This document shows positions 1 through 64,000 of a stretch of 64,000 nucleotides of DNA, piece after piece. The DNA is from Alphaproteobacteria bacterium (GTDB lineage Bacteria > Pseudomonadota > Alphaproteobacteria > JAUHZY01), in NCBI GenBank assembly GCA_030425825.1, contig JAUHZY010000001.1:964834-1028833 (forward strand). Reading direction: 5' to 3'. A program made the position numbers and the translations under genes. The notes below the pieces were generated by a model, which did not search any database, was not told the origin of the DNA, and worked only from the letters and a program-made list of their open reading frames with translations. The first letter of the stretch is position 1, and each line of letters opens with the position of its first letter.

Positions 1-585
1 GGCATGAGCAACATCCCGCCTATTTCTGAAGAAACAAAAAGAGCCAGAGAAATGCTCCTTACACAGGAAGGACCAGAAAAGCTTGCAAAAGACCTCAAAA
101 ACAACAATGCAAAAACGCCCAGCGACCCTCAACGGCTTGCAAGGGCATGGGACGTCTTGCATGAAACAAAAAAACCTATTGAGTACTGGCACACCCAAAA
201 ATCGCACCTCCCCCCTAAAGAATGGGACTTCATCAAAATTCTTCTTCTGCCAGAAAGAACGTTAATTCATGAAAAAATAGAAAAAAGACTGCATAAAATG
301 TTAAATGATGGCGCAATTGAAGAAGTACAAAGCCTCCTCAAACAAAACCTGCCCTTAACAGCCTCTGCGATGAAAACGATTGGAGTGGCTGAAATTAAAA
401 AATATTTAGAATCTGACTATACAAAAGACGAAATGTTTGAAAGAATTTGCCAAGTCACAAGGCAATATGTCAAAAGACAAACAACTTGGTTTAAACACCA
501 ATTTAAAGCAGATATTGTTATCGACCTAGCAAACGCCGATCATATCGAAGAAGAAATAGCTTTGATCAGAAGGAAAATGTCATGA
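1..585 (+). CDS. miaA: tRNA dimethylallyltransferase MiaA, C-terminal part (cut by window start)
   Basis: MiaA transfers a dimethylallyl group to A37 of tRNAs that read UNN codons. The reading frame is open to base 1, so the N-terminal P-loop half lies outside the window; this is an edge effect, not a broken gene. About 194 residues remain. They hold the family pattern DPQRLARAWDVLHETKKP, the GVAEIKKYLE stretch, and the tRNA-contacting QVTRQYVKRQTTWF segment near the C-terminus. The stop overlaps the ATG of the next gene by 4 bases (ATGA), so the two are probably translationally coupled. The family call is firm. Confidence 0.9.
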   Translation, partial: GMSNIPPISEETKRAREMLLTQEGPEKLAKDLKNNNAKTPSDPQRLARAWDVLHETKKPIEYWHTQKSHLPPKEWDFIKILLLPERTLIHEKIEKRLHKMLNDGAIEEVQSLLKQNLPLTASAMKTIGVAEIKKYLESDYTKDEMFERICQVTRQYVKRQTTWFKHQFKADIVIDLANADHIEEEIALIRRKMS

Positions 586-1865
586 TAAACAAATTCAGTG
601 AAGCTCTCTCTCAAAAAGTTATCGCCCAGCGTTGGCCTGTATTTATCCTTTGCCTTGGCCTATCTTTGGGCATCGGCATCAGCGGCAGCAATGCCCTGAT
701 CATCAACAATAACGGCATCACGACGATGTTTTTCGATAACGCTGAAGCCGTTAAAGTTTTATCGACCGTTTTCTTAGGCCTTCTTGTTTTCCTATTTATT
801 CTTTTACGCTCTATTGTTGGCACAATGGCTGTACTCATTGTCGCAGCAGCCTCTAGCATTTTGTCTCTTGGGATATTTGGATGGATTGGGATAGAATTAA
901 CACCCGCATCATCCATTGCGCCTGCTTTAATTATGTCTCTTGCTGTGGCTGATGCTGTTCACCTTATCGCAACAATGCGTTATCACACCAATAAAAAACT
1001 CTCTCGCAGAGATGCTATTGAGCGCTCCGTAAAAATCTCTTTTTATCCCATTATTATTACAAGCCTAACGACTGCTCTCGGTTTTTTTGGTTTTATCTTA
1101 AATAAAAATACAGACATGCAAAATATTGGCATCATTGCAATTGTCGGCATTTTTATCGCCCTCATCTTCTCTGTGACTTTCCTTCCCGCAATTATGACAA
1201 TTTGGCCTGCACGCATCAGAAGAGACTCTGAGAATTCTCTGAACCTGAATATTTCAGAAAAGCTTTGCCATTATGTTTTAGAAAAAAAGATAATTTCTAA
1301 CGTCGCCCAAATCGGCTTTATTCTTTTTTGTTTATATAGTTATTTGATATTTCCACACCTCAACAGCCTTGGCCTTCATGTTGCCCTGTTTGTCATCATT
1401 ATCAGCACAATTATTTCTCTATTTTTTAAGCAAGCATTATATGGTGTTCTCTGTATGCTGTATGGTGGAGGATGCATCATTGCTGCACACTTTATTTTTG
1501 ATGTCACCAACTTGAACGCAATAATGCTTCCAGTCATCGCAAGTATAATGGCGTTTGGCATCACCGTTGATAACAAAATCCACCTTTTTATGAAGGCAAA
1601 CTACGCCTTAAAGAATAAAGGGATGCAAGCAACTGAAGCCGTTAAATATGCCTACCAAACCGTTGGAAGTGAATTAGTTTCTATTTCAATTCTACTCCTC
1701 CTCAGCTTTGCATCATTCTACAAATCATCTCTTCTTTTCAAAACACAGCTTGCTTCTTTTATGCTTATTGTTATTACGTTAACGCTTGTCATTGACTTTC
1801 TTATCATACCTAAAACACTTGAAGCACTTTTGAAAAAAAAGAAACAACATACTGAAAAAGATTGA
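582..1865 (+). CDS. RND/MMPL-like 12-helix membrane protein lacking both periplasmic domains
   Basis: The 427 residues form about 12 hydrophobic helices in two similar halves of six. Approximate starts are 18, 60, 82, 110, 152, 181, 240, 266, 286, 311, 366 and 391. Helix 4 carries SLAVADAVHL and helix 10 carries GITVDNKIHL, the matching sites where RND/MMPL exporters place proton-relay acids (D124, D330). Such exporters normally have a large porter domain of some hundreds of residues after helices 1 and 7. Here only about 20 and 9 residues fill those places, and family members are usually 750 residues or more. The stretch NNNGITTMFFDN looks like the first strand of a lost porter domain. It overlaps miaA by 4 bases. 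The fold call is fairly sure; the function is unknown. Confidence 0.72.
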   Translation: MINKFSEALSQKVIAQRWPVFILCLGLSLGIGISGSNALIINNNGITTMFFDNAEAVKVLSTVFLGLLVFLFILLRSIVGTMAVLIVAAASSILSLGIFGWIGIELTPASSIAPALIMSLAVADAVHLIATMRYHTNKKLSRRDAIERSVKISFYPIIITSLTTALGFFGFILNKNTDMQNIGIIAIVGIFIALIFSVTFLPAIMTIWPARIRRDSENSLNLNISEKLCHYVLEKKIISNVAQIGFILFCLYSYLIFPHLNSLGLHVALFVIIISTIISLFFKQALYGVLCMLYGGGCIIAAHFIFDVTNLNAIMLPVIASIMAFGITVDNKIHLFMKANYALKNKGMQATEAVKYAYQTVGSELVSISILLLLSFASFYKSSLLFKTQLASFMLIVITLTLVIDFLIIPKTLEALLKKKKQHTEKD

Positions 1866-1897
1866 TTTTATAGAAAATAAATCGTACTTTCTGTTTC

Positions 1898-2644
1898 ATG
1901 ATTAAAATAATATCAAGTGTGCAAAATGGCCTTAAAACGCAACTATCTTCTTATCGTATTGCGCGCAAAGAAGACGGTGAAGAGCGCAAAGACCGCGACC
2001 AGGATGAAAACACACTTGTTGAGAATGATGTTTCTGTGGAAATATCACCAGCAATTGACACCCTATGGTATGAATTAGAACTTGCTTTCAAAATCTTATT
2101 CCAAAACCTAGATGTGTCGCCAGATCATCTTGATAGAATCGCAAAAAAAGCAACACTAGAGACATCAAACCATTTCAACGCAAAATCTCCAATAGAAGCG
2201 CCCGAAACAAAAGATGCTGAAAAATACGGCTTACTACTTCACATAAAAAATATAAACATTATTATTCAAAACCACACGCGAATTTCCTGTGAAATACCAC
2301 TCGTCACAGCGCGTATCTTAGAAATAAGCGAACAAGAATCACAGTCCAGACTTACCTATAAAAATGTGAATACAGACTTTGTATTGCCGAATGATTTAAT
2401 AGAAAGTATGAATGCACAAGCCATGCTTGAGAAATTAGAAAAGCAAAAAACTGTTTTCATGATTAAAAAATGCTCTGTTGACGCCAATGAAGACATAAGC
2501 ATTACTTTTGATATTTTCCATTCTTTTCACCAAGATCAAATCGAGCAACATCTCATTAATGATCTTTACATAAAGTCCAGAAGAAAACCCAACACTATCG
2601 GTGAAGAACTTATGCATAAGATTATATACGGAAACAAAAACTAG
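1898..2644 (+). CDS. Hypothetical protein, 248 aa, soluble
   Basis: I do not recognise this protein. It has no signal peptide or membrane helix. After a short basic N-terminus come an acidic, charged stretch (about residues 24-45, with EDGEERKDRDQDEN) and a mixed alpha/beta body. It starts 32 bases after the RND-like gene on the same strand and may share its transcript, but no good ribosome site precedes the ATG, so a start further downstream is possible. Its stop shares the palindrome CTAG (2641-2644) with the convergent phosphatase gene. Codon use looks like the neighbours', so I take the frame as real. Confidence 0.55.
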   Translation: MIKIISSVQNGLKTQLSSYRIARKEDGEERKDRDQDENTLVENDVSVEISPAIDTLWYELELAFKILFQNLDVSPDHLDRIAKKATLETSNHFNAKSPIEAPETKDAEKYGLLLHIKNINIIIQNHTRISCEIPLVTARILEISEQESQSRLTYKNVNTDFVLPNDLIESMNAQAMLEKLEKQKTVFMIKKCSVDANEDISITFDIFHSFHQDQIEQHLINDLYIKSRRKPNTIGEELMHKIIYGNKN

Positions 2645-3837
2645 GCGTTTCTTTTTAAAGAAACAACCGTCAAGTCATCTTCTGTTCCAGCATTACCTTT
2701 TCTAACACGAAAATCTCTCATAACGCTTTCAAAAAATCTCTTCTCTGAAATATTCGATTCTAAAAAGTTTTGAATACCTTCATCGTCAAACATATTGCCT
2801 TTATGGTCACAAGACTCTGACATACCATCACTATAGAGAAAAAGTCTTGAACCAGTATTAAATGCCATTTCTCTATCTTCATATCCACCGTTTTCAACGA
2901 TACCAAGAGGAAAACCTTCTCCATTCCCAGACAAGACTTCAAGCGTTTCATGGTTGACGATAAAAGGAGGCGGAGCTGATGCGCTCGCATAAGATATTTT
3001 ACCCTCTTCAAGATCAACAATACCAAGAAACATTGTGGCGAACTGACCTGTTGGAAGATTATCAAATAAATATTTATTAATTTTCTCCAAACAAGCTGAA
3101 GGAGATTTAGTTGTTTGCAGAACTTGCTTTAAAAAAGATGAAAGACGAAACGTGTTAAGAGCAGCCATAATACCATGCCCCGAAAAATCCAGCACATAGA
3201 CTGATAGAAGACTGTCTGATATTGGCTCAACTCCCCATAAGTCTCCCCCCAACTCATCTGATGTTACAAACTCTGAATGAATAAGAATGCCCATTTTTTT
3301 TTCGATGAAGTCTAAAGTATGCGCATTCGGGAGCAAGTCAATCTGCATTGATTTTGCAAGATCAAGATCTTTTGAAACCCTTTGACTATAAGACTTTAAA
3401 TCTTTAATCAAAACACCTGTTTGTAAGTGAGCTTTAAGACTTGAAAGAAGTTCAGCTTGGTTTATCGGCTTCATCAAAAGCCCAGTTGCACCACAATTAA
3501 AAACTTTCAAGCGCTCTTCTTGGTTAAGGGCTGTTTGAACAAATATAGGAAGATTGTCAAATCGACGATCTTTACGCACCTTTTCAAGAACCTCGAATCC
3601 ATCAACTTCTGGCATAATAATATCAAGAATAACAAAGTCTGGTGAATCACCAAAAATAATATCCAAAGCTTGCCTACCATTCTCGGCGAATGCGATATTA
3701 TGAAAACCGACAGATGTAAGATAGCTCTTGATCAGCTCTCGATTAAGCGGAGAGTCATCAACCACTAGAATCTTAGATTTATAAATACGCTTCTCAATCT
3801 CTTGAAAATCTTGATCTATCATTACTGAATGAGACAA
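2641..3837 (-). CDS. Response regulator with PP2C/SpoIIE-type serine phosphatase output (RsbU/HsbR-like)
   Basis: Residues 20-145 are a receiver domain: acidic pair DD27-28, phosphoacceptor D72 in VILDIIMPEVDG, and the lysine in LLMKPI. A short helical linker follows, then a PP2C phosphatase (about 195-395) with its metal-binding acids in DELGGDLWGV, VLDFSGHG and LFLYSDGMSES. Proteins of this plan dephosphorylate STAS anti-sigma-antagonists in partner switching. The gene ends the chemotaxis operon, 12 bases after a STAS gene that is its obvious candidate substrate. There is no HATPase kinase domain, unlike longer HsbR-type proteins. CheA may phosphorylate the receiver; that is inference. Confidence 0.88.
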   Translation of the reverse strand: MSHSVMIDQDFQEIEKRIYKSKILVVDDSPLNRELIKSYLTSVGFHNIAFAENGRQALDIIFGDSPDFVILDIIMPEVDGFEVLEKVRKDRRFDNLPIFVQTALNQEERLKVFNCGATGLLMKPINQAELLSSLKAHLQTGVLIKDLKSYSQRVSKDLDLAKSMQIDLLPNAHTLDFIEKKMGILIHSEFVTSDELGGDLWGVEPISDSLLSVYVLDFSGHGIMAALNTFRLSSFLKQVLQTTKSPSACLEKINKYLFDNLPTGQFATMFLGIVDLEEGKISYASASAPPPFIVNHETLEVLSGNGEGFPLGIVENGGYEDREMAFNTGSRLFLYSDGMSESCDHKGNMFDDEGIQNFLESNISEKRFFESVMRDFRVRKGNAGTEDDLTVVSLKRNA

Positions 3838-3849
3838 TGTTATACCTTC

Positions 3850-4155
3850 TTAGTTTTTAGAAAAAAGCTCTAACATTTTTGACAGCTCTAAAATCTTATG
3901 AACTTGGCCTTGTGAATTTTCAATTGAAATTGAGACTTTCTTCTCTTGCCCTTCTTCTCTAAGCACAAGAAGCATGCCAATTGCAGCAGAGTCAATAAAC
4001 TCAACGTCAGAAAAATCGACAACCACGCTTGTAATACCGTCACGAGAAACAGCTTCGCTGACAGCTTTTCTCCATTGTTCATAGTCTTTGAAAGTAAAGC
4101 GCCCCTTCAATGACAAGATAACTTGGCTCCCAGAATAATTCAAATTAATGTCCAT
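3850..4155 (-). CDS. STAS-domain anti-sigma-factor antagonist (SpoIIAA/RsbV-like)
   Basis: This is a single STAS domain of 101 residues. It has the typical strand-helix pattern and the phosphorylatable serine S56 in VEFIDSAAIGML. In partner-switching systems the unphosphorylated form binds an anti-sigma or other target protein, a kinase phosphorylates the serine, and a PP2C phosphatase resets it. The PP2C gene follows at once. No matching HATPase kinase (RsbW type) and no sigma factor lie in this window. The output could instead be a diguanylate cyclase or another effector, as in some known HsbA-type systems. Confidence 0.87.
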   Translation of the reverse strand: MDINLNYSGSQVILSLKGRFTFKDYEQWRKAVSEAVSRDGITSVVVDFSDVEFIDSAAIGMLLVLREEGQEKKVSISIENSQGQVHKILELSKMLELFSKN

Positions 4156-4179
4156 AAAAAACCCTCCGTAAAGTAAATA

Positions 4180-5241
4180 TTAAAACAGTTCAATTTCATC
4201 TTCTTCAGCACTTGAACCTGGAGTGCCTTCTTCCATTTCTGTTTGAACTTCTTCATAGTCTTTATTCAACAAAAGCCTTTCAATAAAACGCCTTTGAACA
4301 TCAGCAAGCGTAAACTTGTCTAACAAAGACTTCACCCATACCTCATCTAAATCTTCACTAAACTCAATATCTGGATTTTGTTGACGAACATCACTTTTTA
4401 TTTCATCAATAGCGCCATTAATAACGCTTAATGACTCCATTACATGATCCATTTTCTGTTTTGCACGGTCTTGAAACTGCATATCCATCACGACTTTTGA
4501 AATAGCCGCAGAAACGTCTTCAGATGTTGTTGCAGCTTGCGACAAATAACCTGACAGTTCTTGGTTTCTATTAACAATACCATCCATGAAAAGGTCTAAC
4601 TTTTCTTTTGATAAAATATGTGATGACATATCAACCGTTGCAAGATCTTGAAGAATAACATGACTATCTTTCATGCCAGACACAATAATGCCTATCTGGT
4701 TTCTCATTTTCTCAGCAAGCTCATTCGTCGCCGTAGACAAGTCTCGTATTTCATTCGCAACGACAACAAAAGTTGACCCTGCTTCTCCTGCCCTGATCGC
4801 TTCGATACGTGCATTTAAGGCAACAAAGTTTGTTGTACTATTAATACCTTCAATATCACCAATACACTTTTCAATAGCCTCGACGTTTTGCAAAACGTCG
4901 TCCAAAGAATAAATCATTTTCATCGCCTGCTTGGAAAAGAAGACAATTTCATCAATAATTTTCTTTAAAGTTTCTTCAAGGAACTCTGCTACTTTTTCAA
5001 GAGAAATATTTTCTCCCGCAACCTGAACATCTTTGACAAGACCAATAATATTTGTAAGCTGATTTGTTTGTTCTCGCACAGACTCCGCAAGGTTTTTAAA
5101 CTGGTCATTCAAGCTTAAAACGTTTTCTTCAACGTCTTTCGAAATCAGACCAACTTCTTCGCCTAAAACCTGGTTTATTCGTTTCTGTGATTCAGAAAAA
5201 CCATACCACTGAATAAGGCTTGAAGTTTTTGGCTCTGTCAT
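4180..5241 (-). CDS. Soluble MCP-like signalling protein with a CheZ-like FQDxxxQ motif
   Basis: The 353 residues lack membrane helices and are almost all helical. Residues 130-155 form a chemoreceptor hairpin tip (GINSTTNFVALNARIEAIRA), diverged from the canonical form seen in the MCP at 7831-10608. Residues 250-265 read VMDMQFQDRAKQKM. The pattern F256-Q257-D258-x3-Q262 matches the catalytic region of CheZ, where Asp and Gln of QDLTGQ dephosphorylate CheY. The protein ends in EEDEIELF, nearly the same as the end of CheD. It overlaps cheB by 4 bases. It may be a cytoplasmic receptor-like adaptor, a CheY-P phosphatase, or both. Confidence 0.72.
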   Translation of the reverse strand: MTEPKTSSLIQWYGFSESQKRINQVLGEEVGLISKDVEENVLSLNDQFKNLAESVREQTNQLTNIIGLVKDVQVAGENISLEKVAEFLEETLKKIIDEIVFFSKQAMKMIYSLDDVLQNVEAIEKCIGDIEGINSTTNFVALNARIEAIRAGEAGSTFVVVANEIRDLSTATNELAEKMRNQIGIIVSGMKDSHVILQDLATVDMSSHILSKEKLDLFMDGIVNRNQELSGYLSQAATTSEDVSAAISKVVMDMQFQDRAKQKMDHVMESLSVINGAIDEIKSDVRQQNPDIEFSEDLDEVWVKSLLDKFTLADVQRRFIERLLLNKDYEEVQTEMEEGTPGSSAEEDEIELF

Positions 5242-6287
5242 GATTTATCTCCGAAAGAGTTTAGAGTATTAACAATTCCCAATGGAATCTTTTCCAATGA
5301 CACTTCCTTTTCTGAGGCACCAATTTCAACAGCGACCCTAGGCATCCCATAAACAACACAGCTTCCTTTGTTTTGAGAAAATGTCCTCATACCTGTTTGC
5401 CTCATCTTCAAAAGCCCTTCGGCACCGTCGCGCCCCATTCCCGTCAATATAACTCCAACCGACTTTATTGAAGCATTTTCTGCAATAGAATGGAAGAGAA
5501 CATCGACCGAAGGCCTATGGCCTGAAACTAAATCTTTTGTATTATGACGACAAATCATCATATTTCCTTGCTTCTTGATTTCAAGGTGGCAATCTCCAGG
5601 CGCAATATAGACGGTTCCTGGCTGAATCATTTCATCATGCTCTGACAGTTTCACTTTTACCTCACTAATACTGTTCATTCTGTCTGCAAAACTTTTTGAG
5701 AAACTTTCCGGTAAATGCTGAACAATCAAAACAGGGGGTATTTTGCGTGGCAATAAAGGAAGGACTTGCTTCAAAGCCTCAATTCCACCTGTGGACGAGC
5801 CAATTCCAACAACTGAATAAGGAAAAACTTTATTGACGACACCTACCTTCGCGCCATCAGCTTTCTTGCTTGATACTGTCCCCACCTTTGCTGAAGCTGC
5901 AGATTTCACCTTTTCTACAAGCTCGTCTCTGATACGCTTTAATTTTTCTTCATTATCTGCACTTGGCTTACCAATTGCGTCAACAGCGCCTATTTCTAAG
6001 GCACGAATTGTTGCCTCAGCACCTGACTGTGTCAAAGTAGAGACCATAACAACTGGCATCGGACGCAGCTTCATTATTTTTTCTAGGAAAGTAATCCCAT
6101 CCATCTTAGGCATTTCGATATCTAATGTAATAACATCAGGGTGGTGTTTTTTAATTTTCTCTCTTGCATCAAAGGGGTCTTCTGCCGTGGCGACAACCTC
6201 GATATCTGGATCTGAAGATAACATCTCAGTAATGATTTTTCTCATCAACTCAGAGTCGTCAACAACAATAGCCCTTATTTTCTTCAT
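5238..6287 (-). CDS. cheB: Chemotaxis protein-glutamate methylesterase/glutaminase CheB
   Basis: CheB removes methyl groups from chemoreceptor glutamates and can deamidate receptor glutamines; phosphorylation by CheA activates it. Residues 1-120 are the receiver, with DD10-11, D56 in TLDIEMPKMDG and K108 in GKPS. A variable linker (about 130-155) follows, then the esterase domain with its triad S165 in GSSTGG, H191 in VQHLP and D287 in TGMGRDGA. At 349 residues the length is normal. It lies between cheD (21-base gap) and the soluble MCP-like gene (4-base overlap). Confidence 0.97.
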   Translation of the reverse strand: MKKIRAIVVDDSELMRKIITEMLSSDPDIEVVATAEDPFDAREKIKKHHPDVITLDIEMPKMDGITFLEKIMKLRPMPVVMVSTLTQSGAEATIRALEIGAVDAIGKPSADNEEKLKRIRDELVEKVKSAASAKVGTVSSKKADGAKVGVVNKVFPYSVVGIGSSTGGIEALKQVLPLLPRKIPPVLIVQHLPESFSKSFADRMNSISEVKVKLSEHDEMIQPGTVYIAPGDCHLEIKKQGNMMICRHNTKDLVSGHRPSVDVLFHSIAENASIKSVGVILTGMGRDGAEGLLKMRQTGMRTFSQNKGSCVVYGMPRVAVEIGASEKEVSLEKIPLGIVNTLNSFGDKS

Positions 6288-6308
6288 TTTTACCTCTTAA
6301 CAATACAT

Positions 6309-6953
6309 CTAATCAAATAACTCGATATCATCTTCTTTTGGCTTATCAGCAACTGTTTTAGCAAATGTTTGTTCTCGTTCGACAAGCCGTTTATAGTTTT
6401 CTTTTTGACCTTCTCTTATGAAAATACGCATTACTTTCCCGCTATCTGGGAAGTAATGGACGCGTCGAGGAAGCTCACCACCCAAGTCTTCACTTGCTGT
6501 TTTCAGTCCTTCAGTTTTTAAATATTCTAGAACAAATGATACATTATTTGATCCAATAGCAGTAAATGTTTTCAAAACATTTGACCCGCCAAAAAGTTTA
6601 ATTTCCAATCGTGTTCTTAAGCCTCCCCTTGAGAGAATCTCGTTAATAAGTTTCTCCATTGCAAAATTGCCATAGCGCATCAAGTCCGAAGCACTTGCCC
6701 AAGAAGAACTTGATGTGTTCTCTCCTTTTTTGAGAGGCAACAAAAAATGGTTCATGCCGCCAACACCAATCATCGGATCACGTATACACGCAGAAACACA
6801 TGACCCCAAAATTGTTACAAGCATTTCACCTGGCAAAGATGTTACATAGTGTTCGCCAGGCAGTAGGCGTACAGAAGTAACCTTTGTTGCAGAATCAATC
6901 CTTTTTTCTGGTTTATCTCGTGTTGGACTCCCAAACACAAAATCGCTTTTCAC
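6309..6953 (-). CDS. cheD: Chemoreceptor glutamine deamidase CheD
   Basis: CheD deamidates specific glutamines of chemoreceptors to glutamate. The catalytic cysteine C52 sits in ILGSCVSACIRD and the histidine H69 in GGMNHFLLP, both typical. The core fills about residues 25-185. At 214 residues it is longer than the minimal family length because of a 20-residue N-terminal extension and a charged C-terminal tail. The tail ends DDIELFD, close to the end of the soluble MCP-like protein two genes downstream. That likeness suggests a shared docking peptide. Confidence 0.95.
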   Translation of the reverse strand: MKSDFVFGSPTRDKPEKRIDSATKVTSVRLLPGEHYVTSLPGEMLVTILGSCVSACIRDPMIGVGGMNHFLLPLKKGENTSSSSWASASDLMRYGNFAMEKLINEILSRGGLRTRLEIKLFGGSNVLKTFTAIGSNNVSFVLEYLKTEGLKTASEDLGGELPRRVHYFPDSGKVMRIFIREGQKENYKRLVEREQTFAKTVADKPKEDDIELFD

Positions 6954-6963
6954 GCTTAACTCC

Positions 6964-7800
6964 TCAAACTCTCTCGTAAATTGTTTGACCTATCAGCTTG
7001 AAATCATCTGACACACCGGAAAGATTTTCAGAGTGCCCAATACAAAGAATCGATCCCAAAGGCATCAGTTGAGCCATTTTCTTGAAAAGCGTACGCTGTG
7101 TATCTTTGTCAAAGTAAATAACAACATTGCGACAAAAAACAACATCAAATGGCCCTTTCATTGGAAAAGGATGAAGCAGGTTTAATTGCTTAAAAGTGAT
7201 TAACTTTCGGACATTATTTTTCATCTGAATGTGGTCATTACCATTGATCACTTTCGCATCTGTATACTCTTTTAACTGCCTTTTTGTTAGGCCTTCCTCG
7301 ACAGTCCGGCCAATTTTATAAAGCCCTTGTGACGCATGAGAAACCATGTTTGTATCCAGATCTGTTGCCAATATTTTGGTATCAGTTCCATCGATATTCT
7401 TCAGAGTTTCACGCAAAGTCATCGCGATAGAATAAGGCTCCTCACCAGAAGAACACCCCGCAGACCATATGCGAAGACGAGAACCACCTCTTTGAGAAGC
7501 AAGAATTTTAGGAATTTGAGTATTTTTTAAATACTCAAAATGATGCTTTTCACGGAAAAACTTTGTCAGATTGGTTGTGATTGCATTCACCATATGTGGC
7601 ATTTCAGTTTCCCCTTCAGGGGTTACGATGAAATCACAATACTGCTTATAGTTCTGAAGCTTTAATGCGCGCAACCGACGAGAGAGACGAGAGTTCATCA
7701 TAGGGCGCTTATTGTCACCTAAAACGATTCCCGTCTTCTCGTTAAGGAATTTCGCTAAAAAACGGAACTCCCTATCTTTTAAGTCAAAAGATTCACTCAT
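6964..7800 (-). CDS. cheR: Chemotaxis protein methyltransferase CheR
   Basis: CheR uses S-adenosylmethionine to methylate receptor glutamates, opposing CheB. The 278 residues show the helical N-terminal CheR domain (about 8-75, with LSRRLRALKLQNYKQYCDFI). The methyltransferase core follows: RIWSAGCSSGEEPYSIAM binds the cofactor, ATDLDTNM follows, and VVFCRNVVIYFD is the family signature. The MCP encoded just upstream ends in DWEEF, resembling the xWxxF peptide that tethers CheR in some bacteria. Confidence 0.97.
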   Translation of the reverse strand: MSESFDLKDREFRFLAKFLNEKTGIVLGDNKRPMMNSRLSRRLRALKLQNYKQYCDFIVTPEGETEMPHMVNAITTNLTKFFREKHHFEYLKNTQIPKILASQRGGSRLRIWSAGCSSGEEPYSIAMTLRETLKNIDGTDTKILATDLDTNMVSHASQGLYKIGRTVEEGLTKRQLKEYTDAKVINGNDHIQMKNNVRKLITFKQLNLLHPFPMKGPFDVVFCRNVVIYFDKDTQRTLFKKMAQLMPLGSILCIGHSENLSGVSDDFKLIGQTIYERV

Positions 7801-7830
7801 AAAGACATCCCTTTTATGGTTTAGTTCGAC

Positions 7831-10608
7831 CTAAAATTCTTCCCAGTCTTCATCAAAGGATCCCTCATCAACAGCTTCAACAGGAGCAGAAGATTGTAAC
7901 GGCGCTTTCTCAACGTTCGAAGCTAAAAGACGCGGCTCACTGCCTTCACTTCCAATATTAAAGAAGCGAACAAGTTGCTTTAACTCATCAGCTTGCTCTT
8001 CCATTGACCTTGCTGCAGCTGTACTTTCTTCAACAAGTGCAGCATTCTTCTGTGTCATTTCATCCATTTGCGTTACAGCTGAATTGATTTCATCAATACC
8101 AGATGCCTGCTCTTGACTTGCAGAAGCAATTTCAGAAACAAGGTCAGAAACCTGCTTAACCGAAGAAAGAATACCGTCTAAAGACTCACCAGCTTTATTA
8201 ACAAGCTCAACACCTTCTTGAACTTGGCCATTACTATCAACGATCAAAGCTTTAATCTCTTTAGATGCTTCAGCTGATCTTTGTGCCAGCGTCCTCACCT
8301 CAGAAGCAACAACCGCAAACCCTTTACCAGCATCACCTGCTCTAGCAGCCTCAACTGCGGCATTAAGTGCAAGTAGATTTGTTTGGAAGGCAATTTCGTC
8401 AATGACACCTATAATATCTGAAATCTTACGTGAAGACTCTTCAATTTTACTCATCGCATCGACTGCGTTTGTTACAACGGCCCCACCTTCTGTAGCAACC
8501 GTGTTTGCCTCAACAGAAAGCCTGCTTGCATCCTGTGCACTTTCTGCATTTTGCTTAACTGTTGAAGAAAGCTCTTCCATAGAAGCGGCTGTTTCTTCAA
8601 GGCTAGAAGCTTGTTGTTCAGTTCTATGTGATAGATCTGTACTCCCTGCAGCAACTTCACTTGAAGCATGAGAAATCGTATCTGTTGAATTTGAAATACG
8701 CGTAATAATTTCTGCCAACTGATCAGCCGTTTTATTCGCATCATCTTTCAACTTCTCAAACATGCCACTAAAGTCTGCTTCAATACGCTTGGTCAGATCA
8801 CCTTCTGCCATTGCGCTCAACATTTCAGCAACTTCACCAACTGCACCAGATACCGTTGACGTGATAGAATTAACGCCAGTACTGAGGGTCAGCATAAAGC
8901 CTTCCTTGCCTTCTTCTTCAACAACTTGACTGAAGTCACCATTTGCAGCACTTTCAACGATATTCTTAATCTCGTTTTCTGTTGCACGCTCTTGCGTTAC
9001 ATCTTCCCACTCAACAACTGTTCCCAGACGGTTTTTATCCGCATCAAGAACAGGCGTAGCAGTTAGTGCAAAAATACGCCCCGCAACGGTAATTTCGGTA
9101 CTGTAAGTGTCCGTAAGTTTCGCAAGCATCTCACGTTGATGTGAAGGATTCTTGTGAAAAATGTCAATATTACTACCAATAACGGCATCTGTTGAAAAGT
9201 TTGGCAAGTCCTTTTTGATATCAGACTCCGCATTACGAAGCATCGAAATAACAGCTGGATTTGCATAAACAATGTCATGATTTTCATCTGCCATCATCAC
9301 ATTACTTTTTACAGAATCAAGTGCAATCTTAACACGCATTGTGCTTTGCCCCATTGTACGGATACCAGCAAGCGCACGCGCCATGTCACCAATTTCATCA
9401 CTTGCTTCCAAGGCTGGAATCTGGATATCAGCCTTTTGCGCTTCAACATCCTTCAAAGCATTTGTCATTGCAAGAATTTTTGCGACAATACCTTTTGAAA
9501 TGAAGTAACCAATCAATGAAACGATTGCTAGAACAATTAAAACACCAGCAATAACTTTAGCTTTTAGTTCTTCAACTGATTTCAAGACCTCATCTAAATC
9601 TTCCTCTGCAACCATACCCCATCTTGTTCCTAAGAAATCAATATGGTCGTATGCCATCGCAACAGGTACGCCCTTATAATTTAAAGCCTCACCAAAACCA
9701 TGACCACCCCCTAAGGCAAGATCGACATCTTCTGAATCAACTTTGCGCTTTAAAAGCGTAGATTCTTCAGAATGACGAGAATCATTTCTCATAAAGTGAT
9801 CTTCTCCGACAAGAAAGATTTCACCTGACTCACCTAGACCATGAGAAAAGTTCATCACCTCGTTAATACGATCAACAGGCATTTGATAAACAAGAACACC
9901 TATTTTTTTCCCATCTTCTAGAATTGGTGTCGAAATAAACGCAGCAGGCGCACCATGAGATGGTGCGTAAGGCTTAAAGTCAAAGAAATGCTGCTCAGTA
10001 TTGGCGCCGTTCTTTGCTGCACGATATGCGTTTCCAAGGTCTGTATTTCTATACTGCCCTTTTTCAACATTCGTTGCATAGTCTAGTTCTTTAAACACCG
10101 AATAAACAAGATCACCTTCAAGATTAAAAAGAAAAATATCGTAATAATGTCTTTCTTTTAAAAACATTCTAATCCAAGGATGATATTTTCCATGAACCTT
10201 GCTGTAAACAGAACCATCTGATGCGGCATCTAGGTTCTCCTTACTGCCTGTTGGATGAGGGTTCTCATTGATATAAAGGCGCTGAAGCTTGGAAAGCTGA
10301 TCTCCTCCAAGCTGACGCCAGGCTGATGAGAAGTCTTTCAAAGCATCAATGATGAAAGGGTTTTCTGCATTAAACTTCAGGTCCGCGCGAATCCCCTGCA
10401 AAGTATGCGATAAGTCTTCTTTTCGAGACTCTAAAAGACTCAAAAGCCTTTCTTCTGCCTCAATTTTCAAAGAATGCTCTGCGCTACTAAAAGTAAACAC
10501 ACTAACAACAACGCCCGTAATTAATGCTGACATTAAAACAAGAAAAGGAAGTTTTTTAGATAACCTCATTTCTGTAAAAAATTTAAAACTATTTGCTAAT
10601 TGACTCAT
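7831..10608 (-). CDS. Methyl-accepting chemotaxis protein with periplasmic sensor, PAS and two HAMP regions
   Basis: This is a membrane chemoreceptor of 925 residues. Helix TM1 lies at about 19-41, a large periplasmic double-Cache-like sensor at 45-350, TM2 at 352-372 and HAMP at 373-425. A PAS domain (426-545) and a second HAMP-like segment (548-640) follow. The signalling hairpin has its conserved tip IDEIAFQTNLLALNAAVEAA near 736-755. Likely methylation helices lie around 665-680 and 830-845. The last five residues are DWEEF, a candidate CheR/CheB tether. It sits between cheW and cheR. The ligand cannot be read from sequence; the PAS domain suggests a second, cytoplasmic input. Confidence 0.94.
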   Translation of the reverse strand: MSQLANSFKFFTEMRLSKKLPFLVLMSALITGVVVSVFTFSSAEHSLKIEAEERLLSLLESRKEDLSHTLQGIRADLKFNAENPFIIDALKDFSSAWRQLGGDQLSKLQRLYINENPHPTGSKENLDAASDGSVYSKVHGKYHPWIRMFLKERHYYDIFLFNLEGDLVYSVFKELDYATNVEKGQYRNTDLGNAYRAAKNGANTEQHFFDFKPYAPSHGAPAAFISTPILEDGKKIGVLVYQMPVDRINEVMNFSHGLGESGEIFLVGEDHFMRNDSRHSEESTLLKRKVDSEDVDLALGGGHGFGEALNYKGVPVAMAYDHIDFLGTRWGMVAEEDLDEVLKSVEELKAKVIAGVLIVLAIVSLIGYFISKGIVAKILAMTNALKDVEAQKADIQIPALEASDEIGDMARALAGIRTMGQSTMRVKIALDSVKSNVMMADENHDIVYANPAVISMLRNAESDIKKDLPNFSTDAVIGSNIDIFHKNPSHQREMLAKLTDTYSTEITVAGRIFALTATPVLDADKNRLGTVVEWEDVTQERATENEIKNIVESAANGDFSQVVEEEGKEGFMLTLSTGVNSITSTVSGAVGEVAEMLSAMAEGDLTKRIEADFSGMFEKLKDDANKTADQLAEIITRISNSTDTISHASSEVAAGSTDLSHRTEQQASSLEETAASMEELSSTVKQNAESAQDASRLSVEANTVATEGGAVVTNAVDAMSKIEESSRKISDIIGVIDEIAFQTNLLALNAAVEAARAGDAGKGFAVVASEVRTLAQRSAEASKEIKALIVDSNGQVQEGVELVNKAGESLDGILSSVKQVSDLVSEIASASQEQASGIDEINSAVTQMDEMTQKNAALVEESTAAARSMEEQADELKQLVRFFNIGSEGSEPRLLASNVEKAPLQSSAPVEAVDEGSFDEDWEEF

Positions 10609-10625
10609 TTTACCACTCCTTCTAT

Positions 10626-11138
10626 TTACTCGATACCTTCAATATTTTCCAACTCACCCACATGAAAAAGTTTCTCAATATCAAGTAGGGAAACCATTCT
10701 TTCATTTACTGTAACCAAACCTTTTAAGAATTCAGATCGCGAAGATTCATCAACATCTGGAATGGGACGAATATCGTGCTCATAAATTGTTAAAATATCC
10801 GAAACTGCATCAACCAGAATGCCAACATCACGACCTTCTATTGAAACAATCACAACAACATGCGTTTTTGTGACTTCTGTGTCACCCATACTAAAGCGAA
10901 GGCGCAAATCGAAGATCGGCACAATCACACCACGCAGGTTAATCACTCCCTTCATGTACTCAGGAGAGTTAGGCAACCTTGTTGTTTCGCTCCACCCTTT
11001 AATTTCAAGCACCGACATAATATCAACACCATACTCTTCTTCGCCAACACGAAAAGTTATAAACTGTAATGTCTCACTGTCATGAATTTCTCCATCATCT
11101 GACGAGCCACTTTCAACTTTTTCTGCCACACTCTCCAT
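10626..11138 (-). CDS. cheW: Chemotaxis coupling protein CheW
   Basis: CheW links receptors to CheA in the signalling array. A CheW domain covers about residues 25-160 of 170, with ITFRVGEEEYGVDI, the conserved KGVINLRGVIVPIFDLR stretch and VSDILTIYEHDIRPIP. The first 24 residues are an acidic extension, slightly longer than minimal CheW. The gene lies 12 bases after cheA and 17 before the MCP, so the array components are made from neighbouring cistrons. Confidence 0.96.
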   Translation of the reverse strand: MESVAEKVESGSSDDGEIHDSETLQFITFRVGEEEYGVDIMSVLEIKGWSETTRLPNSPEYMKGVINLRGVIVPIFDLRLRFSMGDTEVTKTHVVVIVSIEGRDVGILVDAVSDILTIYEHDIRPIPDVDESSRSEFLKGLVTVNERMVSLLDIEKLFHVGELENIEGIE

Positions 11139-11150
11139 ACCTTTCTCCTT

Positions 11151-13268
11151 CTACACAACCTGTGTTCTATCTTCTGCAACAATATCATCATTACTTTTTG
11201 ACTTTGTTACCACTAGCTTTTCAAGATTCTTTTGATCGGATTGAGAGCCAATTAAATCACTCAAACCAATAACGTCAAGAATAAGTGCCACACGACCGCT
11301 TCCAAGGATTGTTGCCCCTGAAACGCCATGAATTGCTTGATAATTAGCCTCTAAGCTTTTAATGACGACCTGACTTTGGCCAAGCATTTCATCTACAACC
11401 AAGCCAATTTTTTTACTATCTTCTGTTTCAACTAAAACAACCAAGCTCTTTGTGATGTCTTGCTTCGCATTTTTGATACCAAAGACATCTCTTACATATA
11501 AAATCGGCACATATTCACCACGAATTGATAAAACATCAAAACAACCTACTAATGCATTAACATCTTTTTCTACAGGTCGAAGGGTTTCAATAATATTTGT
11601 TAACGGCAATATGTATATCTCTTCACCAACACCAATCACCATACCATCCAGCACAGCAAGCGTTAATGGTAAAGACAATGAAAATTTTGTACCTTGACCT
11701 GGTTCGTTATCAATATTAATACGACCACCCATATTGCGAATATTTTGTTTAACAACATCCATCCCAACACCGCGCCCTGAAACATTTGAAACTGTTTGAG
11801 CTGTTGAAAAACCGGGATGAAAAATAAGATTATCTATCTCTTCATCACTCAGAACATCATTCTTTCCGATCAGACCTTTTTCGCGCGCCTTCCCAAGAAC
11901 ACGCTCACGATTAATACCTGCGCCATCGTCTTGTATTGAAATAACAATGCGGCCGCTTCGATGCTCAGCAGAAAGGTGAACTGTACCTTCTCGCGGCTTT
12001 CCAGCTGCCTCCCTGTCATCAGGCATCTCAATACCATGATCTACAGAGTTACGAATCATATGCATTAATGGATCACCAAGCTGCTCAACAACAGTCTTAT
12101 CAACTTCGGTGTCTTCTCCAGACGTCACAATTTTGACTTCTTTTTCTAGTGTTTCTGAAAGCTCTCGCACCAAACGCGGCATTCTCGCAAAAACAGATTT
12201 CACTGGCTGCGCGCGGATCGCCATAACACTCTCTTGCAACTCACGCGTATGATGCGTTAAATCCTCAAGACCACGCTCCAGCTCAGCAGACATTTCCACT
12301 GTTGAATTCCTTAACTGCTCTTGAATCATTGCTTGCGTGATAACGAGCTCTCCAACCATGTTAACCATACGGTCAACCTTATCGAGGTCAACACGCATAC
12401 TTGAAACTGCCGGGGCCTTTGTCGGGGCCTGCCCAGCTGGCGGAGCAGTTTTTACCTGAGCAACCTTAGGCTCGACATCCGCAGCAGGCGTGCTTTCGAC
12501 AGCCTCTGGCTCTGAATCTTCAGCAGCTTCGGGCACAACCTCAGAATCAACGCTGATCTTCAAAACACAATCATCTTCTACAAATTCAAAAACTTCACGA
12601 ATTTCTTCTTCGCTGCAATCTGACTTTAGAATAAATCGCCACGTCAAAAAAACCTCTTCTGGATTCAATTCATCAAGAGAAGGAACTTTATCTGCAATAA
12701 CTTCTGAAACTATCTCACCAAGAGAACCAAGTTGTCGAATCAACAATAAAGGCTCGCTTGCATTTTGAAGAAGGTCAAGGTTAGGAATAAACTCAACAAT
12801 ATAAGTTTTAATGCCACCATCGTCCGCAGAACTTGCATTTTGAGGGACATCAACCTGAGAAGCCGCAGCGTCAGATGGCGCATCACCGCTAATTGCCGCT
12901 TCAATTTTAGACTTAATATCTGCACCATAGTCTTCACCCAGCGACTCACCAGACTCTGCAGCGCCCACCAAGCCAGCAACGATATCATTCGCGCGCAACA
13001 AAAGGTCTACAATTTCGGTCGTACAGTCAACACGACCATCACGCAACATATCCAATAATGTTTCATAACCGTGCGCAAAAGTGACTAGATCTTCAAAACC
13101 AAAAGCACCGCCACCACCTTTAATTGTATGGACCCCCCTAAAAACAGCATTCAACCCATCAGCTGTTGCACCAGCATCACGCATTTCAGAAAGGGTTGAC
13201 TCTACATCACCGAGAAGCTCTCCGCACTCTTCAAAATAGGTCCTTTTAAATTGATCCATATCCGTCAT
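11151..13268 (-). CDS. cheA: Chemotaxis histidine kinase CheA
   Basis: CheA autophosphorylates on its HPt histidine and passes the phosphate to CheY and CheB. The 705 residues contain P1 HPt (1-110, H47 in GVHTIKGGGGAFGF), a P2-like domain (about 150-245), and a Pro/Ala-rich linker. The P3 dimerisation helices (about 290-350) come next. The P4 ATPase has N box HMIRNSVDHGIE, then DDGAGINRERV and GRGVGMDVVKQN. The P5 CheW-like domain (about 555-680) has VLDGMVIGVGEEIYILPL. The start codon follows the cheY stop directly. It is the only kinase in this operon, so the standalone HPt and the phosphatase's receiver may also exchange phosphate with it. Confidence 0.97.
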   Translation of the reverse strand: MTDMDQFKRTYFEECGELLGDVESTLSEMRDAGATADGLNAVFRGVHTIKGGGGAFGFEDLVTFAHGYETLLDMLRDGRVDCTTEIVDLLLRANDIVAGLVGAAESGESLGEDYGADIKSKIEAAISGDAPSDAAASQVDVPQNASSADDGGIKTYIVEFIPNLDLLQNASEPLLLIRQLGSLGEIVSEVIADKVPSLDELNPEEVFLTWRFILKSDCSEEEIREVFEFVEDDCVLKISVDSEVVPEAAEDSEPEAVESTPAADVEPKVAQVKTAPPAGQAPTKAPAVSSMRVDLDKVDRMVNMVGELVITQAMIQEQLRNSTVEMSAELERGLEDLTHHTRELQESVMAIRAQPVKSVFARMPRLVRELSETLEKEVKIVTSGEDTEVDKTVVEQLGDPLMHMIRNSVDHGIEMPDDREAAGKPREGTVHLSAEHRSGRIVISIQDDGAGINRERVLGKAREKGLIGKNDVLSDEEIDNLIFHPGFSTAQTVSNVSGRGVGMDVVKQNIRNMGGRINIDNEPGQGTKFSLSLPLTLAVLDGMVIGVGEEIYILPLTNIIETLRPVEKDVNALVGCFDVLSIRGEYVPILYVRDVFGIKNAKQDITKSLVVLVETEDSKKIGLVVDEMLGQSQVVIKSLEANYQAIHGVSGATILGSGRVALILDVIGLSDLIGSQSDQKNLEKLVVTKSKSNDDIVAEDRTQVV

Positions 13269-13634
13269 TTAAATTATCACCCTATCGATTGTCGCAAGAA
13301 GCTTATCGGGGGTAAAGGGCTTCACAATCCAACCCGTCGCGCCAGCTTGCTTGCCTTCCATCTTTTTCTCTGTTTGACTTTCCGTCGTCAGAACAAGAAT
13401 AGGCGTTGACCTATGCACAGGATGCTCACGTAATTTCTTAATTAATGTGATACCATCCATGTTAGGCATATTTAAATCCGTGATGATAACATCCATTTTA
13501 TTATCGCCCAAAACTTGCAAAGCATCCACACCATCCTCACCTTGCAACGTTTCATAACCCGCACCCTTCAAGGTGAAGTCAAGCATCTCTCGTATTGTTT
13601 TGGAATCATCAACAAACATAACTTTTTTTGACAT
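13269..13634 (-). CDS. cheY: Chemotaxis response regulator CheY
   Basis: This is a single receiver domain of 121 residues. It has DD9-10 in VMFVDDSKTI, phosphoacceptor D53 in IITDLNMPNMDG, the conserved Thr in VLTTES and Lys in IVKPFTP. Phospho-CheY normally binds the flagellar switch, but no flagellar gene lies in this window, so the output may be something else. I chose the ATG at 13634 over a longer frame. It has a GGAGG site 7 bases upstream and begins one base after the upstream STAS stop. The longer frame adds 13 residues with no family likeness. Confidence 0.95.
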   Translation of the reverse strand: MSKKVMFVDDSKTIREMLDFTLKGAGYETLQGEDGVDALQVLGDNKMDVIITDLNMPNMDGITLIKKLREHPVHRSTPILVLTTESQTEKKMEGKQAGATGWIVKPFTPDKLLATIDRVII

Positions 13635-13635
13635 C

Positions 13636-13968
13636 TTATTGCCTCCATTCCGCCAATTGCTTTTCAAAGCCAAGCTCTATCAAAGCCTTACACATTCCAT
13701 CATCTTCAAGCCCCTCAAAAACAAGCTTTTTGTCTTCCGCAGCGCATGCATGTTTCTCCGCGGCAACTAAAATTTGCGCACAAGCTGTTGTAACAACCTC
13801 AACTTTTTTACAATTTAACTTAACTACTGGCCTTTCAAGAAAAGCCTTCAAAACCGTCTCTTTAAATTCCTGCGCACGCGCAAAATCAAGTATTGCAGGA
13901 AGGGTTACCGTCATATGCCCCTTCGATTCACGTAATTTAAATTCACCCAAAACACTCTCCAACCACAA
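13636..13968 (-). CDS. STAS-domain protein with a non-serine phosphosite (MlaB-like)
   Basis: This small STAS domain (110 residues) lies between the HPt gene and cheY. The core runs from TVTLPAILDFARAQEF to KKLVFEGLED. Where anti-sigma antagonists have a phosphorylatable serine, this one reads VVTTACAQIL (T60, T61), so phosphorylation is uncertain. STAS genes at the head of CheD-containing chemotaxis clusters are known from other proteobacteria, but their role is poorly defined. The cheY ribosome site lies inside the end of this gene, which suggests coupling. Confidence 0.78.
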   Translation of the reverse strand: MWLESVLGEFKLRESKGHMTVTLPAILDFARAQEFKETVLKAFLERPVVKLNCKKVEVVTTACAQILVAAEKHACAAEDKKLVFEGLEDDGMCKALIELGFEKQLAEWRQ

Positions 13969-13975
13969 AAGCTTC

Positions 13976-14374
13976 TTACAAAAAACCGTCTTCCTCTAAT
14001 TCTTCTACAAAATCAGACCAACCTGATGGAAATCTACCACCCAGATCAAAAGACTCCTGAAGAACATTAGCAAAAAAATCAACATGCAGAAATGACAAAC
14101 TGACTTCAGAAGCGCTCGCACCTCCTGGCACAACACCACAATTAACAAGATATGCACAAAATGTGCTCGCGATCACACCAAGCTCTTCATACTCGAAAGC
14201 GCCAGCCTGCCCCTTAAGGTCATGCATCATGCGATAGATTTCGTCCACCGCCTCAGCGTTGACATTATCAGCCTTCATATCATCAACAAACGCCCTTAAC
14301 TTATTAAGATTTTCTTGCGTTACTTTTTGAAAAACGAGCCGCAAAGCCCCTAATGCATCGCCCTGTTCAGACAC
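13976..14374 (-). CDS. Standalone histidine phosphotransfer (HPt) protein
   Basis: This is the first gene of the chemotaxis operon. The 132 residues show an HPt helical core with phosphoacceptor H51 in YRMMHDLKGQAGAF, the same pattern as the CheA P1 domain. The start is GTG at 14374, with an AGGAGG site 5 bases upstream. A freestanding HPt in a chemotaxis operon that already has one in CheA suggests a side branch, such as a phosphate sink or a relay to the response regulator-phosphatase at the operon end. The C-terminal 40 residues, ending EELEEDGFL, match nothing I recognise. Confidence 0.82.
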   Translation of the reverse strand: MSEQGDALGALRLVFQKVTQENLNKLRAFVDDMKADNVNAEAVDEIYRMMHDLKGQAGAFEYEELGVIASTFCAYLVNCGVVPGGASASEVSLSFLHVDFFANVLQESFDLGGRFPSGWSDFVEELEEDGFL

Positions 14375-14397
14375 AGTATCCTCCTCAAGATACAGAC

Positions 14398-14426
14398 ATC
14401 CTATAAGAGCATCACCAACTTGTCAA
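14398..14426 (-). promoter_or_regulatory. Sigma70-like promoter of the chemotaxis operon
   Basis: On the minus strand there is TTGACA at 14426-14421, a 17-base spacer, and TAGGAT at 14403-14398. The -35 is perfect and the -10 matches 4 of 6. It lies in the 66-base gap between the end of fpg and the HPt gene. Transcription would start near 14391, giving a leader of about 17 bases that holds the AGGAGG site. No sigma28-type flagellar promoter was seen here. Confidence 0.6.
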
Positions 14427-14440
14427 AAGCAATATTCAAC

Positions 14441-15253
14441 CTAAGATTGACATTTTGGACAGAAAAAAGAGGATCGTTGGTTTTGAACAACTTTTTTAAT
14501 GACGCAACCACACTTAAAACAACTCTCTCCAGCACGCCCATAAACCTTAAACTCATGTTGGAAATAGCCCGTTTCACCTGATGCCTGACGATAATCACGC
14601 AAACTTGACCCGCCTGATGCGATTGCACTTCTTAGAACAGACTGAATGTTTTTTAGCAACACTTTGTAGCTTTTCTCACCAACAGACTCACAACCCCTGG
14701 TAGGCATCAACTTACTTTCAAACAAAGCCTCGCAAGCATAGATGTTTCCAACACCAGCTATTAGCTTTTGATTTAATAGTGCCGATTTCAATGAACATTT
14801 TCTAGAAGAAAAAAGGCGATAAAAATCTGCGCCACTAATATCAAAAGGCTCCTCTCCTATATTTTTAAAAAGCTTATGCGTCTCAATTGAATGTGAGTGC
14901 TCAACGGTAACAGCGCCAAACCGCCGAGGATCATTAAAAATAATATCGTGTAGACTTGTTTGAAAAACAACATGATCATGCTTAATATACTCTGCAGGCC
15001 TTTCCTTTATACGCAAGCGGCCAGACATACCAAAATGCAAAACAACTACATAACCATTCGCAAGATAAAGCTTTAAATATTTACTTCTTCTTGCAACGCG
15101 CAGGACTTTTTGACCACTCACAGTGTTTTCAAAGTTTTTTGGAATTGGCCACCTTAAATCACGGCGGTTAACAATAACGTCTTTAATCTCTTTATCAAGA
15201 AGATGTGGTGTAACCCCCAATTTTATAGTTTCAACTTCTGGCAATTCAGGCAT
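14441..15253 (-). CDS. mutM: Formamidopyrimidine-DNA glycosylase (Fpg/MutM)
   Basis: Fpg cuts oxidised purines such as 8-oxoguanine from DNA and nicks the abasic site. The 270-residue protein begins MPELPEVE, where Pro2 is the catalytic nucleophile and Glu3 is essential. The helix-two-turn-helix region includes NQKLIAGVGNIYACEALF. The C-terminus has the zinc finger C-x2-C-x16-C-x2-C (CFKCGC to FFCPKCQS). It is divergent from ubiE with 29 bases between; that neighbourhood is common in alphaproteobacteria. Confidence 0.97.
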   Translation of the reverse strand: MPELPEVETIKLGVTPHLLDKEIKDVIVNRRDLRWPIPKNFENTVSGQKVLRVARRSKYLKLYLANGYVVVLHFGMSGRLRIKERPAEYIKHDHVVFQTSLHDIIFNDPRRFGAVTVEHSHSIETHKLFKNIGEEPFDISGADFYRLFSSRKCSLKSALLNQKLIAGVGNIYACEALFESKLMPTRGCESVGEKSYKVLLKNIQSVLRSAIASGGSSLRDYRQASGETGYFQHEFKVYGRAGESCFKCGCVIKKVVQNQRSSFFCPKCQS

Positions 15254-15282
15254 AATAGTCCTTTAAAATGGAGCGCTCTTAA

Positions 15283-16020
15283 ATGTCACAGACTGATTTT
15301 GGATACAAAAAAGTAGAAACTCAAGAAAAAGAGACCTTGGTACAAAATGTTTTTACTTCTGTCGCTTCAAAATATGATGTTATGAATGATATGATGAGCC
15401 TTGGCATGCACCGCCTTTGGAAGAAATCTCTTATCGACCAAATTCGTCCCAAACAAACTCAAAGCTTCCTTGATGTTGCTGGTGGGACAGGTGATATTGC
15501 CTTCAAGATATACGACGAAACCTCACAAAAGTCTGACATCACAGTTTGCGACCTTAATCAAGGCATGCTTGAAGAAGGAAAAAGACGTGCTTTAGAAAAA
15601 AAATATTCAAACATTAAATGGCAGCAAGGCAACGCGCAAAACCTACCCTTCAATAACAATCAATTCGATGTTTACACCATTGCCTTTGGACTACGTAATG
15701 TAACTGACATTGACCTTGCTCTTCGCGAGGCTTACCGTGTCCTGAAACCAGGCGGCAAATACTTTTGTCTAGAATTCTCAAAAATTCCCAACGCACCACT
15801 CTCAAAGGTTTATGATATTTACTCGTTTGAAATCATTCCATTGATTGGCGAAAAAATAACAGGCGACAGAGAAGCCTACCAATATCTCGTTGAAAGCATC
15901 CGTAAGTTCCCAAAACAAAAAGAACTCTGCACAAAACTTCAAACAGCTGGGTTTGAGAACGTAAAATACCGCAACATGACAGCTGGCATTGTAGCCATTC
16001 ACAGCGGCATCAAAATTTAA
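15283..16020 (+). CDS. ubiE: Demethylmenaquinone/2-methoxy-polyprenyl-benzoquinol methyltransferase UbiE
   Basis: UbiE does the C-methylation step of ubiquinone (and menaquinone) synthesis using S-adenosylmethionine. The 245 residues carry the cofactor motif FLDVAGGTGDIAFK, then VCDLNQGML, and the family signatures FGLRNVTDIDLALREAYRVL and LKPGGKYFCLEFSK. Length is typical. The stop shares the palindrome TTAA (16017-16020) with the convergent glycosyltransferase-like gene. In many alphaproteobacteria ubiB follows ubiE; here it does not. Confidence 0.96.
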   Translation: MSQTDFGYKKVETQEKETLVQNVFTSVASKYDVMNDMMSLGMHRLWKKSLIDQIRPKQTQSFLDVAGGTGDIAFKIYDETSQKSDITVCDLNQGMLEEGKRRALEKKYSNIKWQQGNAQNLPFNNNQFDVYTIAFGLRNVTDIDLALREAYRVLKPGGKYFCLEFSKIPNAPLSKVYDIYSFEIIPLIGEKITGDREAYQYLVESIRKFPKQKELCTKLQTAGFENVKYRNMTAGIVAIHSGIKI

Positions 16021-16730
16021 GACGCCTTTTCACTTTCGCCACGCTGGGCACAGTAAAGCATATCATCTCGCATCGCACGCCATTCATCTGCATAATCACA
16101 ATTCTCATGCTCAACAAAATAAGGCCCACCTTCGGTAAAGTGTACGTTACCTGCGTTTTCATCATATGGGTCATAGTCAACCAAAAGATTCCAGCGCGGG
16201 TCAATTTCTCCGATCAAATGATCGCCATCAAGCCACTTGAACTGATGCAATTCAAGGCCAGTTGCTGTGTTCACATAATCTGGCGTCAGTGCTTTGCATT
16301 TTTCATTATTAAAAAGCATCACACTTGACCAGTTCTTTTTCTCATATTTTGTTTGTGGCATATCGAGAAACTTTTGATCGCTTTGAGGTTTATGGTCATG
16401 CTTGACAACCTGCACTGCATATTGATCATCGCACTCATCAAAAAGCTTGGCTATGTCATCTCGAAACATCATATCGTTATCCATAAAAACAGACCAACCT
16501 TTATACCCTGCCAAGTATGGTGCAAGAAAACGAGAAAAAGAGAACTCTGTTGATTGCAAAGAGTTTCTCTCTCTGTTAAAAATACCGCCTAAATGTTTTA
16601 GAGCAATTGGCGTAATGGCAATCGGTTTTGTCGCAAACTTATTGATCGAATGGCACAAAACATTATAAGCTGCCGTTTCAGCAGGATCAAAGCCGATAAA
16701 AATACGAATTGGTTCAACTTGTTCAGACAT
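16017..16730 (-). CDS. Glycosyltransferase-like protein (GT8-like fold)
   Basis: The 237 residues begin with a nucleotide-sugar-type strand (IRIFIGFDPAETAAYNVL). A DxD-like motif follows in VFMDNDMMFRDDIAKLF, then SVMLFNNEKC and a late histidine region, VHFTEGGPYF. This is the pattern of small metal-dependent GT-A enzymes that move sugars onto surface glycans, but donor and acceptor cannot be told. An AAGG site precedes the ATG. It is divergent from the TPR/glycosyltransferase gene with 56 bases between, and the two may act together. Confidence 0.7.
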   Translation of the reverse strand: MSEQVEPIRIFIGFDPAETAAYNVLCHSINKFATKPIAITPIALKHLGGIFNRERNSLQSTEFSFSRFLAPYLAGYKGWSVFMDNDMMFRDDIAKLFDECDDQYAVQVVKHDHKPQSDQKFLDMPQTKYEKKNWSSVMLFNNEKCKALTPDYVNTATGLELHQFKWLDGDHLIGEIDPRWNLLVDYDPYDENAGNVHFTEGGPYFVEHENCDYADEWRAMRDDMLYCAQRGESEKAS

Positions 16731-16786
16731 AACACACCTTCTTTAGGTTAAAAAACAGATTTTAAATATAGCAAAGACCCTAGAAA

Positions 16787-18550
16787 ATGAAACAAAAAAA
16801 ACAACGAAAAATAGATAAGATTGGTAAAAAAGCACTTCCTAAAAAAAAGAAAGCTATTCCCCTAGAAATTTTGTATTCAGAAGCTAAAAGGCTTGCAGAA
16901 AATAACAACCTTTTTGGTGCCGAATCTCTTTACAAGGTAATTTTCAACTCTTTCCCTGATGAAACGATTGCGATCAACAAGCTTGCCGAAATTTCATTAA
17001 AACAAAAAAACTACAGCCTTGCACAAAAACGTTTTGATACAGCTTTAAAGGCAAACCCAAATAATGCAGAAGCGCTCTATCATGTTGGACAAACCATGTT
17101 TGGTCAAAAAGAATATGATAAAGCTGTTGATTTTCTTAACAAAAGCCTGGCAGCAGACCCGTCAAGAGTCACTGGATGGAACACACTTGGTCGTGCTTAC
17201 GAACATTTAAATGACGAAGAAAAAGCTCTGCAAGCCTATATTAAGGCAACCAAAATAAATCCTGAATATGGAAACGCATGGCTAAATGCTGGAAAAATAT
17301 ATCATTTGAGTGGCGCACATGAAGATGCGCTTAGATACTATGGAAAAGCTTTAAAAACATTAAAAAACTCACAAGCAGTTTATAACAATTTAGGGTCTCT
17401 CTTAAAAACAATGGGGCGCTATAAAGACTCTGAAGACACTTATAGAAAAGGGATTAAGCTTTATCCCAACTCACCTGGCATGCTTTACAATATGGGCAAC
17501 CTGATGCGAGATGAATGCCGCCCAGAGGAAGCTATTAAGTGCTTTGAAAAATCTCTTAAAATTGACAATGACGTCCCAGGTGTTCACTGGAACCTTGCAC
17601 TTGCACATCTTTTAAGTGGCAACATCAAAGAAGGATTTAAAGAATATTTATGGCGCTGGGACTATGACCAGTTTCCAACAAAAAAGCGTCATTTTGCTCA
17701 ACCTATGTGGGATGGCAAGCCATTCAATGGCAAAACGCTTTTTATATATCTTGAACAAGGTGTTGGTGATTGGATTCAATTCGCAAGATGGATACCAGAA
17801 GTAGTCAAGAAAAAAGGCAAAACAGGTAAACTAATTGTCGAATGTCACAGCGGACTTAAAAAACTGTTTTCAGAGATACCTGGTGTTGATCACGTTCAAT
17901 ATCGCGAAGAAACACCCCCACCATTTGACACCCAAGTCCCGTATATGACACTTCCATATCTCTTTCAAAACACACTTGAAAATATGCCGAAAAAAACACC
18001 GTACCTTACCGTACCCAAAGCAGCAAAACACAAGGTTTCTGAAAGCGTTATAAAACCAACCGACAACTTGAAGGTTGGCATTGTATGGGCAGGGAACCCT
18101 CAGCATGGGAACGATAAAAACAGATCCAGCTCACTTCGCCATTGGATCCCTCTTTTTGAGCTTGATCAAATCTCTTGGTTCAGCTTGCAAAAAGGCCAGA
18201 AAGAAGAAGAGCCAAGAGAATTAAAGCTGGCAAACAAAATTGAATTGCTTGGGCCGCACTTCCAAGACTATTCAGAAACAGCTGCAGTCATCGAACACCT
18301 AGACCTGGTTATTTCAGTTGACACATCGGTTGCACATTTGGCCGGTGCGCTTGGTAAACCTGTTTGGGTTCTCGTGCCCTACTCCCCTGACTGGAGATGG
18401 CTTTTGGAACGCGAAGATTGCCCATGGTATCCAACAGCGCGCATCTTTAGGCAAGATAAAAGCCGCACATGGGCAAGCGTTATGCCTAAACTGCGCGAAG
18501 CTTTGTCTGATCAACGTTTTTTTAAGAAATCTACACAAAAATCTGTGTAA
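16787..18550 (+). CDS. TPR protein with C-terminal GT-B glycosyltransferase-like domain
   Basis: After a very basic, Lys-rich start (about 1-25), some seven TPR units fill residues 30-290, for example NAEALYHVGQTMFGQKEYDK and PEYGNAWLNAGKIYHLSGAH. The C-terminal 280 residues include LEQGVGDWIQFARWIP, VGIVWAGNPQH, SWFSLQKG and LVISVDTSVAHLAGALGKPV. This layout matches TPR-glycosyltransferase proteins related to GT9/GT41, found near flagellin or surface glycan genes in proteobacteria. The target is unknown. The next gene, a phasin on the opposite strand, abuts without a gap. Confidence 0.8.
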   Translation: MKQKKQRKIDKIGKKALPKKKKAIPLEILYSEAKRLAENNNLFGAESLYKVIFNSFPDETIAINKLAEISLKQKNYSLAQKRFDTALKANPNNAEALYHVGQTMFGQKEYDKAVDFLNKSLAADPSRVTGWNTLGRAYEHLNDEEKALQAYIKATKINPEYGNAWLNAGKIYHLSGAHEDALRYYGKALKTLKNSQAVYNNLGSLLKTMGRYKDSEDTYRKGIKLYPNSPGMLYNMGNLMRDECRPEEAIKCFEKSLKIDNDVPGVHWNLALAHLLSGNIKEGFKEYLWRWDYDQFPTKKRHFAQPMWDGKPFNGKTLFIYLEQGVGDWIQFARWIPEVVKKKGKTGKLIVECHSGLKKLFSEIPGVDHVQYREETPPPFDTQVPYMTLPYLFQNTLENMPKKTPYLTVPKAAKHKVSESVIKPTDNLKVGIVWAGNPQHGNDKNRSSSLRHWIPLFELDQISWFSLQKGQKEEEPRELKLANKIELLGPHFQDYSETAAVIEHLDLVISVDTSVAHLAGALGKPVWVLVPYSPDWRWLLEREDCPWYPTARIFRQDKSRTWASVMPKLREALSDQRFFKKSTQKSV

Positions 18551-18958
18551 TTAAGCAGACATGTTTTTCTTAAACATTTCGAAATTACCAAGAACTGTGT
18601 CACTCATGGTCTTAAGCGCATCGCGCTGAGATCTCAAAAGCATTTCATTAAGCTCACGCGCATCATTCAAAGACTTTTCTATCGTCTTTTGCGCAACATC
18701 TGTGCCCGCAATCACTTTATCACGTCCCATTTGGGCATTTGACAGCGCAAGGGTTGCATCGGCAATATCACCAACAGAGCGTTTTGCAATATCTGATTGA
18801 CGCTGTGATGTGGCTTGAACACCTTCTAATACAAGCTTGCTCGCACGGTTTGTTGCTTCGACATTTTGCTGTAATGTTTCAAGTAAAGATTCTGTGTTGT
18901 TCACAAAAAATAAGTCTGACCAGAACTTTGTATAATCATTTTCTAAAAAACCAAACAT
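18551..18958 (-). CDS. Phasin family protein
   Basis: This small helical protein (135 residues) has the heptad-rich, Ala/Gln-rich pattern of phasins, which coat polyhydroxyalkanoate granules. Recognisable parts are FWSDLF, NVEATNRASKLVLEGVQA and KSLNDARELNEMLLRSQRDA. I chose the ATG at 18958, 6 bases after a GGAG; a second ATG at 18961 and a TTG at 18970 lie upstream but are less well spaced. No polyhydroxyalkanoate synthase lies in the window. Phasin-like proteins can also have other roles. Confidence 0.75.
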   Translation of the reverse strand: MFGFLENDYTKFWSDLFFVNNTESLLETLQQNVEATNRASKLVLEGVQATSQRQSDIAKRSVGDIADATLALSNAQMGRDKVIAGTDVAQKTIEKSLNDARELNEMLLRSQRDALKTMSDTVLGNFEMFKKNMSA

Positions 18959-18996
18959 CATATTCTCCAATTTTTACGAACCAGACTTTGACGCAA

Positions 18997-19575
18997 TTAA
19001 ACAGCCAAGTCAAACCTATTCAGCAGAGATTTTCCACGCTGCAATTCACGATCAACACAAGACATCGTCTTCGATAAATCTGCTGTCTCATCACGCAACC
19101 AAACGCATAAAGATCGCAGATATACATACATCAAACCTTTTTGGTGAACAATATATTTCAGGCCTTTTATTTCTTGTCCTGAAAGCTGCAACATGCAGTC
19201 AATTGTTTGCTTTAATGCAGGCAACTGCGGCAGCATTACAACCCCTTCATCAACACCTATCTGCGAAAAAAAGTTTTTTAAATGTTTTTTATACGGCGCC
19301 AATAGATCATAACGAATCATGAAAAGCTCTAATAGTTTTTCTTCTACTGTCAACGCTTCACCTGCAAAGTTCTCTAAAGCTTGCACTTCCATCTTTTGAT
19401 CTATCTTCTGACGGAACCCACGCAAAACATCAGAAATAGAAGGGTACACGTCAAAGACATTTCCAAGTGGTACGTCCAGTTCTTTTGCAATACTTTGCAT
19501 TGTAATATCTGAAAGCGAATAGCTTTCTAACATATCAAAAAAACAGTCTTGAATCTTCTTCTCTAAATCTTTCAT
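18997..19575 (-). CDS. TetR-family transcriptional regulator beside bioF
   Basis: The N-terminal 50 residues form a TetR-type helix-turn-helix (LSDITMQSIAKELDVPLGNV, then FDVYPSISDVLRGF). The C-terminal helical domain, ending near SCVDRELQRGKSLLNRF, recalls alphaproteobacterial TetR/COQ9-like proteins. It overlaps bioF by 4 bases and would be made from the same transcript. Either it regulates the bioF/bioB region or the link is just compact packing. Known biotin regulators in this class are usually BirA or the GntR-type BioR, not TetR-type. Confidence 0.75.
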   Translation of the reverse strand: MKDLEKKIQDCFFDMLESYSLSDITMQSIAKELDVPLGNVFDVYPSISDVLRGFRQKIDQKMEVQALENFAGEALTVEEKLLELFMIRYDLLAPYKKHLKNFFSQIGVDEGVVMLPQLPALKQTIDCMLQLSGQEIKGLKYIVHQKGLMYVYLRSLCVWLRDETADLSKTMSCVDRELQRGKSLLNRFDLAV

Positions 19576-20702
19576 GCAAACTTTTCTAGCACATTCAAAA
19601 TATGATCGATATCTTTTTTATCATGCGAAGCCATGATCGAAAAACGGAGACGTGAAGACTCTTTCGGCACAGTTGGTGGACGAATAGCATTCACCCAAAC
19701 CCCACTTTCTTTTAAAGCTTCACTGACCTGCATTGTTTTTTCAACATCGCCTAAGACAACAGGAACGATATGTGTTGTTGATGCTCTTACATCAAATCCT
19801 TTTGCTTTTAATTCTTCTCTAAAATATCTCGCCAATGACTGCACATGCAGACGCTGTTCATCCATATTTGGTAATATATCAAGCGCACCTTCAATTACCC
19901 CAAAAACCTGAGGGGGCAAAGCAGTGGCATAAATAAACCCTGCACATGTATTGATAAGATACTCTTTTAAAACACTTGAACAGCATACAAAGGCGCCAAA
20001 TCCACCAGCTGCCTTTCCAAAGGTTGAAAGTACGAGATCAATCTCTTTTGCATATGCTATACTTAGCCCCGCACCACCCTTTCCCATCACCCCAAAGCTG
20101 TGGGCTTCATCGAGGTATAAAAAAGCATTGAATTCTTTTTTCAAAGCGACAAGACGACTTAAATCAACCTGATCACCATCCATGCTAAAGACACTTTCTG
20201 TAACAATAAACTTTGGACGTTTGTCATTCTTGTATTCTTCAAGCTTAGATGCCAAGTGATCTAAATCTAAATGGCGATAACGAATTTGTTTTATTTGTGC
20301 AGCCTGGAAACCTAATTGAAGGCTTGCGTGATTCAAGCGATCAGAAAAAACAAGCGCATTTTTATCCATCAATGCAGGAATAAGTGAGACATTCGCCTGA
20401 AACCCTGAGTTTAAAATAAGAGCCGCATCAGACTTTTTGAATGCTGCAAGGCGCGCCTCTAGCACATGAATATCTTCCACATCCCCTGTGACCAAGCGTG
20501 ACGAAGAAAAAGACATTCCGTATTTCTTCATCCACTGAACCGCTTTATCCATCAAATGTGGATGCATTGATAATCCAAGCGCATCATTCGATGAAAAATT
20601 TACAAATTCACTATAGCCTTTCCCTCTGCGAGAAGAAGCTGGGCTTAAAGCGCGCTTCAATGGTCCTCTTTCATCTAAAAATGTTTTATAAGGACTTTCC
20701 AA
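19572..20702 (-). CDS. bioF: 8-amino-7-oxononanoate synthase BioF
   Basis: BioF condenses pimeloyl-ACP with alanine, using pyridoxal phosphate, in the first step of the biotin ring pathway. Motifs are VNFSSNDALGLSMHP, LNSGFQANVSLI, YLDEAHSFGVMG and the PLP-lysine segment LSTFGKAAGGFGAF. I chose a TTG start at 20702, giving 376 residues, the normal family length, with AGAGG 6 bases upstream. The frame stays open upstream through bioB's promoter and into bioB on the other strand, but those extra residues have no family likeness. It is divergent from bioB across 60 bases. Confidence 0.94.
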   Translation of the reverse strand: MESPYKTFLDERGPLKRALSPASSRRGKGYSEFVNFSSNDALGLSMHPHLMDKAVQWMKKYGMSFSSSRLVTGDVEDIHVLEARLAAFKKSDAALILNSGFQANVSLIPALMDKNALVFSDRLNHASLQLGFQAAQIKQIRYRHLDLDHLASKLEEYKNDKRPKFIVTESVFSMDGDQVDLSRLVALKKEFNAFLYLDEAHSFGVMGKGGAGLSIAYAKEIDLVLSTFGKAAGGFGAFVCCSSVLKEYLINTCAGFIYATALPPQVFGVIEGALDILPNMDEQRLHVQSLARYFREELKAKGFDVRASTTHIVPVVLGDVEKTMQVSEALKESGVWVNAIRPPTVPKESSRLRFSIMASHDKKDIDHILNVLEKFA

Positions 20703-20762
20703 AAAACACCTCTCATGGTAAAAATTAGTTTCGTGAATGTATAACTTAAGGGAAGAACAAAC
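20703..20762. promoter_or_regulatory. Divergent bioF/bioB control region
   Basis: These 60 bases must hold the promoters of both biotin genes unless transcription enters from outside. A TATAAC at 20740-20745 is a possible -10 for bioB, but no good -35 lies at the right distance. No clear BirA box (TTGTAAACC and its inverse) or BioR palindrome could be read. Confidence 0.35.
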
Positions 20763-21746
20763 ATGCGACAAGATGTACTTGAAACAATAGACAATACCAA
20801 AGAAGACATCCGTCATGACTGGAGTAAAGGAGAAGTCAAAGCACTCTTCAATCTTCCATTCAATGATCTTTTGTTTTGGGCGCACTCTATTCACCGCAAA
20901 TATCACAACCCAAATGAAATACAAATCAGCACGCTTTGCAGCATCAAAACAGGCTCCTGCCCTGAAAACTGTTCATATTGTCCACAAAGCGCGCATTATG
21001 ACACAGGTTTAGAAAAAGAAAGCCTCATGGATGTGCAAGCTGTTCTTGAGGACGCAAAGAAAGCGAAAGAAGCTGGATCAACACGTTTTTGCATGGGAGC
21101 AGCTTGGCGTGGACCAAGCGACCGCGACCTGCCTGCCGTCATTGAAATGATTAAAGGTGTAAAGGCGCTAGGCATGGAAAGCTGTGTCACATTAGGCCTT
21201 TTGAAACAACATCAAGCTGTTGAATTAAAAGAAGCAGGGCTTGATTACTACAACCATAATATTGATACATCTGAAGAGTTTTATGACAAGATCATTACGA
21301 CAAGAAATTTTAAAGATCGCCTCGACACATTAGATAATGTACGCAACGCAGGCATCAATGTTTGTTGTGGCGGCATTCTAGGCATGGGAGAAGGCCAAGA
21401 AGATCGCGGTGAAATGCTCCGCACACTTGCAAACATGGATCAACACCCTGAATCTGTTCCGATCAATCAACTCATCGCCATCTCAGGCACACCACTGGAA
21501 GGTCAAAAAACTATTGATGGTATTGACTTCGTCCGCACCATTGCTGCAGCACGCGTCATGATGCCAAAATCATATGTTCGCTTGTCCGCAGGGCGTGAAG
21601 AAATGACTGCTGAAACCCAAGCTATGTGCTTTTTCGCAGGCGCAAATTCAATGTTTTATGGTGAAAAACTACTGACAGCAGAAAACCCAGACCCGAAAGA
21701 AGACAAGGCGCTGTTAGCGAAGCTAGGCATTACTGCCGAGCAATAA
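20763..21746 (+). CDS. bioB: Biotin synthase BioB
   Basis: BioB is the radical-SAM enzyme that inserts sulfur into dethiobiotin. The 327 residues carry the [4Fe-4S] cysteines in [16 protein letters not shown]. Further family signatures are [38 protein letters not shown] and the C-terminal [10 protein letters not shown] with its conserved arginine. Start and length are typical, with a GGGAAG site before the ATG. The stop abuts the convergent suhB stop with no gap. Confidence 0.98.
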
Positions 21747-22541
21747 CTATCCCTTAATAATTTTCATCATCTTATGGTGGATTGTGTCGTTGGCTGCAAC
21801 GATGCTGCCTGACTCAAACATGTCGAACTTGCCGTTCATGTCTGTGACGATTGCCCCTGCTTCTTTTGCAAAAAGGAGGCCCGGAGCGATGTCCCATTTT
21901 GACTGACCCTCTAACCACAAACCATCAAAGCGACCTGCCGCAAAATAAGCAAGGTTTAATGCGCTTGAGCCTGTTTGACGAATCCCTGCCATTTCAGACT
22001 GTAGGCTTTGAATACGCCCCATCAATTCACTGCGACGTTCAGGTGTAATGTGATGACCTTTAATCAAAATTGATTCTTCCAGCTTTCTACGATTAGCAAC
22101 ACGCAAACGTCTGTCACTGCGCGGCTGTGACAAGAAAAGCCCTTGACCTTTTGTCGCCCAGAACAGCTCATCAAGAATAGGGTCATAAGTAACGCCTGCA
22201 ACGATTTCGCCCTTTTGATAAAGCGCAACATTAATTGCAAAGTGAGGAAAGCCATGCATGAAATTCAGCGTGCCATCAAGCGGGTCAATAATCCAATAAG
22301 ATTCTTTTCCATCAATCTCATCGCCCCCTTCTTCAGCAAGAAAGCCGTAATCAGGATATGCCTCACCCAAATGGTACTTTAATGTCTCTTCCGAGCGCAC
22401 ATCAGCCGCTGTCACAAAATCTTTGGGGCCCTTTTTTGAAACCTGAAGATTTTCTAATTCACCAAAGTCACGAACCAATGACTTTGCAGAAGCCATTACA
22501 GCTTTAACCATAATATTAATATGCGCCGGGCGATTTGCCAT
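21747..22541 (-). CDS. suhB: Inositol-1-monophosphatase SuhB
   Basis: This is a magnesium-dependent inositol monophosphatase-family phosphatase of 264 residues. Motifs are FLAEEGGDEIDGKESYWIID, DPLDGTLNFMHGFPHFAINV, GSSALNLAYFAAGRFDG and KWDIAPGLLFAKEAG, which together form the metal and substrate site. In proteobacteria SuhB also has a non-enzymatic role in rRNA transcription. It follows efp on the same strand. A second member of the superfamily, the HisN-like protein at 32304-33104, has different key motifs. Confidence 0.93.
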   Translation of the reverse strand: MANRPAHINIMVKAVMASAKSLVRDFGELENLQVSKKGPKDFVTAADVRSEETLKYHLGEAYPDYGFLAEEGGDEIDGKESYWIIDPLDGTLNFMHGFPHFAINVALYQKGEIVAGVTYDPILDELFWATKGQGLFLSQPRSDRRLRVANRRKLEESILIKGHHITPERRSELMGRIQSLQSEMAGIRQTGSSALNLAYFAAGRFDGLWLEGQSKWDIAPGLLFAKEAGAIVTDMNGKFDMFESGSIVAANDTIHHKMMKIIKG

Positions 22542-22577
22542 TTTGATTTTCCTTAAATTTTATAATTGTTAATGATT

Positions 22578-23147
22578 TTAATCTTTTGCACGCTCAACAT
22601 ACGAGCCATCATCTGTGTTTACAACAACACGCGTCCCTGTTGCGATATGCGGAGGCACCATAATGCGTTGACCATTTTCTAACATTGCAGGCTTGTATGA
22701 CGATGATGCCGTTTGACCTTTAACCACAGCATCTGCTTCGGTGATTTCCATGATAACCGTATCAGGCAAAGAAACCGCAAGAGGTGTTCCTTCATGAAAC
22801 TCAATATCAACAAGCATATTCTCTTGCAAGAAAGGAACAGACTGCTCACCGATCAAATCGGCATCAATCTCAACTTGCTCATAATTTTGTTGGTCCATAA
22901 ATGTAAATTTGTCACCTTCAGTAAAAAGATACATATGTTGGCGCTGCTCAAGCCTTACACGCTCAACCATCTCATCAGCACGAAAACGCTCATTCAACTT
23001 TGTTCCCGTTTGAATATCTTTCAATTCAACTTGCATAAAAGCACCGCCCTTACCTGGCTTGGTATGCTGCGTCTTTACCGCAACCCAAAGGCGATCCTTG
23101 TGTTCAATAATATTACCTGGACGAATTGCATTTCCGTTGATCTTCAT
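22578..23147 (-). CDS. efp: Elongation factor P
   Basis: EF-P binds ribosomes stalled at polyproline and helps form the peptide bond. The 189 residues begin [16 protein letters not shown]. The tip of domain I carries PGKGGAF, with K33 at the position that is modified in many bacteria. I chose the ATG at 23147, with GGAG 6 bases upstream; a TTG four codons earlier overlaps that ribosome site. No lysine-modifying enzyme gene (epmA, epmB) is nearby. It lies downstream of the DUF481 gene and upstream of suhB. Confidence 0.96.
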
Positions 23148-23184
23148 TGTTTTCTCCAATTAAAGCTGGATATACCTACCAGAA

Positions 23185-23907
23185 TTAAAAGTCATAAACA
23201 AGTGTCAGAGAGGTTTTTGTATCTGTCTTTTTCTTACCCACAGGCACATCAGACAAGCGGTCCACTTCATAACCTAACTTAAAGAACATACGCTCAGATA
23301 TTTTTGTCAAAAGCGCTGTGCCAGACTCAATCGTTGTGAGGTCATCTGTAAATTGTGTTTGAAAGTTCTCTTCAAAGGACAGGTTTGGGTTAATTTGCCA
23401 CTTTACTTTCAGACCTGCCTCGCCCAAAAATGCGTTATTATATTCAGATGTCAAAGGGTCATTCGTTTTAACCTCACGCAATTGCTGCGCACCAACACCG
23501 CCTTCAACTGTTACTTTTAAGTTATCTTGCTTGATCACACGATACCCATACCCAATCGTCTCAGAGAAACGACGATCAACACCACTGAAACGGTCATAAT
23601 CGAATTCAAGTTTTCCAAACCCATAAGAACGCTCTGACAAATTATAACGTGACTGAAAATCAACTTGGTAATCTTCTTTCGTGCGCACATCGCTTTCCAG
23701 GCTATTTTCTGCACTCATATCAAACGTATAACCACGATTTCCTTTTTCATAGTCAAGCGTATATTTCAACTTGTAATCTTCTTGATCTGTGTTTCCTGAC
23801 TCTGTATTCATGCCAGCTTCAATACGTGACGAGTACGGTGATTTTTCTGCTGCGTGTGCAGAGAATGTAAAAACAAGTGCAAGCAATACTAATCCGACTT
23901 TTCTCAT
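23185..23907 (-). CDS. DUF481 (YdiY-like) outer-membrane beta-barrel protein
   Basis: The 240-residue protein starts with a signal peptide (hydrophobic about 4-16, likely cleaved after AHA). A run of amphipathic strands follows and it ends in LTLVYDF, the terminal aromatic residue typical of beta-barrel outer-membrane proteins. Segments such as RIEAGMNTESGNTDQEDY and FSETIGYGYRVI match the DUF481 pattern (YdiY of enterobacteria, linked to acid or salt stress; function unclear). The 64 bases upstream are AT-rich with no convincing consensus promoter. Confidence 0.82.
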   Translation of the reverse strand: MRKVGLVLLALVFTFSAHAAEKSPYSSRIEAGMNTESGNTDQEDYKLKYTLDYEKGNRGYTFDMSAENSLESDVRTKEDYQVDFQSRYNLSERSYGFGKLEFDYDRFSGVDRRFSETIGYGYRVIKQDNLKVTVEGGVGAQQLREVKTNDPLTSEYNNAFLGEAGLKVKWQINPNLSFEENFQTQFTDDLTTIESGTALLTKISERMFFKLGYEVDRLSDVPVGKKKTDTKTSLTLVYDF

Positions 23908-23971
23908 TATTTACCCCTTTTGAATTTCTCAGAAAAAGTATTTTTATAGAAAAATCCTTAAGAAGTAAACC

Positions 23972-25402
23972 TCAGTTTTTCTTTATTGCCTTACTATATA
24001 AAACTGACAATACGCACACAACAAGACCTATCGCAACACTAAGAATAGATGACAAAACAATCAGGTCCGTGTCACCTTGAACATTTGCATAAATAGAGAG
24101 AGGAAAAGAAAAAATCAGTGACAGTACAATGGCTAAGAAAGCATCTTTACCATCCAAATCTTTTCTAAAAACAGCAAAAACTGTTGGGAATAAAGCCGAA
24201 GACACAAGCGTTCCATAAATAAAAAATATCCAAAGTAATTTAGGCTGAAGCAAAGCGATACCTGCGCCTATAACAGCAGCACCAACCATATAAACACGCG
24301 CTATTTTTAAAAGTTTTTTATCCGATGGCTTTTTATTAAAGTAACGGCGATAAACATCGACTGCCCCCAAAGAACTGATACCACAAAAAGCTGAGTCCAT
24401 GGTTGAACAAAGTGCGGCAAAAGCCATCATGATGAAAAAGTATAACGCCGCCTTCGGCAACAAGGCGCCAATCACAAGAGGGGCAACCATTTGCGGATCT
24501 GAGACAATTAAGCTCCCTTGCTTTGTCATTGCCACAGCCACAAAACCCAAAACAGACAAAATGATTGGCACAAAGCCAAACAACAAACCAGCACGCACAA
24601 AAACAGGAACAATCGCTTCTTTTTTCACAGCTAATGCACGCTGATAGAACATCTGATCTGAGATAGGGCCCGCAATCAAACTTATCGTCATAGGAATACC
24701 CATGGCATAGGCAATATCACTGTTAAAAACACTCCCAAACTCACCTGATACACCAGCAAAACCACTTGTAACACTTGACCATCCACCAGCCTCACTAACA
24801 GCCCAAGGCACAAGCACAACAGCAAATGAAAGAATCATCACCATTTGAATGATATCTGTAAAAACGGATGCTTTTAAACCACTTAATAATGAGTAAGACA
24901 GCGCAATCGTCATCATACCAATGATGGCAGCGCTGACATTGATACCACTAGCAATATGCAACAATGTCCCACCAGCAACTGCATTAATAACAATAGCACT
25001 TAATTGATATCCAAATACAATAAATAAGAAAGACAAATGCGTTGGCTTCGAACCACTAAAACGTTCATGAATAAAGTCTGGCAGTGTATAACCTTTCGGC
25101 ATCAACTGACGAAACTTAACAGCAAGAAAAGCAAAAGTAAAAAAGCAGATAACATTTGGAACGGTAAACCAAAAAACCCCTGGCAAACCTTTGTTATAAG
25201 CTTGCAAAGAAGAAATAAAAACTGCAGGGGCCCAAACCCAACTAACAGCAATTGAAAACGCACCGCCCCAGCTTGACACTTGGCGGTCTGCCACCAAAAA
25301 ACTTTCGGCTGTTTGCTTTTTGCGTGATTGAAACCAAACAAGCGAGACCATAGTTAGGCCAAATAGAAACAAAAGAAGATAAATTTCAAATGTAGAAATC
25401 AT
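23972..25402 (-). CDS. Sodium:solute symporter family (SSS) transporter
   Basis: The 476 residues form about 13 hydrophobic helices with N-terminus outside, as in the SSS family. Recognisable stretches are QVSSWGGAFSIAVSWVWAPA, KGYTLPDFIHERFSG and the long middle signature ending in SDQMFYQRALAVKK. ALCSTMDSAFCGISSLGAVD is the helix with sodium-binding serines. The substrate cannot be told; acetate, proline, urea and sugars are all known in the family. It lies 85 bases after the rimK-like gene, and a palindrome in that gap may be an operator. Confidence 0.87.
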   Translation of the reverse strand: MISTFEIYLLLFLFGLTMVSLVWFQSRKKQTAESFLVADRQVSSWGGAFSIAVSWVWAPAVFISSLQAYNKGLPGVFWFTVPNVICFFTFAFLAVKFRQLMPKGYTLPDFIHERFSGSKPTHLSFLFIVFGYQLSAIVINAVAGGTLLHIASGINVSAAIIGMMTIALSYSLLSGLKASVFTDIIQMVMILSFAVVLVPWAVSEAGGWSSVTSGFAGVSGEFGSVFNSDIAYAMGIPMTISLIAGPISDQMFYQRALAVKKEAIVPVFVRAGLLFGFVPIILSVLGFVAVAMTKQGSLIVSDPQMVAPLVIGALLPKAALYFFIMMAFAALCSTMDSAFCGISSLGAVDVYRRYFNKKPSDKKLLKIARVYMVGAAVIGAGIALLQPKLLWIFFIYGTLVSSALFPTVFAVFRKDLDGKDAFLAIVLSLIFSFPLSIYANVQGDTDLIVLSSILSVAIGLVVCVLSVLYSKAIKKN

Positions 25403-25430
25403 ATAATTAAGCCTTTATGAAACTGAGAGC

Positions 25431-25448
25431 ATGTTGTCTGGGCAACAT
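25431..25448. promoter_or_regulatory. Inverted repeat upstream of the symporter gene (candidate operator)
   Basis: ATGTTG-N6-CAACAT is an exact 6-base inverted repeat. Two further half-site-like copies (ACAAC/CAACATC on the plus strand) lie just beyond it at 25449-25456. It sits 28 to 46 bases before the symporter start. On the minus strand, TTGTGT, an 18-base gap and TATGTT could form a promoter whose -10 lies in the repeat. Confidence 0.35.
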
Positions 25449-25487
25449 ACAACATCAATACCATAATACACAATTAAAAACAGAACC

Positions 25488-26441
25488 TTAGCTTCTTAGA
25501 TTAGATACATTATCAATCAGTTTTTGAACAAAGCTTGCGCTTGTCGCACCTGATTTTTTATGTTTCTTGGCTTGCTTTTCAACGAACTGGTATATTTCAC
25601 CTGGAATATCCATTCCTGTCGCTTTTTCAAGGCCGTTAAAGGCTGGAGAGGTGTTTATCTCAATAACCATTGGTCCATTTTTTGAACGAATCAAATCGAC
25701 ACCTGCGATATTCAAACCGACAGCTTTGGTCGCGGCAAGCGCAACACGTTTTTCTTCTGCCGTAAGGTCAATAACATCAGCAGCACCGCCTTGTGACACA
25801 TTCGCACGAAAATCACCATCTGTTGCTTTGCGACGAATACTTGCCACAATACGATCGCCGATCACAAAACATCTAATGTCTTCGCCCGAAGATTCTTTGA
25901 TAAACTCTTGTACAACAATTTTTGAATTTAACTGGTGAAGCGTCCAAATAATATTGCGCGCTTCTTTCTCGCCTTCAGCTAAGAAAACACCAACACCTTC
26001 TGTGCCTTCAACCAACTTAATAATTAAAGGGGGGCCACCAACTGTATTAATAATAACATCATAATCTTCCTTAGAGTGCGCAAAACCTGTCATAGGAATG
26101 GGCACTTTGTTGGCAACCAGATGCTGAAAACAACGAAACTTATCGCGCCCTCTTGCTAGGGCCAAAGGCGTATCTGCAATATAGTAACCCATTGCCTCAA
26201 ACTGCCTAAGAATTGTAAAACCGTAATCTGTGTGCGGAACATCAATACGGGGGATGATCGCATCAAAGTTGTTTTCCAACTCTTGCCCCTCGTAATGTAC
26301 GCATGATTTCTCTGATGAGACAGAGACACTGCAAGACAGTATATTTAAAACAACGATATCATGACCACGTTCCTGACCGGACTCAACTAAGCGGCTTAAT
26401 CCTCTAGGGTCAGAATCAGTTGCGAGTATAGCTATTCTCAT
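25488..26441 (-). CDS. rimK: RimK-family alpha-L-glutamate ligase (ATP-grasp)
   Basis: RimK-type enzymes add glutamate residues to a protein tail (ribosomal protein S6 in E. coli) or to a cofactor. The 317 residues begin MRIAILATDSDPRGLSRLVE. The ATP-grasp core follows, with GGPPLIIKLVEGTEGVGVFL, IVVQEFIKESSGEDIRCFVI and the metal-binding end VIEINTSPAFNGLEKATG. I chose the ATG at 26441 (AGGA 5 bases upstream) over one five codons earlier with no ribosome site. The ribosome site lies inside an inverted repeat, described separately. Confidence 0.88.
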   Translation of the reverse strand: MRIAILATDSDPRGLSRLVESGQERGHDIVVLNILSCSVSVSSEKSCVHYEGQELENNFDAIIPRIDVPHTDYGFTILRQFEAMGYYIADTPLALARGRDKFRCFQHLVANKVPIPMTGFAHSKEDYDVIINTVGGPPLIIKLVEGTEGVGVFLAEGEKEARNIIWTLHQLNSKIVVQEFIKESSGEDIRCFVIGDRIVASIRRKATDGDFRANVSQGGAADVIDLTAEEKRVALAATKAVGLNIAGVDLIRSKNGPMVIEINTSPAFNGLEKATGMDIPGEIYQFVEKQAKKHKKSGATSASFVQKLIDNVSNLRS

Positions 26442-26444
26442 GTG

Positions 26445-26471
26445 CTTCCTTCTCATTAACTCCGAAGGAAG
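26445..26471 (-). promoter_or_regulatory. Inverted repeat covering the rimK ribosome-binding site
   Basis: CTTCCTTC at 26445-26452 and GAAGGAAG at 26464-26471 are exact 8-base complements with an 11-base loop. In rimK mRNA the 3' arm GAAGGAAG is the ribosome site, ending 3 bases before the ATG, so the hairpin would hide it. If transcription starts near 26467, as the promoter suggests, the 5' arm would be cut short and the repeat would act better as a DNA operator. Confidence 0.5.
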
Positions 26472-26473
26472 AG

Positions 26474-26501
26474 ACTATATACTTTTTTATCGCTCATGCA
26501 A
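26474..26501 (-). promoter_or_regulatory. Candidate sigma70-like promoter of rimK
   Basis: On the minus strand there is TTGCAT at 26501-26496, a 16-base spacer, and TATAGT at 26479-26474. Expected transcription start is near 26467, about 26 bases before the ATG. The rest of this AT-rich gap (26502-26670) lies before the divergent unknown gene and shows no clear consensus for the plus strand. Confidence 0.45.
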
Positions 26502-26670
26502 AGCCCCTCGATCAAAATCAATATTTATCAATTATATAGACACATAAAATCTCATAATGTAATTTATTTTTGATTATATACCTGGCATTTTGAATAAAAA
26601 AAACTTGCAAACATTACCTATAATTGCTCTTATTAATCAATATACACGCATTAGTATAGTGGAAAAAGGC

Positions 26671-27330
26671 ATGAAAAATAATATTATTGACTTCCAGAGT
26701 CTTACAAAAAGTGATGAAAACACAGTTATTGAACAAGCACTAAAACACGTTTTAAAAAAAACACAAAAATCGCTCCCAAAAAAAAAGGTGAAGGAGGTTT
26801 GTGCACTTACGGCGCTTCATTTTCAAAATGAAAGCCCCTTGGAAGAACAAGTTATACGTAATTTCTTCTTTACATTTCTTTCCGAGAAAATGAATGATGA
26901 AGATAATATCACCTCCTTAAACAGCATAGAAAAAGACATTCTTGTACTCTTAAACAATGCATCTATCAGCCTTCCAGCACGCAAGAAGACAATTTTCATT
27001 GCTTTAGTGATCGCTATTGCAGCCACTTTATTTATCGCACCCCATCAAGAGCCTAAAAATATTACAGCAACAGCAGATTTAGCCCCTCAGCTTACAACAA
27101 GTCAAATTAAGTCCCTTAAGAAACATGTGGATAACATTGTGTTATTGCATGCAAAATATAAAAGTGAAATTATCAGCCGCCATCGTATATGGAATGATGT
27201 CAAAAACCATATCTCGCAACATACAAACGGTAAAAAAATTAGAAGTTATAAAAACATTCCACCAGAACACTTTAAATTAGCCGAAACATTTCTTATATCC
27301 TGGCAAGAAGGTATTAAGAAAAACAGGTAA
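26671..27330 (+). CDS. Hypothetical protein with one central membrane helix
   Basis: I do not recognise this protein. From the ATG at 26671 it has 219 residues: a charged helical N-terminal half, one membrane helix at about 106-125 (TIFIALVIAIAATLFIA), and a basic helical C-terminal half, probably outside the membrane. A TTG at 26590 would add 27 residues; neither start has a strong ribosome site, so this is open. It lies 4 bases before the CPBP protease gene, and the pair forms a two-gene unit, perhaps substrate or partner and protease. Confidence 0.5.
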   Translation: MKNNIIDFQSLTKSDENTVIEQALKHVLKKTQKSLPKKKVKEVCALTALHFQNESPLEEQVIRNFFFTFLSEKMNDEDNITSLNSIEKDILVLLNNASISLPARKKTIFIALVIAIAATLFIAPHQEPKNITATADLAPQLTTSQIKSLKKHVDNIVLLHAKYKSEIISRHRIWNDVKNHISQHTNGKKIRSYKNIPPEHFKLAETFLISWQEGIKKNR

Positions 27331-27334
27331 TAGC

Positions 27335-27964
27335 GTGAAAAAAAAGATTTTATGGGCGGAATTTTTAGGGGTATTTATTCTCACCCCTGGATTACTCACA
27401 CTTGCTTCAGAGACATTACCGGTTCAACGTTTCATCTTCTCTTTTCTATGGGCCATGATGCTTTATTGCGTCCTTGTCTTTTGGAAAAATAGGGAATCTG
27501 TTTTTAACCTCCACCGTCCTATCATTTCTAGAAAAATCATCACGACATTTTTAGGACTCAGCACAGCTCTTCTTCTTTATACGTACTTTTTCGAAAATCA
27601 CTTGCTGTTTAACTTCATTAGCAACAAGCCAAAAGCATGGGCAACAGTCATGGTGCTTTATCCCCTGCTTTCTGTTTTTCCTCAAGAAATTGTTTATCGC
27701 TCTTTTTTCTTTGAACGCTATAAAACAATTTTCAAAAACACTCATGTGATGGTTTTTGTGAACAGCATCGCCTTTGGTTGGTCGCATATTGTTCTTCAAA
27801 GTTGGGTCGCTGTTCTTTTCAGCGCAGCTGGTAGTGTTTTATTTGCATATAACTATGCTAAAAATAAATCTCTATCTCTTGTGATTTTAGAACACAGTCT
27901 TTACGGGAATATGATTTTCACCCTTGGTCTTGGGTGGTATTTTTATAGTGGTCGCCTAGGATAG
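27335..27964 (+). CDS. CPBP-family intramembrane metalloprotease
   Basis: The 209 residues contain about six membrane helices and the three CPBP (CAAX/Abi) motifs: QEIVYR for EExxxR, FGWSH for FxxxH and HSLYGN for HxxxN. The first glutamate of EExxxR is replaced by Gln; the second Glu and the Arg remain. Family members include prenyl proteases, bacteriocin immunity proteins and scaffolds. It starts with GTG at 27335, four bases after the preceding unknown gene. Its stop lies one base from the convergent hisIE stop. Confidence 0.8.
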   Translation: MKKKILWAEFLGVFILTPGLLTLASETLPVQRFIFSFLWAMMLYCVLVFWKNRESVFNLHRPIISRKIITTFLGLSTALLLYTYFFENHLLFNFISNKPKAWATVMVLYPLLSVFPQEIVYRSFFFERYKTIFKNTHVMVFVNSIAFGWSHIVLQSWVAVLFSAAGSVLFAYNYAKNKSLSLVILEHSLYGNMIFTLGLGWYFYSGRLG

Positions 27965-27965
27965 T

Positions 27966-28565
27966 TTACTTGTGTCGTGCCCTTAAAACATCAATCACCT
28001 CCGAAAAGTTGATGTTTTTTTCACGGCATAAAACGAGCAAGTGGAACATTAAATCAGCCACCTCATTTTTAAAGTCCTCATCTGTTTCATTAAGCGCAGC
28101 GATAACAACCTCAACACCTTCTTCACCAACTTTTTGCGCAATTTTATTGAGTCCTTTTTTAAAGAGATCAGACGTATAGCTTTCTAAATCTGGTTTTTTT
28201 TGACGGACAGCAACAACCTCTTCCAATTCCCCTAGAAAGCCAAAACCTGAAGCACCCTCTTCACCAAAGCATGACTGTGTACCAAGATGACAAGTTGGGC
28301 CTACAGGATTAACCTTGACAAGAATCGTGTCTTGATCGCAATCAATAACAACATCCACAACATTTAAAACATTGCCTGACTCCTCGCCTTTTTGCCAAAG
28401 ACGTTTTTTACTGCGGCTGTAAAATGTTACTTTTTTTGTTTCAAGCGTTTTATCAAATGCTTCCTCATTCATAAAACCAACCATACGTACCTGAAGCGTC
28501 ACAGCATCTTGAATAACAGCAGGCAAAAGACCTTCACCTTTATCCCAATCTAATTTCTCACGCAT
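27966..28565 (-). CDS. hisI: Bifunctional phosphoribosyl-AMP cyclohydrolase / phosphoribosyl-ATP pyrophosphatase HisIE
   Basis: The enzyme does steps 2 and 3 of histidine synthesis. HisI covers about residues 1-110 ([29 protein letters not shown], the metal site DCDQDT and the cysteines [12 protein letters not shown]). HisE covers about 112-199 ([20 protein letters not shown], then [10 protein letters not shown]). The two are separate genes in most alphaproteobacteria, so the fusion stands out. It is the last gene of the his operon and overlaps hisF by 16 bases. Confidence 0.95.
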
Positions 28566-29317
28566 ATTTTTTCCTTTGTTAAGTCCTGTTTTAAGTCCGC
28601 AATATTTATGATCTTTTTGTGAAATACACTTGCAGCCAATGCACCATCAACATGCGCTGTATTAAAAACATCTGTGAAATGCTCAACAGCTCCGGCACCG
28701 CCCGAAGCAATCAAAGGCACTGAACAAACTTCTCTGGCTTGTGATAGCTGCCTCACATCATAGCCTTTGCGCACACCGTCTTGATTCATACAGTTTAAGA
28801 CTATTTCTCCAGCACCGCGATCAACAGCTTCACGAATCCATGTCAGTGTATCGCGTTTTGCCGCCACAGTTTTTGTTTCGTCTCCTGTATACTGATACAC
28901 AACATAGTTGCCACTTTCTTCACGGCTATCAATGCCAACAACAACGCATTGAACACCAAAAACATCCGCAAGCTCTGTAATAAAGCCTGGATTTTCTAGT
29001 GCAGGAGAGTTAATTGAAATCTTGTCTGCACCATTATTAAGAACCGCTTCTGCCTGTTTCATTGTACGAATACCACCTGCGACACAGAAAGGAATATTAA
29101 GTAATCGCGCAACATCTCTGACCCATGTTTTATCAACAACACGATCATCACTACTGGCTGTTATATCATAAAAAACAAGCTCATCAGCACCCTCGTCAAC
29201 ATAGCGTGCTGCCAAGTCCAAAATATCGCCAACAACTTCATGATTACGAAACTGCACACCTTTGACAACAACACCGTCTTTAACATCCAAGCAAGGAATA
29301 ATACGCTTTGCTAACAT
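28550..29317 (-). CDS. hisF: Imidazole glycerol phosphate synthase cyclase subunit HisF
   Basis: HisF is the beta-barrel subunit that uses ammonia from HisH to form imidazole glycerol phosphate and AICAR. The 255 residues start [19 protein letters not shown] with catalytic D11. The second catalytic Asp is in [13 protein letters not shown]. Phosphate loops [20 protein letters not shown] and [13 protein letters not shown] are present. It overlaps hisA by 7 bases upstream and hisIE by 16 downstream, so the proteins are probably made in step. Confidence 0.97.
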
Positions 29318-30030
29318 GACAGTGCCTCTTTTAATGTAAAATTTTTCTCATACAATGCTTTACCGACGATACAACTTGGCATATTTGCTGACTTTAACTC
29401 TCGCAAATCATCGAGAGAAGAAACTCCTCCTGAAGCTTGCAAATAAAGATCCGGGTAAGATGCTAGGACTTGTTTATACAGATCTATATTGGGCCCTTGT
29501 AGAGTGCCATCTTTTGCAATATCTGTGCACAACACATGTTTAAGAGATGGGAAGAAATCAATTGTTTGATGAAGTGTCACTTCACTTGATTCTTGCCAGC
29601 CATGCGTTGCAATATAAGGTGTATTGTTTTGAAAGTGGACATCTAGAGCTAAAACAATTTTGTCAGCACCAAACTCTTCTATCCACGCCTTAATAAGCGC
29701 AGGATCTTTGACTGCTAAACTGCCAATCACAACACGATGAACACCTATTTCCAAAAGGTTTTCAACTTGCTCTTTTTGACGAATCCCGCCACCGACTTGG
29801 ATCAAAAGATTTGTCTTCTCAACAATTGACTGTATTAAGTCTAGCTGTGCCATATCTTGGTTTTTCGCGCCATCAAGATCAACAATATGCATGATTTGAG
29901 CACCATCTTTTTCATATGACTTGGCGACATCAAGAGGGTCAGCATCATAAACTGTTTTTTGTTCAAAGTCGCCTTTGTAAAGACGAACGCAAGAACCATC
30001 AATCAAATCAATCGCAGGAATAATAATCAT
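29311..30030 (-). CDS. hisA: ProFAR isomerase HisA
   Basis: HisA is a beta-barrel isomerase that opens the ribose of ProFAR in step 4. The 239 residues begin [20 protein letters not shown] with the catalytic Asp. [20 protein letters not shown] and the second catalytic Asp in [19 protein letters not shown] follow. It is related to HisF and sits between hisH (2-base gap) and hisF (7-base overlap), the usual order. Confidence 0.96.
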
Positions 30031-30032
30031 TT

Positions 30033-30626
30033 CTAAATCTCTAAAAAATTACGCAAAATTGTTTCGCCTACTTCACCTGAACGCTCAGGATGGAATTGGC
30101 ACCCATAAAAATTGTCCCGTTTCACCATTGCTGTAAATGGCATGATATATTCTGTTTTACCAATTGTGTGCTCACTCACGGGTGCAGCATAACTGTGAAC
30201 GAAATAAGCATAAGGGTTATCATCCATCCCTTTTAAGAGGGCATTTTCTCCTTGAGTTTTAATCGTGTTCCAACCCATATGTGGTACAGCTTGACCTGTT
30301 GTTTTAGAAAATTCTTGGATACGGCCAGGAATAATATCCAAGCACTCAACATCACCCTCTTCTGAAGAGCTATAGAGCAACTGCATCCCAAGACAAATAC
30401 CAATGACTGGTTGCTTCAAAGATTTCAGGCAGCCAATCAGGTTCTTATCACGTAATATTTTCATAGCATGTGCCGCATGACCAACACCTGGCAAAATCAC
30501 TTTATCAGATGATGTGATAACATCAGGATCTTCTGTGAATTCTGGTGTGATGCCAAGACGATCTAATGCAAACAATACAGAGGAAAGATTTGCACCACCA
30601 CTATTAACAACACTAAGACGCGGCAC
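30033..30626 (-). CDS. hisH: Imidazole glycerol phosphate synthase glutaminase subunit HisH
   Basis: HisH splits glutamine and channels ammonia to HisF. The triad is visible: the cysteine in IGICLGMQLL, and the His and Glu in CQFHPERSGEVG. I prefer the GTG at 30626, 9 bases after an AGGGG, which gives 197 residues starting PRLSVVNSGGANLSSVL after the initiator. The frame stays open to 30662, but the earlier residues have no family likeness. With this start it overlaps the hisC-hisB gene by 14 bases. Confidence 0.95.
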   Translation of the reverse strand: MPRLSVVNSGGANLSSVLFALDRLGITPEFTEDPDVITSSDKVILPGVGHAAHAMKILRDKNLIGCLKSLKQPVIGICLGMQLLYSSSEEGDVECLDIIPGRIQEFSKTTGQAVPHMGWNTIKTQGENALLKGMDDNPYAYFVHSYAAPVSEHTIGKTEYIMPFTAMVKRDNFYGCQFHPERSGEVGETILRNFLEI

Positions 30627-32310
30627 GATCAAAAACCCCTTTGGTAGAAGCCAGCTCATCACCGCCCGTTAAAGCAATCGCTTGACCCAAAGATTTTGCA
30701 ACAGCTTTGAAACAGCCTTCAACCATATGATGATCGTTTTCACCCTTCAAAATATCAACATGAATAGCGGCCCCCAAATAATCAGAAAGTGTTTTGAAGA
30801 AATGAGGCACCATTTCAGTCGCAAAGTTTGTACCGTCTGAATCAATATAAGCGTGCTTGAATTCTCCTTTGAATGAGCACACAGCACGACCACTTAGGTC
30901 AACAGCACCATGCACCAAAGCTTCATCCATTGCCAGTTTGATCTCACCCGATCCATAGCGATTAATACCACGCTTATCACCCAGCGCCTCCGCCAGCGCC
31001 TGACCAATAACGATCGCACAGTCCTCAACTGTATGATGGTCTCCTGTCTCTAAATCTCCTGTACAAGTCAGCGTTAACGCAAAGCCGCCATGCTTTGAAA
31101 GCTGCTGTAACATGTGATCAAAAAAACCAATCCCTGTAGATATATTATGCCCTTGCTGATCAAGGTTCACACATGCAACAATTTCTGTTTCTTTCGACTT
31201 GCGTGCAGCCGTTGCTTCGCGGTCTTGAGATTGAGGAGCATCTAGAACACCCAATGCCATTAACAGCAAGTCATTTTGTTCTTTCAAACCAACACTCATA
31301 CGGATCGTGTTATCGGCAGAATATTTTCGCACAATAATTCCACTTTTTTTCAGTTTGTTATAAAAAGCATCACGGTTTTTTGTTTCAAATAAAATGAAGT
31401 TTGTTTCACTTGGATAAACTTTTAAAACTTCATCGCTTTGCAACAGAAGCTCTTCCAAGCGCTTTCTTTCTTCAATAAGAATTCTGTTTTTTTGGTCCAA
31501 AATTGCGATTGCCTTAGGGTTCAATGCCTCTTTAACAGCATCAATCGTTGTCGAAGGAATCGGGTAAGGTGCAATCGCACGACGCAACAAATCAATTAAA
31601 TCTGGATGACCCAACATAACACCACAACGCGCACCTGCCAGACCATAGTATTTTGACATTGTTCGCATCACCGCCATGTGAGGGAACTCATCCAAACGTT
31701 TTGCCCAAGAAGGCTGGTCAACAAACTCGGCATATGCCTCATCAACAATTATAATGGCTTTATCTGCTGCGGCTTTAATAACAGCTTCAATATCTTCTGT
31801 TTTCATCACATTGCCACTGGGACTGTTGGGAGAACATAAGAAAACAATTTTGGGATTCTCTGTATTAATTTTTTCAATAATTGTTTTAACATCTAATTGA
31901 AAGCCATCTTCCAAAAGTGGCACAGCGATCGTCTCACACCCTTGCAATTCGGCAGATATTTTGTAGCATCCAAATGTAGGTGGTGTTGCTAATATTTTAT
32001 CAACACCTTCACGACAAAACACGCGACATAATAAATCAATACCTTGATCACTTCCTAGCGTAACAAGAATTGATGCTGCATCAACACCATAAAGCCGAGA
32101 AAAAATCGGCAACAAAGCACCAGCGCGTGGATCAGGATAACGATTCAAGTTCGTTTTTCTATTCGTCATAATGTCCGCTGCAGAAATTGGGTTCTCATTT
32201 GCATCGAGTAAAATTAAATCGCTGTCTGCACCGATTTGACTGCGCGCTGAATCATACGGTTTTAGCTTCAAAACAGCAGGACGAGCCAGTTTTTCAAAAA
32301 TCTCTAACAT
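30613..32310 (-). CDS. hisC-hisB: Fused HisC-HisB: histidinol-phosphate aminotransferase / imidazoleglycerol-phosphate dehydratase
   Basis: One frame of 565 residues holds two enzymes. Residues 1 to about 357 are HisC (LLDANENPIS, RYPDPRAGAL, SPNSPSGNVM, DEAYAEF, PLP-lysine K220 in MRTMSKYYGLAG, RMSVG). A short linker (near DAPQSQDREATA) leads to HisB dehydratase, about 364-550, with ISTGIGFFDHMLQQLSKHGG, GDHHTVEDCAIVIGQAL, MDEALVHGAVDLSGR and GENDHHMVEGCFKA. Both sets of catalytic residues look intact. HisB is usually separate or fused to a histidinol phosphatase, so this partner is unusual. The ATG at 32310 lies 10 bases after GGAGA and overlaps the hisN-like gene by 7 bases. Confidence 0.95.
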   Translation of the reverse strand: MLEIFEKLARPAVLKLKPYDSARSQIGADSDLILLDANENPISAADIMTNRKTNLNRYPDPRAGALLPIFSRLYGVDAASILVTLGSDQGIDLLCRVFCREGVDKILATPPTFGCYKISAELQGCETIAVPLLEDGFQLDVKTIIEKINTENPKIVFLCSPNSPSGNVMKTEDIEAVIKAAADKAIIIVDEAYAEFVDQPSWAKRLDEFPHMAVMRTMSKYYGLAGARCGVMLGHPDLIDLLRRAIAPYPIPSTTIDAVKEALNPKAIAILDQKNRILIEERKRLEELLLQSDEVLKVYPSETNFILFETKNRDAFYNKLKKSGIIVRKYSADNTIRMSVGLKEQNDLLLMALGVLDAPQSQDREATAARKSKETEIVACVNLDQQGHNISTGIGFFDHMLQQLSKHGGFALTLTCTGDLETGDHHTVEDCAIVIGQALAEALGDKRGINRYGSGEIKLAMDEALVHGAVDLSGRAVCSFKGEFKHAYIDSDGTNFATEMVPHFFKTLSDYLGAAIHVDILKGENDHHMVEGCFKAVAKSLGQAIALTGGDELASTKGVFDRAAS

Positions 32311-33104
32311 GCTTTTATAATCTCCAATGCTTGTGTGTGAAGGTCTTGGTTTCGTGCACACAAAACTTCAACCGTATAATCTTCTAATTTTGTTTCATCC
32401 CAGTTTTCTTTTATCGGGTCTACTGTCACCAATGACTTTCCCTGCCAATCAGTCATCATACCGCCATAAGCCTGAATAATCGGCAAAATCGCGACCCAGT
32501 CCCAATATCGTAAATCTGCGGCCAAATCTAAGTCTAAGCGCCTTTTTGCAATATTAAAATAGTTATATGCGTCGCCGCCATAAAGTGTTGTTGCCACGGG
32601 TCGTGTTAATTTTTCATAAGCTTCAACTTGACGCTTATCTATGAACATTTCTGGTGTTGTGACAGAAAGAATCGATTGTGCCAATGACTTGTTTTCATCA
32701 GAAGATGAGAACGCATCATCTGCACTGGCAATAATTATATCGCCTAAAACAGGCTGTCCCATACCGCCAACCGTTGGAACACCATTAATCGTAACGCCAA
32801 TTAAATTCATAAATGTTGGACGACCAGACTTAAATGCCGTTGAACCATCAATCCCATCCAAAACAAACGTTACATTTGATGATCCTTTTGTTATGCCTGT
32901 TTCTTCACCTATAATATTTGCATCAGGCATCATTTTGGCAATCACATCACGGCTTGCTTCTTCGGCGGCTTTATCGGCAATCGTAAAAATTGGGGATGAC
33001 GCATCTTTCAAAACAACAGCAAGGTCTTGCGTATAATACTCAGCTGTTATTTCTCCTGCTGCCTTCAAACACTTTTCAACAATTTTTTTTAATTCATTTT
33101 TCAT
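32304..33104 (-). CDS. hisN: Histidinol-phosphate phosphatase, inositol-monophosphatase type (HisN-like)
   Basis: This 266-residue phosphatase has the inositol-monophosphatase fold. The metal site is NIIGEETGI followed by VLDGIDGSTAF, with Gly-Ile where inositol phosphatases have Pro-Ile or Pro-Leu. RYWDWVAILPIIQAYGG is the second site. HisN-type enzymes of this superfamily remove phosphate from histidinol phosphate (step 8). Its place inside the his operon, and the lack of a HAD-type phosphatase domain on HisB, support that role. It overlaps hisD by 11 bases. Confidence 0.88.
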   Translation of the reverse strand: MKNELKKIVEKCLKAAGEITAEYYTQDLAVVLKDASSPIFTIADKAAEEASRDVIAKMMPDANIIGEETGITKGSSNVTFVLDGIDGSTAFKSGRPTFMNLIGVTINGVPTVGGMGQPVLGDIIIASADDAFSSSDENKSLAQSILSVTTPEMFIDKRQVEAYEKLTRPVATTLYGGDAYNYFNIAKRRLDLDLAADLRYWDWVAILPIIQAYGGMMTDWQGKSLVTVDPIKENWDETKLEDYTVEVLCARNQDLHTQALEIIKAC

Positions 33105-34383
33105 CTAAAACCCTCACTGTCACAGCATTTTTATGTGCATGAAGCGATTCCATTTCTGCTAGTGTTTCTACTGTTTGCGCAATATTTTTGAGGCCTTCTT
33201 TACTAGCGCGCTGCACAGTCATGCTTTTCATAAAAGGCCTAATTGAAAGCCCGCCAAATGTTCTTGCAAAACCACTTGTTGGTAAAACGTGATTTGTTCC
33301 ACTGGCATAGTCCCCCAAAGATTCTGGCGTATAAGGGCCTAAGAATACTGACCCTGCATGCTTCACTTGATCAATGTAATCATCTGCCGTTGCAATATTC
33401 AGGATAAGATGTTCTGGCGCATAAGCATTTGATACTTCAATTGCTTCCTTTAAGCTGTCGACCAAAACTGCTGCGCTATTTTTAAGTGCACCTGCTGCAA
33501 TTTCTTTTCTTGGCAATACATTAAGTTGTTCTTTAATCTCTGCTTGAACTTTTTGGATCATATCCACGTTGGAGCAAACCAACATGACTTGCGCGCTGGT
33601 ATCGTGCTCTGCTTGTGCCAAAAGATCGGCCGCAACAAAGGATGGGTTAGAAGTATCATCAGCAATCACGAGAACTTCTGACGGGCCCGCAGGAAGGTCA
33701 ATAGATGCGCCCATAGGGTCCTGAGATACTAGCATTTTTGCTTTTGCAACATACTCATTTCCTGGACCAAATATTTTATCAACTTTCGGAATTGTCTCCG
33801 TTCCATATGCCATTGCTGCAACTGCTTGCGCACCACCCACACGGTAAATGGCATCCACACCACAAAGCTTCGCAGTATAAAGCATTGCAGGATGTGGCTC
33901 TGGTGGCGTACATAAAATGACACTTTCACAGCCTGCAATTTTCGCAGGAACGGCCATCATATAGATACTTGAAAAAAGCGGGGCTGTACCTCCAGGAATA
34001 TAAAGCCCCACAGTCTCAATCGGACGATAAAGTTTTGAGCATGTGATCCCAGGCGTTGTCTCAATATCAAGAATATCGCTGCCCTTTTGAACTTCATGAA
34101 ACTTTTGTACATTTGCAATAGCAACCTGAATAGCCGCTTTTTCATTATCTGTCAGCTTTTCTTCTGCAGCATTGATCACATCATCTGTGACGCGAAGGTT
34201 ATTAATTTCAATACCATCAAATTTTAAAGTATATTCTAAAAGGGCCTTATCACCTTCAGACTTAACTTTTTTCAAAACATCTTTAACGCTACCTTCAACT
34301 GAGAAATTCTCTTTCTCAACAGGCCGTGTAAAAATATTTTTTTGCTGCTGATCATCGAGGTCTTTCCAAATAATGTTTTGCAT
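33094..34383 (-). CDS. hisD: Histidinol dehydrogenase HisD
   Basis: HisD oxidises histidinol to histidine in two NAD-dependent steps. The 429-residue protein has the family signatures GLYIPGGTAPLFSSIYMMAV, YRVGGAQAVAAMAYGTETIP, VDKIFGPGNEYVAKAK, IDLPAGPSEVLVIAD, LLAQAEHDTSAQV and the late ASGTNHVLPTSGFAR. Length is typical. It follows hisG with a 2-base gap. Confidence 0.97.
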   Translation of the reverse strand: MQNIIWKDLDDQQQKNIFTRPVEKENFSVEGSVKDVLKKVKSEGDKALLEYTLKFDGIEINNLRVTDDVINAAEEKLTDNEKAAIQVAIANVQKFHEVQKGSDILDIETTPGITCSKLYRPIETVGLYIPGGTAPLFSSIYMMAVPAKIAGCESVILCTPPEPHPAMLYTAKLCGVDAIYRVGGAQAVAAMAYGTETIPKVDKIFGPGNEYVAKAKMLVSQDPMGASIDLPAGPSEVLVIADDTSNPSFVAADLLAQAEHDTSAQVMLVCSNVDMIQKVQAEIKEQLNVLPRKEIAAGALKNSAAVLVDSLKEAIEVSNAYAPEHLILNIATADDYIDQVKHAGSVFLGPYTPESLGDYASGTNHVLPTSGFARTFGGLSIRPFMKSMTVQRASKEGLKNIAQTVETLAEMESLHAHKNAVTVRVLDEK

Positions 34384-34385
34384 AC

Positions 34386-35258
34386 TTAATCCAACATTTT
34401 TTCAATCGGCAGCACAAGGATCGCACTTGCGCCATTTGCTTTTAGGTTTTCCATTGTTTCCCAAAAAACAGACTCTTGGCAAACGGCATGAATAGCCACT
34501 TTGCCACCCTGCCCTTCTAAGTTTAGAACTGTTGGTGACTCTGCACCAGGTAAAATATCTGCAATAATATCTACTTTATCTTTTGGTGCATGCAGCATAA
34601 TATACTTGCTTTCTTCAGCATTAATCACACCTTTCATTCTGCCAATCAAACGATCAAGAATTTCTTGCTTCTCATCTTCTAGATCGGGAGCCTGAATCAA
34701 CACAGCCTCGCTTTGCAGAACTGTTTTAAATTCTTTTAAACCATTATTTTCAAGCGTCGCACCTGTCGATACTAAGTCAAAAATCGCATCTGCCATCTTC
34801 ATACGCGGTGCAACCTCAACAGAACCTTTCATTTCTAAAACTTTTGCTGAAACATTTTGTTTTTTGAAAAAGGCTTTCAAAATCTCTGGATAAGATGTCG
34901 CGATTTTAAGGCCATCAAAATCTGCAACCTCTTTGATCCCTGAATCATTTGTAATCGCAAGAGACAACTTACATCTTGCGAAGCCCAAAGGCATTGTTGT
35001 TTTAATGTCCAAGTCATGCCCAAGGCGTATCTCTTCTAATACATTCTCACCGACAATTCCCAGGTCACAAATACCATCACTAACAAAGTTTGGAATGTCA
35101 TCGTCACGTACAAACAGAATATCAACAGGAAATTTTTGCGCACGACAAAAGAGCGCATCCTTACTTTTTGAAAGCTTTAATCCACATTTTTTAAGAAGAG
35201 CGATACTGCCTTCATTCAAACGACCTGATTTTTGTACGGCAATCTTTAACCGACTCAT
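34386..35258 (-). CDS. hisG: ATP phosphoribosyltransferase HisG, long form
   Basis: HisG joins ATP and PRPP, the committed and feedback-inhibited first step. The 290 residues begin MSRLKIAVQKSGRLNEGS. They include GICDLGIVGENVL, RLKIAT-type strand DGLKIATSYP and the PRPP loop region DAIFDLVSTGATLENNGL. The C-terminal 75 residues (MLHAPKDKVDIIADILPG onward) are the regulatory domain of the long form, so no HisZ is needed. The ATG at 35258 has GGAGG 6 bases upstream; five codons of open frame precede it and overlap that site. Confidence 0.96.
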   Translation of the reverse strand: MSRLKIAVQKSGRLNEGSIALLKKCGLKLSKSKDALFCRAQKFPVDILFVRDDDIPNFVSDGICDLGIVGENVLEEIRLGHDLDIKTTMPLGFARCKLSLAITNDSGIKEVADFDGLKIATSYPEILKAFFKKQNVSAKVLEMKGSVEVAPRMKMADAIFDLVSTGATLENNGLKEFKTVLQSEAVLIQAPDLEDEKQEILDRLIGRMKGVINAEESKYIMLHAPKDKVDIIADILPGAESPTVLNLEGQGGKVAIHAVCQESVFWETMENLKANGASAILVLPIEKMLD

Positions 35259-35282
35259 TTTATTCCTCCACAATGTATGATT

Positions 35283-35552
35283 TTATTTTTTTAAATGGTC
35301 CAGAACGGCTCTGTAACCTTTATAGTCTTCGTCATTCAAAAAACGCGCAACACGACCAACTGTTGTTGTACTCGCACCTGTCTTTTCACTAATTTGACGA
35401 TAAGACATATCACCCGCATCCAACAACTGAACAATTTGCCAACGCTCTTCAAAAGCGCGAAGTTCTGCAGGTGTACACAAGTCACGCATAAAACGTCTCA
35501 TGTCCTCTTCAGTTTTTGGCACCATCAAAGCTTGATACAGGTTAGACTTCAT
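35283..35552 (-). CDS. TrpR/YerC-family regulator, likely of the his operon
   Basis: This 89-residue all-helical protein is of the TrpR/YerC type. The helix-turn-helix reads MSYRQISEKTGASTTTVGRV and is followed by ARFLNDEDYKGYRAVLDHL. Upstream, TPAELRAFEERWQIVQLLDAG matches the ligand-binding dimer region of the family. Family members beside his genes are known as histidine-responsive repressors. It is the first gene of this his operon, 24 bases before hisG, so it probably controls its own transcript. The ligand is inferred. Confidence 0.85.
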   Translation of the reverse strand: MKSNLYQALMVPKTEEDMRRFMRDLCTPAELRAFEERWQIVQLLDAGDMSYRQISEKTGASTTTVGRVARFLNDEDYKGYRAVLDHLKK

Positions 35553-35585
35553 TTAACTCTCTTTAATTTTTATATAAGTCAGCCA

Positions 35586-35614
35586 ACTGTACCACCATAC
35601 TAACACAGTGTAAA
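35586..35614 (-). promoter_or_regulatory. Candidate his operon promoter with inverted repeat
   Basis: On the minus strand there is TTTACA at 35614-35609, a 17-base spacer and TACAGT at 35591-35586. The pair ACTGT (35586-35590) and ACAGT (35605-35609) forms a 5-base inverted repeat across the spacer, where a repressor could block RNA polymerase. Both elements are imperfect, and a 5-base repeat can arise by chance. No histidine-codon leader peptide or attenuator was seen in the 132-base gap. Confidence 0.38.
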
Positions 35615-35684
35615 GCGGCAATTAAGGTTTTATTCTAGAGAAATAAATAAAATGTGAACAAAGTGAAGGACTTATTACCATAGG

Positions 35685-35774
35685 TGGCGGAGAGAGAGGG
35701 ATTCGAACCCTCGAAGGGCTTGCACCCTTGCTGGTTTTCAAGACCAGTGCATTCAACCGCTCTGCCATCTCTCC
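35685..35774 (-). tRNA. tRNA-Ser (anticodon UGA)
   Basis: The 90-base minus-strand sequence folds as a class II tRNA. Acceptor GGAGAGA pairs with TCTCTCC, the discriminator is G and the CCA end is encoded. The anticodon loop CTTGAAA sits on a CTGGT/ACCAG stem, giving anticodon UGA (35738-35740). A long variable arm (GCAAGGGTGCAAGCCCTT) and the T arm GGGTTCGAATCCC follow. The G discriminator and long variable arm fit serine. It lies between the small DUF6898-like gene and the his operon, all on the same strand. Confidence 0.97.
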
Positions 35775-35854
35775 AGATATTACGAGCCTATGAAATCAAG
35801 AAGACATTATTAGCAAACCCTGGGCGTACTTGTCACCCTCTTTTTTACTCTTTT

Positions 35855-36040
35855 TTACTCTTTTTTTTCTTTTTCAATAACGTATTGTAGTTTTCTCCTT
35901 GCAGTCCGCATCAGTATTGGCTTTCCAGAAAGCGGATTGCCAACAATACTGACCTCTGTCAAGGTCACGGGATCCATTGCTGTCACTTTGACATAGGCAC
36001 CCACATGTTGAAATTCATATATGATTCGATTATCATTCAT
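35855..36040 (-). CDS. Small conserved alphaproteobacterial protein (DUF6898-like)
   Basis: The 61 residues have a mixed beta/alpha pattern (RIIYEFQHVGAYVKVTAMDP, TEVSIVGNP, then a basic helix ARRKLQYVIEKEKK). I recall close relatives across alphaproteobacteria as DUF6898; the function is unknown. The Val/Ile-rich core with DP and GNP turns, and codon use like its neighbours, argue that this is a true gene. Its 3' end contains three copies of a GAGTAAAAAA-like tract that looks slippage-prone. It is divergent from purD, whose ATG is 34 bases away. Confidence 0.68.
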   Translation of the reverse strand: MNDNRIIYEFQHVGAYVKVTAMDPVTLTEVSIVGNPLSGKPILMRTARRKLQYVIEKEKKE

Positions 36041-36074
36041 TTTTCAAAAAATAAACAATTTGAGGGTAATTGCA

Positions 36075-37340
36075 ATGAAAATTCTTATAACTGGTTCTGG
36101 TGGGCGCGAGCATGCCTTGGCATGGAAAATAAAACAGTCAAAACAAGTCACAGAAATTCACTGCTTGCCAGGAAACGCTGGTATTGAAGAAATTGCCACA
36201 TGCGCCCCAATTGGTATGATGGAATTTGATAAAATCATAGCTTATGCCAAAGAACACAATATCGACTTGGTCAATGTCGCCAGTGATGACCCTTTAGTTG
36301 GTGGCCTGGTTGATCAATTAACAGAAAATGGCATTGCCGCTTTTGGTCCCAACAAAGCTGCTGCACAACTTGAAGGATCAAAGAAGTTTACCAAAGAGAT
36401 TTGTGATCAATATAATATTCCAACAGCTGCATATAAAGTATTTACAGATTTTGAAGAAGCGAAAACCTATCTAGAAAACACATCATACCCAACGGTTATC
36501 AAAGCAGACGGACTTGCCGCAGGAAAAGGCGCCATTATTGTTGAAAATGAAGTTGAAGCCGTCAAAACATTAAATGAAATGATGTCCAATGCAAAATTTG
36601 GCAGCGCAGGAAACACTGTTGTTATCGAAGATTTTCTGACAGGTGAAGAAGCCAGCTTCTTCTTTCTTTGTGATGGTGAAACTGCTTTGCCATTGGGCAC
36701 CGCACAAGATCATAAGCGTGCTTATGATGGTGACAAAGGGCCAAACACAGGCGGTATGGGTGCGTACAGCCCTGCACCCATTTTGTCAGACGCCCTTCAG
36801 CAAGAAGCCATTGAAAAAATTATCAAGCCAACTCTACAGGCCATGAAAGATATGGGCCACCCTTTCAAAGGAATTTTATATGCAGGCTTGATGCTAACAG
36901 AAAAAGGACCATTCTTAATTGAATATAACGTACGCTTTGGCGACCCTGAGGCACAAGTCATCTTGCCGCGCCTTAAAAATGACTTTGTTGACTTAATGCT
37001 TAAAACAAACGCAGGTGCGTTAAGCAACACAGCTCTTGAATGGGATGATCGCGCTGCATTGACTGTAATTTATGCATCAAAAGGATATCCAGACTCTTAT
37101 GAGAAAGGCAGTGAGGTCGTTATTCCTGAGAGCCCAGATGATAAAACACTCATTTTCCAAGCAAGCACAAAAAAGCAAGATGGAAAGCTTGTTAACGGAG
37201 GGGGAAGAACGCTAGCGATCACAGCCTTTGGTGATACAATCAAAGCCGCCCAAGAAAATGCATACACAGCGACTGATAAAATCAACTGGGATGGTGGGTT
37301 CTATCGACGCGACATTGGATGGCGCGCCGTCAAAGGTTAA
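36075..37340 (+). CDS. purD: Phosphoribosylamine-glycine ligase PurD
   Basis: PurD makes glycinamide ribonucleotide in purine synthesis. The 421-residue ATP-grasp enzyme begins MKILITGSGGREHALAWKI. It has KADGLAAGKGAIIV, EDFLTGEEASFFFLCDG, AQDHKRAYDGDKGPNTGGMG, LIEYNVRFGDPEAQVILPRL and the C-terminal GRTLAITAFG. I chose the ATG at 36075, preceded by GAGGG; the 18 codons upstream lie over the divergent small gene and have no family likeness. The stop shares TTAA (37337-37340) with the convergent 998-residue gene. Confidence 0.97.
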   Translation: MKILITGSGGREHALAWKIKQSKQVTEIHCLPGNAGIEEIATCAPIGMMEFDKIIAYAKEHNIDLVNVASDDPLVGGLVDQLTENGIAAFGPNKAAAQLEGSKKFTKEICDQYNIPTAAYKVFTDFEEAKTYLENTSYPTVIKADGLAAGKGAIIVENEVEAVKTLNEMMSNAKFGSAGNTVVIEDFLTGEEASFFFLCDGETALPLGTAQDHKRAYDGDKGPNTGGMGAYSPAPILSDALQQEAIEKIIKPTLQAMKDMGHPFKGILYAGLMLTEKGPFLIEYNVRFGDPEAQVILPRLKNDFVDLMLKTNAGALSNTALEWDDRAALTVIYASKGYPDSYEKGSEVVIPESPDDKTLIFQASTKKQDGKLVNGGGRTLAITAFGDTIKAAQENAYTATDKINWDGGFYRRDIGWRAVKG

Positions 37341-40333
37341 ACCGTCTTGCTCGTTCTGTGACCGTTGTGACCACCTTTATTTGTCCACTGCTTGTGAAAA
37401 GCTTTCCCCTTTTTGCCGAATTCTTGTGATAAAGCCTCATATGTTTTGGCTGATGCATTGTTTCGACGACCATTGGCAACTTTCTTTTTATCCAGCTTAG
37501 GCTCTGTAAAGTCAGAAGGTTTACGTGCTGTCCAAACGCTTAAATCCGTAACATCCTCATCTTTCACATAATCCGTAAAGTTAACAGTATCTGTTGCCGC
37601 TGTATTCATCGAATCAGCAGGTGTCGTCACAGAATCAGGATGCGTTGCTGTTGAGTCAGAAGGTGTAACCGTTGAGTCAGAAGGTGTAACTGTCGAGTCA
37701 GAAGGTGTAACCGTTGAGTCAGAAGGTGTAACTGTCGAGTCAGAAGGTGTAACCGTTGAGTCAGAAGGTGTAACTGTCGAGTCAGAAGGTGTAACCGTTG
37801 AGTCGTTGGGTACAATCGTAGAACTGTTTTGCGAAGAAACTGGCGCTGGCGCATTTGTAATCACTTTTCTGTTCGCCAACATCTTGTCTAGAGATTCTAG
37901 CGGCTTACCATAAAAACCATTATCGTCCTTATAAAAGCTTTGCTCACCAATTAATGGTACCAAAAGCCTCATATTTGCCATAACAATTTTCTCTTGTGCA
38001 ATGACCTCATCCAGGTTAACACCCGCCTTTAAGGTTTTCTGGTCGCTGTTGTAATATTTTGCCTTAATTGCACGAATTGGCCTGTTAATATCAATCTCAA
38101 TTTGCTGACGCAAAGCTGTAACGTCAATATTTGCTTGTCCGTTTTTCAACTGGTCCTGAACACTTTTAATAACAACAGGTAATTGCGTTGATACAGGATT
38201 TGTAACCACCGGATTCGTGGGAGTCGGGTTTGTAGGAGTCGGGCTTGTAGGAGTCGGGCTTGTAGGCGTTACAACTGGCGGCTTTACCGATGAGGTATCA
38301 GTTTTCGTTGTATCAACCACTTGCTCTGTTGAATCTTTGTCAGAGCCGCCTACGCCGCCTGAAAAAATCTTCGTCTTACTTGTCAAATAGAAAAGTGATA
38401 CTGCCACACCAAGGCCCACAACAAGCTTAAGAATACCTTTACCTGAAATTTTCTTTCTATTCCCAGATCGGCGTGTGTTTTGCTGTTCTGAATTATTCTC
38501 TTGGTTATTCTGTTGGTTATTCTCTTCGCGAGGCTCTGTTGACCCGTCAGCAGTTTGTGGGTGAACCTGTGCGACGCCTGAAGGAACAGTTGATTTTTTG
38601 GATAAGAACTTCGGCGTGAGGCGCTTAAGTAGTTTTTTCAAAGAAAACTTTTTCTTAACCTCTTCTTGCTCAGCAGTATTTTCCTGCGTGTCGTTTTCAC
38701 GAGATGTCTCTGCTTCAGGATCTTGACTCGCACCTTCTTGATTTTGCTCTGTATTTTGTGCCGCACTTTCTTGTGCATGCTGAGCAACAATCTGCTGATA
38801 TTCAGGTGTTTTCTTAATTTTTTGCTTCAAAACAGCCTGATCGAGACCGAAAAGGCTTCCTAACTTAGAATAAGCAAGACGCTCCCAAAATCCTTTGGCA
38901 GGGAAACGCTCTTTCAAATTATCTGTATTATCAGCTACATAAGATGAATCCGAGAAAAATGATTGGGCAATATCTGCATTCTCACCTTGAACTTCTGCTA
39001 CAGAAACCTCTGGTGATACTTGTGAATCTTGCACTTCTTCATCGTCACCTCTTGATTGGTCAGAAGAGTTTTCAGAGACCTCATTTGCAACATGCTGTTG
39101 ATACGAGGAAGATGCCTCAATTGCTTTTTTCAAAGCTGCTTTGCGCTTCTTACCAGCAAACATTTTGCCAAGAGCTGTCCCTAGCAAGCCTGAAACAGGG
39201 AAAAACTTTGAAAGCTCTGCACCATGTGCCTCAAGGTAAGCAGCCTTGTCTGATGCATTATGATATCCTGCAATCAGATCTTCTTTTCGCTGTTGTGCTT
39301 CGGCTTCACTCTGGCCTGTCGATTCTTGCTCTTGAGAAGAAGACGCAGGAACATGCCCCATCACACCCTCATAAGCACTTAACACACCAGCGTTATATGC
39401 CATCATCATACCGAATGCATTTTGATCATCATGAGCATCTGAAAATTCAACTTTCTTATCGGCTATTAGCTGTAAACGCTCCCACAAGTCCTTCGATCCT
39501 TCTGGCAGCTCACCAGCAATAGCCTGAACTGTAATTGCCAATCTGCGACCTTGTTCCTGGAAGTTTCTGGATTTCTCCGAGCTGACATTTATAAACCTCT
39601 CCGCCCAAAAGTCTTGAGTGTAAACATCTTTTTCTTTATATTCATCACCTGCAGGAAGGGCATCCTGCATGGCTTTGAAAGCCGCTTCTAGGCGGTTTCT
39701 TTGGCCCTCGTTCAGGCCAACATTCGTGCTCTTGATAAAGTCTTGATAAAACCCTGTTCTTTGGATTGCTGTTTCCAGTCTCTTGGCGACAAGACTACGG
39801 CTTGCCATGAAACCGTCTTTCACATTGAAATGCTTTTTCAATTCATCCATGTGGCTTTTGATATAATCACGTGAAGACCCGGCATTATAATAAGCCTCTA
39901 CCAGTCCATATTTCTCAGCAGCCAACTCTTCATCCGTTTGCTGCTGGACTTCTGAACGCTCTTCGGCCTCTAGTGCTTTACTCATTTCTTCTTGGAATTT
40001 TTCAAAAACTGAAGGGGCGTTTTCGATTGGCTCAATTTCAAAAATAACTTCTCTAATTTCCTCTACAGCATCATGAAGAGGTTTAATTTGATCATGCAGA
40101 CCCTTTTCTTGGGCAATATCTTGAATTCTGTGACTCAAAGGGTTCAGGAATTTATGCGCGAAATCACGAGCGTTTTCCGCACCGTTCTCACCACTAAAAC
40201 GTTCCTTCCAAAAACCCACCTTGCTATGATTTTCTTCCATCAAACCATATTGATATTCCCCTCCACGAGGCATAGCAGTCGACAAATTGTAATATAGTGA
40301 CTTCAGCTCTTGCTTTTCTTGGCTTGTAAGCAT
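37337..40333 (-). CDS. 998-residue repeat protein: A-B-A-B-B helical repeats, one membrane helix, periplasmic Thr/Pro stalk
   Basis: I do not recognise this family. Two A repeats (about 5-75 and 209-275) share a pattern with PAGDEY or PRGGEY, FWKERF or FWAERF, and a late I-Q-x-I-A. Three B repeats (about 139-204, 350-418, 451-520) share YxNASxxxY, LKKxFP and a closing xxYQxxI. A Gln/Glu/Asn-rich stretch (520-620) and basic RRSGNRKK precede a single helix at 634-651. Positive charges on its N side predict N-in, C-out. Beyond lie a Thr/Pro-rich segment (675-715), a globular part (716-825), seven SDSTVTP-type heptads (844-893) and a basic tail ending GHNGHRTSKTV. The start has GGGGA 7 bases upstream and a strong promoter. 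Confidence 0.85.
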   Translation of the reverse strand: MLTSQEKQELKSLYYNLSTAMPRGGEYQYGLMEENHSKVGFWKERFSGENGAENARDFAHKFLNPLSHRIQDIAQEKGLHDQIKPLHDAVEEIREVIFEIEPIENAPSVFEKFQEEMSKALEAEERSEVQQQTDEELAAEKYGLVEAYYNAGSSRDYIKSHMDELKKHFNVKDGFMASRSLVAKRLETAIQRTGFYQDFIKSTNVGLNEGQRNRLEAAFKAMQDALPAGDEYKEKDVYTQDFWAERFINVSSEKSRNFQEQGRRLAITVQAIAGELPEGSKDLWERLQLIADKKVEFSDAHDDQNAFGMMMAYNAGVLSAYEGVMGHVPASSSQEQESTGQSEAEAQQRKEDLIAGYHNASDKAAYLEAHGAELSKFFPVSGLLGTALGKMFAGKKRKAALKKAIEASSSYQQHVANEVSENSSDQSRGDDEEVQDSQVSPEVSVAEVQGENADIAQSFFSDSSYVADNTDNLKERFPAKGFWERLAYSKLGSLFGLDQAVLKQKIKKTPEYQQIVAQHAQESAAQNTEQNQEGASQDPEAETSRENDTQENTAEQEEVKKKFSLKKLLKRLTPKFLSKKSTVPSGVAQVHPQTADGSTEPREENNQQNNQENNSEQQNTRRSGNRKKISGKGILKLVVGLGVAVSLFYLTSKTKIFSGGVGGSDKDSTEQVVDTTKTDTSSVKPPVVTPTSPTPTSPTPTNPTPTNPVVTNPVSTQLPVVIKSVQDQLKNGQANIDVTALRQQIEIDINRPIRAIKAKYYNSDQKTLKAGVNLDEVIAQEKIVMANMRLLVPLIGEQSFYKDDNGFYGKPLESLDKMLANRKVITNAPAPVSSQNSSTIVPNDSTVTPSDSTVTPSDSTVTPSDSTVTPSDSTVTPSDSTVTPSDSTVTPSDSTATHPDSVTTPADSMNTAATDTVNFTDYVKDEDVTDLSVWTARKPSDFTEPKLDKKKVANGRRNNASAKTYEALSQEFGKKGKAFHKQWTNKGGHNGHRTSKTV
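37650..37817 (-). repeat. Tandem 21-base repeat, seven full copies plus one diverged
   Basis: Copies start at 37650, 37671, 37692, 37713, 37734, 37755 and 37776; an eighth at 37797 has drifted. Plus-strand unit: GT(T/C)GAGTCAGAAGGTGTAAC(C/T). From the second copy on, variants alternate with a 42-base period (gttgag...aact, then gtcgag...aacc), so later copies arose by doubling of a two-unit block. Each unit encodes one SDSTVTP heptad. Copy number probably varies between strains. Confidence 0.95.
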
Positions 40334-40378
40334 TTCGTATTCCCCAACTTCTATCTTTTTTTAAACTTATGAAGCCGT

Positions 40379-40407
40379 ATTATATAACGATATGTTTCCA
40401 ATATCAA
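40379..40407 (-). promoter_or_regulatory. Strong sigma70-like promoter of the 998-residue protein gene
   Basis: On the minus strand there is TTGATA at 40407-40402, a 17-base spacer, and a perfect TATAAT at 40384-40379. Transcription would start near 40372, giving a leader of about 39 bases with a GGGGA ribosome site. It lies in the 82-base gap after pyrC, so this gene is probably a separate, well-expressed unit. Confidence 0.65.
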
Positions 40408-40415
40408 TAATTATT

Positions 40416-41726
40416 TTAAGAAAAAAGAACTTTTTTTCCAGCAGGGCCCTGCAATAGATCGTTGTTTTTCATAACGATAGAACCATTTAAAACGACAGAA
40501 ACAGGCCATCCCTTAACAGAAACACCATCGAATGGTGTCCAGCCACATTTTGAGGCGATCCAGTCATTGGTGATGACTTCTTCTCGGTTCATGTCAACAA
40601 TCGTAAAGTCGCCATCATTCCCAAGCTTGATACCACCTTTTCCTTCAACTTTATAAAGACGCGCAGGGTTATGACAGGCAAGATCTACAAAGTGTTCCAG
40701 CGTTAATTTTCCATTATTCACATGGTTTAGCATAATCGGCACAAGTGTCTGAACACCAGGCATACCAGATGGTGTATTTGGATAGCCTTTCGCCTTTTCT
40801 TCGTGTGTATGTGGCGCATGATCAGAACCGATCACATCAACCACCCCTTCACGAATACCTTTCCACAAGCCTTCGCGATGCGCCTTATTGCGGATTGGCG
40901 GATTCATCTGTGCATATGTCCCCAGTTCTGGATAAGCTTCCTCTGCGCACAATGTTAAATGCTGAGGCGTACACTCAACTGTGATTACATCTTTGTTTTG
41001 TGCGAGAAACTCTATTTCATCAGCTGTCGTAATGTGCAAAACATGCACAGACCGACCCGTTTCACGCGCAAGCTTAACAATACGTCGCGTTGAACGCATC
41101 ATTGCCTCTTCATCGCGCCAAACAGGGTGCGTAGAAGGGTCATTTTCTTTTGCAAAGGACTTGCGTTCAATCAAGCGCTCTTCATCTTCTGAGTGCACGG
41201 CCACACGACAAGAACCATTTTCCAGCACTTGGCGAATCACTTCGTCTTCGCTGACCAGTAAATTGCCTGTTGAGCTGCCCATAAAAATCTTTACACCACA
41301 GCACCCAGGAATTTTCTCTAACTCTGCCAGTTGACCAACGTTTTCAGCCGCAGCGCCCGCAAAAAAGGCATAATGACACCAGGCACGCCCTTCTGCACGG
41401 CCTAACTTGTCTTCTAAAGCTTCTTTTGTTGTTGTTGGCGGCGCTGTATTTGGCATCTCGAAAATTGCGGTCACACCACCTAAAAGGGCAGATTTTGTTC
41501 CTGTATCCAAGTCTTCTTTATGCTCGTTCCCAGGCTCGCGAAAATGGACTTGGGAATCAATAATTCCTGGCAACACATGAAGCCCTGACGCATCAAAAAC
41601 CTCAACTCCAGGAATATTTAAATCGCCGCCAATTTGTTCAACCTTGCCATCACGCACAAAAACATCCACTGCCGCCGTACGGTCAGGCAACACACATGTT
41701 CCATTTTTAATCAGTAGATTTTTCAT
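40416..41726 (-). CDS. pyrC: Dihydroorotase (QVHFREPG type)
   Basis: This amidohydrolase has 436 residues and is probably the dihydroorotase of pyrimidine synthesis. It shows LPGIIDSQVHFREPGNEHKE, TAIFEMPNTAPPTT, GVKIFMGSSTGNLL with the metal-bridging lysine, VAVHSEDEERL, VHVLHITTADE and IGSDHAPHTHEEK. The first His of the metal-binding HxH motif is Gln here. I recall the same change in many alphaproteobacterial homologues, so it is not damage. I prefer the ATG at 41726; seven codons of open frame precede it and ribosome-site evidence is weak either way. No other pyr gene is close. Confidence 0.88.
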   Translation of the reverse strand: MKNLLIKNGTCVLPDRTAAVDVFVRDGKVEQIGGDLNIPGVEVFDASGLHVLPGIIDSQVHFREPGNEHKEDLDTGTKSALLGGVTAIFEMPNTAPPTTTKEALEDKLGRAEGRAWCHYAFFAGAAAENVGQLAELEKIPGCCGVKIFMGSSTGNLLVSEDEVIRQVLENGSCRVAVHSEDEERLIERKSFAKENDPSTHPVWRDEEAMMRSTRRIVKLARETGRSVHVLHITTADEIEFLAQNKDVITVECTPQHLTLCAEEAYPELGTYAQMNPPIRNKAHREGLWKGIREGVVDVIGSDHAPHTHEEKAKGYPNTPSGMPGVQTLVPIMLNHVNNGKLTLEHFVDLACHNPARLYKVEGKGGIKLGNDGDFTIVDMNREEVITNDWIASKCGWTPFDGVSVKGWPVSVVLNGSIVMKNNDLLQGPAGKKVLFS

Positions 41727-41768
41727 ACAGGCAGAGTAAGATGCCACAACATAAATGCCAAGAAGTTT

Positions 41769-42938
41769 TTAAGCAGACACCTTATCTTTGGCTGTGACTT
41801 TCTTTGCAAACATCATTTTTGCAAATGAAACTGGATTCTTGTCCTTACGCCAGGCCTGAATTTCGAGGTCTCTATCATAGTTCTCAAGACCTTTCATGGA
41901 ATGATTTATGCCAATAAGGTTTTCAGGCTTTGTATTGGCAATCTGATAATCATTGGCGGCACTAGAAAACATGGCACCATAAACAACTGTTGCAAGATCA
42001 CCTTGCTCAATTCCAGAGGCGGCTATATCAAGGCCTGAATATGCCATTGCGTAAAGCTGAACATCCAAAATTGTTACGCCAACTGAAATTGCACTAAGGT
42101 TGATTTTGTCAAAAGAATATGAATCTATTTTTTCTTGAAGAGAGTGATTTTTTTCTTGAAGACCGTCTACTTTTGCAATCAATTTATCAAGCTTTGAGGA
42201 GTGCTTTTGGTTATCGTTAATGTTTTGCCCAGTTAAACCATGTTTTGCAATATATCTACTTATTGTTTCTTCATATTTCTCAATTTTTTCTAGATTTGTT
42301 CCTACACTCATCAAATTGAAATGCTTTTTTGTTTGAAGAAGCCACAGTCGCGGGCGAACGTATGATCCAACAAGGCTTTTTTTGAACCAGTTATTTAAAT
42401 TATTTAACTTTTCTTCCTTCGTTTTTCCACTTTTCTTACCTGGCTTCGTAAGAAACTTATCTATCGGCTCACGAAAACTAAGAAATAGAGCGCCTGCAAA
42501 TAAGGATCCACCTGTAAACGTCAAAGAAAGACCACCTGCCTGGCCTGTTAAAAGCTTCACCATTCCCATGCCCGTAAAAGCGACACCTTTTGCTGCAAGG
42601 CCTGTGTATGAGATCAAGTCGAAATTCTTTTTTCGCCACTTTAGACCGGGCGAATCTACTTCTTTAATATGCACTTTATGATCTTTTCCATCAGCCAGCC
42701 TGATGTGAGCGCCATTATCATATTGCCCAAGAATAATATTTATCCACTCGAACAAAGCACCTGGGTCACCTCGAAACAGTGATATAACACCTGCAACACC
42801 AAGCTTTGTATCACCACGCAACCATCGATATCCCGTTCTTCTAGCGGGATGATCTGCTATTTTCTTTCCATATATTTTTTCAACAATCGGCTGAAAGAAA
42901 TACCGATCATATGCCTTACCTATTCTGCGCAAAACCAT
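41769..42938 (-). CDS. Hypothetical membrane-associated protein with coiled coil, 389 aa
   Basis: I do not recognise this protein. It has a basic N-terminus (VLRRIGKAYDRYFFQPI) and no clear signal peptide. Two hydrophobic Gly-rich segments lie at about 115-160 (GLAAKGVAFTGMGMVKLL, GGSLFAGALFLSF). A heptad-like coiled coil follows near 250-275 (LDKLIAKVDGLQEKNHSLQE), then another hydrophobic stretch (LSAISVGVTILDVQLYAMAY). It may be a polytopic or pore-like inner-membrane protein. It lies between folE and pyrC with its own weak promoter candidate. Confidence 0.6.
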   Translation of the reverse strand: MVLRRIGKAYDRYFFQPIVEKIYGKKIADHPARRTGYRWLRGDTKLGVAGVISLFRGDPGALFEWINIILGQYDNGAHIRLADGKDHKVHIKEVDSPGLKWRKKNFDLISYTGLAAKGVAFTGMGMVKLLTGQAGGLSLTFTGGSLFAGALFLSFREPIDKFLTKPGKKSGKTKEEKLNNLNNWFKKSLVGSYVRPRLWLLQTKKHFNLMSVGTNLEKIEKYEETISRYIAKHGLTGQNINDNQKHSSKLDKLIAKVDGLQEKNHSLQEKIDSYSFDKINLSAISVGVTILDVQLYAMAYSGLDIAASGIEQGDLATVVYGAMFSSAANDYQIANTKPENLIGINHSMKGLENYDRDLEIQAWRKDKNPVSFAKMMFAKKVTAKDKVSA

Positions 42939-42971
42939 TTTATATCTTACTTATTATTGATTCCAGGTCGC

Positions 42972-43001
42972 AACCTACACAAAAAAGAAGAATACTGTCA
43001 A
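42972..43001 (-). promoter_or_regulatory. Possible promoter of the 389-residue protein gene
   Basis: On the minus strand a perfect TTGACA at 43001-42996 is followed by an 18-base spacer and TAGGTT at 42977-42972. The -10 is weak (4 of 6) and the spacing is one base long. It lies in the 71-base gap after folE, 34 bases before the ATG. Confidence 0.35.
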
Positions 43002-43009
43002 CAATTTTT

Positions 43010-43579
43010 CTATTTTAAAGAAATAAAGAACTGATCACGGAGTGAAGCGTCTGTTTTGAAATCGCCAAGCATTGTTGTAGTCACTGTTTCAGAGCCAATT
43101 TTATTAACACCGCGCGTTGTCATACAGCCATGTTCAGCAATAATTTGCACGGCAACACCCTTGGCTTGAAGGACATCGAAAATTGTGTTGGCAACATCTG
43201 CTGTCATTGTTTCCTGGACCTGCAAACGTTTCGCATAAATTTCCAATACACGAACAAGCTTACTCAATCCTACGACACGTTTGTTGGGCAGATAAGCGAT
43301 ATGCGCCACGCCAACAATTGGCACCATATGGTGTTCGCAATGAGAAGAAAGCTGAATATTACGCACCATGACCATTTCATCATAGCCACCAATTTCTTCA
43401 AAAGTTTTTCCCAGCACTTCACGTGGGTCATCATTATATCCAGAAAAAAACTCTTGGTACGCACGCACGACACGGTCAGGTGTCTCAACAAGACCTTCTC
43501 TGTCAGGGTTGTCACCTGTCCACTGAATAAGTGTTCTTACAGCTTGCTTTGCTTCTTCAAGCGTTGGTTTATTTGTCAT
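43010..43579 (-). CDS. folE: GTP cyclohydrolase I FolE
   Basis: FolE converts GTP to dihydroneopterin triphosphate, the first step of folate synthesis. The 189 residues show the zinc and active-site motifs [20 protein letters not shown] and [20 protein letters not shown], then [12 protein letters not shown] and [12 protein letters not shown] with the second zinc cysteine. Length is typical of bacterial enzymes. It lies 15 bases downstream of apaG, and the two are likely co-transcribed. Confidence 0.97.
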
Positions 43580-43594
43580 TTTATCTCTTCTTAG

Positions 43595-43987
43595 TTAATT
43601 TACATGGACATAAGCTTGAGGAGAATCCAGTGAAAAGGTTGGAATGTCAATCTCAAAAAACTCGCCATTCTTTCTTTCCATGTGGTAAGTCCCCGCCATA
43701 ATACCTGTTGGCGTTGAAAGTGGTGTACCACTTGTATACTCAAAACTTTCCTGTGGCTTTAAAAGCGGCTCTTCCCCAACAACACCTGCACCAAAAACCT
43801 CATGCAAACATCCGTTTCCATCTGTCACTTTCCAGTGACGACGGCGCAATTGAACGGTTTCGTTACTGTTATTCTCGATTTTAACAGTATAGGCCCACAC
43901 ATAATGCGACGCATCTGGCATAGACTGATCCTCTAAATAATAACTTTGAACGATGACGGTAATACCGTTTGTTGTTGCGCGATACAT
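43595..43987 (-). CDS. apaG: ApaG domain protein
   Basis: ApaG is a small immunoglobulin-like beta-sandwich protein of 130 residues. Family signatures are YVWAYTVKIENNSNETVQL, RRRHWKVTDGNG, FGAGVVGEEPLLKPQESFEY and GIMAGTYHM. It has been linked to cobalt resistance and magnesium in enterobacteria, but its biochemical role is not settled. It lies upstream of folE on the same strand and divergent from fabD across 93 bases, in which no convincing promoter was read. Confidence 0.94.
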   Translation of the reverse strand: MYRATTNGITVIVQSYYLEDQSMPDASHYVWAYTVKIENNSNETVQLRRRHWKVTDGNGCLHEVFGAGVVGEEPLLKPQESFEYTSGTPLSTPTGIMAGTYHMERKNGEFFEIDIPTFSLDSPQAYVHVN

Positions 43988-44080
43988 ATAAAATCCTTAA
44001 AACTTCACCAAATATATGGCAGATAATGAAAATAACAAGTCATACACTGACACGCAATTATAAATTAGGAGAATTTAATT

Positions 44081-45019
44081 ATGACAAATGCTTTTGTTTT
44101 TCCAGGTCAAGGCTCTCAAACAATTGGTATGGGCAAAGAGATCGCTGATAGCTTCAGTGAAGCAAAACATGTTTTCCAAGAAATCGATGACGCTTTGGAG
44201 CAAAACCTTTCAAAGTTAATTTTTTCTGGCGACCAAGAAGACCTAAACTTAACTGAAAACACACAACCTGCCTTGATGGCTGTTAGTCTTGCCGTTTTCC
44301 GCGTTTTAGAAAAACAATCTGGCAAAACACTTAATGAACTTTGCTCACACGTAGCAGGTCATTCGCTTGGTGAATATTCAGCCCTTGCAGCAGCAGGAAC
44401 CTTCAGTATTTCAGATACGGCAAAACTTCTACGCACACGTGGTGCAGCAATGCAAAAAGCTGTTCCTGTTGGCATCGGAAGTATGGCTGCCCTTATCGGT
44501 GTCAGCTTTGAAACAGCAGAAGAAATCGCCGCACTATCGGTTCAAGGTGATGAAGTTTGTTCTGCAGCAAATGACAATTCAGAAGGGCAAGTGGTTATTA
44601 GCGGGCATGCCACAGCCATTACACGTGCGATTGAAATTGCAAAAGAAAAAGGCGCAAAACGCGCCCTTCCACTTCCTGTCAGTGCGCCATTTCATTGTGC
44701 ATTAATGCAACCTGCTGCAGATGCCATGGCAGAAGCGTTGGAAAAAACAGACATGACAGCGCCTGCTGTCCCACTTATTGCCAATGTTACGGCAGACACC
44801 GTCAACGATGTCGATACCATTCGAAAATTATTAGTAGACCAGGTGACTGGACGTGTGCGCTGGCGTGAATCCGTAATAAAAATGAAAGATACTGGCGTCA
44901 CGAAGCTTGTTGAAATTGGTGCAGGAAAAGTTTTGACTGGTCTAACAAGACGCATCGACAAAGACTTGGAAGCAACGTCAATTAACAGCCCAGCAGATAT
45001 TGAATCTTTTTTAAACTAG
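44081..45019 (+). CDS. fabD: Malonyl-CoA:ACP transacylase FabD
   Basis: FabD loads malonyl groups on acyl carrier protein for fatty acid synthesis. The 312 residues begin with AFVFPGQGSQTIGMGKEI. The catalytic serine is in AGHSLGEYSALAAAG, the catalytic His in SAPFHCALMQPAAD, and VEIGAGKVLTGL is the C-terminal signature. An AGGAG site lies 9 bases before the ATG. In many bacteria fabG and acpP follow; here fabD stands alone. Its stop shares CTAG (45016-45019) with the convergent dsbD-like gene. Confidence 0.97.
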   Translation: MTNAFVFPGQGSQTIGMGKEIADSFSEAKHVFQEIDDALEQNLSKLIFSGDQEDLNLTENTQPALMAVSLAVFRVLEKQSGKTLNELCSHVAGHSLGEYSALAAAGTFSISDTAKLLRTRGAAMQKAVPVGIGSMAALIGVSFETAEEIAALSVQGDEVCSAANDNSEGQVVISGHATAITRAIEIAKEKGAKRALPLPVSAPFHCALMQPAADAMAEALEKTDMTAPAVPLIANVTADTVNDVDTIRKLLVDQVTGRVRWRESVIKMKDTGVTKLVEIGAGKVLTGLTRRIDKDLEATSINSPADIESFLN

Positions 45020-46983
45020 TGTTTCGCTGCACGCAAAGCATCAAAAACTGCCTGTTTTGACAATAAGACAGGCAGTATAATGCCTTGCCTTTTATTTGGC
45101 CCATACACTGCGTTAAAAGGAATGCCATACTTACCATTTCTGGCAAGATAAGCTGATATGTCTGCATTCTTTTCTGTCATATCGCCGCGCATCAGTACGA
45201 CATTTTGCGCAGAAAAAGCTTTCTCAACATCACCTGTCTCGATAACCAGATGCTTGTTAACCTGACATGTTAGACACCAACTTGCTGTAATATCAACAAA
45301 CACAACACGCCCCTCTTCAACAAAGTTATCAATTTGTTTTTCATTAAAGGTAATCCAGTTAACTTCTTGATTGGATGCTTTTACAGCATCAAATCCCAAA
45401 ACTGATGCCAGCCACAACGCAGTTAACAGAAGAAAACCACCCAAAATCTTTTTAACATATTCCATCCATCGACCAGGCTTCGGCAACAGTGAGACAAAAG
45501 ATGGAAAAATTGAAAGAAGAATATACGGAAAGGACAAACCTAAACCAATCATGAAGAAAATAGAATATATCTCATATGCAGAGCGTGACAAAGAAAAGCC
45601 TAACGCTGTTCCTAAAAACGGTGCTGTACAAGGTGTCGCAAGCAAAGTAACAAAAACTCCTGAGAAAAAACTTTCAACAATTTTTGACTGCCCCTTACTT
45701 ATTTTCTGATCCAAGAATGTCAAAGCATCTCTTAATTTCAAAGGTAGATTGATCTGATAAACTCCCCACAAATTAAGGGCAAACAAAACCAAAACAATCA
45801 TCATGAAAACAACAAAAATAGGCGACTGGAACTGCATACCCCATCCGACATTGGCTCCTAAAGACTTGAGAAAAACAGCAATATAGCCAAACAATAAAAA
45901 CGTTGTCAGAATCCCAATAACAGTTCCTAAAAAGTTTAGCTTTATGACTCTTGCTGGCATTTTAGAGTTCTTTACTAGACTCAGCATTTTCAAGGACAAA
46001 ACTGGCAAAACACAAGGCATGACATTTAGAACAAGCCCCCCCAGAAAAGCAACGAGAAGGATATATAGTGACAGCTGTCCACTTGACTGACCTGATGTTT
46101 CTTGTTCAATGACTTCGACCTTTTTCTCAATCGCTTTATCACGGTCAGATAGCGTTATTGTTATCGCCTTTCCCAAAAGAGTCTGACCATCAGGAATCAC
46201 ATAATCAAAGACGAATACAGCCTCATCTCCACTTACTTTTTTTTGAGGAAGTGTACTAAAAAGAATTAAAGGATCTTCTGACTCAACAAAAACCTCAGGC
46301 TTAGAAAACAACGTGCTGGAAAGAGCATTAACTGTTAATTTATCGGCTGTTGAAGAGACTGAAACAACATCCATTCCTGCCTTCACAGGATCATTTGTAG
46401 GAATATTTTTCAGTGCGCCATCAATCAAAACAGCTTCATCGCTACGAATACCAAAGCCCGCAGGTATATCAATCATAAAGGAAGCCTCTTGAGGAAGGCA
46501 AACATCCTTACAAACAAGATAATCAACTTTCAAATTTGCCTTAAACCCCTTTTTTTCTTCATGAAGGTTTACCTTAACCGGCAAAGTGACCAAGCCTGCA
46601 TAACCGTAATTAACATACTTATCAAAGAAATAACGCTTAGGTGTCGGCCAAATAATTTCAGAAGACGCATAGTTTTGTGTTTCTGACCAAATAAGCTCAG
46701 GAGGCAGACCAGAGTCGCCAGGCGTTCGCCAATAGATATGCCACCCTTCCTCCATAACAAAGGATAAGCCTAAATAAAAACTCTTTTGATCAGCAATCGT
46801 TTTTACGGACCTTAAAAGATAAAGCTGAGAAGGGTTTTGATTCTGCACAGACTTCATATAAGGTGCAGGAACAGGCGGTTCTATCTTGACAGTTTCAGAG
46901 GCAACCCCCAAATCAGTCAAAGAGTATAAAAATACGACGGCAATAAATAAGTTTAGTACTATGTGTTTACAGAAGGTTTTCAT
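45016..46983 (-). CDS. Protein-disulfide reductase, DsbD/ScsB-like
   Basis: The 655 residues start with a signal peptide. A periplasmic beta-rich domain (about 30-290) follows, with a cysteine pair in YLVCKDVCLPQEA. About eight membrane helices (300-545) carry the two redox cysteines in NVMPCVLPVLSLKML and LATPCTAPFLGTAL. The last 110 residues are a thioredoxin domain with VDITASWCLTCQVNKH. Such proteins carry electrons from cytoplasmic thioredoxin to periplasmic partners for disulfide reduction, cytochrome c assembly or copper tolerance. The CKDVC N-terminal domain is closer to ScsB than to classic DsbD. Confidence 0.88.
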   Translation of the reverse strand: MKTFCKHIVLNLFIAVVFLYSLTDLGVASETVKIEPPVPAPYMKSVQNQNPSQLYLLRSVKTIADQKSFYLGLSFVMEEGWHIYWRTPGDSGLPPELIWSETQNYASSEIIWPTPKRYFFDKYVNYGYAGLVTLPVKVNLHEEKKGFKANLKVDYLVCKDVCLPQEASFMIDIPAGFGIRSDEAVLIDGALKNIPTNDPVKAGMDVVSVSSTADKLTVNALSSTLFSKPEVFVESEDPLILFSTLPQKKVSGDEAVFVFDYVIPDGQTLLGKAITITLSDRDKAIEKKVEVIEQETSGQSSGQLSLYILLVAFLGGLVLNVMPCVLPVLSLKMLSLVKNSKMPARVIKLNFLGTVIGILTTFLLFGYIAVFLKSLGANVGWGMQFQSPIFVVFMMIVLVLFALNLWGVYQINLPLKLRDALTFLDQKISKGQSKIVESFFSGVFVTLLATPCTAPFLGTALGFSLSRSAYEIYSIFFMIGLGLSFPYILLSIFPSFVSLLPKPGRWMEYVKKILGGFLLLTALWLASVLGFDAVKASNQEVNWITFNEKQIDNFVEEGRVVFVDITASWCLTCQVNKHLVIETGDVEKAFSAQNVVLMRGDMTEKNADISAYLARNGKYGIPFNAVYGPNKRQGIILPVLLSKQAVFDALRAAKH

Positions 46984-47004
46984 TTGCGCTAGAGTTCATA
47001 AACA

Positions 47005-47601
47005 ATGATTAAAAACAGTCCATACCATACGCACAACTCACTAACAGGGCAACTGCTTATTGCAATGCCTAGCGTAACAGACCCACGTTTTGCAAAGACT
47101 GTTATCTTTGTGTGCGCGCACACTTCTGAAGGGGCAGTCGGCATCGTCATCAACCAACAACTTGCCAAGCTTCCTTTTGAAAAAATAAGTGCTGAGCTTG
47201 GTATTTCACCGAAAAAATCCTTTTTTAAATCGACACCAAAAGATATCCGCATGCACATTGGCGGCCCTGTAGAGACTGCGCGTGGGTTCATTTTACACAG
47301 CACAGATTATCACGCTGATGAAACATATGTTGTAAACGATAAAATTGCCCTTACAACGTCCTTATCGGTGATTGAAGATATCGCTATTGGTCGCGGCCCT
47401 GAAAAGAGCGTTTTCACAATGGGGTATGCAGGATGGGCACCCTTACAGCTAGAGCAAGAAATTGAATTTAACAGCTGGATAGCTGTTGATGCAGATGATG
47501 AGCTTGTTTTCGGTGAAAACTGCATTGATAAATGGGAAAAGGCACTACAGAAAGTCGGCATAGATCCTATTATGCTTTCAAGTGACGCAGGCTCTGCATA
47601 A
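47005..47601 (+). CDS. YqgE/AlgH family protein (UPF0301)
   Basis: The 198 residues show the family signatures LTGQLLIAMPSVTDPRFAKT, VIFVCAHTSEGAVGIVINQ, IHIGGPV-type MHIGGPVETARGFILH, and FTMGYAGWAPLQLEQEIEFN. Members are found widely in proteobacteria; in Pseudomonas AlgH affects alginate production, but no general biochemical role is established. It is divergent from the dsbD-like gene across 21 bases. prmA begins at the base after its stop, so the two are tightly linked. Confidence 0.9.
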   Translation: MIKNSPYHTHNSLTGQLLIAMPSVTDPRFAKTVIFVCAHTSEGAVGIVINQQLAKLPFEKISAELGISPKKSFFKSTPKDIRMHIGGPVETARGFILHSTDYHADETYVVNDKIALTTSLSVIEDIAIGRGPEKSVFTMGYAGWAPLQLEQEIEFNSWIAVDADDELVFGENCIDKWEKALQKVGIDPIMLSSDAGSA

Positions 47602-48441
47602 ATGAACCTTTGGTCACTCAACTTCACTATTTCTGCTGACATCATTAATCCTGTTGAAGAGCATTTGGACGCCTTAGAGTTAACATACAGTTCTTTCGAA
47701 AGCGGCAAGGATTTTCAAGTAGATATTATTTTCCAAGAAAAGCCTGACGAAATAGACATTGAATCAATTATGGGGTTTGCAAACAAGATATCTTCTCAGC
47801 AAATAAAGCCCACCGTTCAAGAAATAGAAAACAAAGATTGGGTTAAAGAAAACCAAAAAAACTTCCCACCAATCGAGGTTGGCTCTTTTTACATTTACGG
47901 ATCTCATATTGACCTTAAAACAGACAAGCCTTTTCCAATCCTTATTGATGCGAACACAGCTTTTGGCACAGGACAACATGAGACAACAAAAGGCTGCTTG
48001 ATTGCAATGGAAGACTTGTCAAAAAATGTAACGCCATCATCGATTCTGGATATGGGGTGTGGAACAGCCATTCTTGCAATCGCTGCTAAAATGCTTTTTG
48101 GATGTGAGGTTGTTGGCATTGATAACGATCCTGAGTCTATCAAGGTATCAAAAGAGAATGCTAAACTAAATCAAGTAAGTATAAACTGTGCTGTGGGCGA
48201 TGGATACAAGAGCCTTGAAGGACATTTCGATGTCATTATCTCGAACATACTAGCCGGCCCTTTGATTAACATGGCCCAAGATTTGTCAATGCACCTAAAC
48301 GACGGCGGCCATACAATACTTGCAGGTCTTCTAGAAACGCAAGCAAGTGAGGTGCAAAAAGCGCATGAAGAAGTTGGCCTTGCACTTGTAAACAAAAAAA
48401 CATTGAATGAATGGACAATTCTTGTCATGAAAAAAGCATGA
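47602..48441 (+). CDS. prmA: Ribosomal protein L11 methyltransferase PrmA
   Basis: PrmA trimethylates ribosomal protein L11 using S-adenosylmethionine. The 279 residues have the small N-terminal substrate domain with NKDWVKENQKNFPPIEVGSF. The methyltransferase core follows, with FGTGQHETTKGCLIAM, SILDMGCGTAILAIAAKML, VVGIDNDPESI and IISNILAGPLI. Length is typical. It begins directly after yqgE and its stop overlaps the aminopeptidase start by 4 bases (ATGA at 48438). Confidence 0.95.
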   Translation: MNLWSLNFTISADIINPVEEHLDALELTYSSFESGKDFQVDIIFQEKPDEIDIESIMGFANKISSQQIKPTVQEIENKDWVKENQKNFPPIEVGSFYIYGSHIDLKTDKPFPILIDANTAFGTGQHETTKGCLIAMEDLSKNVTPSSILDMGCGTAILAIAAKMLFGCEVVGIDNDPESIKVSKENAKLNQVSINCAVGDGYKSLEGHFDVIISNILAGPLINMAQDLSMHLNDGGHTILAGLLETQASEVQKAHEEVGLALVNKKTLNEWTILVMKKA

Positions 48442-50135
48442 GTGCTATAAAAAAAATTCAATCCTGGCTAAATGAACAAAAGCTTGATGGGTTTATTGTA
48501 CCTAAAGCTGATCGCTTTCAAGGAGAATTTATCGCACCATCCGAAGAACGGTTAAAATGGCTAACAGGATTCACAGGGTCGGCAGGAACAGCCATTATTC
48601 ACAAAGATGAAAATGCCCTTTTCACAGATTCGCGCTATACAATTCAAGTCACACAAGAAGTGAACTCTTCTGATTTCAAGGTTTATGATACTGCAGAAAA
48701 AACACTGGGCCAATGGCTTCAAAAGACGAGCAATAATAAGATTGCATATGACCCTTGGCTGATGACCCTTGATCAACATAAAAATATCAAGAAGTCTGGC
48801 GTTGAACTTGTACCAACACAAAATGTTGTCGACCTATTCTGGGAAGATCGGCCTGACGCACCTCAAGGAAGTCTTTTTAAGCATGACCTTGAATTTGCTG
48901 GTGCAACAACAGCAGAAAAACAAAGAAGCATTCTTAAAAAACTGGACGAAGAAGGCGCAGAAGCTGCCTTACTTAGTTCTCCAGAATCTATTATGTGGCT
49001 TCTTAATGTAAGAGGCAGCGATATTGACTACACGCCTTATGCATATTGTTTCTGCCTTGTTGAAAAAAAGACAATAACATTGTTTATCGACCCTCAAAAA
49101 GTTCCAAAAAACCTTCTAGATGACTCTATTCAAATATTGTCAGAAGATCACATTGGCGAAACACTTTTAGCAAAAAGCGACTTAAATATCTTAATTGACC
49201 CCTTCTATATCCCCGTTGCTATTACATCTTTTGTTAAAAAACCTCTTCTCTCTGCTGACCCCTGCATCCTTTTAAAATCTCTAAAAAATAAAACAGAACA
49301 GAAAGGTATTATAAAAGCACATGACCGAGATGGGGTTGCCTTATCAAAATTTCTCCACTGGATGACAACGATAAAAGATCCTATTTGTGAATATGATGCA
49401 GGAAAAATGCTTGATAACTTAAGGGCCAAGTTAGAAAACTTCCACTCTTTAAGCTTTCCAACAATTCTTGGTAGTGGGCCAAATGGTGCCATTGTTCATT
49501 ATCGCGCCAACAAAAGCTCATCTCGCAACATACAAGCTGGAGATATCGTCTTAGTTGACTCTGGCGGGCAATATTTTGATGGCACGACAGATGTTACACG
49601 AACATTTATTCATCAAGGAACAGCCACGCAACATCAAAAAGACTGTTTTACCATGGTTCTTAAAGGACACATTGCTGTGGATGCGTATGATCTAAAAAAA
49701 GACAGCTGCGGCAAAGACATAGACCCTGTTGCGCGTCAGGCGTTAAAAGAAAGCGGACTTGATTATGGGCACTCAACGGGACATGGAGTGGGCTGTTTTC
49801 TGAGCGTTCACGAAGGGCCCCAGGGTATTTCGTCTAAAAACACTGTTCCCCTGCAAGCTGGTATGGTTGTGTCAAATGAACCAGGGTATTATGAAGAAAA
49901 TGAATTTGGCATTCGCATAGAAAGCCTTATTCTTGTCGAAGAAAAAAATGAGAAGAATGCTTTTAAAACTCTCACAATGGCACCTATTGATAAAAAGCTT
50001 ATCAATAAAAGCCTTCTCACTGAACATGAAATCACATGGCTTAACGACTACCACAAGCAAGTTTTCGAAAAGATTTCTTCACATTTAGATCAAAATGAGA
50101 AAGAATGGCTGAAATCAGCAACGGAGCCTCTTTAA
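48438..50135 (+). CDS. Xaa-Pro aminopeptidase (aminopeptidase P, M24 family)
   Basis: The enzyme removes N-terminal residues that precede proline. The 565 residues comprise a duplicated creatinase-like N-terminal region (about 1-300) and the pita-bread metallopeptidase. Metal ligands are seen in LVDSGGQYFDGTTDVTRTF, GHSTGHGVGCFLSVHEGPQ, SNEPGYYEENEFGIRIESL and the late NDYHKQVFEKISSHL region typical of long aminopeptidases P. The start at 48438 was chosen because it overlaps the prmA stop; nine codons of open frame precede it inside prmA. Confidence 0.93.
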   Translation: MSAIKKIQSWLNEQKLDGFIVPKADRFQGEFIAPSEERLKWLTGFTGSAGTAIIHKDENALFTDSRYTIQVTQEVNSSDFKVYDTAEKTLGQWLQKTSNNKIAYDPWLMTLDQHKNIKKSGVELVPTQNVVDLFWEDRPDAPQGSLFKHDLEFAGATTAEKQRSILKKLDEEGAEAALLSSPESIMWLLNVRGSDIDYTPYAYCFCLVEKKTITLFIDPQKVPKNLLDDSIQILSEDHIGETLLAKSDLNILIDPFYIPVAITSFVKKPLLSADPCILLKSLKNKTEQKGIIKAHDRDGVALSKFLHWMTTIKDPICEYDAGKMLDNLRAKLENFHSLSFPTILGSGPNGAIVHYRANKSSSRNIQAGDIVLVDSGGQYFDGTTDVTRTFIHQGTATQHQKDCFTMVLKGHIAVDAYDLKKDSCGKDIDPVARQALKESGLDYGHSTGHGVGCFLSVHEGPQGISSKNTVPLQAGMVVSNEPGYYEENEFGIRIESLILVEEKNEKNAFKTLTMAPIDKKLINKSLLTEHEITWLNDYHKQVFEKISSHLDQNEKEWLKSATEPL

Positions 50136-50513
50136 TTGGTTAAGAAAACGGTTATAAAGAAAAGACCTATCCCAGGGCAAGATACGCGTAAAGACTTTTT
50201 GGACCTTGTTCAAAACTATACAAAAGCTGCGCAAGAACTTTTTAAAGCTTTTGAACGCTACAACCCAAAAAACCCAGACACCAACGAAATTCTTTTAAAA
50301 TATGAAGAATATAAGAAGTTGATGGACCTTCTTGAGTCGGAAGAAAAGAAAACGCCCAGCGGCGCGCAATCTGATTTTTTGAAAAATGTCTTGTTTGAAG
50401 CGCGCGCAATGGACAAAAAAATGCAAAACATGATCCGCAAAGCGATGGATGTTGAAGCAGAAAACCAGGTCGGCCTGGTTCAGAAAATCCTTAAAGAAAC
50501 TGGAAACCTATAG
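50136..50513 (+). CDS. Hypothetical helical protein, 125 aa
   Basis: I do not recognise this protein. It has a basic N-terminus ([20 protein letters not shown]) and then charged helices with no membrane segment. The start is TTG at 50136, directly after the aminopeptidase stop and 9 bases after a GGAG. No ATG occurs until the middle of the frame. The last 6 bases overlap the end of uvrA on the other strand. Codon use is like the neighbours', and the tight operon position supports a real gene. Confidence 0.62.
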
Positions 50514-53360
50514 GTATTCTTTCAAATACCTTCCCGTATAACTCTCTGCAACTTTTGCAACGTCTTCTGGCACACCTTCGGCAACAATTCGTCCACCCTC
50601 GTCACCACCTTCAGGACCAAGATCAATAATCCAATCCGCCGTCTTAATAACATCCATATTGTGCTCAATGACGACAACTGTATTGCCTTGCTCAACAAGT
50701 GTATGAAGGACTGAAAGAAGCTTTTTAATATCTTCAAAGTGCAGCCCTGTTGTTGGCTCGTCCAAGATATAAAATGTTTTTCCTGTCGCACGACGCGACA
50801 ATTCTTTCGCCAGCTTGATGCGCTGTGCTTCACCACCTGACAGTGTCGTTGCAGGTTGTCCAACCCGAATATAACCTAGACCGACTTCTTCCAAAGTATG
50901 TAGTTTTTCATAAATGACAGGAACTGCCTTAAAAAATTCAGCAGCTTCTTCAACAGTCATTTGCAAGACATCTGAAATCGACTTTTCTTTAAAGCGCACT
51001 TCTAATGTTTCGCGGTTATAACGTTCACCACCACAAGCCTCACACTGTACATATACGTCTGGCAAGAAATGCATTTCAATTTTTATAACACCATCACCTT
51101 GACAAGCCTCACAGCGACCACCTTTTACATTGAAAGAAAAACGACTCGCTGTATAACCTCTGGCTTTTGCTTCTGGTAGATTTGCAAACCATTCACGAAT
51201 AGGTGTGAAAGCGCCACTATATGTCGCGGGATTTGAACGTGGCGTCCGTCCAATTGGTGATTGATCAATATCGACCACCTTATCCAAGAAGTGAACACCT
51301 TCAATTTTGTCATACTCACCTGGCGTCGTATTTGCACCATTCAGACTTTTTGCAAGAGCCTTATAAAGAGTTTGAATTGTTAGAGTGGACTTTCCACCAC
51401 CAGAAACACCTGTCACACATGTGAAATTTGCCAATGGAATTTCTGTCGAAACATCTTTCAAGTTATTTGAGCGCGCGCCTTTTATTTTTAGGAAGCGACC
51501 TTGCTTCGGCGTTCTTCTTTTAGATGGTATCTCGATTTTCTTCTTACCCGACAGATACTGGCCTGTCACACTATTTTTATCATTAATAACGTCTTTCGGC
51601 AGACCATAAGAGACGATCTCCCCCCCATGAACACCCGCGCCTGGCCCCATATCAATAAGGAAGTCAGCCTGTTTCATCGCTTCCTCATCATGCTCAACAA
51701 CAATAACCGTATTACCAATATTTTTAAGGTGGCGAAGAGACTCTAAAAGACGATCATTATCGCGTTGATGCAAGCCAATTGAAGGCTCATCTAAAACATA
51801 CAAAACCCCTGTCAACCCTGAACCGATTTGTGATGCCAGACGAATACGCTGACTCTCTCCTCCAGAAAGTGTTCCAGATGAACGAGACAACGTTAAATAC
51901 CCAAGACCAACATTATACAAAAAGCCTAAACGCTCTCTGATTTCTTTTAAAACACGCTCTGATATTTGCTTGTGCTGCTTGCTCAGCTTTTTGTTCAGGC
52001 CTTCAAACCATTCTTTCACTTCGCTGATAGACATTGCTGTAACTTTACCAATATGCAGGTCGTCAATTTTGATCGCCAAAGCTTCTTGTTTCAAGCGATA
52101 ACCATCGCATGTCGGACAAGGTTGGTGATTATGGTATCTTGCAATTTCATCACGTACAGATTCGCTTGATGTCTCTTTGTAACGTCGCTCCATATTAGGA
52201 ATAACGCCTTCAAATGGCTTGTTTGTTTTATAGCGCTTTAAGCCATCATCAAACTCCATGGGTATATTTTTATATCCTGATCCATATAAAAATGTTTTTT
52301 GAACTTCTGCTGGTAGACTTTCAAAAGGATCATCCATTGAAATTTTAAAATGCTTTGCAATACTGTCTAAGGCTTGTTTGTAATACTGTGCGGTTGGTGA
52401 TGACCACGGTGCAATAGCACCCTCACGCAAAGACTTACGATCATCAGGAACAACCATTGTTTCATCAACAGCCATACGTGTACCAAGACCATCACAAGCA
52501 GGACAGGCGCCAAATGGATTGTTAAAAGAAAAGAGACGCGGCTCGATTTCTTCGATTGTAAAGCCTGACTCTGGACAAGCAAACTTTGTTGAAAATGTTG
52601 TCATCTCGTTTGTATCTGCATCCAATGTGTAAACAAGCCCATCAGCCAGACCAACTGCCAGCTCCAAGCTATCCGCAAGGCGGTTGCCAAGATCTTCATT
52701 CAACACAAGACGGTCAACAACAACCTCTATTGTATGCTTCACATTTTTGTCAATTTTAGGCATATCGTCTAACTCATAAGTCTCGCCATCAATACGCACA
52801 CGTTGGAATCCACGCTTCCGCAGATTCATCATCTCTTTGAGGTGCTCGCCTTTACGACCACGAACGATCGGCGCCAGAACATACAGTTTCGTCCCTTGCT
52901 CCATCTCTAAAATGCGGTCTGCAATTTGTGAAGTTGTTTGACTTTCAATGGGCCTACCGGTCACAGGCGAGTGTGGCACACCAATGCGCGCATATAACAG
53001 GCGCAAATAGTCATAGATCTCTGTTACCGTTCCAACCGTTGAACGTGGATTCTTTGATGTCGTTTTTTGTTCAATTGAAATTGCGGGTGAAAGACCATCG
53101 ATATGGTCAACATCTGGTTTATCCATCAACTCTAGAAACTGTCTGGCATATGCCGAAAGACTCTCAACATAACGTCGTTGACCTTCCGCATAAATTGTAT
53201 CAAATGCCAAAGAAGATTTTCCTGAGCCACTCAACCCCGTGATAACCACCATTTCATTACGTGGAATATCAATGCTGACATTTTTTAGATTGTGCTCACG
53301 TGCGCCTTGTACGCTGATATATTCAAGATTCTTATTTTTCGGCGAAGTTGTTTTTGGCAT
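50508..53360 (-). CDS. uvrA: Excinuclease ABC subunit A (UvrA)
   Basis: UvrA finds DNA damage and loads UvrB in nucleotide excision repair. The 950 residues carry two ABC ATPase modules: Walker [20 protein letters not shown] and [16 protein letters not shown], signatures [17 protein letters not shown] and [16 protein letters not shown], and Walker [13 protein letters not shown] and [12 protein letters not shown]. Zinc modules are seen in [17 protein letters not shown] and the [18 protein letters not shown] pair. Length is normal. It is divergent from ssb across 67 bases, a common arrangement. Confidence 0.98.
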
Positions 53361-53427
53361 TGAATGTTCCCAGATCCTGTTATAAGTTGAAGCTCATTTT
53401 TAAACTTAAAGAAGGGATTGTACTACG

Positions 53428-53916
53428 ATGGCTGGCAGCGTCAACAAAGTAATTTTAGTTGGCAACTTGGGAAGAGACCCTGAAGTTGCTGTAATGCAGA
53501 GTGGAGGCAAGATTGTGAAGCTTTCAATTGCAACATCAGAAAGTTGGAAAGACCGCAATTCTGGCGAAAGACAATCAAAAACAGAATGGCATCGCGTTGT
53601 CATCTTTAACGAACACCTTGGAAAAGTTGCTGAGAACTATTTGAAGAAGGGCTCAAAAGTTTATCTTGAAGGCCAGCTTCAGACGCGCAAATGGGAAGAT
53701 CGTGATGGTGTTGAAAAGTACACAACAGAAGTTGTCTTACAAAGATACCAGGGCGAGCTAACAATGCTAGATGGCCGTGGCGACAATGAAGGCGGCTCAT
53801 ATGGCGGTGGCGACGATCAGTTTGTCGAACAGAACAGTGGCGGATCGTCAGGGTTAGTACAACATGACACAGGCGCCCCTGCAGCTGCTGACTTGGATGA
53901 TGATATTCCATTTTAA
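53428..53916 (+). CDS. ssb: Single-stranded DNA-binding protein Ssb
   Basis: Ssb coats single-stranded DNA in replication and repair. The 162 residues have an OB-fold (about 1-112, with [19 protein letters not shown] and [12 protein letters not shown]). A Gly-rich linker and the acidic tip DLDDDIPF, which binds partner proteins, follow. The bioC gene starts at the base after its stop, so biotin genes may ride on the ssb transcript. A GTTC element upstream does not fit the spacing of the alphaproteobacterial SOS box. Confidence 0.97.
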
Positions 53917-54657
53917 ATGTCATCTCAAAGATCTCTCATTAGACAGTCTTTTAACGCGGCAAAGCGCTATGATCGTTTTGCTAAACCACAAGAGATGATT
54001 GCCGAAAGACTGTCTGATATTACCCAAGAAAAATATTTAAAGCAGACACCAAAAAAGATTTTAGAAATAGGATGCGGCACAGGTTTTTTATCTCAACGGC
54101 TTGTTTCTGCATACCCTCAGTCAAGCTTTCTGTTTACAGACATCTCACCTGATATGCTTCAAAGATGCCAAGAAAAACTCGGAAACGGGTTCAAATACGC
54201 AGAAATGGATGGAGAGGCACCAAATACAAAAGAAAAATTTGACCTTATTATTTCTAATATGACCTTCCAATGGTTTGAGAACCTAAGAGAAAGCTTACAG
54301 AAGCTCAAGTCCCTCTTAACACCGACAGGTCAGATAATTTTTTCTATTGTTGCTGACGGCACTTTCGTTGAGTGGATAAAAGCACATGAGAAAATTGGTG
54401 CAAGTCATGGTGTCAGAAGTTTTGTTAAAGCAGAAGATTTAAAAGGTGCAGACATACAAAAGGAAACTTTCCGTACAGAATATGAAAACATAGAAGCTTT
54501 CGTTCGCCACCTGAAGTGTATTGGAGCAAATACTCCTCAAATGCATTATCAACCTCTCTCCACAGAAGAAAGGCGTGCCCTAAAATCTATTTGTGAAAAA
54601 GATGGCAAGCCGCACTTCTCGTATAATATTATTTTTGCAAGGATTCAAAATAAATGA
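53917..54657 (+). CDS. bioC: Malonyl-ACP O-methyltransferase BioC
   Basis: BioC methylates malonyl-ACP to let it enter fatty acid synthesis as the biotin pimelate starter. The 246 residues begin with FNAAKRYDRFAKPQEMIAER. The methyltransferase core has ILEIGCGTGFLSQRLV, FTDISPDMLQ, and IISNMTFQWFENLRESL, the family signature. It starts at the base after ssb and overlaps bioD by 4 bases. No esterase gene (bioH, bioG or similar) is in the window. Confidence 0.9.
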   Translation: MSSQRSLIRQSFNAAKRYDRFAKPQEMIAERLSDITQEKYLKQTPKKILEIGCGTGFLSQRLVSAYPQSSFLFTDISPDMLQRCQEKLGNGFKYAEMDGEAPNTKEKFDLIISNMTFQWFENLRESLQKLKSLLTPTGQIIFSIVADGTFVEWIKAHEKIGASHGVRSFVKAEDLKGADIQKETFRTEYENIEAFVRHLKCIGANTPQMHYQPLSTEERRALKSICEKDGKPHFSYNIIFARIQNK

Positions 54658-55277
54658 CAAATTCTTTTTTTATTACAGGCACAGACACAAATATTGGGAA
54701 AACTGTGGTTTCTGCCTTTATGTGCCAGTACCTGAACGCAGACTATTTCAAACCTATCCAAACAGGTGACGAAAGTGACGCAGCAGCTGTTTTCAACCTG
54801 ACAGACCTAACAGAGAACCGCGTCCATCAGCCGACTTACAGCCTTACAGAACCACGCTCTCCTCACGAAGCTGCAATGAAAGATGGTGTAAAGATTGACC
54901 TCAACACAATCATCTTACCAGACACACAAAACCGCCCTCTCATCGTTGAAGGTGCAGGTGGTGTGCTCGTTCCTTTAAATGAAAAGGAGCTCATGATTGA
55001 CCTCATTAAAAAACTTGATCTTCCTGTCATTGTCGTTGCCCATCCAGAACTTGGTACAATCAACCACACCCTACTCACACTAGAAGCGTTACGCAGCCGT
55101 GAAATTGAAGTCGCGGGCATTGTGATGAATGGTGGGTCAGATGAACAAAACCGCATGGCAATTCAATTTTATGGTAAATGTGAAATCATTTGGGAGATAC
55201 CTGAGTTCGAAGAAATCTCAAAAGAAACCATTCATGGCTATCTTAATCATATGGCAAAAGAGATTGCGGATTCTTAG
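54654..55277 (+). CDS. bioD: Dethiobiotin synthetase BioD
   Basis: BioD closes the ureido ring of dethiobiotin with CO2 and ATP. The 207 residues begin with the P-loop SFFITGTDTNIGKTVVSAFM. They include YFKPIQTGDESD, the EPRSPHEAA segment and PLIVEGAGGVLVPLNEKELM, all typical. It overlaps bioC by 4 bases. With bioF and bioB at 19.5-21.7 kb, four biotin genes are present in two places; bioA was not seen in this window. Confidence 0.93.
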   Translation: MTNSFFITGTDTNIGKTVVSAFMCQYLNADYFKPIQTGDESDAAAVFNLTDLTENRVHQPTYSLTEPRSPHEAAMKDGVKIDLNTIILPDTQNRPLIVEGAGGVLVPLNEKELMIDLIKKLDLPVIVVAHPELGTINHTLLTLEALRSREIEVAGIVMNGGSDEQNRMAIQFYGKCEIIWEIPEFEEISKETIHGYLNHMAKEIADS

Positions 55278-55299
55278 AAATTCTACTAGCCTATAAAAC

Positions 55300-55578
55300 A
55301 TGGCTAAATTCGGCAAAAACAAAAACCGCTTTGGAAAAGCTAAAAAGTTTCAGACTCTTGTTAACTTTTTTAAAAAAATGTCACCGCTTAAAAAAACAAA
55401 TAGCTTTGTATTTCCTCACAGAGAAAAGCTTGCCTATGAACAAATTATGATTCAATCCCACAAAAGCACCCCTCAATACAACCATGTTTTCTTCATAGAC
55501 AACGAAGGACGCTTGGGAACCCACCCAACAGACAGATTTCTTGATATTTTATGGTTAGAGCGTAAACTTAGCCGTTAA
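55300..55578 (+). CDS. Hypothetical basic protein, 92 aa
   Basis: I do not recognise this protein. The first 35 residues are very basic and Phe/Lys-rich ([20 protein letters not shown]). The rest looks folded, with [20 protein letters not shown] and a final LWLERKLSR. No signal peptide or membrane helix is seen. It lies 22 bases after bioD, probably in the same operon, and its stop shares TTAA (55575-55578) with acnA on the other strand. Confidence 0.58.
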
Positions 55579-58238
55579 CTTAATGCAATATCACGTAGTA
55601 CATAAGAAAGGATTCCTCCATGGCGGAAATAGTCAACCTCGTCTTCTGTATCAATGCGACAAAGAAGCTTAATATCTTTTGTTGATCCGTCTTTATATGT
55701 GATCTGACAGGCAATGTCTTGCCCTGGATTGATACCAGCTTCTAACCCTGTAATATCAAATGTCTCATCACCCGTTAACTTCAAGGACTGACGGTTATCT
55801 GAACCTTGGAACTGTAAAGGTAAAACACCCATTCCAACAAGGTTAGACCTGTGAATGCGCTCAAAGCTTTCGACGATCACAGCCTTTACACCTAGCAGCT
55901 TCGTTCCTTTTGCCGCCCAATCACGCGAAGACCCTGTGCCATACTCTTTACCACCAATCACAACCAAAGAAGATCCCTCAGCTTGGTGCTTCATCGAAGC
56001 ATCATAAATTGACATTTGCTCGCCATTATAGCGTGTATAGCCACCCATAATCTCAGGCGTCATTTCATTTTGAAGGCGGATATTTGCAAACGTACCTCGC
56101 ATCATCACTTCATGGTTTCCACGACGCGATCCAAATGAATTAAAGTCAAAAATCTTCACACCTTTAGCCTTTAAGTATTCACCTGCGGGACCATCATCTT
56201 TTATCACACCAGCAGGTGAGACATGGTCTGTCGTAACCGAATCACCAAGAAGCGCAAGCACCTTTGCTCCTTTAATATCAGCAAAGCCTCCAGCCTCTTT
56301 CGACATACCTTCAAAGTAAGGTGGATTTTGAATATAAGTACTGTCAGCATCCCACTCATAGGTTTTGCCTGTACCAACTTTAATTTTTTGCCAGTCTTCA
56401 GTGCCTTTAAATACTTGCCCATAACGCTCTTTAAACATTTGTGGGGTAAGACTTTCTTGAACTGTTTTCTCAATTTCTGCATTTGATGGCCAAATATCAC
56501 GCAAATAAACAGGGCCGTCCGTGCCTTCACCAATAGGGTCATGGTTTAGGTTAATCATCACGTTTCCTGCAAGCGCATAGGCCACAACAAGCGGTGGTGA
56601 TGCAAGATAATTTGCCTTGGTATGTGGCGACACACGCCCTTCAAAGTTTCTATTTCCTGAAAGAACAGCAGCAACACGCAGGTCATTTTCATCAACAGCT
56701 GTTGCAATATCTTCATCCAGCGGACCAGAGTTACCAATGCATGTCGTACACCCATATCCTACTAAATCAAAACCAAGCGCATTCAAATCATCTTGCAGGC
56801 CTGCTTTTTCTAGATAGTCTGTAACAACTTGCGATCCTGGTGCAAGCGATGTTTTCACCCAAGGCTTCACTTTCAAGCCTTTCTCACGTGCTTTCTTGGC
56901 AACCAGACCAGCAGCTAACATCACAGAAGGGTTTGATGTATTTGTACAGCTTGTAATCGCAGCAATAACAACAGCACCGTCATCAATGTTGTAATCTTTA
57001 TTCTCAACTTTGATAGAACGCACTTTGTCAGATTCTTTACGTAGATTTTTCGTAAACTCACTAACCATATTTTTCAAAAGCACACGATCTTGTGGGCGTT
57101 TTGGCCCTGCTAAAGAAGGTTCAACCTCACTCATATCCAGTTCAAGTGTTGCTGTGTATTCTGCATCTGCTTCATCGTCATGACGCCATAGCCCTTGCTG
57201 TTTCGCATACGCTTCAACAAGCGCAATACGATCAGCATCACGGCCAGAGAATTCCATATAACGCAATGTTTCTTCATCAATCGGGAAGAATCCGCACGTC
57301 GCACCATATTCAGGAGCCATATTTGCAATTGTTGCACGATTGGCAAGTGACAGACCCTTCAGGCCTGGGCCATAAAACTCAACAAATTTTCCAACCACGC
57401 CTTTAGCACGCAACATTTCTGTTACTGTCAACACAAGGTCTGTTGCCGTCGCACCTTCTTTCAATGCCCCTGTCAATCTAAAGCCAATCACTTCAGGAAT
57501 CAGCATTGATGTTGGCTGACCTAGCATCGCAGCTTCGGCTTCGATACCGCCAACGCCCCATCCCAGAACAGACAAGCCATTAATCATTGTTGTATGAGAA
57601 TCCGTTCCAACAAGCGTATCAGGATAGGCAACTGTCTCGCCACCCTCTTCATTTGTCCAGACAACTTGTGCTAAATACTCCAAATTCACCTGATGACAAA
57701 TCCCTGTGCCAGGCGGTACAACGCGGAAGTTATCAAAGGCTTCTTGGCCCCATTTCAGGAACTCATAACGCTCTTTGTTTCTTGTGAATTCAAGTTCAAC
57801 ATTTCTTTTGAAAGCATCTTTTGATCCAAACGTATCGACCATGACAGAATGATCGATTACCAAATCAACAGGCTTAATCGGATTGATTTTTGTAGGGTCA
57901 CCACCCAAAGCAGCAACACCATCGCGCATCGCAGCCAAGTCAACAACCGCAGGAACACCTGTAAAGTCTTGCATCAAAACACGTGCAGGACGGTAAGCAA
58001 TTTCGGCAGAAGAGGATTTGCTTTTCAACCAAGCACCGATCGCTTTTGCATCATCAGCAACAACCGAACGACCGTCTTCATAGCGCAGTAGGTTTTCAAA
58101 CAAAACCTTGAGCGACTTTGGCAGCTTTGCCAAGTCGAACCCTATTTTCTCGGCTGCCCTTCCAAGATCGTAATATGTGTATTCTTTTCCTTGAACTGAT
58201 AATTTTTGACGTGCGTCAAAGCTGTTTTGTGATGACAT
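55575..58238 (-). CDS. acnA: Aconitate hydratase A (AcnA)
   Basis: AcnA converts citrate to isocitrate in the TCA cycle. The 887 residues are of normal length. The [4Fe-4S] cysteines are in [19 protein letters not shown] and [14 protein letters not shown]. Other signatures are [64 protein letters not shown] and [17 protein letters not shown]. The start has GGAGGAGAG upstream. Confidence 0.98.
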
Positions 58239-58273
58239 GCGAACTCTCCTCCATTACACATACGACCAGAACT

Positions 58274-58302
58274 ATCATACTCCTGAAAGTGCATAAACGC
58301 AA
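58274..58302 (-). promoter_or_regulatory. Candidate promoter of acnA
   Basis: On the minus strand there is TTGCGT at 58302-58297, a 17-base spacer and TATGAT at 58279-58274. The -10 matches 5 of 6, the -35 only its TTG. Transcription would start near 58267, about 28 bases before the ATG. The rest of the gap to ccmA shows nothing else I can name. Confidence 0.45.
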
Positions 58303-58371
58303 ATTTCACTTTTTAAACCAATGCAGTTTCAGTATTGTGGCTTTACAACATACGAAAAAGGCGATCTTCAC

Positions 58372-58932
58372 GTGCTTAACGTTAAAAATATTAGTGTTTA
58401 TCTAGATGACCATCTTGTTTTCAAGAATATCTCATTCCACGTGAAGCCCCAAGACATCATCATCGTTACAGGCAAAAATGGCAGTGGGAAAAGCACCTTG
58501 TTAAAAACCTTAGCATCTCTCATTCTCCCTTTTAGTGGGTCAATAAAAAAAGAAAGCGATTTACACGTCAGTTATCTTGGCCACAAAAATGGGTTGCGTG
58601 ACAACTTAACTATTTTCGAAAATATTCTTTTTTGGTCGAAAAATAGAAAAGAAGCCGAAGAAACGCTTCAAGAATGGCAATTAAACGACCTTAAAAACCT
58701 CAAAATCAACGATCTTTCACAAGGACAAAAAAAACGTACTGCGCTTGCAATTTGCCTGATGAAAGAAGCGGACCTATATCTTCTGGATGAACCAACAACA
58801 AATCTAGATAAACACTTCAAAAACCTACTCATTAAACATATTGAAAATAAACAAAGAAATGAGAAAAGTATTATTTTTTCATCGCATGAAGGACTGAACG
58901 TTAAACACACACAAAAGGTGACGTTGTCATGA
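58372..58932 (+). CDS. ccmA: Heme exporter ATP-binding protein CcmA
   Basis: CcmA is the ABC ATPase of the CcmABCD complex that frees holo-CcmE during cytochrome c maturation. From the GTG at 58372 it has 186 residues. It has Walker A VTGKNGSGKSTLLKTL, signature LSQGQKKRTALAICLM and Walker B LYLLDEPTTNLDKH. I chose this start because LNVKNISVYLDDHLVFKNIS fits the usual N-terminus; an ATG at 58321 would add 17 unrelated residues. It overlaps ccmB by 4 bases. Confidence 0.88.
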   Translation: MLNVKNISVYLDDHLVFKNISFHVKPQDIIIVTGKNGSGKSTLLKTLASLILPFSGSIKKESDLHVSYLGHKNGLRDNLTIFENILFWSKNRKEAEETLQEWQLNDLKNLKINDLSQGQKKRTALAICLMKEADLYLLDEPTTNLDKHFKNLLIKHIENKQRNEKSIIFSSHEGLNVKHTQKVTLS

Positions 58933-59579
58933 GAACCTTTTTTCAGCTTTTCAGCTTTGAAATAAAAACAATCATGAGTGATTTTGGGACCATTTTAATT
59001 TCCATGCTATTTTTTGTGATTTGCAACGCAGTTTTTGCTTTTCTATTAGCACATGATGCTGGGGCTTTGAGATCTGCGGGACCTGTCATTATATGGATCA
59101 CAGCACTTTTATCTCTTTTCAATGCTTGTCAAAATATTGTGAAAAACGATCTCCAAACTGATTTTTTGACGCAAATACGCCTATCAAACATTCCAATAGA
59201 ACAGTTTTTCATCACAAAAACCCTTGCTTATTGGGTTTTCAGCGGCATGATCATCACGCTTCTTTCACCTTTTTTCAGCTTTATGTATGGCCTTTCTCTT
59301 GAGCAATCACATGCATTATGCAGAGGAATTCTGATCGGAACACTGATTATTTCCTTTATTTATCACTTAATCGCCATAATATCCCAAAAAAGAACAAACA
59401 GCCTTACCATCGTCCTTGCCATACCATTGTCAACGCCTATTGTGATAATTTCCTTGCTAATGACAAATAAAACATCAGAATATCAACATCTTGATACACT
59501 AGTCGGAATACTTTTAATAAATATTCCTCTTTGTATTTTTCTCAGCACACAGGCCCTCAAAACACCGCTTAAAGACTAG
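58929..59579 (+). CDS. ccmB: Heme exporter membrane protein CcmB
   Basis: CcmB is the membrane partner of CcmA. The 216 residues form about six helices. Family-like segments include FSFEIKTIMSDFGTILISML, NDLQTDFLTQIRLSNIPIEQ and a late LLINIPLCIFLSTQALK. It overlaps ccmA by 4 bases. ccmC and ccmD, which often follow, are not here; an unrelated orphan gene comes next. Confidence 0.87.
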   Translation: MRTFFQLFSFEIKTIMSDFGTILISMLFFVICNAVFAFLLAHDAGALRSAGPVIIWITALLSLFNACQNIVKNDLQTDFLTQIRLSNIPIEQFFITKTLAYWVFSGMIITLLSPFFSFMYGLSLEQSHALCRGILIGTLIISFIYHLIAIISQKRTNSLTIVLAIPLSTPIVIISLLMTNKTSEYQHLDTLVGILLINIPLCIFLSTQALKTPLKD

Positions 59580-59590
59580 GCTTCACCGCA

Positions 59591-59619
59591 TTGACAAATG
59601 TTTCCTTTTAAGATATAAT
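59591..59619 (+). promoter_or_regulatory. Perfect consensus sigma70 promoter (TTGACA-N17-TATAAT)
   Basis: TTGACA at 59591-59596, a spacer of exactly 17 bases, and TATAAT at 59614-59619. All twelve consensus bases match. Transcription would start near 59626, 25 bases before the ATG of the orphan gene at 59651. Nothing else in the window matches this well. Confidence 0.8.
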
Positions 59620-59650
59620 AAGGGAGAAATTTGAAAAGGGGAGTTATTTA

Positions 59651-60427
59651 ATGAGCGTCGTGCAACAAGAACTGAGGTCTCAAGGAGGAAGTGGCAGAAT
59701 CCCTTTTTGGAAAGCCCCAATTCGTGCGATTGTCGGCTTCAAGCAGCGCCTCTTCTATAATAAAGTTTTTTTTGGTGATAGCAGCAACGGTGAGCCATCA
59801 AAAAATAGCATTGCCGGAATCACCGGAAGACTCTTTGATTTTGCACGTAAACTTGCACACAATGCACCAAACGGCTGGGATCGCTATCTAAGGCCACTTA
59901 GAAAAGTTTGGGGACATCTATATAGAAATTCAGGTATGATTTTTGGCGCAACAGCGCTATGTGTTACAGCAGCACCTGTCGGCCTTTTAGGTGTTGCCGT
60001 TGCTTTTATTGCAGCCTCTCAAATCGCCCTCAGTGTAAAAAAAGTTGACTGGGCAAACAGAGCAAGACGCGACTGGGGAATTAAAATCGGACGAATATTT
60101 AAAAATCAAGAAAAAGACGGCAATATCATTTTTAATGCAATAGAACGCGCGTTTTACAAGCATATCGGACATGCTGATGAAGCATCTGCTGTTTCGGCAG
60201 GCGTTAATATTCAACAAGAGTTTAGTAACTTTAAAAGAGAATCTGGCGTCGATGGAATTACAAAAATGATTGCGCCTGTCGTGAACGGAACAGCATTAGC
60301 ACCTCTATTTCAACTTCTTTTTGACATTAACAAAGAGAGAACGTTTGTTCCAAGAACGCCCCAGGCTTCACTTGTAACGCAAGAGTACTATGGTGGCGTA
60401 AGAACAAACTCTCCTTACGGTGGATAA
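59651..60427 (+). CDS. Orphan membrane protein, 258 aa, highly expressed by promoter
   Basis: I do not recognise this protein. A basic amphipathic N-terminal third (FWKAPIRAIVGFKQRLFYNK) leads to one hydrophobic hairpin at about 95-128 (GMIFGATALCVTAAPVGLLG, then VAVAFIAASQIALSV). A charged, helical C-terminal half follows, ending VRTNSPYGG. There is no cleavable signal peptide. The ATG has a GGGGAG site 7 bases upstream and a perfect consensus promoter. It stands alone between ccmB and the convergent mnhG (5-base gap). Its style recalls the 389-residue protein at 41769, but I cannot show homology. Confidence 0.68.
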   Translation: MSVVQQELRSQGGSGRIPFWKAPIRAIVGFKQRLFYNKVFFGDSSNGEPSKNSIAGITGRLFDFARKLAHNAPNGWDRYLRPLRKVWGHLYRNSGMIFGATALCVTAAPVGLLGVAVAFIAASQIALSVKKVDWANRARRDWGIKIGRIFKNQEKDGNIIFNAIERAFYKHIGHADEASAVSAGVNIQQEFSNFKRESGVDGITKMIAPVVNGTALAPLFQLLFDINKERTFVPRTPQASLVTQEYYGGVRTNSPYGG

Positions 60428-60432
60428 CCCCC

Positions 60433-60741
60433 CTACTTCCCATCGTTTTCGACGCTGTAATATACAGATCGTCCGAAAAGGTGGGAAGACACAGGAGACA
60501 ACAGAAACAACAAAGCGATAATAAAAAGAGCCTTCAAGGCCATCACTCTATCATCCAGCAGGAAGTACGCATAAACTGCGACACCTGATAAAATCAAACC
60601 AATACCTAACGCAGCCATTTTTCCTGTTGCGTGCATACGTGAAAGCAAATCAGGAAACCTTAAAATACCCAACGCAGAAACGCATGAAACAGCAGCACCT
60701 AACAAAATAAAAAATGAAACTATTATCTCTATATTTGTCAT
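60433..60741 (-). CDS. mnhG: Na+/H+ antiporter subunit MnhG/MrpG
   Basis: This is the last gene of the Mrp-type antiporter operon. The 102 residues form three helices. MnhG signatures are LGAAVSCVSALGILRFPDLL, SRMHATGKMAALGIGLILSG and the Pro/Ser-rich LLSPVSSHLFGRS. The complex exchanges sodium (or potassium) for protons at the inner membrane and gives alkali and salt tolerance. It overlaps mnhF by 4 bases. Confidence 0.93.
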   Translation of the reverse strand: MTNIEIIVSFFILLGAAVSCVSALGILRFPDLLSRMHATGKMAALGIGLILSGVAVYAYFLLDDRVMALKALFIIALLFLLSPVSSHLFGRSVYYSVENDGK

Positions 60742-61049
60742 GACTTCTTCTTTCCTTTTTTACGCTTCTTAAAGGATTCATCGTGGTGTCCATAATCCCA
60801 AAAATAGCGCGCAAATGTAACCATCGAGAAGAATCCTGCCAGCACAATTGCTATCCCAACATCTAGGTAAACTGAACTTTTATAATTAATCGCCAACAGT
60901 GAAATCAGCGCAATTCCTTGAATAGAAAGCAAGTCCAATGCAAGCACACGATCTGCGAAAGTCGGCCCAAGAAAAACGCGCAAAAAAGATAAAATTAATG
61001 AAACCATTAACAATACTTTGGCAATATAAATAACAATCTCTATTGTCAT
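60738..61049 (-). CDS. mnhF: Na+/H+ antiporter subunit MnhF/MrpF
   Basis: This 103-residue subunit has three helices and the signature LSFLRVFLGPTFADRVLALD LL near the first loop, then LISLLAINYKSSVYLDVGIA. The last 10 residues are very basic (FKKRKKGKKKS), a longer positive tail than is usual. It overlaps mnhE and mnhG by 4 bases each, so the small subunits are probably made in step. Confidence 0.93.
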   Translation of the reverse strand: MTIEIVIYIAKVLLMVSLILSFLRVFLGPTFADRVLALDLLSIQGIALISLLAINYKSSVYLDVGIAIVLAGFFSMVTFARYFWDYGHHDESFKKRKKGKKKS

Positions 61050-61372
61050 GGCAACAACCTCATTACATAGGGCTCATATTTGTTCTTGATCTCACTTTTT
61101 ATCGACTTAACCTCATTACCATAAAGAGTGTGTATTAAGAGTGTTTTTCGGTCTTTCGACACTTCAAGACTTAGTGTTCCTGGTGTCAATGTAATCATAT
61201 TCGCAAGCAAGGTAATTTGTCGGTCCTGAGAAACCTTCAAGGGCAATTTAAATGCTTTTGGTGCAATTGCTAAAGTCGGCCTCAAAACTTCAACGGCAAC
61301 TTTAATATTTGCGGATATAAGTTCTTTTATAAAAAACAAAATAAACCCTGGCAGATAATGAAGACGTATCAT
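61046..61372 (-). CDS. mnhE: Na+/H+ antiporter subunit MnhE/MrpE
   Basis: The 108 residues show the MnhE pattern: a hydrophobic start (YLPGFILFFIKELISANIKV), then LANMITLTPGTLSLEVSKDR and LLIHTLYG. It is shorter than many MnhE proteins (about 160), because the first two membrane helices common in other members appear to be missing. A start lost upstream is unlikely, since it overlaps mnhD by 4 bases. Confidence 0.88.
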   Translation of the reverse strand: MIRLHYLPGFILFFIKELISANIKVAVEVLRPTLAIAPKAFKLPLKVSQDRQITLLANMITLTPGTLSLEVSKDRKTLLIHTLYGNEVKSIKSEIKNKYEPYVMRLLP

Positions 61373-62856
61373 TTCATCCCTCCCAAAACAGTCGCAATAT
61401 AAATATTTGGATTCATAAGATCGTTAGAAACCCTCATAAAAAGAGATGTCAGAAAATCAATATAATAAACACCCATCAAACTGATCAAGCTTAGAGAAAC
61501 AATTGGTAAAGAGTAAGAAAGTGCCGTCCCCAGGTCAAGAGTTTGGAATTTAGAGGCTTTCGGGCGAGCCTTCCAAAAAACATGAGAAAACAGAACAATA
61601 AAAGCAGACAACCCAAGAACTGCACCTAATACAATTGTTACAAGAACAACTGGATCAGATGACGCTTGGATCAAAAACAGTTTTGGCCAAAAAGAAATGA
61701 AAGGAGGAACACCAGCTGCAGAGAAACCAAGAACAAGCATCATAATCGTTAAAAATGGGTATTTCTTATAGAAACCACCTAGCTTTTTGAACTCTCCAGA
61801 TCCAGCACGCCTTGCAACACTGCCTGCAATAAGAAACATACCTGTCTTTGTGATCATATCTGCAACGAGATAAAACACCGAGACCATCAATGTCAGCGGT
61901 TTAAACAAAGCAAGACCCAACAACATAAGACCCATATGCGAAATCACTTCAAAACTAAGTAGTTTGCGCATTGTTTTTTGATATAACGCAGATATTCCTG
62001 CCCATAAAACTGTCGCTACTGCAAGCCACAACATAATACCTCCATGTGTGAAAGACACGTCCTGCACAAATAAAAGCGTAAACAAGCGAATCAAAACATA
62101 CATTGAGAGTTTTGTTAAAAGACCTGCAAACAATGCGCTGACACCATACCCTGTTGCCGCATAAGAAGATGGCAGCCAAAAACAGAAGGGGAAAATTGCA
62201 GATTTCAAAACAAGGGAAACCATAAACAAAACACTAATAATTGTAACAATATTTGTTTGTTCAATTCTCGGCAGAACATGGGCTAAATGCGCCATATTCA
62301 ATGTCCCTGTCAAACCATACAGCATAGCGACAGCCATCAAGAAAAGCATCGTTCCTACTAAATTCAAAATCAGGTACTTTACAAGACCTTCGATTTGTTT
62401 CTTTGTGCTGCCAATCGAAAGTAAAGCAAAAGTCGAAATCAAAGTCACCTCGAACCAAACATACAGATTAAAGACATCTCCTGTTAAACAAGCACCAATA
62501 ATCCCTGTTATAAGAAAATTATAAAAACTATAATAATGGCTCTCAATAAGTTTTGGTGGTGTTGAACGCAATGTAAAAACACCAACACAAAATGAAACAG
62601 CTGTCACTGCAAGCACCATAATAGCGCTAAACAAATCTGCAACGAAAGTAATCCCAAAAGGCGCAGGCCAACTGGCCATTTGCATCATCACGATGCCGCC
62701 CTCATAGACATTATTAAAAAGATACAGTGCTGCACAAAAACACACAGCTTGAAAGGTAATAAAAATTGCTTTTTTAATCGCAGAGTAGCGCGCAGGAACA
62801 ATAAAAAGAATAATCGCAGCGATTAAAGAAGCAAGGAACGGGGCCATAATAATCAT
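61369..62856 (-). CDS. mnhD: Na+/H+ antiporter subunit MnhD/MrpD
   Basis: This 495-residue membrane protein with about 14 helices is related to the antiporter-like subunits of respiratory complex I. Signatures include FNLYVWFEVTLISTFALLSI with its key Glu, KSAIFPFCFWLPSSYAATGY, and AGLLTKLSMYVLIRLF with the conserved Lys. It overlaps mnhC and mnhE by 4 bases each. Confidence 0.95.
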   Translation of the reverse strand: MIIMAPFLASLIAAIILFIVPARYSAIKKAIFITFQAVCFCAALYLFNNVYEGGIVMMQMASWPAPFGITFVADLFSAIMVLAVTAVSFCVGVFTLRSTPPKLIESHYYSFYNFLITGIIGACLTGDVFNLYVWFEVTLISTFALLSIGSTKKQIEGLVKYLILNLVGTMLFLMAVAMLYGLTGTLNMAHLAHVLPRIEQTNIVTIISVLFMVSLVLKSAIFPFCFWLPSSYAATGYGVSALFAGLLTKLSMYVLIRLFTLLFVQDVSFTHGGIMLWLAVATVLWAGISALYQKTMRKLLSFEVISHMGLMLLGLALFKPLTLMVSVFYLVADMITKTGMFLIAGSVARRAGSGEFKKLGGFYKKYPFLTIMMLVLGFSAAGVPPFISFWPKLFLIQASSDPVVLVTIVLGAVLGLSAFIVLFSHVFWKARPKASKFQTLDLGTALSYSLPIVSLSLISLMGVYYIDFLTSLFMRVSNDLMNPNIYIATVLGGMK

Positions 62857-63203
62857 TCGCTGTCCCTCCGGCGTCTAATACGCAAGACATTTATTGTTTG
62901 TGACGTCTTATGTAGCCTCAAAATCGTCATGCATGTGAAGCTGAAAAAAGCAAAACCAATAACAATCGCTGTCAAAACAAGGGCCTGCGGCAAAGGGTTT
63001 GCAGCCACATCCATCAATACCTGGTCTTCAGGAATAATTGGAGGCATTCCTTCACGCAAGCGGCCCATTAGAAAAATAAGAAGATTAATCGTATTCGCAA
63101 AAAGAAGTGTTCCAAACATAAAACGAATCATGTGTGGACTCAGCAAAAGATAAAAGCTTGCTGCCGACAAAAAGCCAATCAAGAACGTTAGAAGAAGATG
63201 CAT
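62853..63203 (-). CDS. mnhC: Na+/H+ antiporter subunit MnhC/MrpC
   Basis: This NuoK-like subunit of 116 residues has three helices. Signatures are FGTLLFANTINLLIFLMGR and PLPQALVLTAIVIGFAFFSF. I chose the ATG at 63203, which lies two bases after the mnhB stop and has GGAGG 10 bases upstream. A longer open frame to 63260 would place 19 unrelated residues inside mnhB. Confidence 0.94.
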   Translation of the reverse strand: MHLLLTFLIGFLSAASFYLLLSPHMIRFMFGTLLFANTINLLIFLMGRLREGMPPIIPEDQVLMDVAANPLPQALVLTAIVIGFAFFSFTCMTILRLHKTSQTINVLRIRRRRDSE

Positions 63204-63205
63204 GA

Positions 63206-63607
63206 TCAATGCTCCTCCATGACAAAAATTGTTTTCAAGCAACCTGAAACGACAATACAAAAAACGCCAAGGTCAAACAATACAGGCGTACCTAGCGGAA
63301 AGAAACTGAGAGATTTATCCCACATCCCCGTCATGAAATCGGCGCCTTGCAACAAAGGGATCATTCCACTGGAAACAACAAAAACAAAACCAAAAAACAT
63401 CAAAAGATTCAAATTAATAGGCAGCGCTTTATGCGCCTGCGCGACACCCAAAACAAGATTTAAAAGTGCAAAGCCCAACGTCATCATAAGGCCTGCGATA
63501 AAACCGCCGCCTGGCAAGTTATGCCCTCTGTATAAAAAGGTCAAAGAAAGCAAAACAAAAATCCAAAAAATAAACCTGACAAGGTAAGTGATAATCACAG
63601 AGTTCAT
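63206..63607 (-). CDS. mnhB: Na+/H+ antiporter subunit MnhB/MrpB
   Basis: The 133 residues have four helices and the MnhB signature FLYRGHNLPGGGFIAGLMMT. The start codon shares one base with the mnhA stop (TAATG at 63609-63605). MnhA and MnhB are therefore separate genes, not the A-B fusion seen in several Gram-negative Mrp systems. Confidence 0.95.
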   Translation of the reverse strand: MNSVIITYLVRFIFWIFVLLSLTFLYRGHNLPGGGFIAGLMMTLGFALLNLVLGVAQAHKALPINLNLLMFFGFVFVVSSGMIPLLQGADFMTGMWDKSLSFFPLGTPVLFDLGVFCIVVSGCLKTIFVMEEH

Positions 63608-64000
63608 TATAACGTCGCCTTTCCTGGTTTAACCTTTAGAAGATTATATCCTGCAAGCGCTGCGATCCCAACAACGAGTGACTCACCGAGCGTATCAAAC
63701 CCTCTGAAATCAACAAGAATAACATTCACAACATTGCGACCATACGCTTTCAAATAGCTATTATTGAGGTAGAAGTCACTCACCATAAGATCAATGGGGA
63801 ATTTCAGAATCTCATAAACAATCGAAGAAACAATGACACCGAACATAATCGCAACGACAGCGTCCATTACCCTAAACTGCTGACGCAACAAAGGAAGGTG
63901 CTTTAGCATCAAAAGTGAAATAATAACAGAAAGTGCCTCAACCATAACCTGTGTCAAGGCCAAGTCAGGAGCGCCAAAAATCATAAACATCAGCGCAATA
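63607..64000 (-). CDS. mnhA: Na+/H+ antiporter subunit MnhA/MrpA, C-terminal part (cut by window end)
   Basis: The frame is open to base 64000; the N-terminal antiporter domain lies beyond the window. The visible 130 residues carry FGAPDLALTQVMVEALSVI, the typical MnhA C-terminal signature. VNVILVDFRGFDTLGESLVV follows, which belongs to the MbhE-like end domain. This is a partial gene due to the window edge, not a truncated one. Confidence 0.93.
   Translation of the reverse strand, partial: IALMFMIFGAPDLALTQVMVEALSVIISLLMLKHLPLLRQQFRVMDAVVAIMFGVIVSSIVYEILKFPIDLMVSDFYLNNSYLKAYGRNVVNVILVDFRGFDTLGESLVVGIAALAGYNLLKVKPGKATL

What the first reader, a model, noticed from the sequence alone, without database searches (positions are those of the whole stretch)
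37337..40333. Large unknown protein: cytoplasmic A-B-A-B-B repeats, one helix, periplasmic stalk
Two families of internal helical repeats (A about 70 residues, B about 70 residues) match nothing I know. The single helix with a positive inside and a Thr/Pro and SDSTVTP stalk outside suggest a protein that spans the periplasm or touches the cell wall, with a basic tip. A near-consensus promoter predicts strong expression. This is my best candidate for an undescribed system.
Basis: partly seen in the sequence, partly recalled or inferred. Interest (0 to 1): 0.72.

Follow-up and report, generated by a model that had tools for sequence, protein, structure and literature searches.

The report
Orphan membrane protein with helical repeats
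This is a real gene for a large one-helix membrane protein, apparently found only in this deep-branching bacterium, whose inner part is built from two new repeated helical domains and whose outer part looks like a stalked anchor; it probably ties something inside the cell to the cell envelope, but that function is inferred.

Summary
ORF 37337-40333 (-) encodes 998 aa with two families of significant internal repeats, order A-B-A-B-B; A is about 125 residues, not 70. A single helix (about 633-652) has a positive cytoplasmic side. Outside lie a Thr/Pro linker, a compact domain of about 105 aa, SDSTVTP repeats and a basic tail. No relative was found in Pfam, NCBIfam, PHROGs, PADLOC, PDB, plasmids, phages, viral contigs, GTDB contigs (8-mer scan, low sensitivity), 385 class genomes or 398 phylum genomes. 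The own genome holds no paralogue, and no other genome of its order is held. AlphaFold models (pLDDT about 75) match no PDB fold. The strong-promoter claim is supported: TTGATA-N17-TATAAT is one of only six TTGAYA-N17-TATAAT sites in the 1.95-Mb genome, all 31-45 bp before a start codon. Genes behind such promoters are mostly orphans (10 of 14 without a Pfam family, against 2 of 18 controls). The layout resembles streptococcal MapZ (N-in, one helix, pedestal, Ser-rich linker, terminal module) without homology. Best reading: a bitopic envelope tether or scaffold; ligands unknown. An orphan protein in an isolated lineage, not a demonstrated system.

The parts
40379..40407 (-). promoter TTGATA-N17-TATAAT, 45 bp before the ATG
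   Evidence: 11 of 12 consensus matches; one of six TTGAYA-N17-TATAAT sites in the genome, all 31-45 bp before a start codon
37337..40333 (-). the 998-aa orphan protein
   Evidence: open frame; codon usage within the range of conserved genes
39959..40333 (-). repeat A1 (aa 1-125), acidic, predicted helical
   Evidence: shuffle test with A2; AlphaFold model
39719..39925 (-). repeat B1 (aa 137-205), predicted helical
   Evidence: shuffle test with B2; AlphaFold model
39359..39718 (-). repeat A2 (aa 206-325)
   Evidence: shuffle test with A1
39080..39289 (-). repeat B2 (aa 349-418)
   Evidence: shuffle tests with B1 and B3
38774..38986 (-). repeat B3 (aa 450-520)
   Evidence: shuffle test with B2
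38378..38437 (-). single transmembrane helix (aa 633-652), positive residues before it
   Evidence: hydropathy 1.95 over 19 residues; net +6 in 618-634, 0 in 653-670
38189..38356 (-). Thr/Pro-rich linker (aa 660-715)
   Evidence: composition; 15-bp tandem repeat in DNA
37874..38188 (-). compact extracytoplasmic domain (aa 716-820), the possible pedestal
   Evidence: AlphaFold pLDDT 74.7, pTM 0.64, helices plus a hairpin; no Foldseek match in PDB or BFVD
37640..37807 (-). SDSTVTP repeats (aa 843-898)
   Evidence: 21/42-bp tandem repeat, 99% matches
37340..37516 (-). basic C-terminal tail (aa 940-998)
   Evidence: net +9

Best explanation
A lineage-specific, strongly promoted bitopic (N-in, C-out) envelope tether or scaffold. 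Inferred mechanism: the cytoplasmic A-B-A-B-B helical modules bind one or more cytoplasmic partners, with duplicated modules giving avidity. The helix fixes the protein in the inner membrane. The Thr/Pro linker, folded pedestal and SDSTVTP linker then carry a basic tip to an acidic envelope target (peptidoglycan, LPS or an outer-membrane protein), so that inner partners are placed at, or mechanically coupled to, a site in the wall. Shown: ORF, repeats, linkers, one hydrophobic helix with charge bias, promoter, no relative in the collections searched. Predicted: helical and pedestal folds, topology. Inferred only: binding on either side, and the role.
For: Repeats; one helix with positive-inside bias, linkers, basic tail; compact outer domain, all-helical A-B unit; no enzyme, transporter, toxin or regulator domain in any family library; exceptional promoter, as expected for an abundant structural protein. 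The outer layout of linker, helical domain, Ser/Thr-rich linker and C-terminal tip parallels MapZ, whose outer part is a helical pedestal, a Ser-rich linker and a peptidoglycan-binding C-terminal module (PMC4931243).
Against: No homologue, partner gene or conserved residue patch points to any ligand. The C-terminal tail is short and may be disordered. The models have only moderate confidence, and the A-B pTM is 0.50. Many bitopic proteins share this topology without being tethers.
Confidence: 0.4

Rival explanations
1. A transmembrane signalling protein: the outer domain senses a wall or surface state and the cytoplasmic helical repeats sequester a regulator (as in RsgI-type anti-sigma factors, which share the N-in, one-helix, linker, outside-module layout).
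For: Same general topology; compact outer domain between flexible linkers.
Against: No anti-sigma or kinase domain; no sigma factor or two-component gene beside it (read by eye); the cytoplasmic part is large and repetitive, unlike the short RsgI N-terminal domain (from memory).
Confidence: 0.15
2. A protein used toward other organisms (surface display, attachment or a host interface), one of a strongly promoted set of lineage-specific proteins.
For: It shares near-perfect promoters with a set that is mostly orphan (10 of 14 without a Pfam family against 2 of 18 controls); stalk-like Ser/Thr/Pro sequence is common in surface proteins (general knowledge).
Against: No signal peptide, surface anchor or secretion signal was recognised; about 620 residues are predicted to stay inside; lifestyle of the organism unknown.
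Confidence: 0.12
3. Not a functional protein: a decaying or spurious reading frame.
For: No relatives; extensive low-complexity sequence.
Against: Intact 998-codon frame with normal codon usage, strong promoter, tight packing against purD, diverged but recognisable duplicated domains, compact domain model.
Confidence: 0.05

Closest known systems
MapZ (streptococcal division-site beacon; PMC4931243, PMC7055233)
   Same: N-terminal cytoplasmic part, one helix, flexible linker, helical outer module, Ser-rich linker, C-terminal module
   Different: No MapZ Pfam match; Gram-negative host; cytoplasmic part of about 620 aa with A-B-A-B-B repeats; the C-terminal part is a basic tail without a recognised fold; peptidoglycan binding not shown
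HubP/FimV polar landmarks (PMC8789113)
   Same: One helix linking an envelope part to a large repetitive cytoplasmic part
   Different: HubP has a periplasmic LysM domain, acidic cytosolic repeats and a C-terminal TPR region; none detected here, and here the N-terminus is predicted inside
RsgI-type anti-sigma factors (from memory)
   Same: N-in, one helix, low-complexity linker, outside module
   Different: No anti-sigma domain match or recognised sigma-factor neighbour; large repetitive cytoplasmic part

Membership tests
MapZ | sequence match to the MapZ family domains | tested here: not met
   no MapZ model among Pfam matches for the whole protein (E up to 5) or its pieces (E up to 10)
MapZ | N-in/C-out with one transmembrane helix | tested here: met
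   one hydrophobic segment and charge bias; a sequence prediction only
MapZ | helical outer module plus Ser-rich linker before a C-terminal module | tested here: inconclusive
   compact domain and SDSTVTP linker present; the terminal part is a basic tail with no recognised fold
MapZ | binding to peptidoglycan and to FtsZ, mid-cell ring | not testable with these tools
   needs experiments
HubP/FimV | periplasmic LysM domain and cytoplasmic TPR region | tested here: not met
   no LysM or TPR match in Pfam
RsgI-type anti-sigma factors | N-terminal anti-sigma domain and a neighbouring sigma factor | tested here: not met
   no family match; no gene recognisable as a sigma factor in the window ORF list (read by eye)

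The most novel reading that the evidence does not exclude
The protein is the first example of an undescribed envelope scaffold, convergent in layout with MapZ, and one member of a coordinately strong-promoter set of lineage-specific proteins that together build a structure or interface peculiar to this alphaproteobacterial order.
Probability: 0.2. Interest if true: 0.65.

Novelty: new variant of a known kind. Interest (0 to 1): 0.38.

Why it matters
It supplies two repeat domains and one outer domain with no match in the family and structure libraries searched, in a genome that stands alone in its order among those held. It also gives a cheap rule for this lineage: the handful of near-perfect promoters point mostly at orphan genes, hence at proteins the cell probably makes in quantity but that nobody has described. 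If the tether role is right, it would be another independent invention of the pedestal-and-linker wall anchor known from MapZ.

Tried and rejected
Weak hits were examined and dismissed: PDB and Pfam antifreeze hits and the class hits of the C-terminal half fall on low-complexity SDST/Pro stretches; class hits of the cytoplasmic half at E 0.02-0.1 are expected by chance over 385 genomes, at least one of them on a frame antisense to a real gene; the own-genome hit at E = 0.009 is a transglutaminase-like protein. Winged-helix Foldseek hits to the outer domain have TM below 0.3. Talin, catenin and spectrin hits to the A-B model have E above 1. The pyrC neighbour was used to look for a syntenic ortholog: best pyrC identity 61%, no close relative, and nothing like the ORF in any fetched locus. 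The orphan neighbour 41769-42938 and three other orphans show no convincing sequence relation to it.

Full report
Setting. The window lies in a 1.95-Mb, 99% complete genome that is the only one of its order among the genomes held. Its pyrC protein is at best 61% identical to named alphaproteobacteria (Kiloniella and other Rhodospirillales, uncultured lineages), and the pyrC tree does not place it. The genome has PopZ and MipZ, as expected for an alphaproteobacterium.

The gene. ORF 37337-40333 (-), 998 codons, has ordinary codon usage for this genome. It follows pyrC in the same direction after 82 bp and meets purD tail to tail with a 4-bp overlap. A TTGATA-N17-TATAAT promoter ends 45 bp before the ATG. 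Genome-wide, TTGAYA-N17-TATAAT occurs six times (reversed-pattern control 0), and every site is 31-45 bp before a start codon. Relaxed to TTGNNA there are 16 sites (control 14), of which 14 have a gene start 24-62 bp downstream. Ten of those 14 proteins have no Pfam family above its cut-off, against 2 of 18 randomly chosen genes with weaker promoters (Fisher p = 0.0008, or 0.004 without the two window genes that prompted the test). One of the four proteins counted as having a family (133 aa at 63206-63607, MnhB-like) was assigned by eye. This is a post-hoc test on small numbers, but it supports strong expression and puts the protein in a class of lineage-specific, strongly promoted genes.

The protein. 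Shuffle tests show that A1 (1-125) and A2 (206-325), and B1 (137-205), B2 (349-418) and B3 (450-520), are true repeats. A is acidic, B neutral to slightly basic, and the modules are joined by acidic Q/E/S-rich linkers; there is no cysteine. One helix at about 633-652 has +6 on its N-terminal side and 0 on the other, with no other strongly hydrophobic stretch, so N-in/C-out is the natural topology. Outside follow a Thr/Pro linker, a domain that AlphaFold folds even without an alignment (pLDDT 74.7, pTM 0.64; helices and a hairpin), seven SDSTVTP-type units encoded by a 42-bp repeat with 99% matches, and a basic tail. The A1-B1 unit, folded with the other copies as its alignment, is all helical (pLDDT 75.5, pTM 0.50).

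Relatives. None found: Pfam, NCBIfam, PHROGs, PADLOC; PDB by sequence and profile and by fold (outer domain also against BFVD); plasmids and phages by tblastn; IMG/VR; GTDB contigs (exact 8-mers only, so insensitive to diverged orthologs); 385 class genomes with the cytoplasmic half, 337 with the C-terminal half, 398 phylum genomes with the A-B profile; own genome, no paralogue. AlphaFold DB, UniRef and metagenome proteins were not available, so 'orphan' means orphan in these collections.

Mechanism. The layout suggests a tether: cytoplasmic repeats as a multivalent binding platform, one helix, then a linker, pedestal, linker and basic tip reaching into the envelope. The outer half repeats the plan of MapZ, where a helical module and a Ser-rich linker act as a pedestal for a peptidoglycan-binding C-terminal module (PMC4931243). 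HubP is a functional parallel with a different arrangement (PMC8789113). Neither is a homologue on the tests made. Binding partners, location and process remain inference; a signalling role and a role toward other organisms are the main rivals.

Verdict. A real, well-described observation; an orphan protein with domains unmatched in the libraries searched, in an isolated lineage. The word 'system' is not earned. Interest is moderate, raised a little by the finding that it belongs to a strongly promoted orphan set.

Noticed in passing
59591-60427 (+): A perfect TTGACA-N17-TATAAT promoter stands 31 bp before a 258-aa orphan with one hydrophobic segment and no family above cut-off.
   Followed up: partly
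L142, L143, L144, L168, L173, L174, L175, L177 (own genome): Further proteins of 90-489 aa without a Pfam family above cut-off stand behind near-perfect sigma-70 promoters; one (L174) has a weak AAA_33 match below cut-off.
   Followed up: partly
41769-42938 (-): 389-aa orphan upstream of pyrC with hydrophobic and coiled-coil stretches; only marginal hits in the class (E about 0.001), which fall on MotA/TolQ-like or coiled-coil regions.
   Followed up: partly
30613-32361 (-): Apparent fusion of histidinol-phosphate aminotransferase (HisC) and imidazoleglycerol-phosphate dehydratase (HisB), inside a his gene cluster; read by eye.
   Followed up: no
26590-27964 (+): 246-aa protein with a central hydrophobic segment and no family above cut-off, followed by a membrane protein that reads like a CPBP-type intramembrane protease (the latter by eye only).
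   Followed up: no
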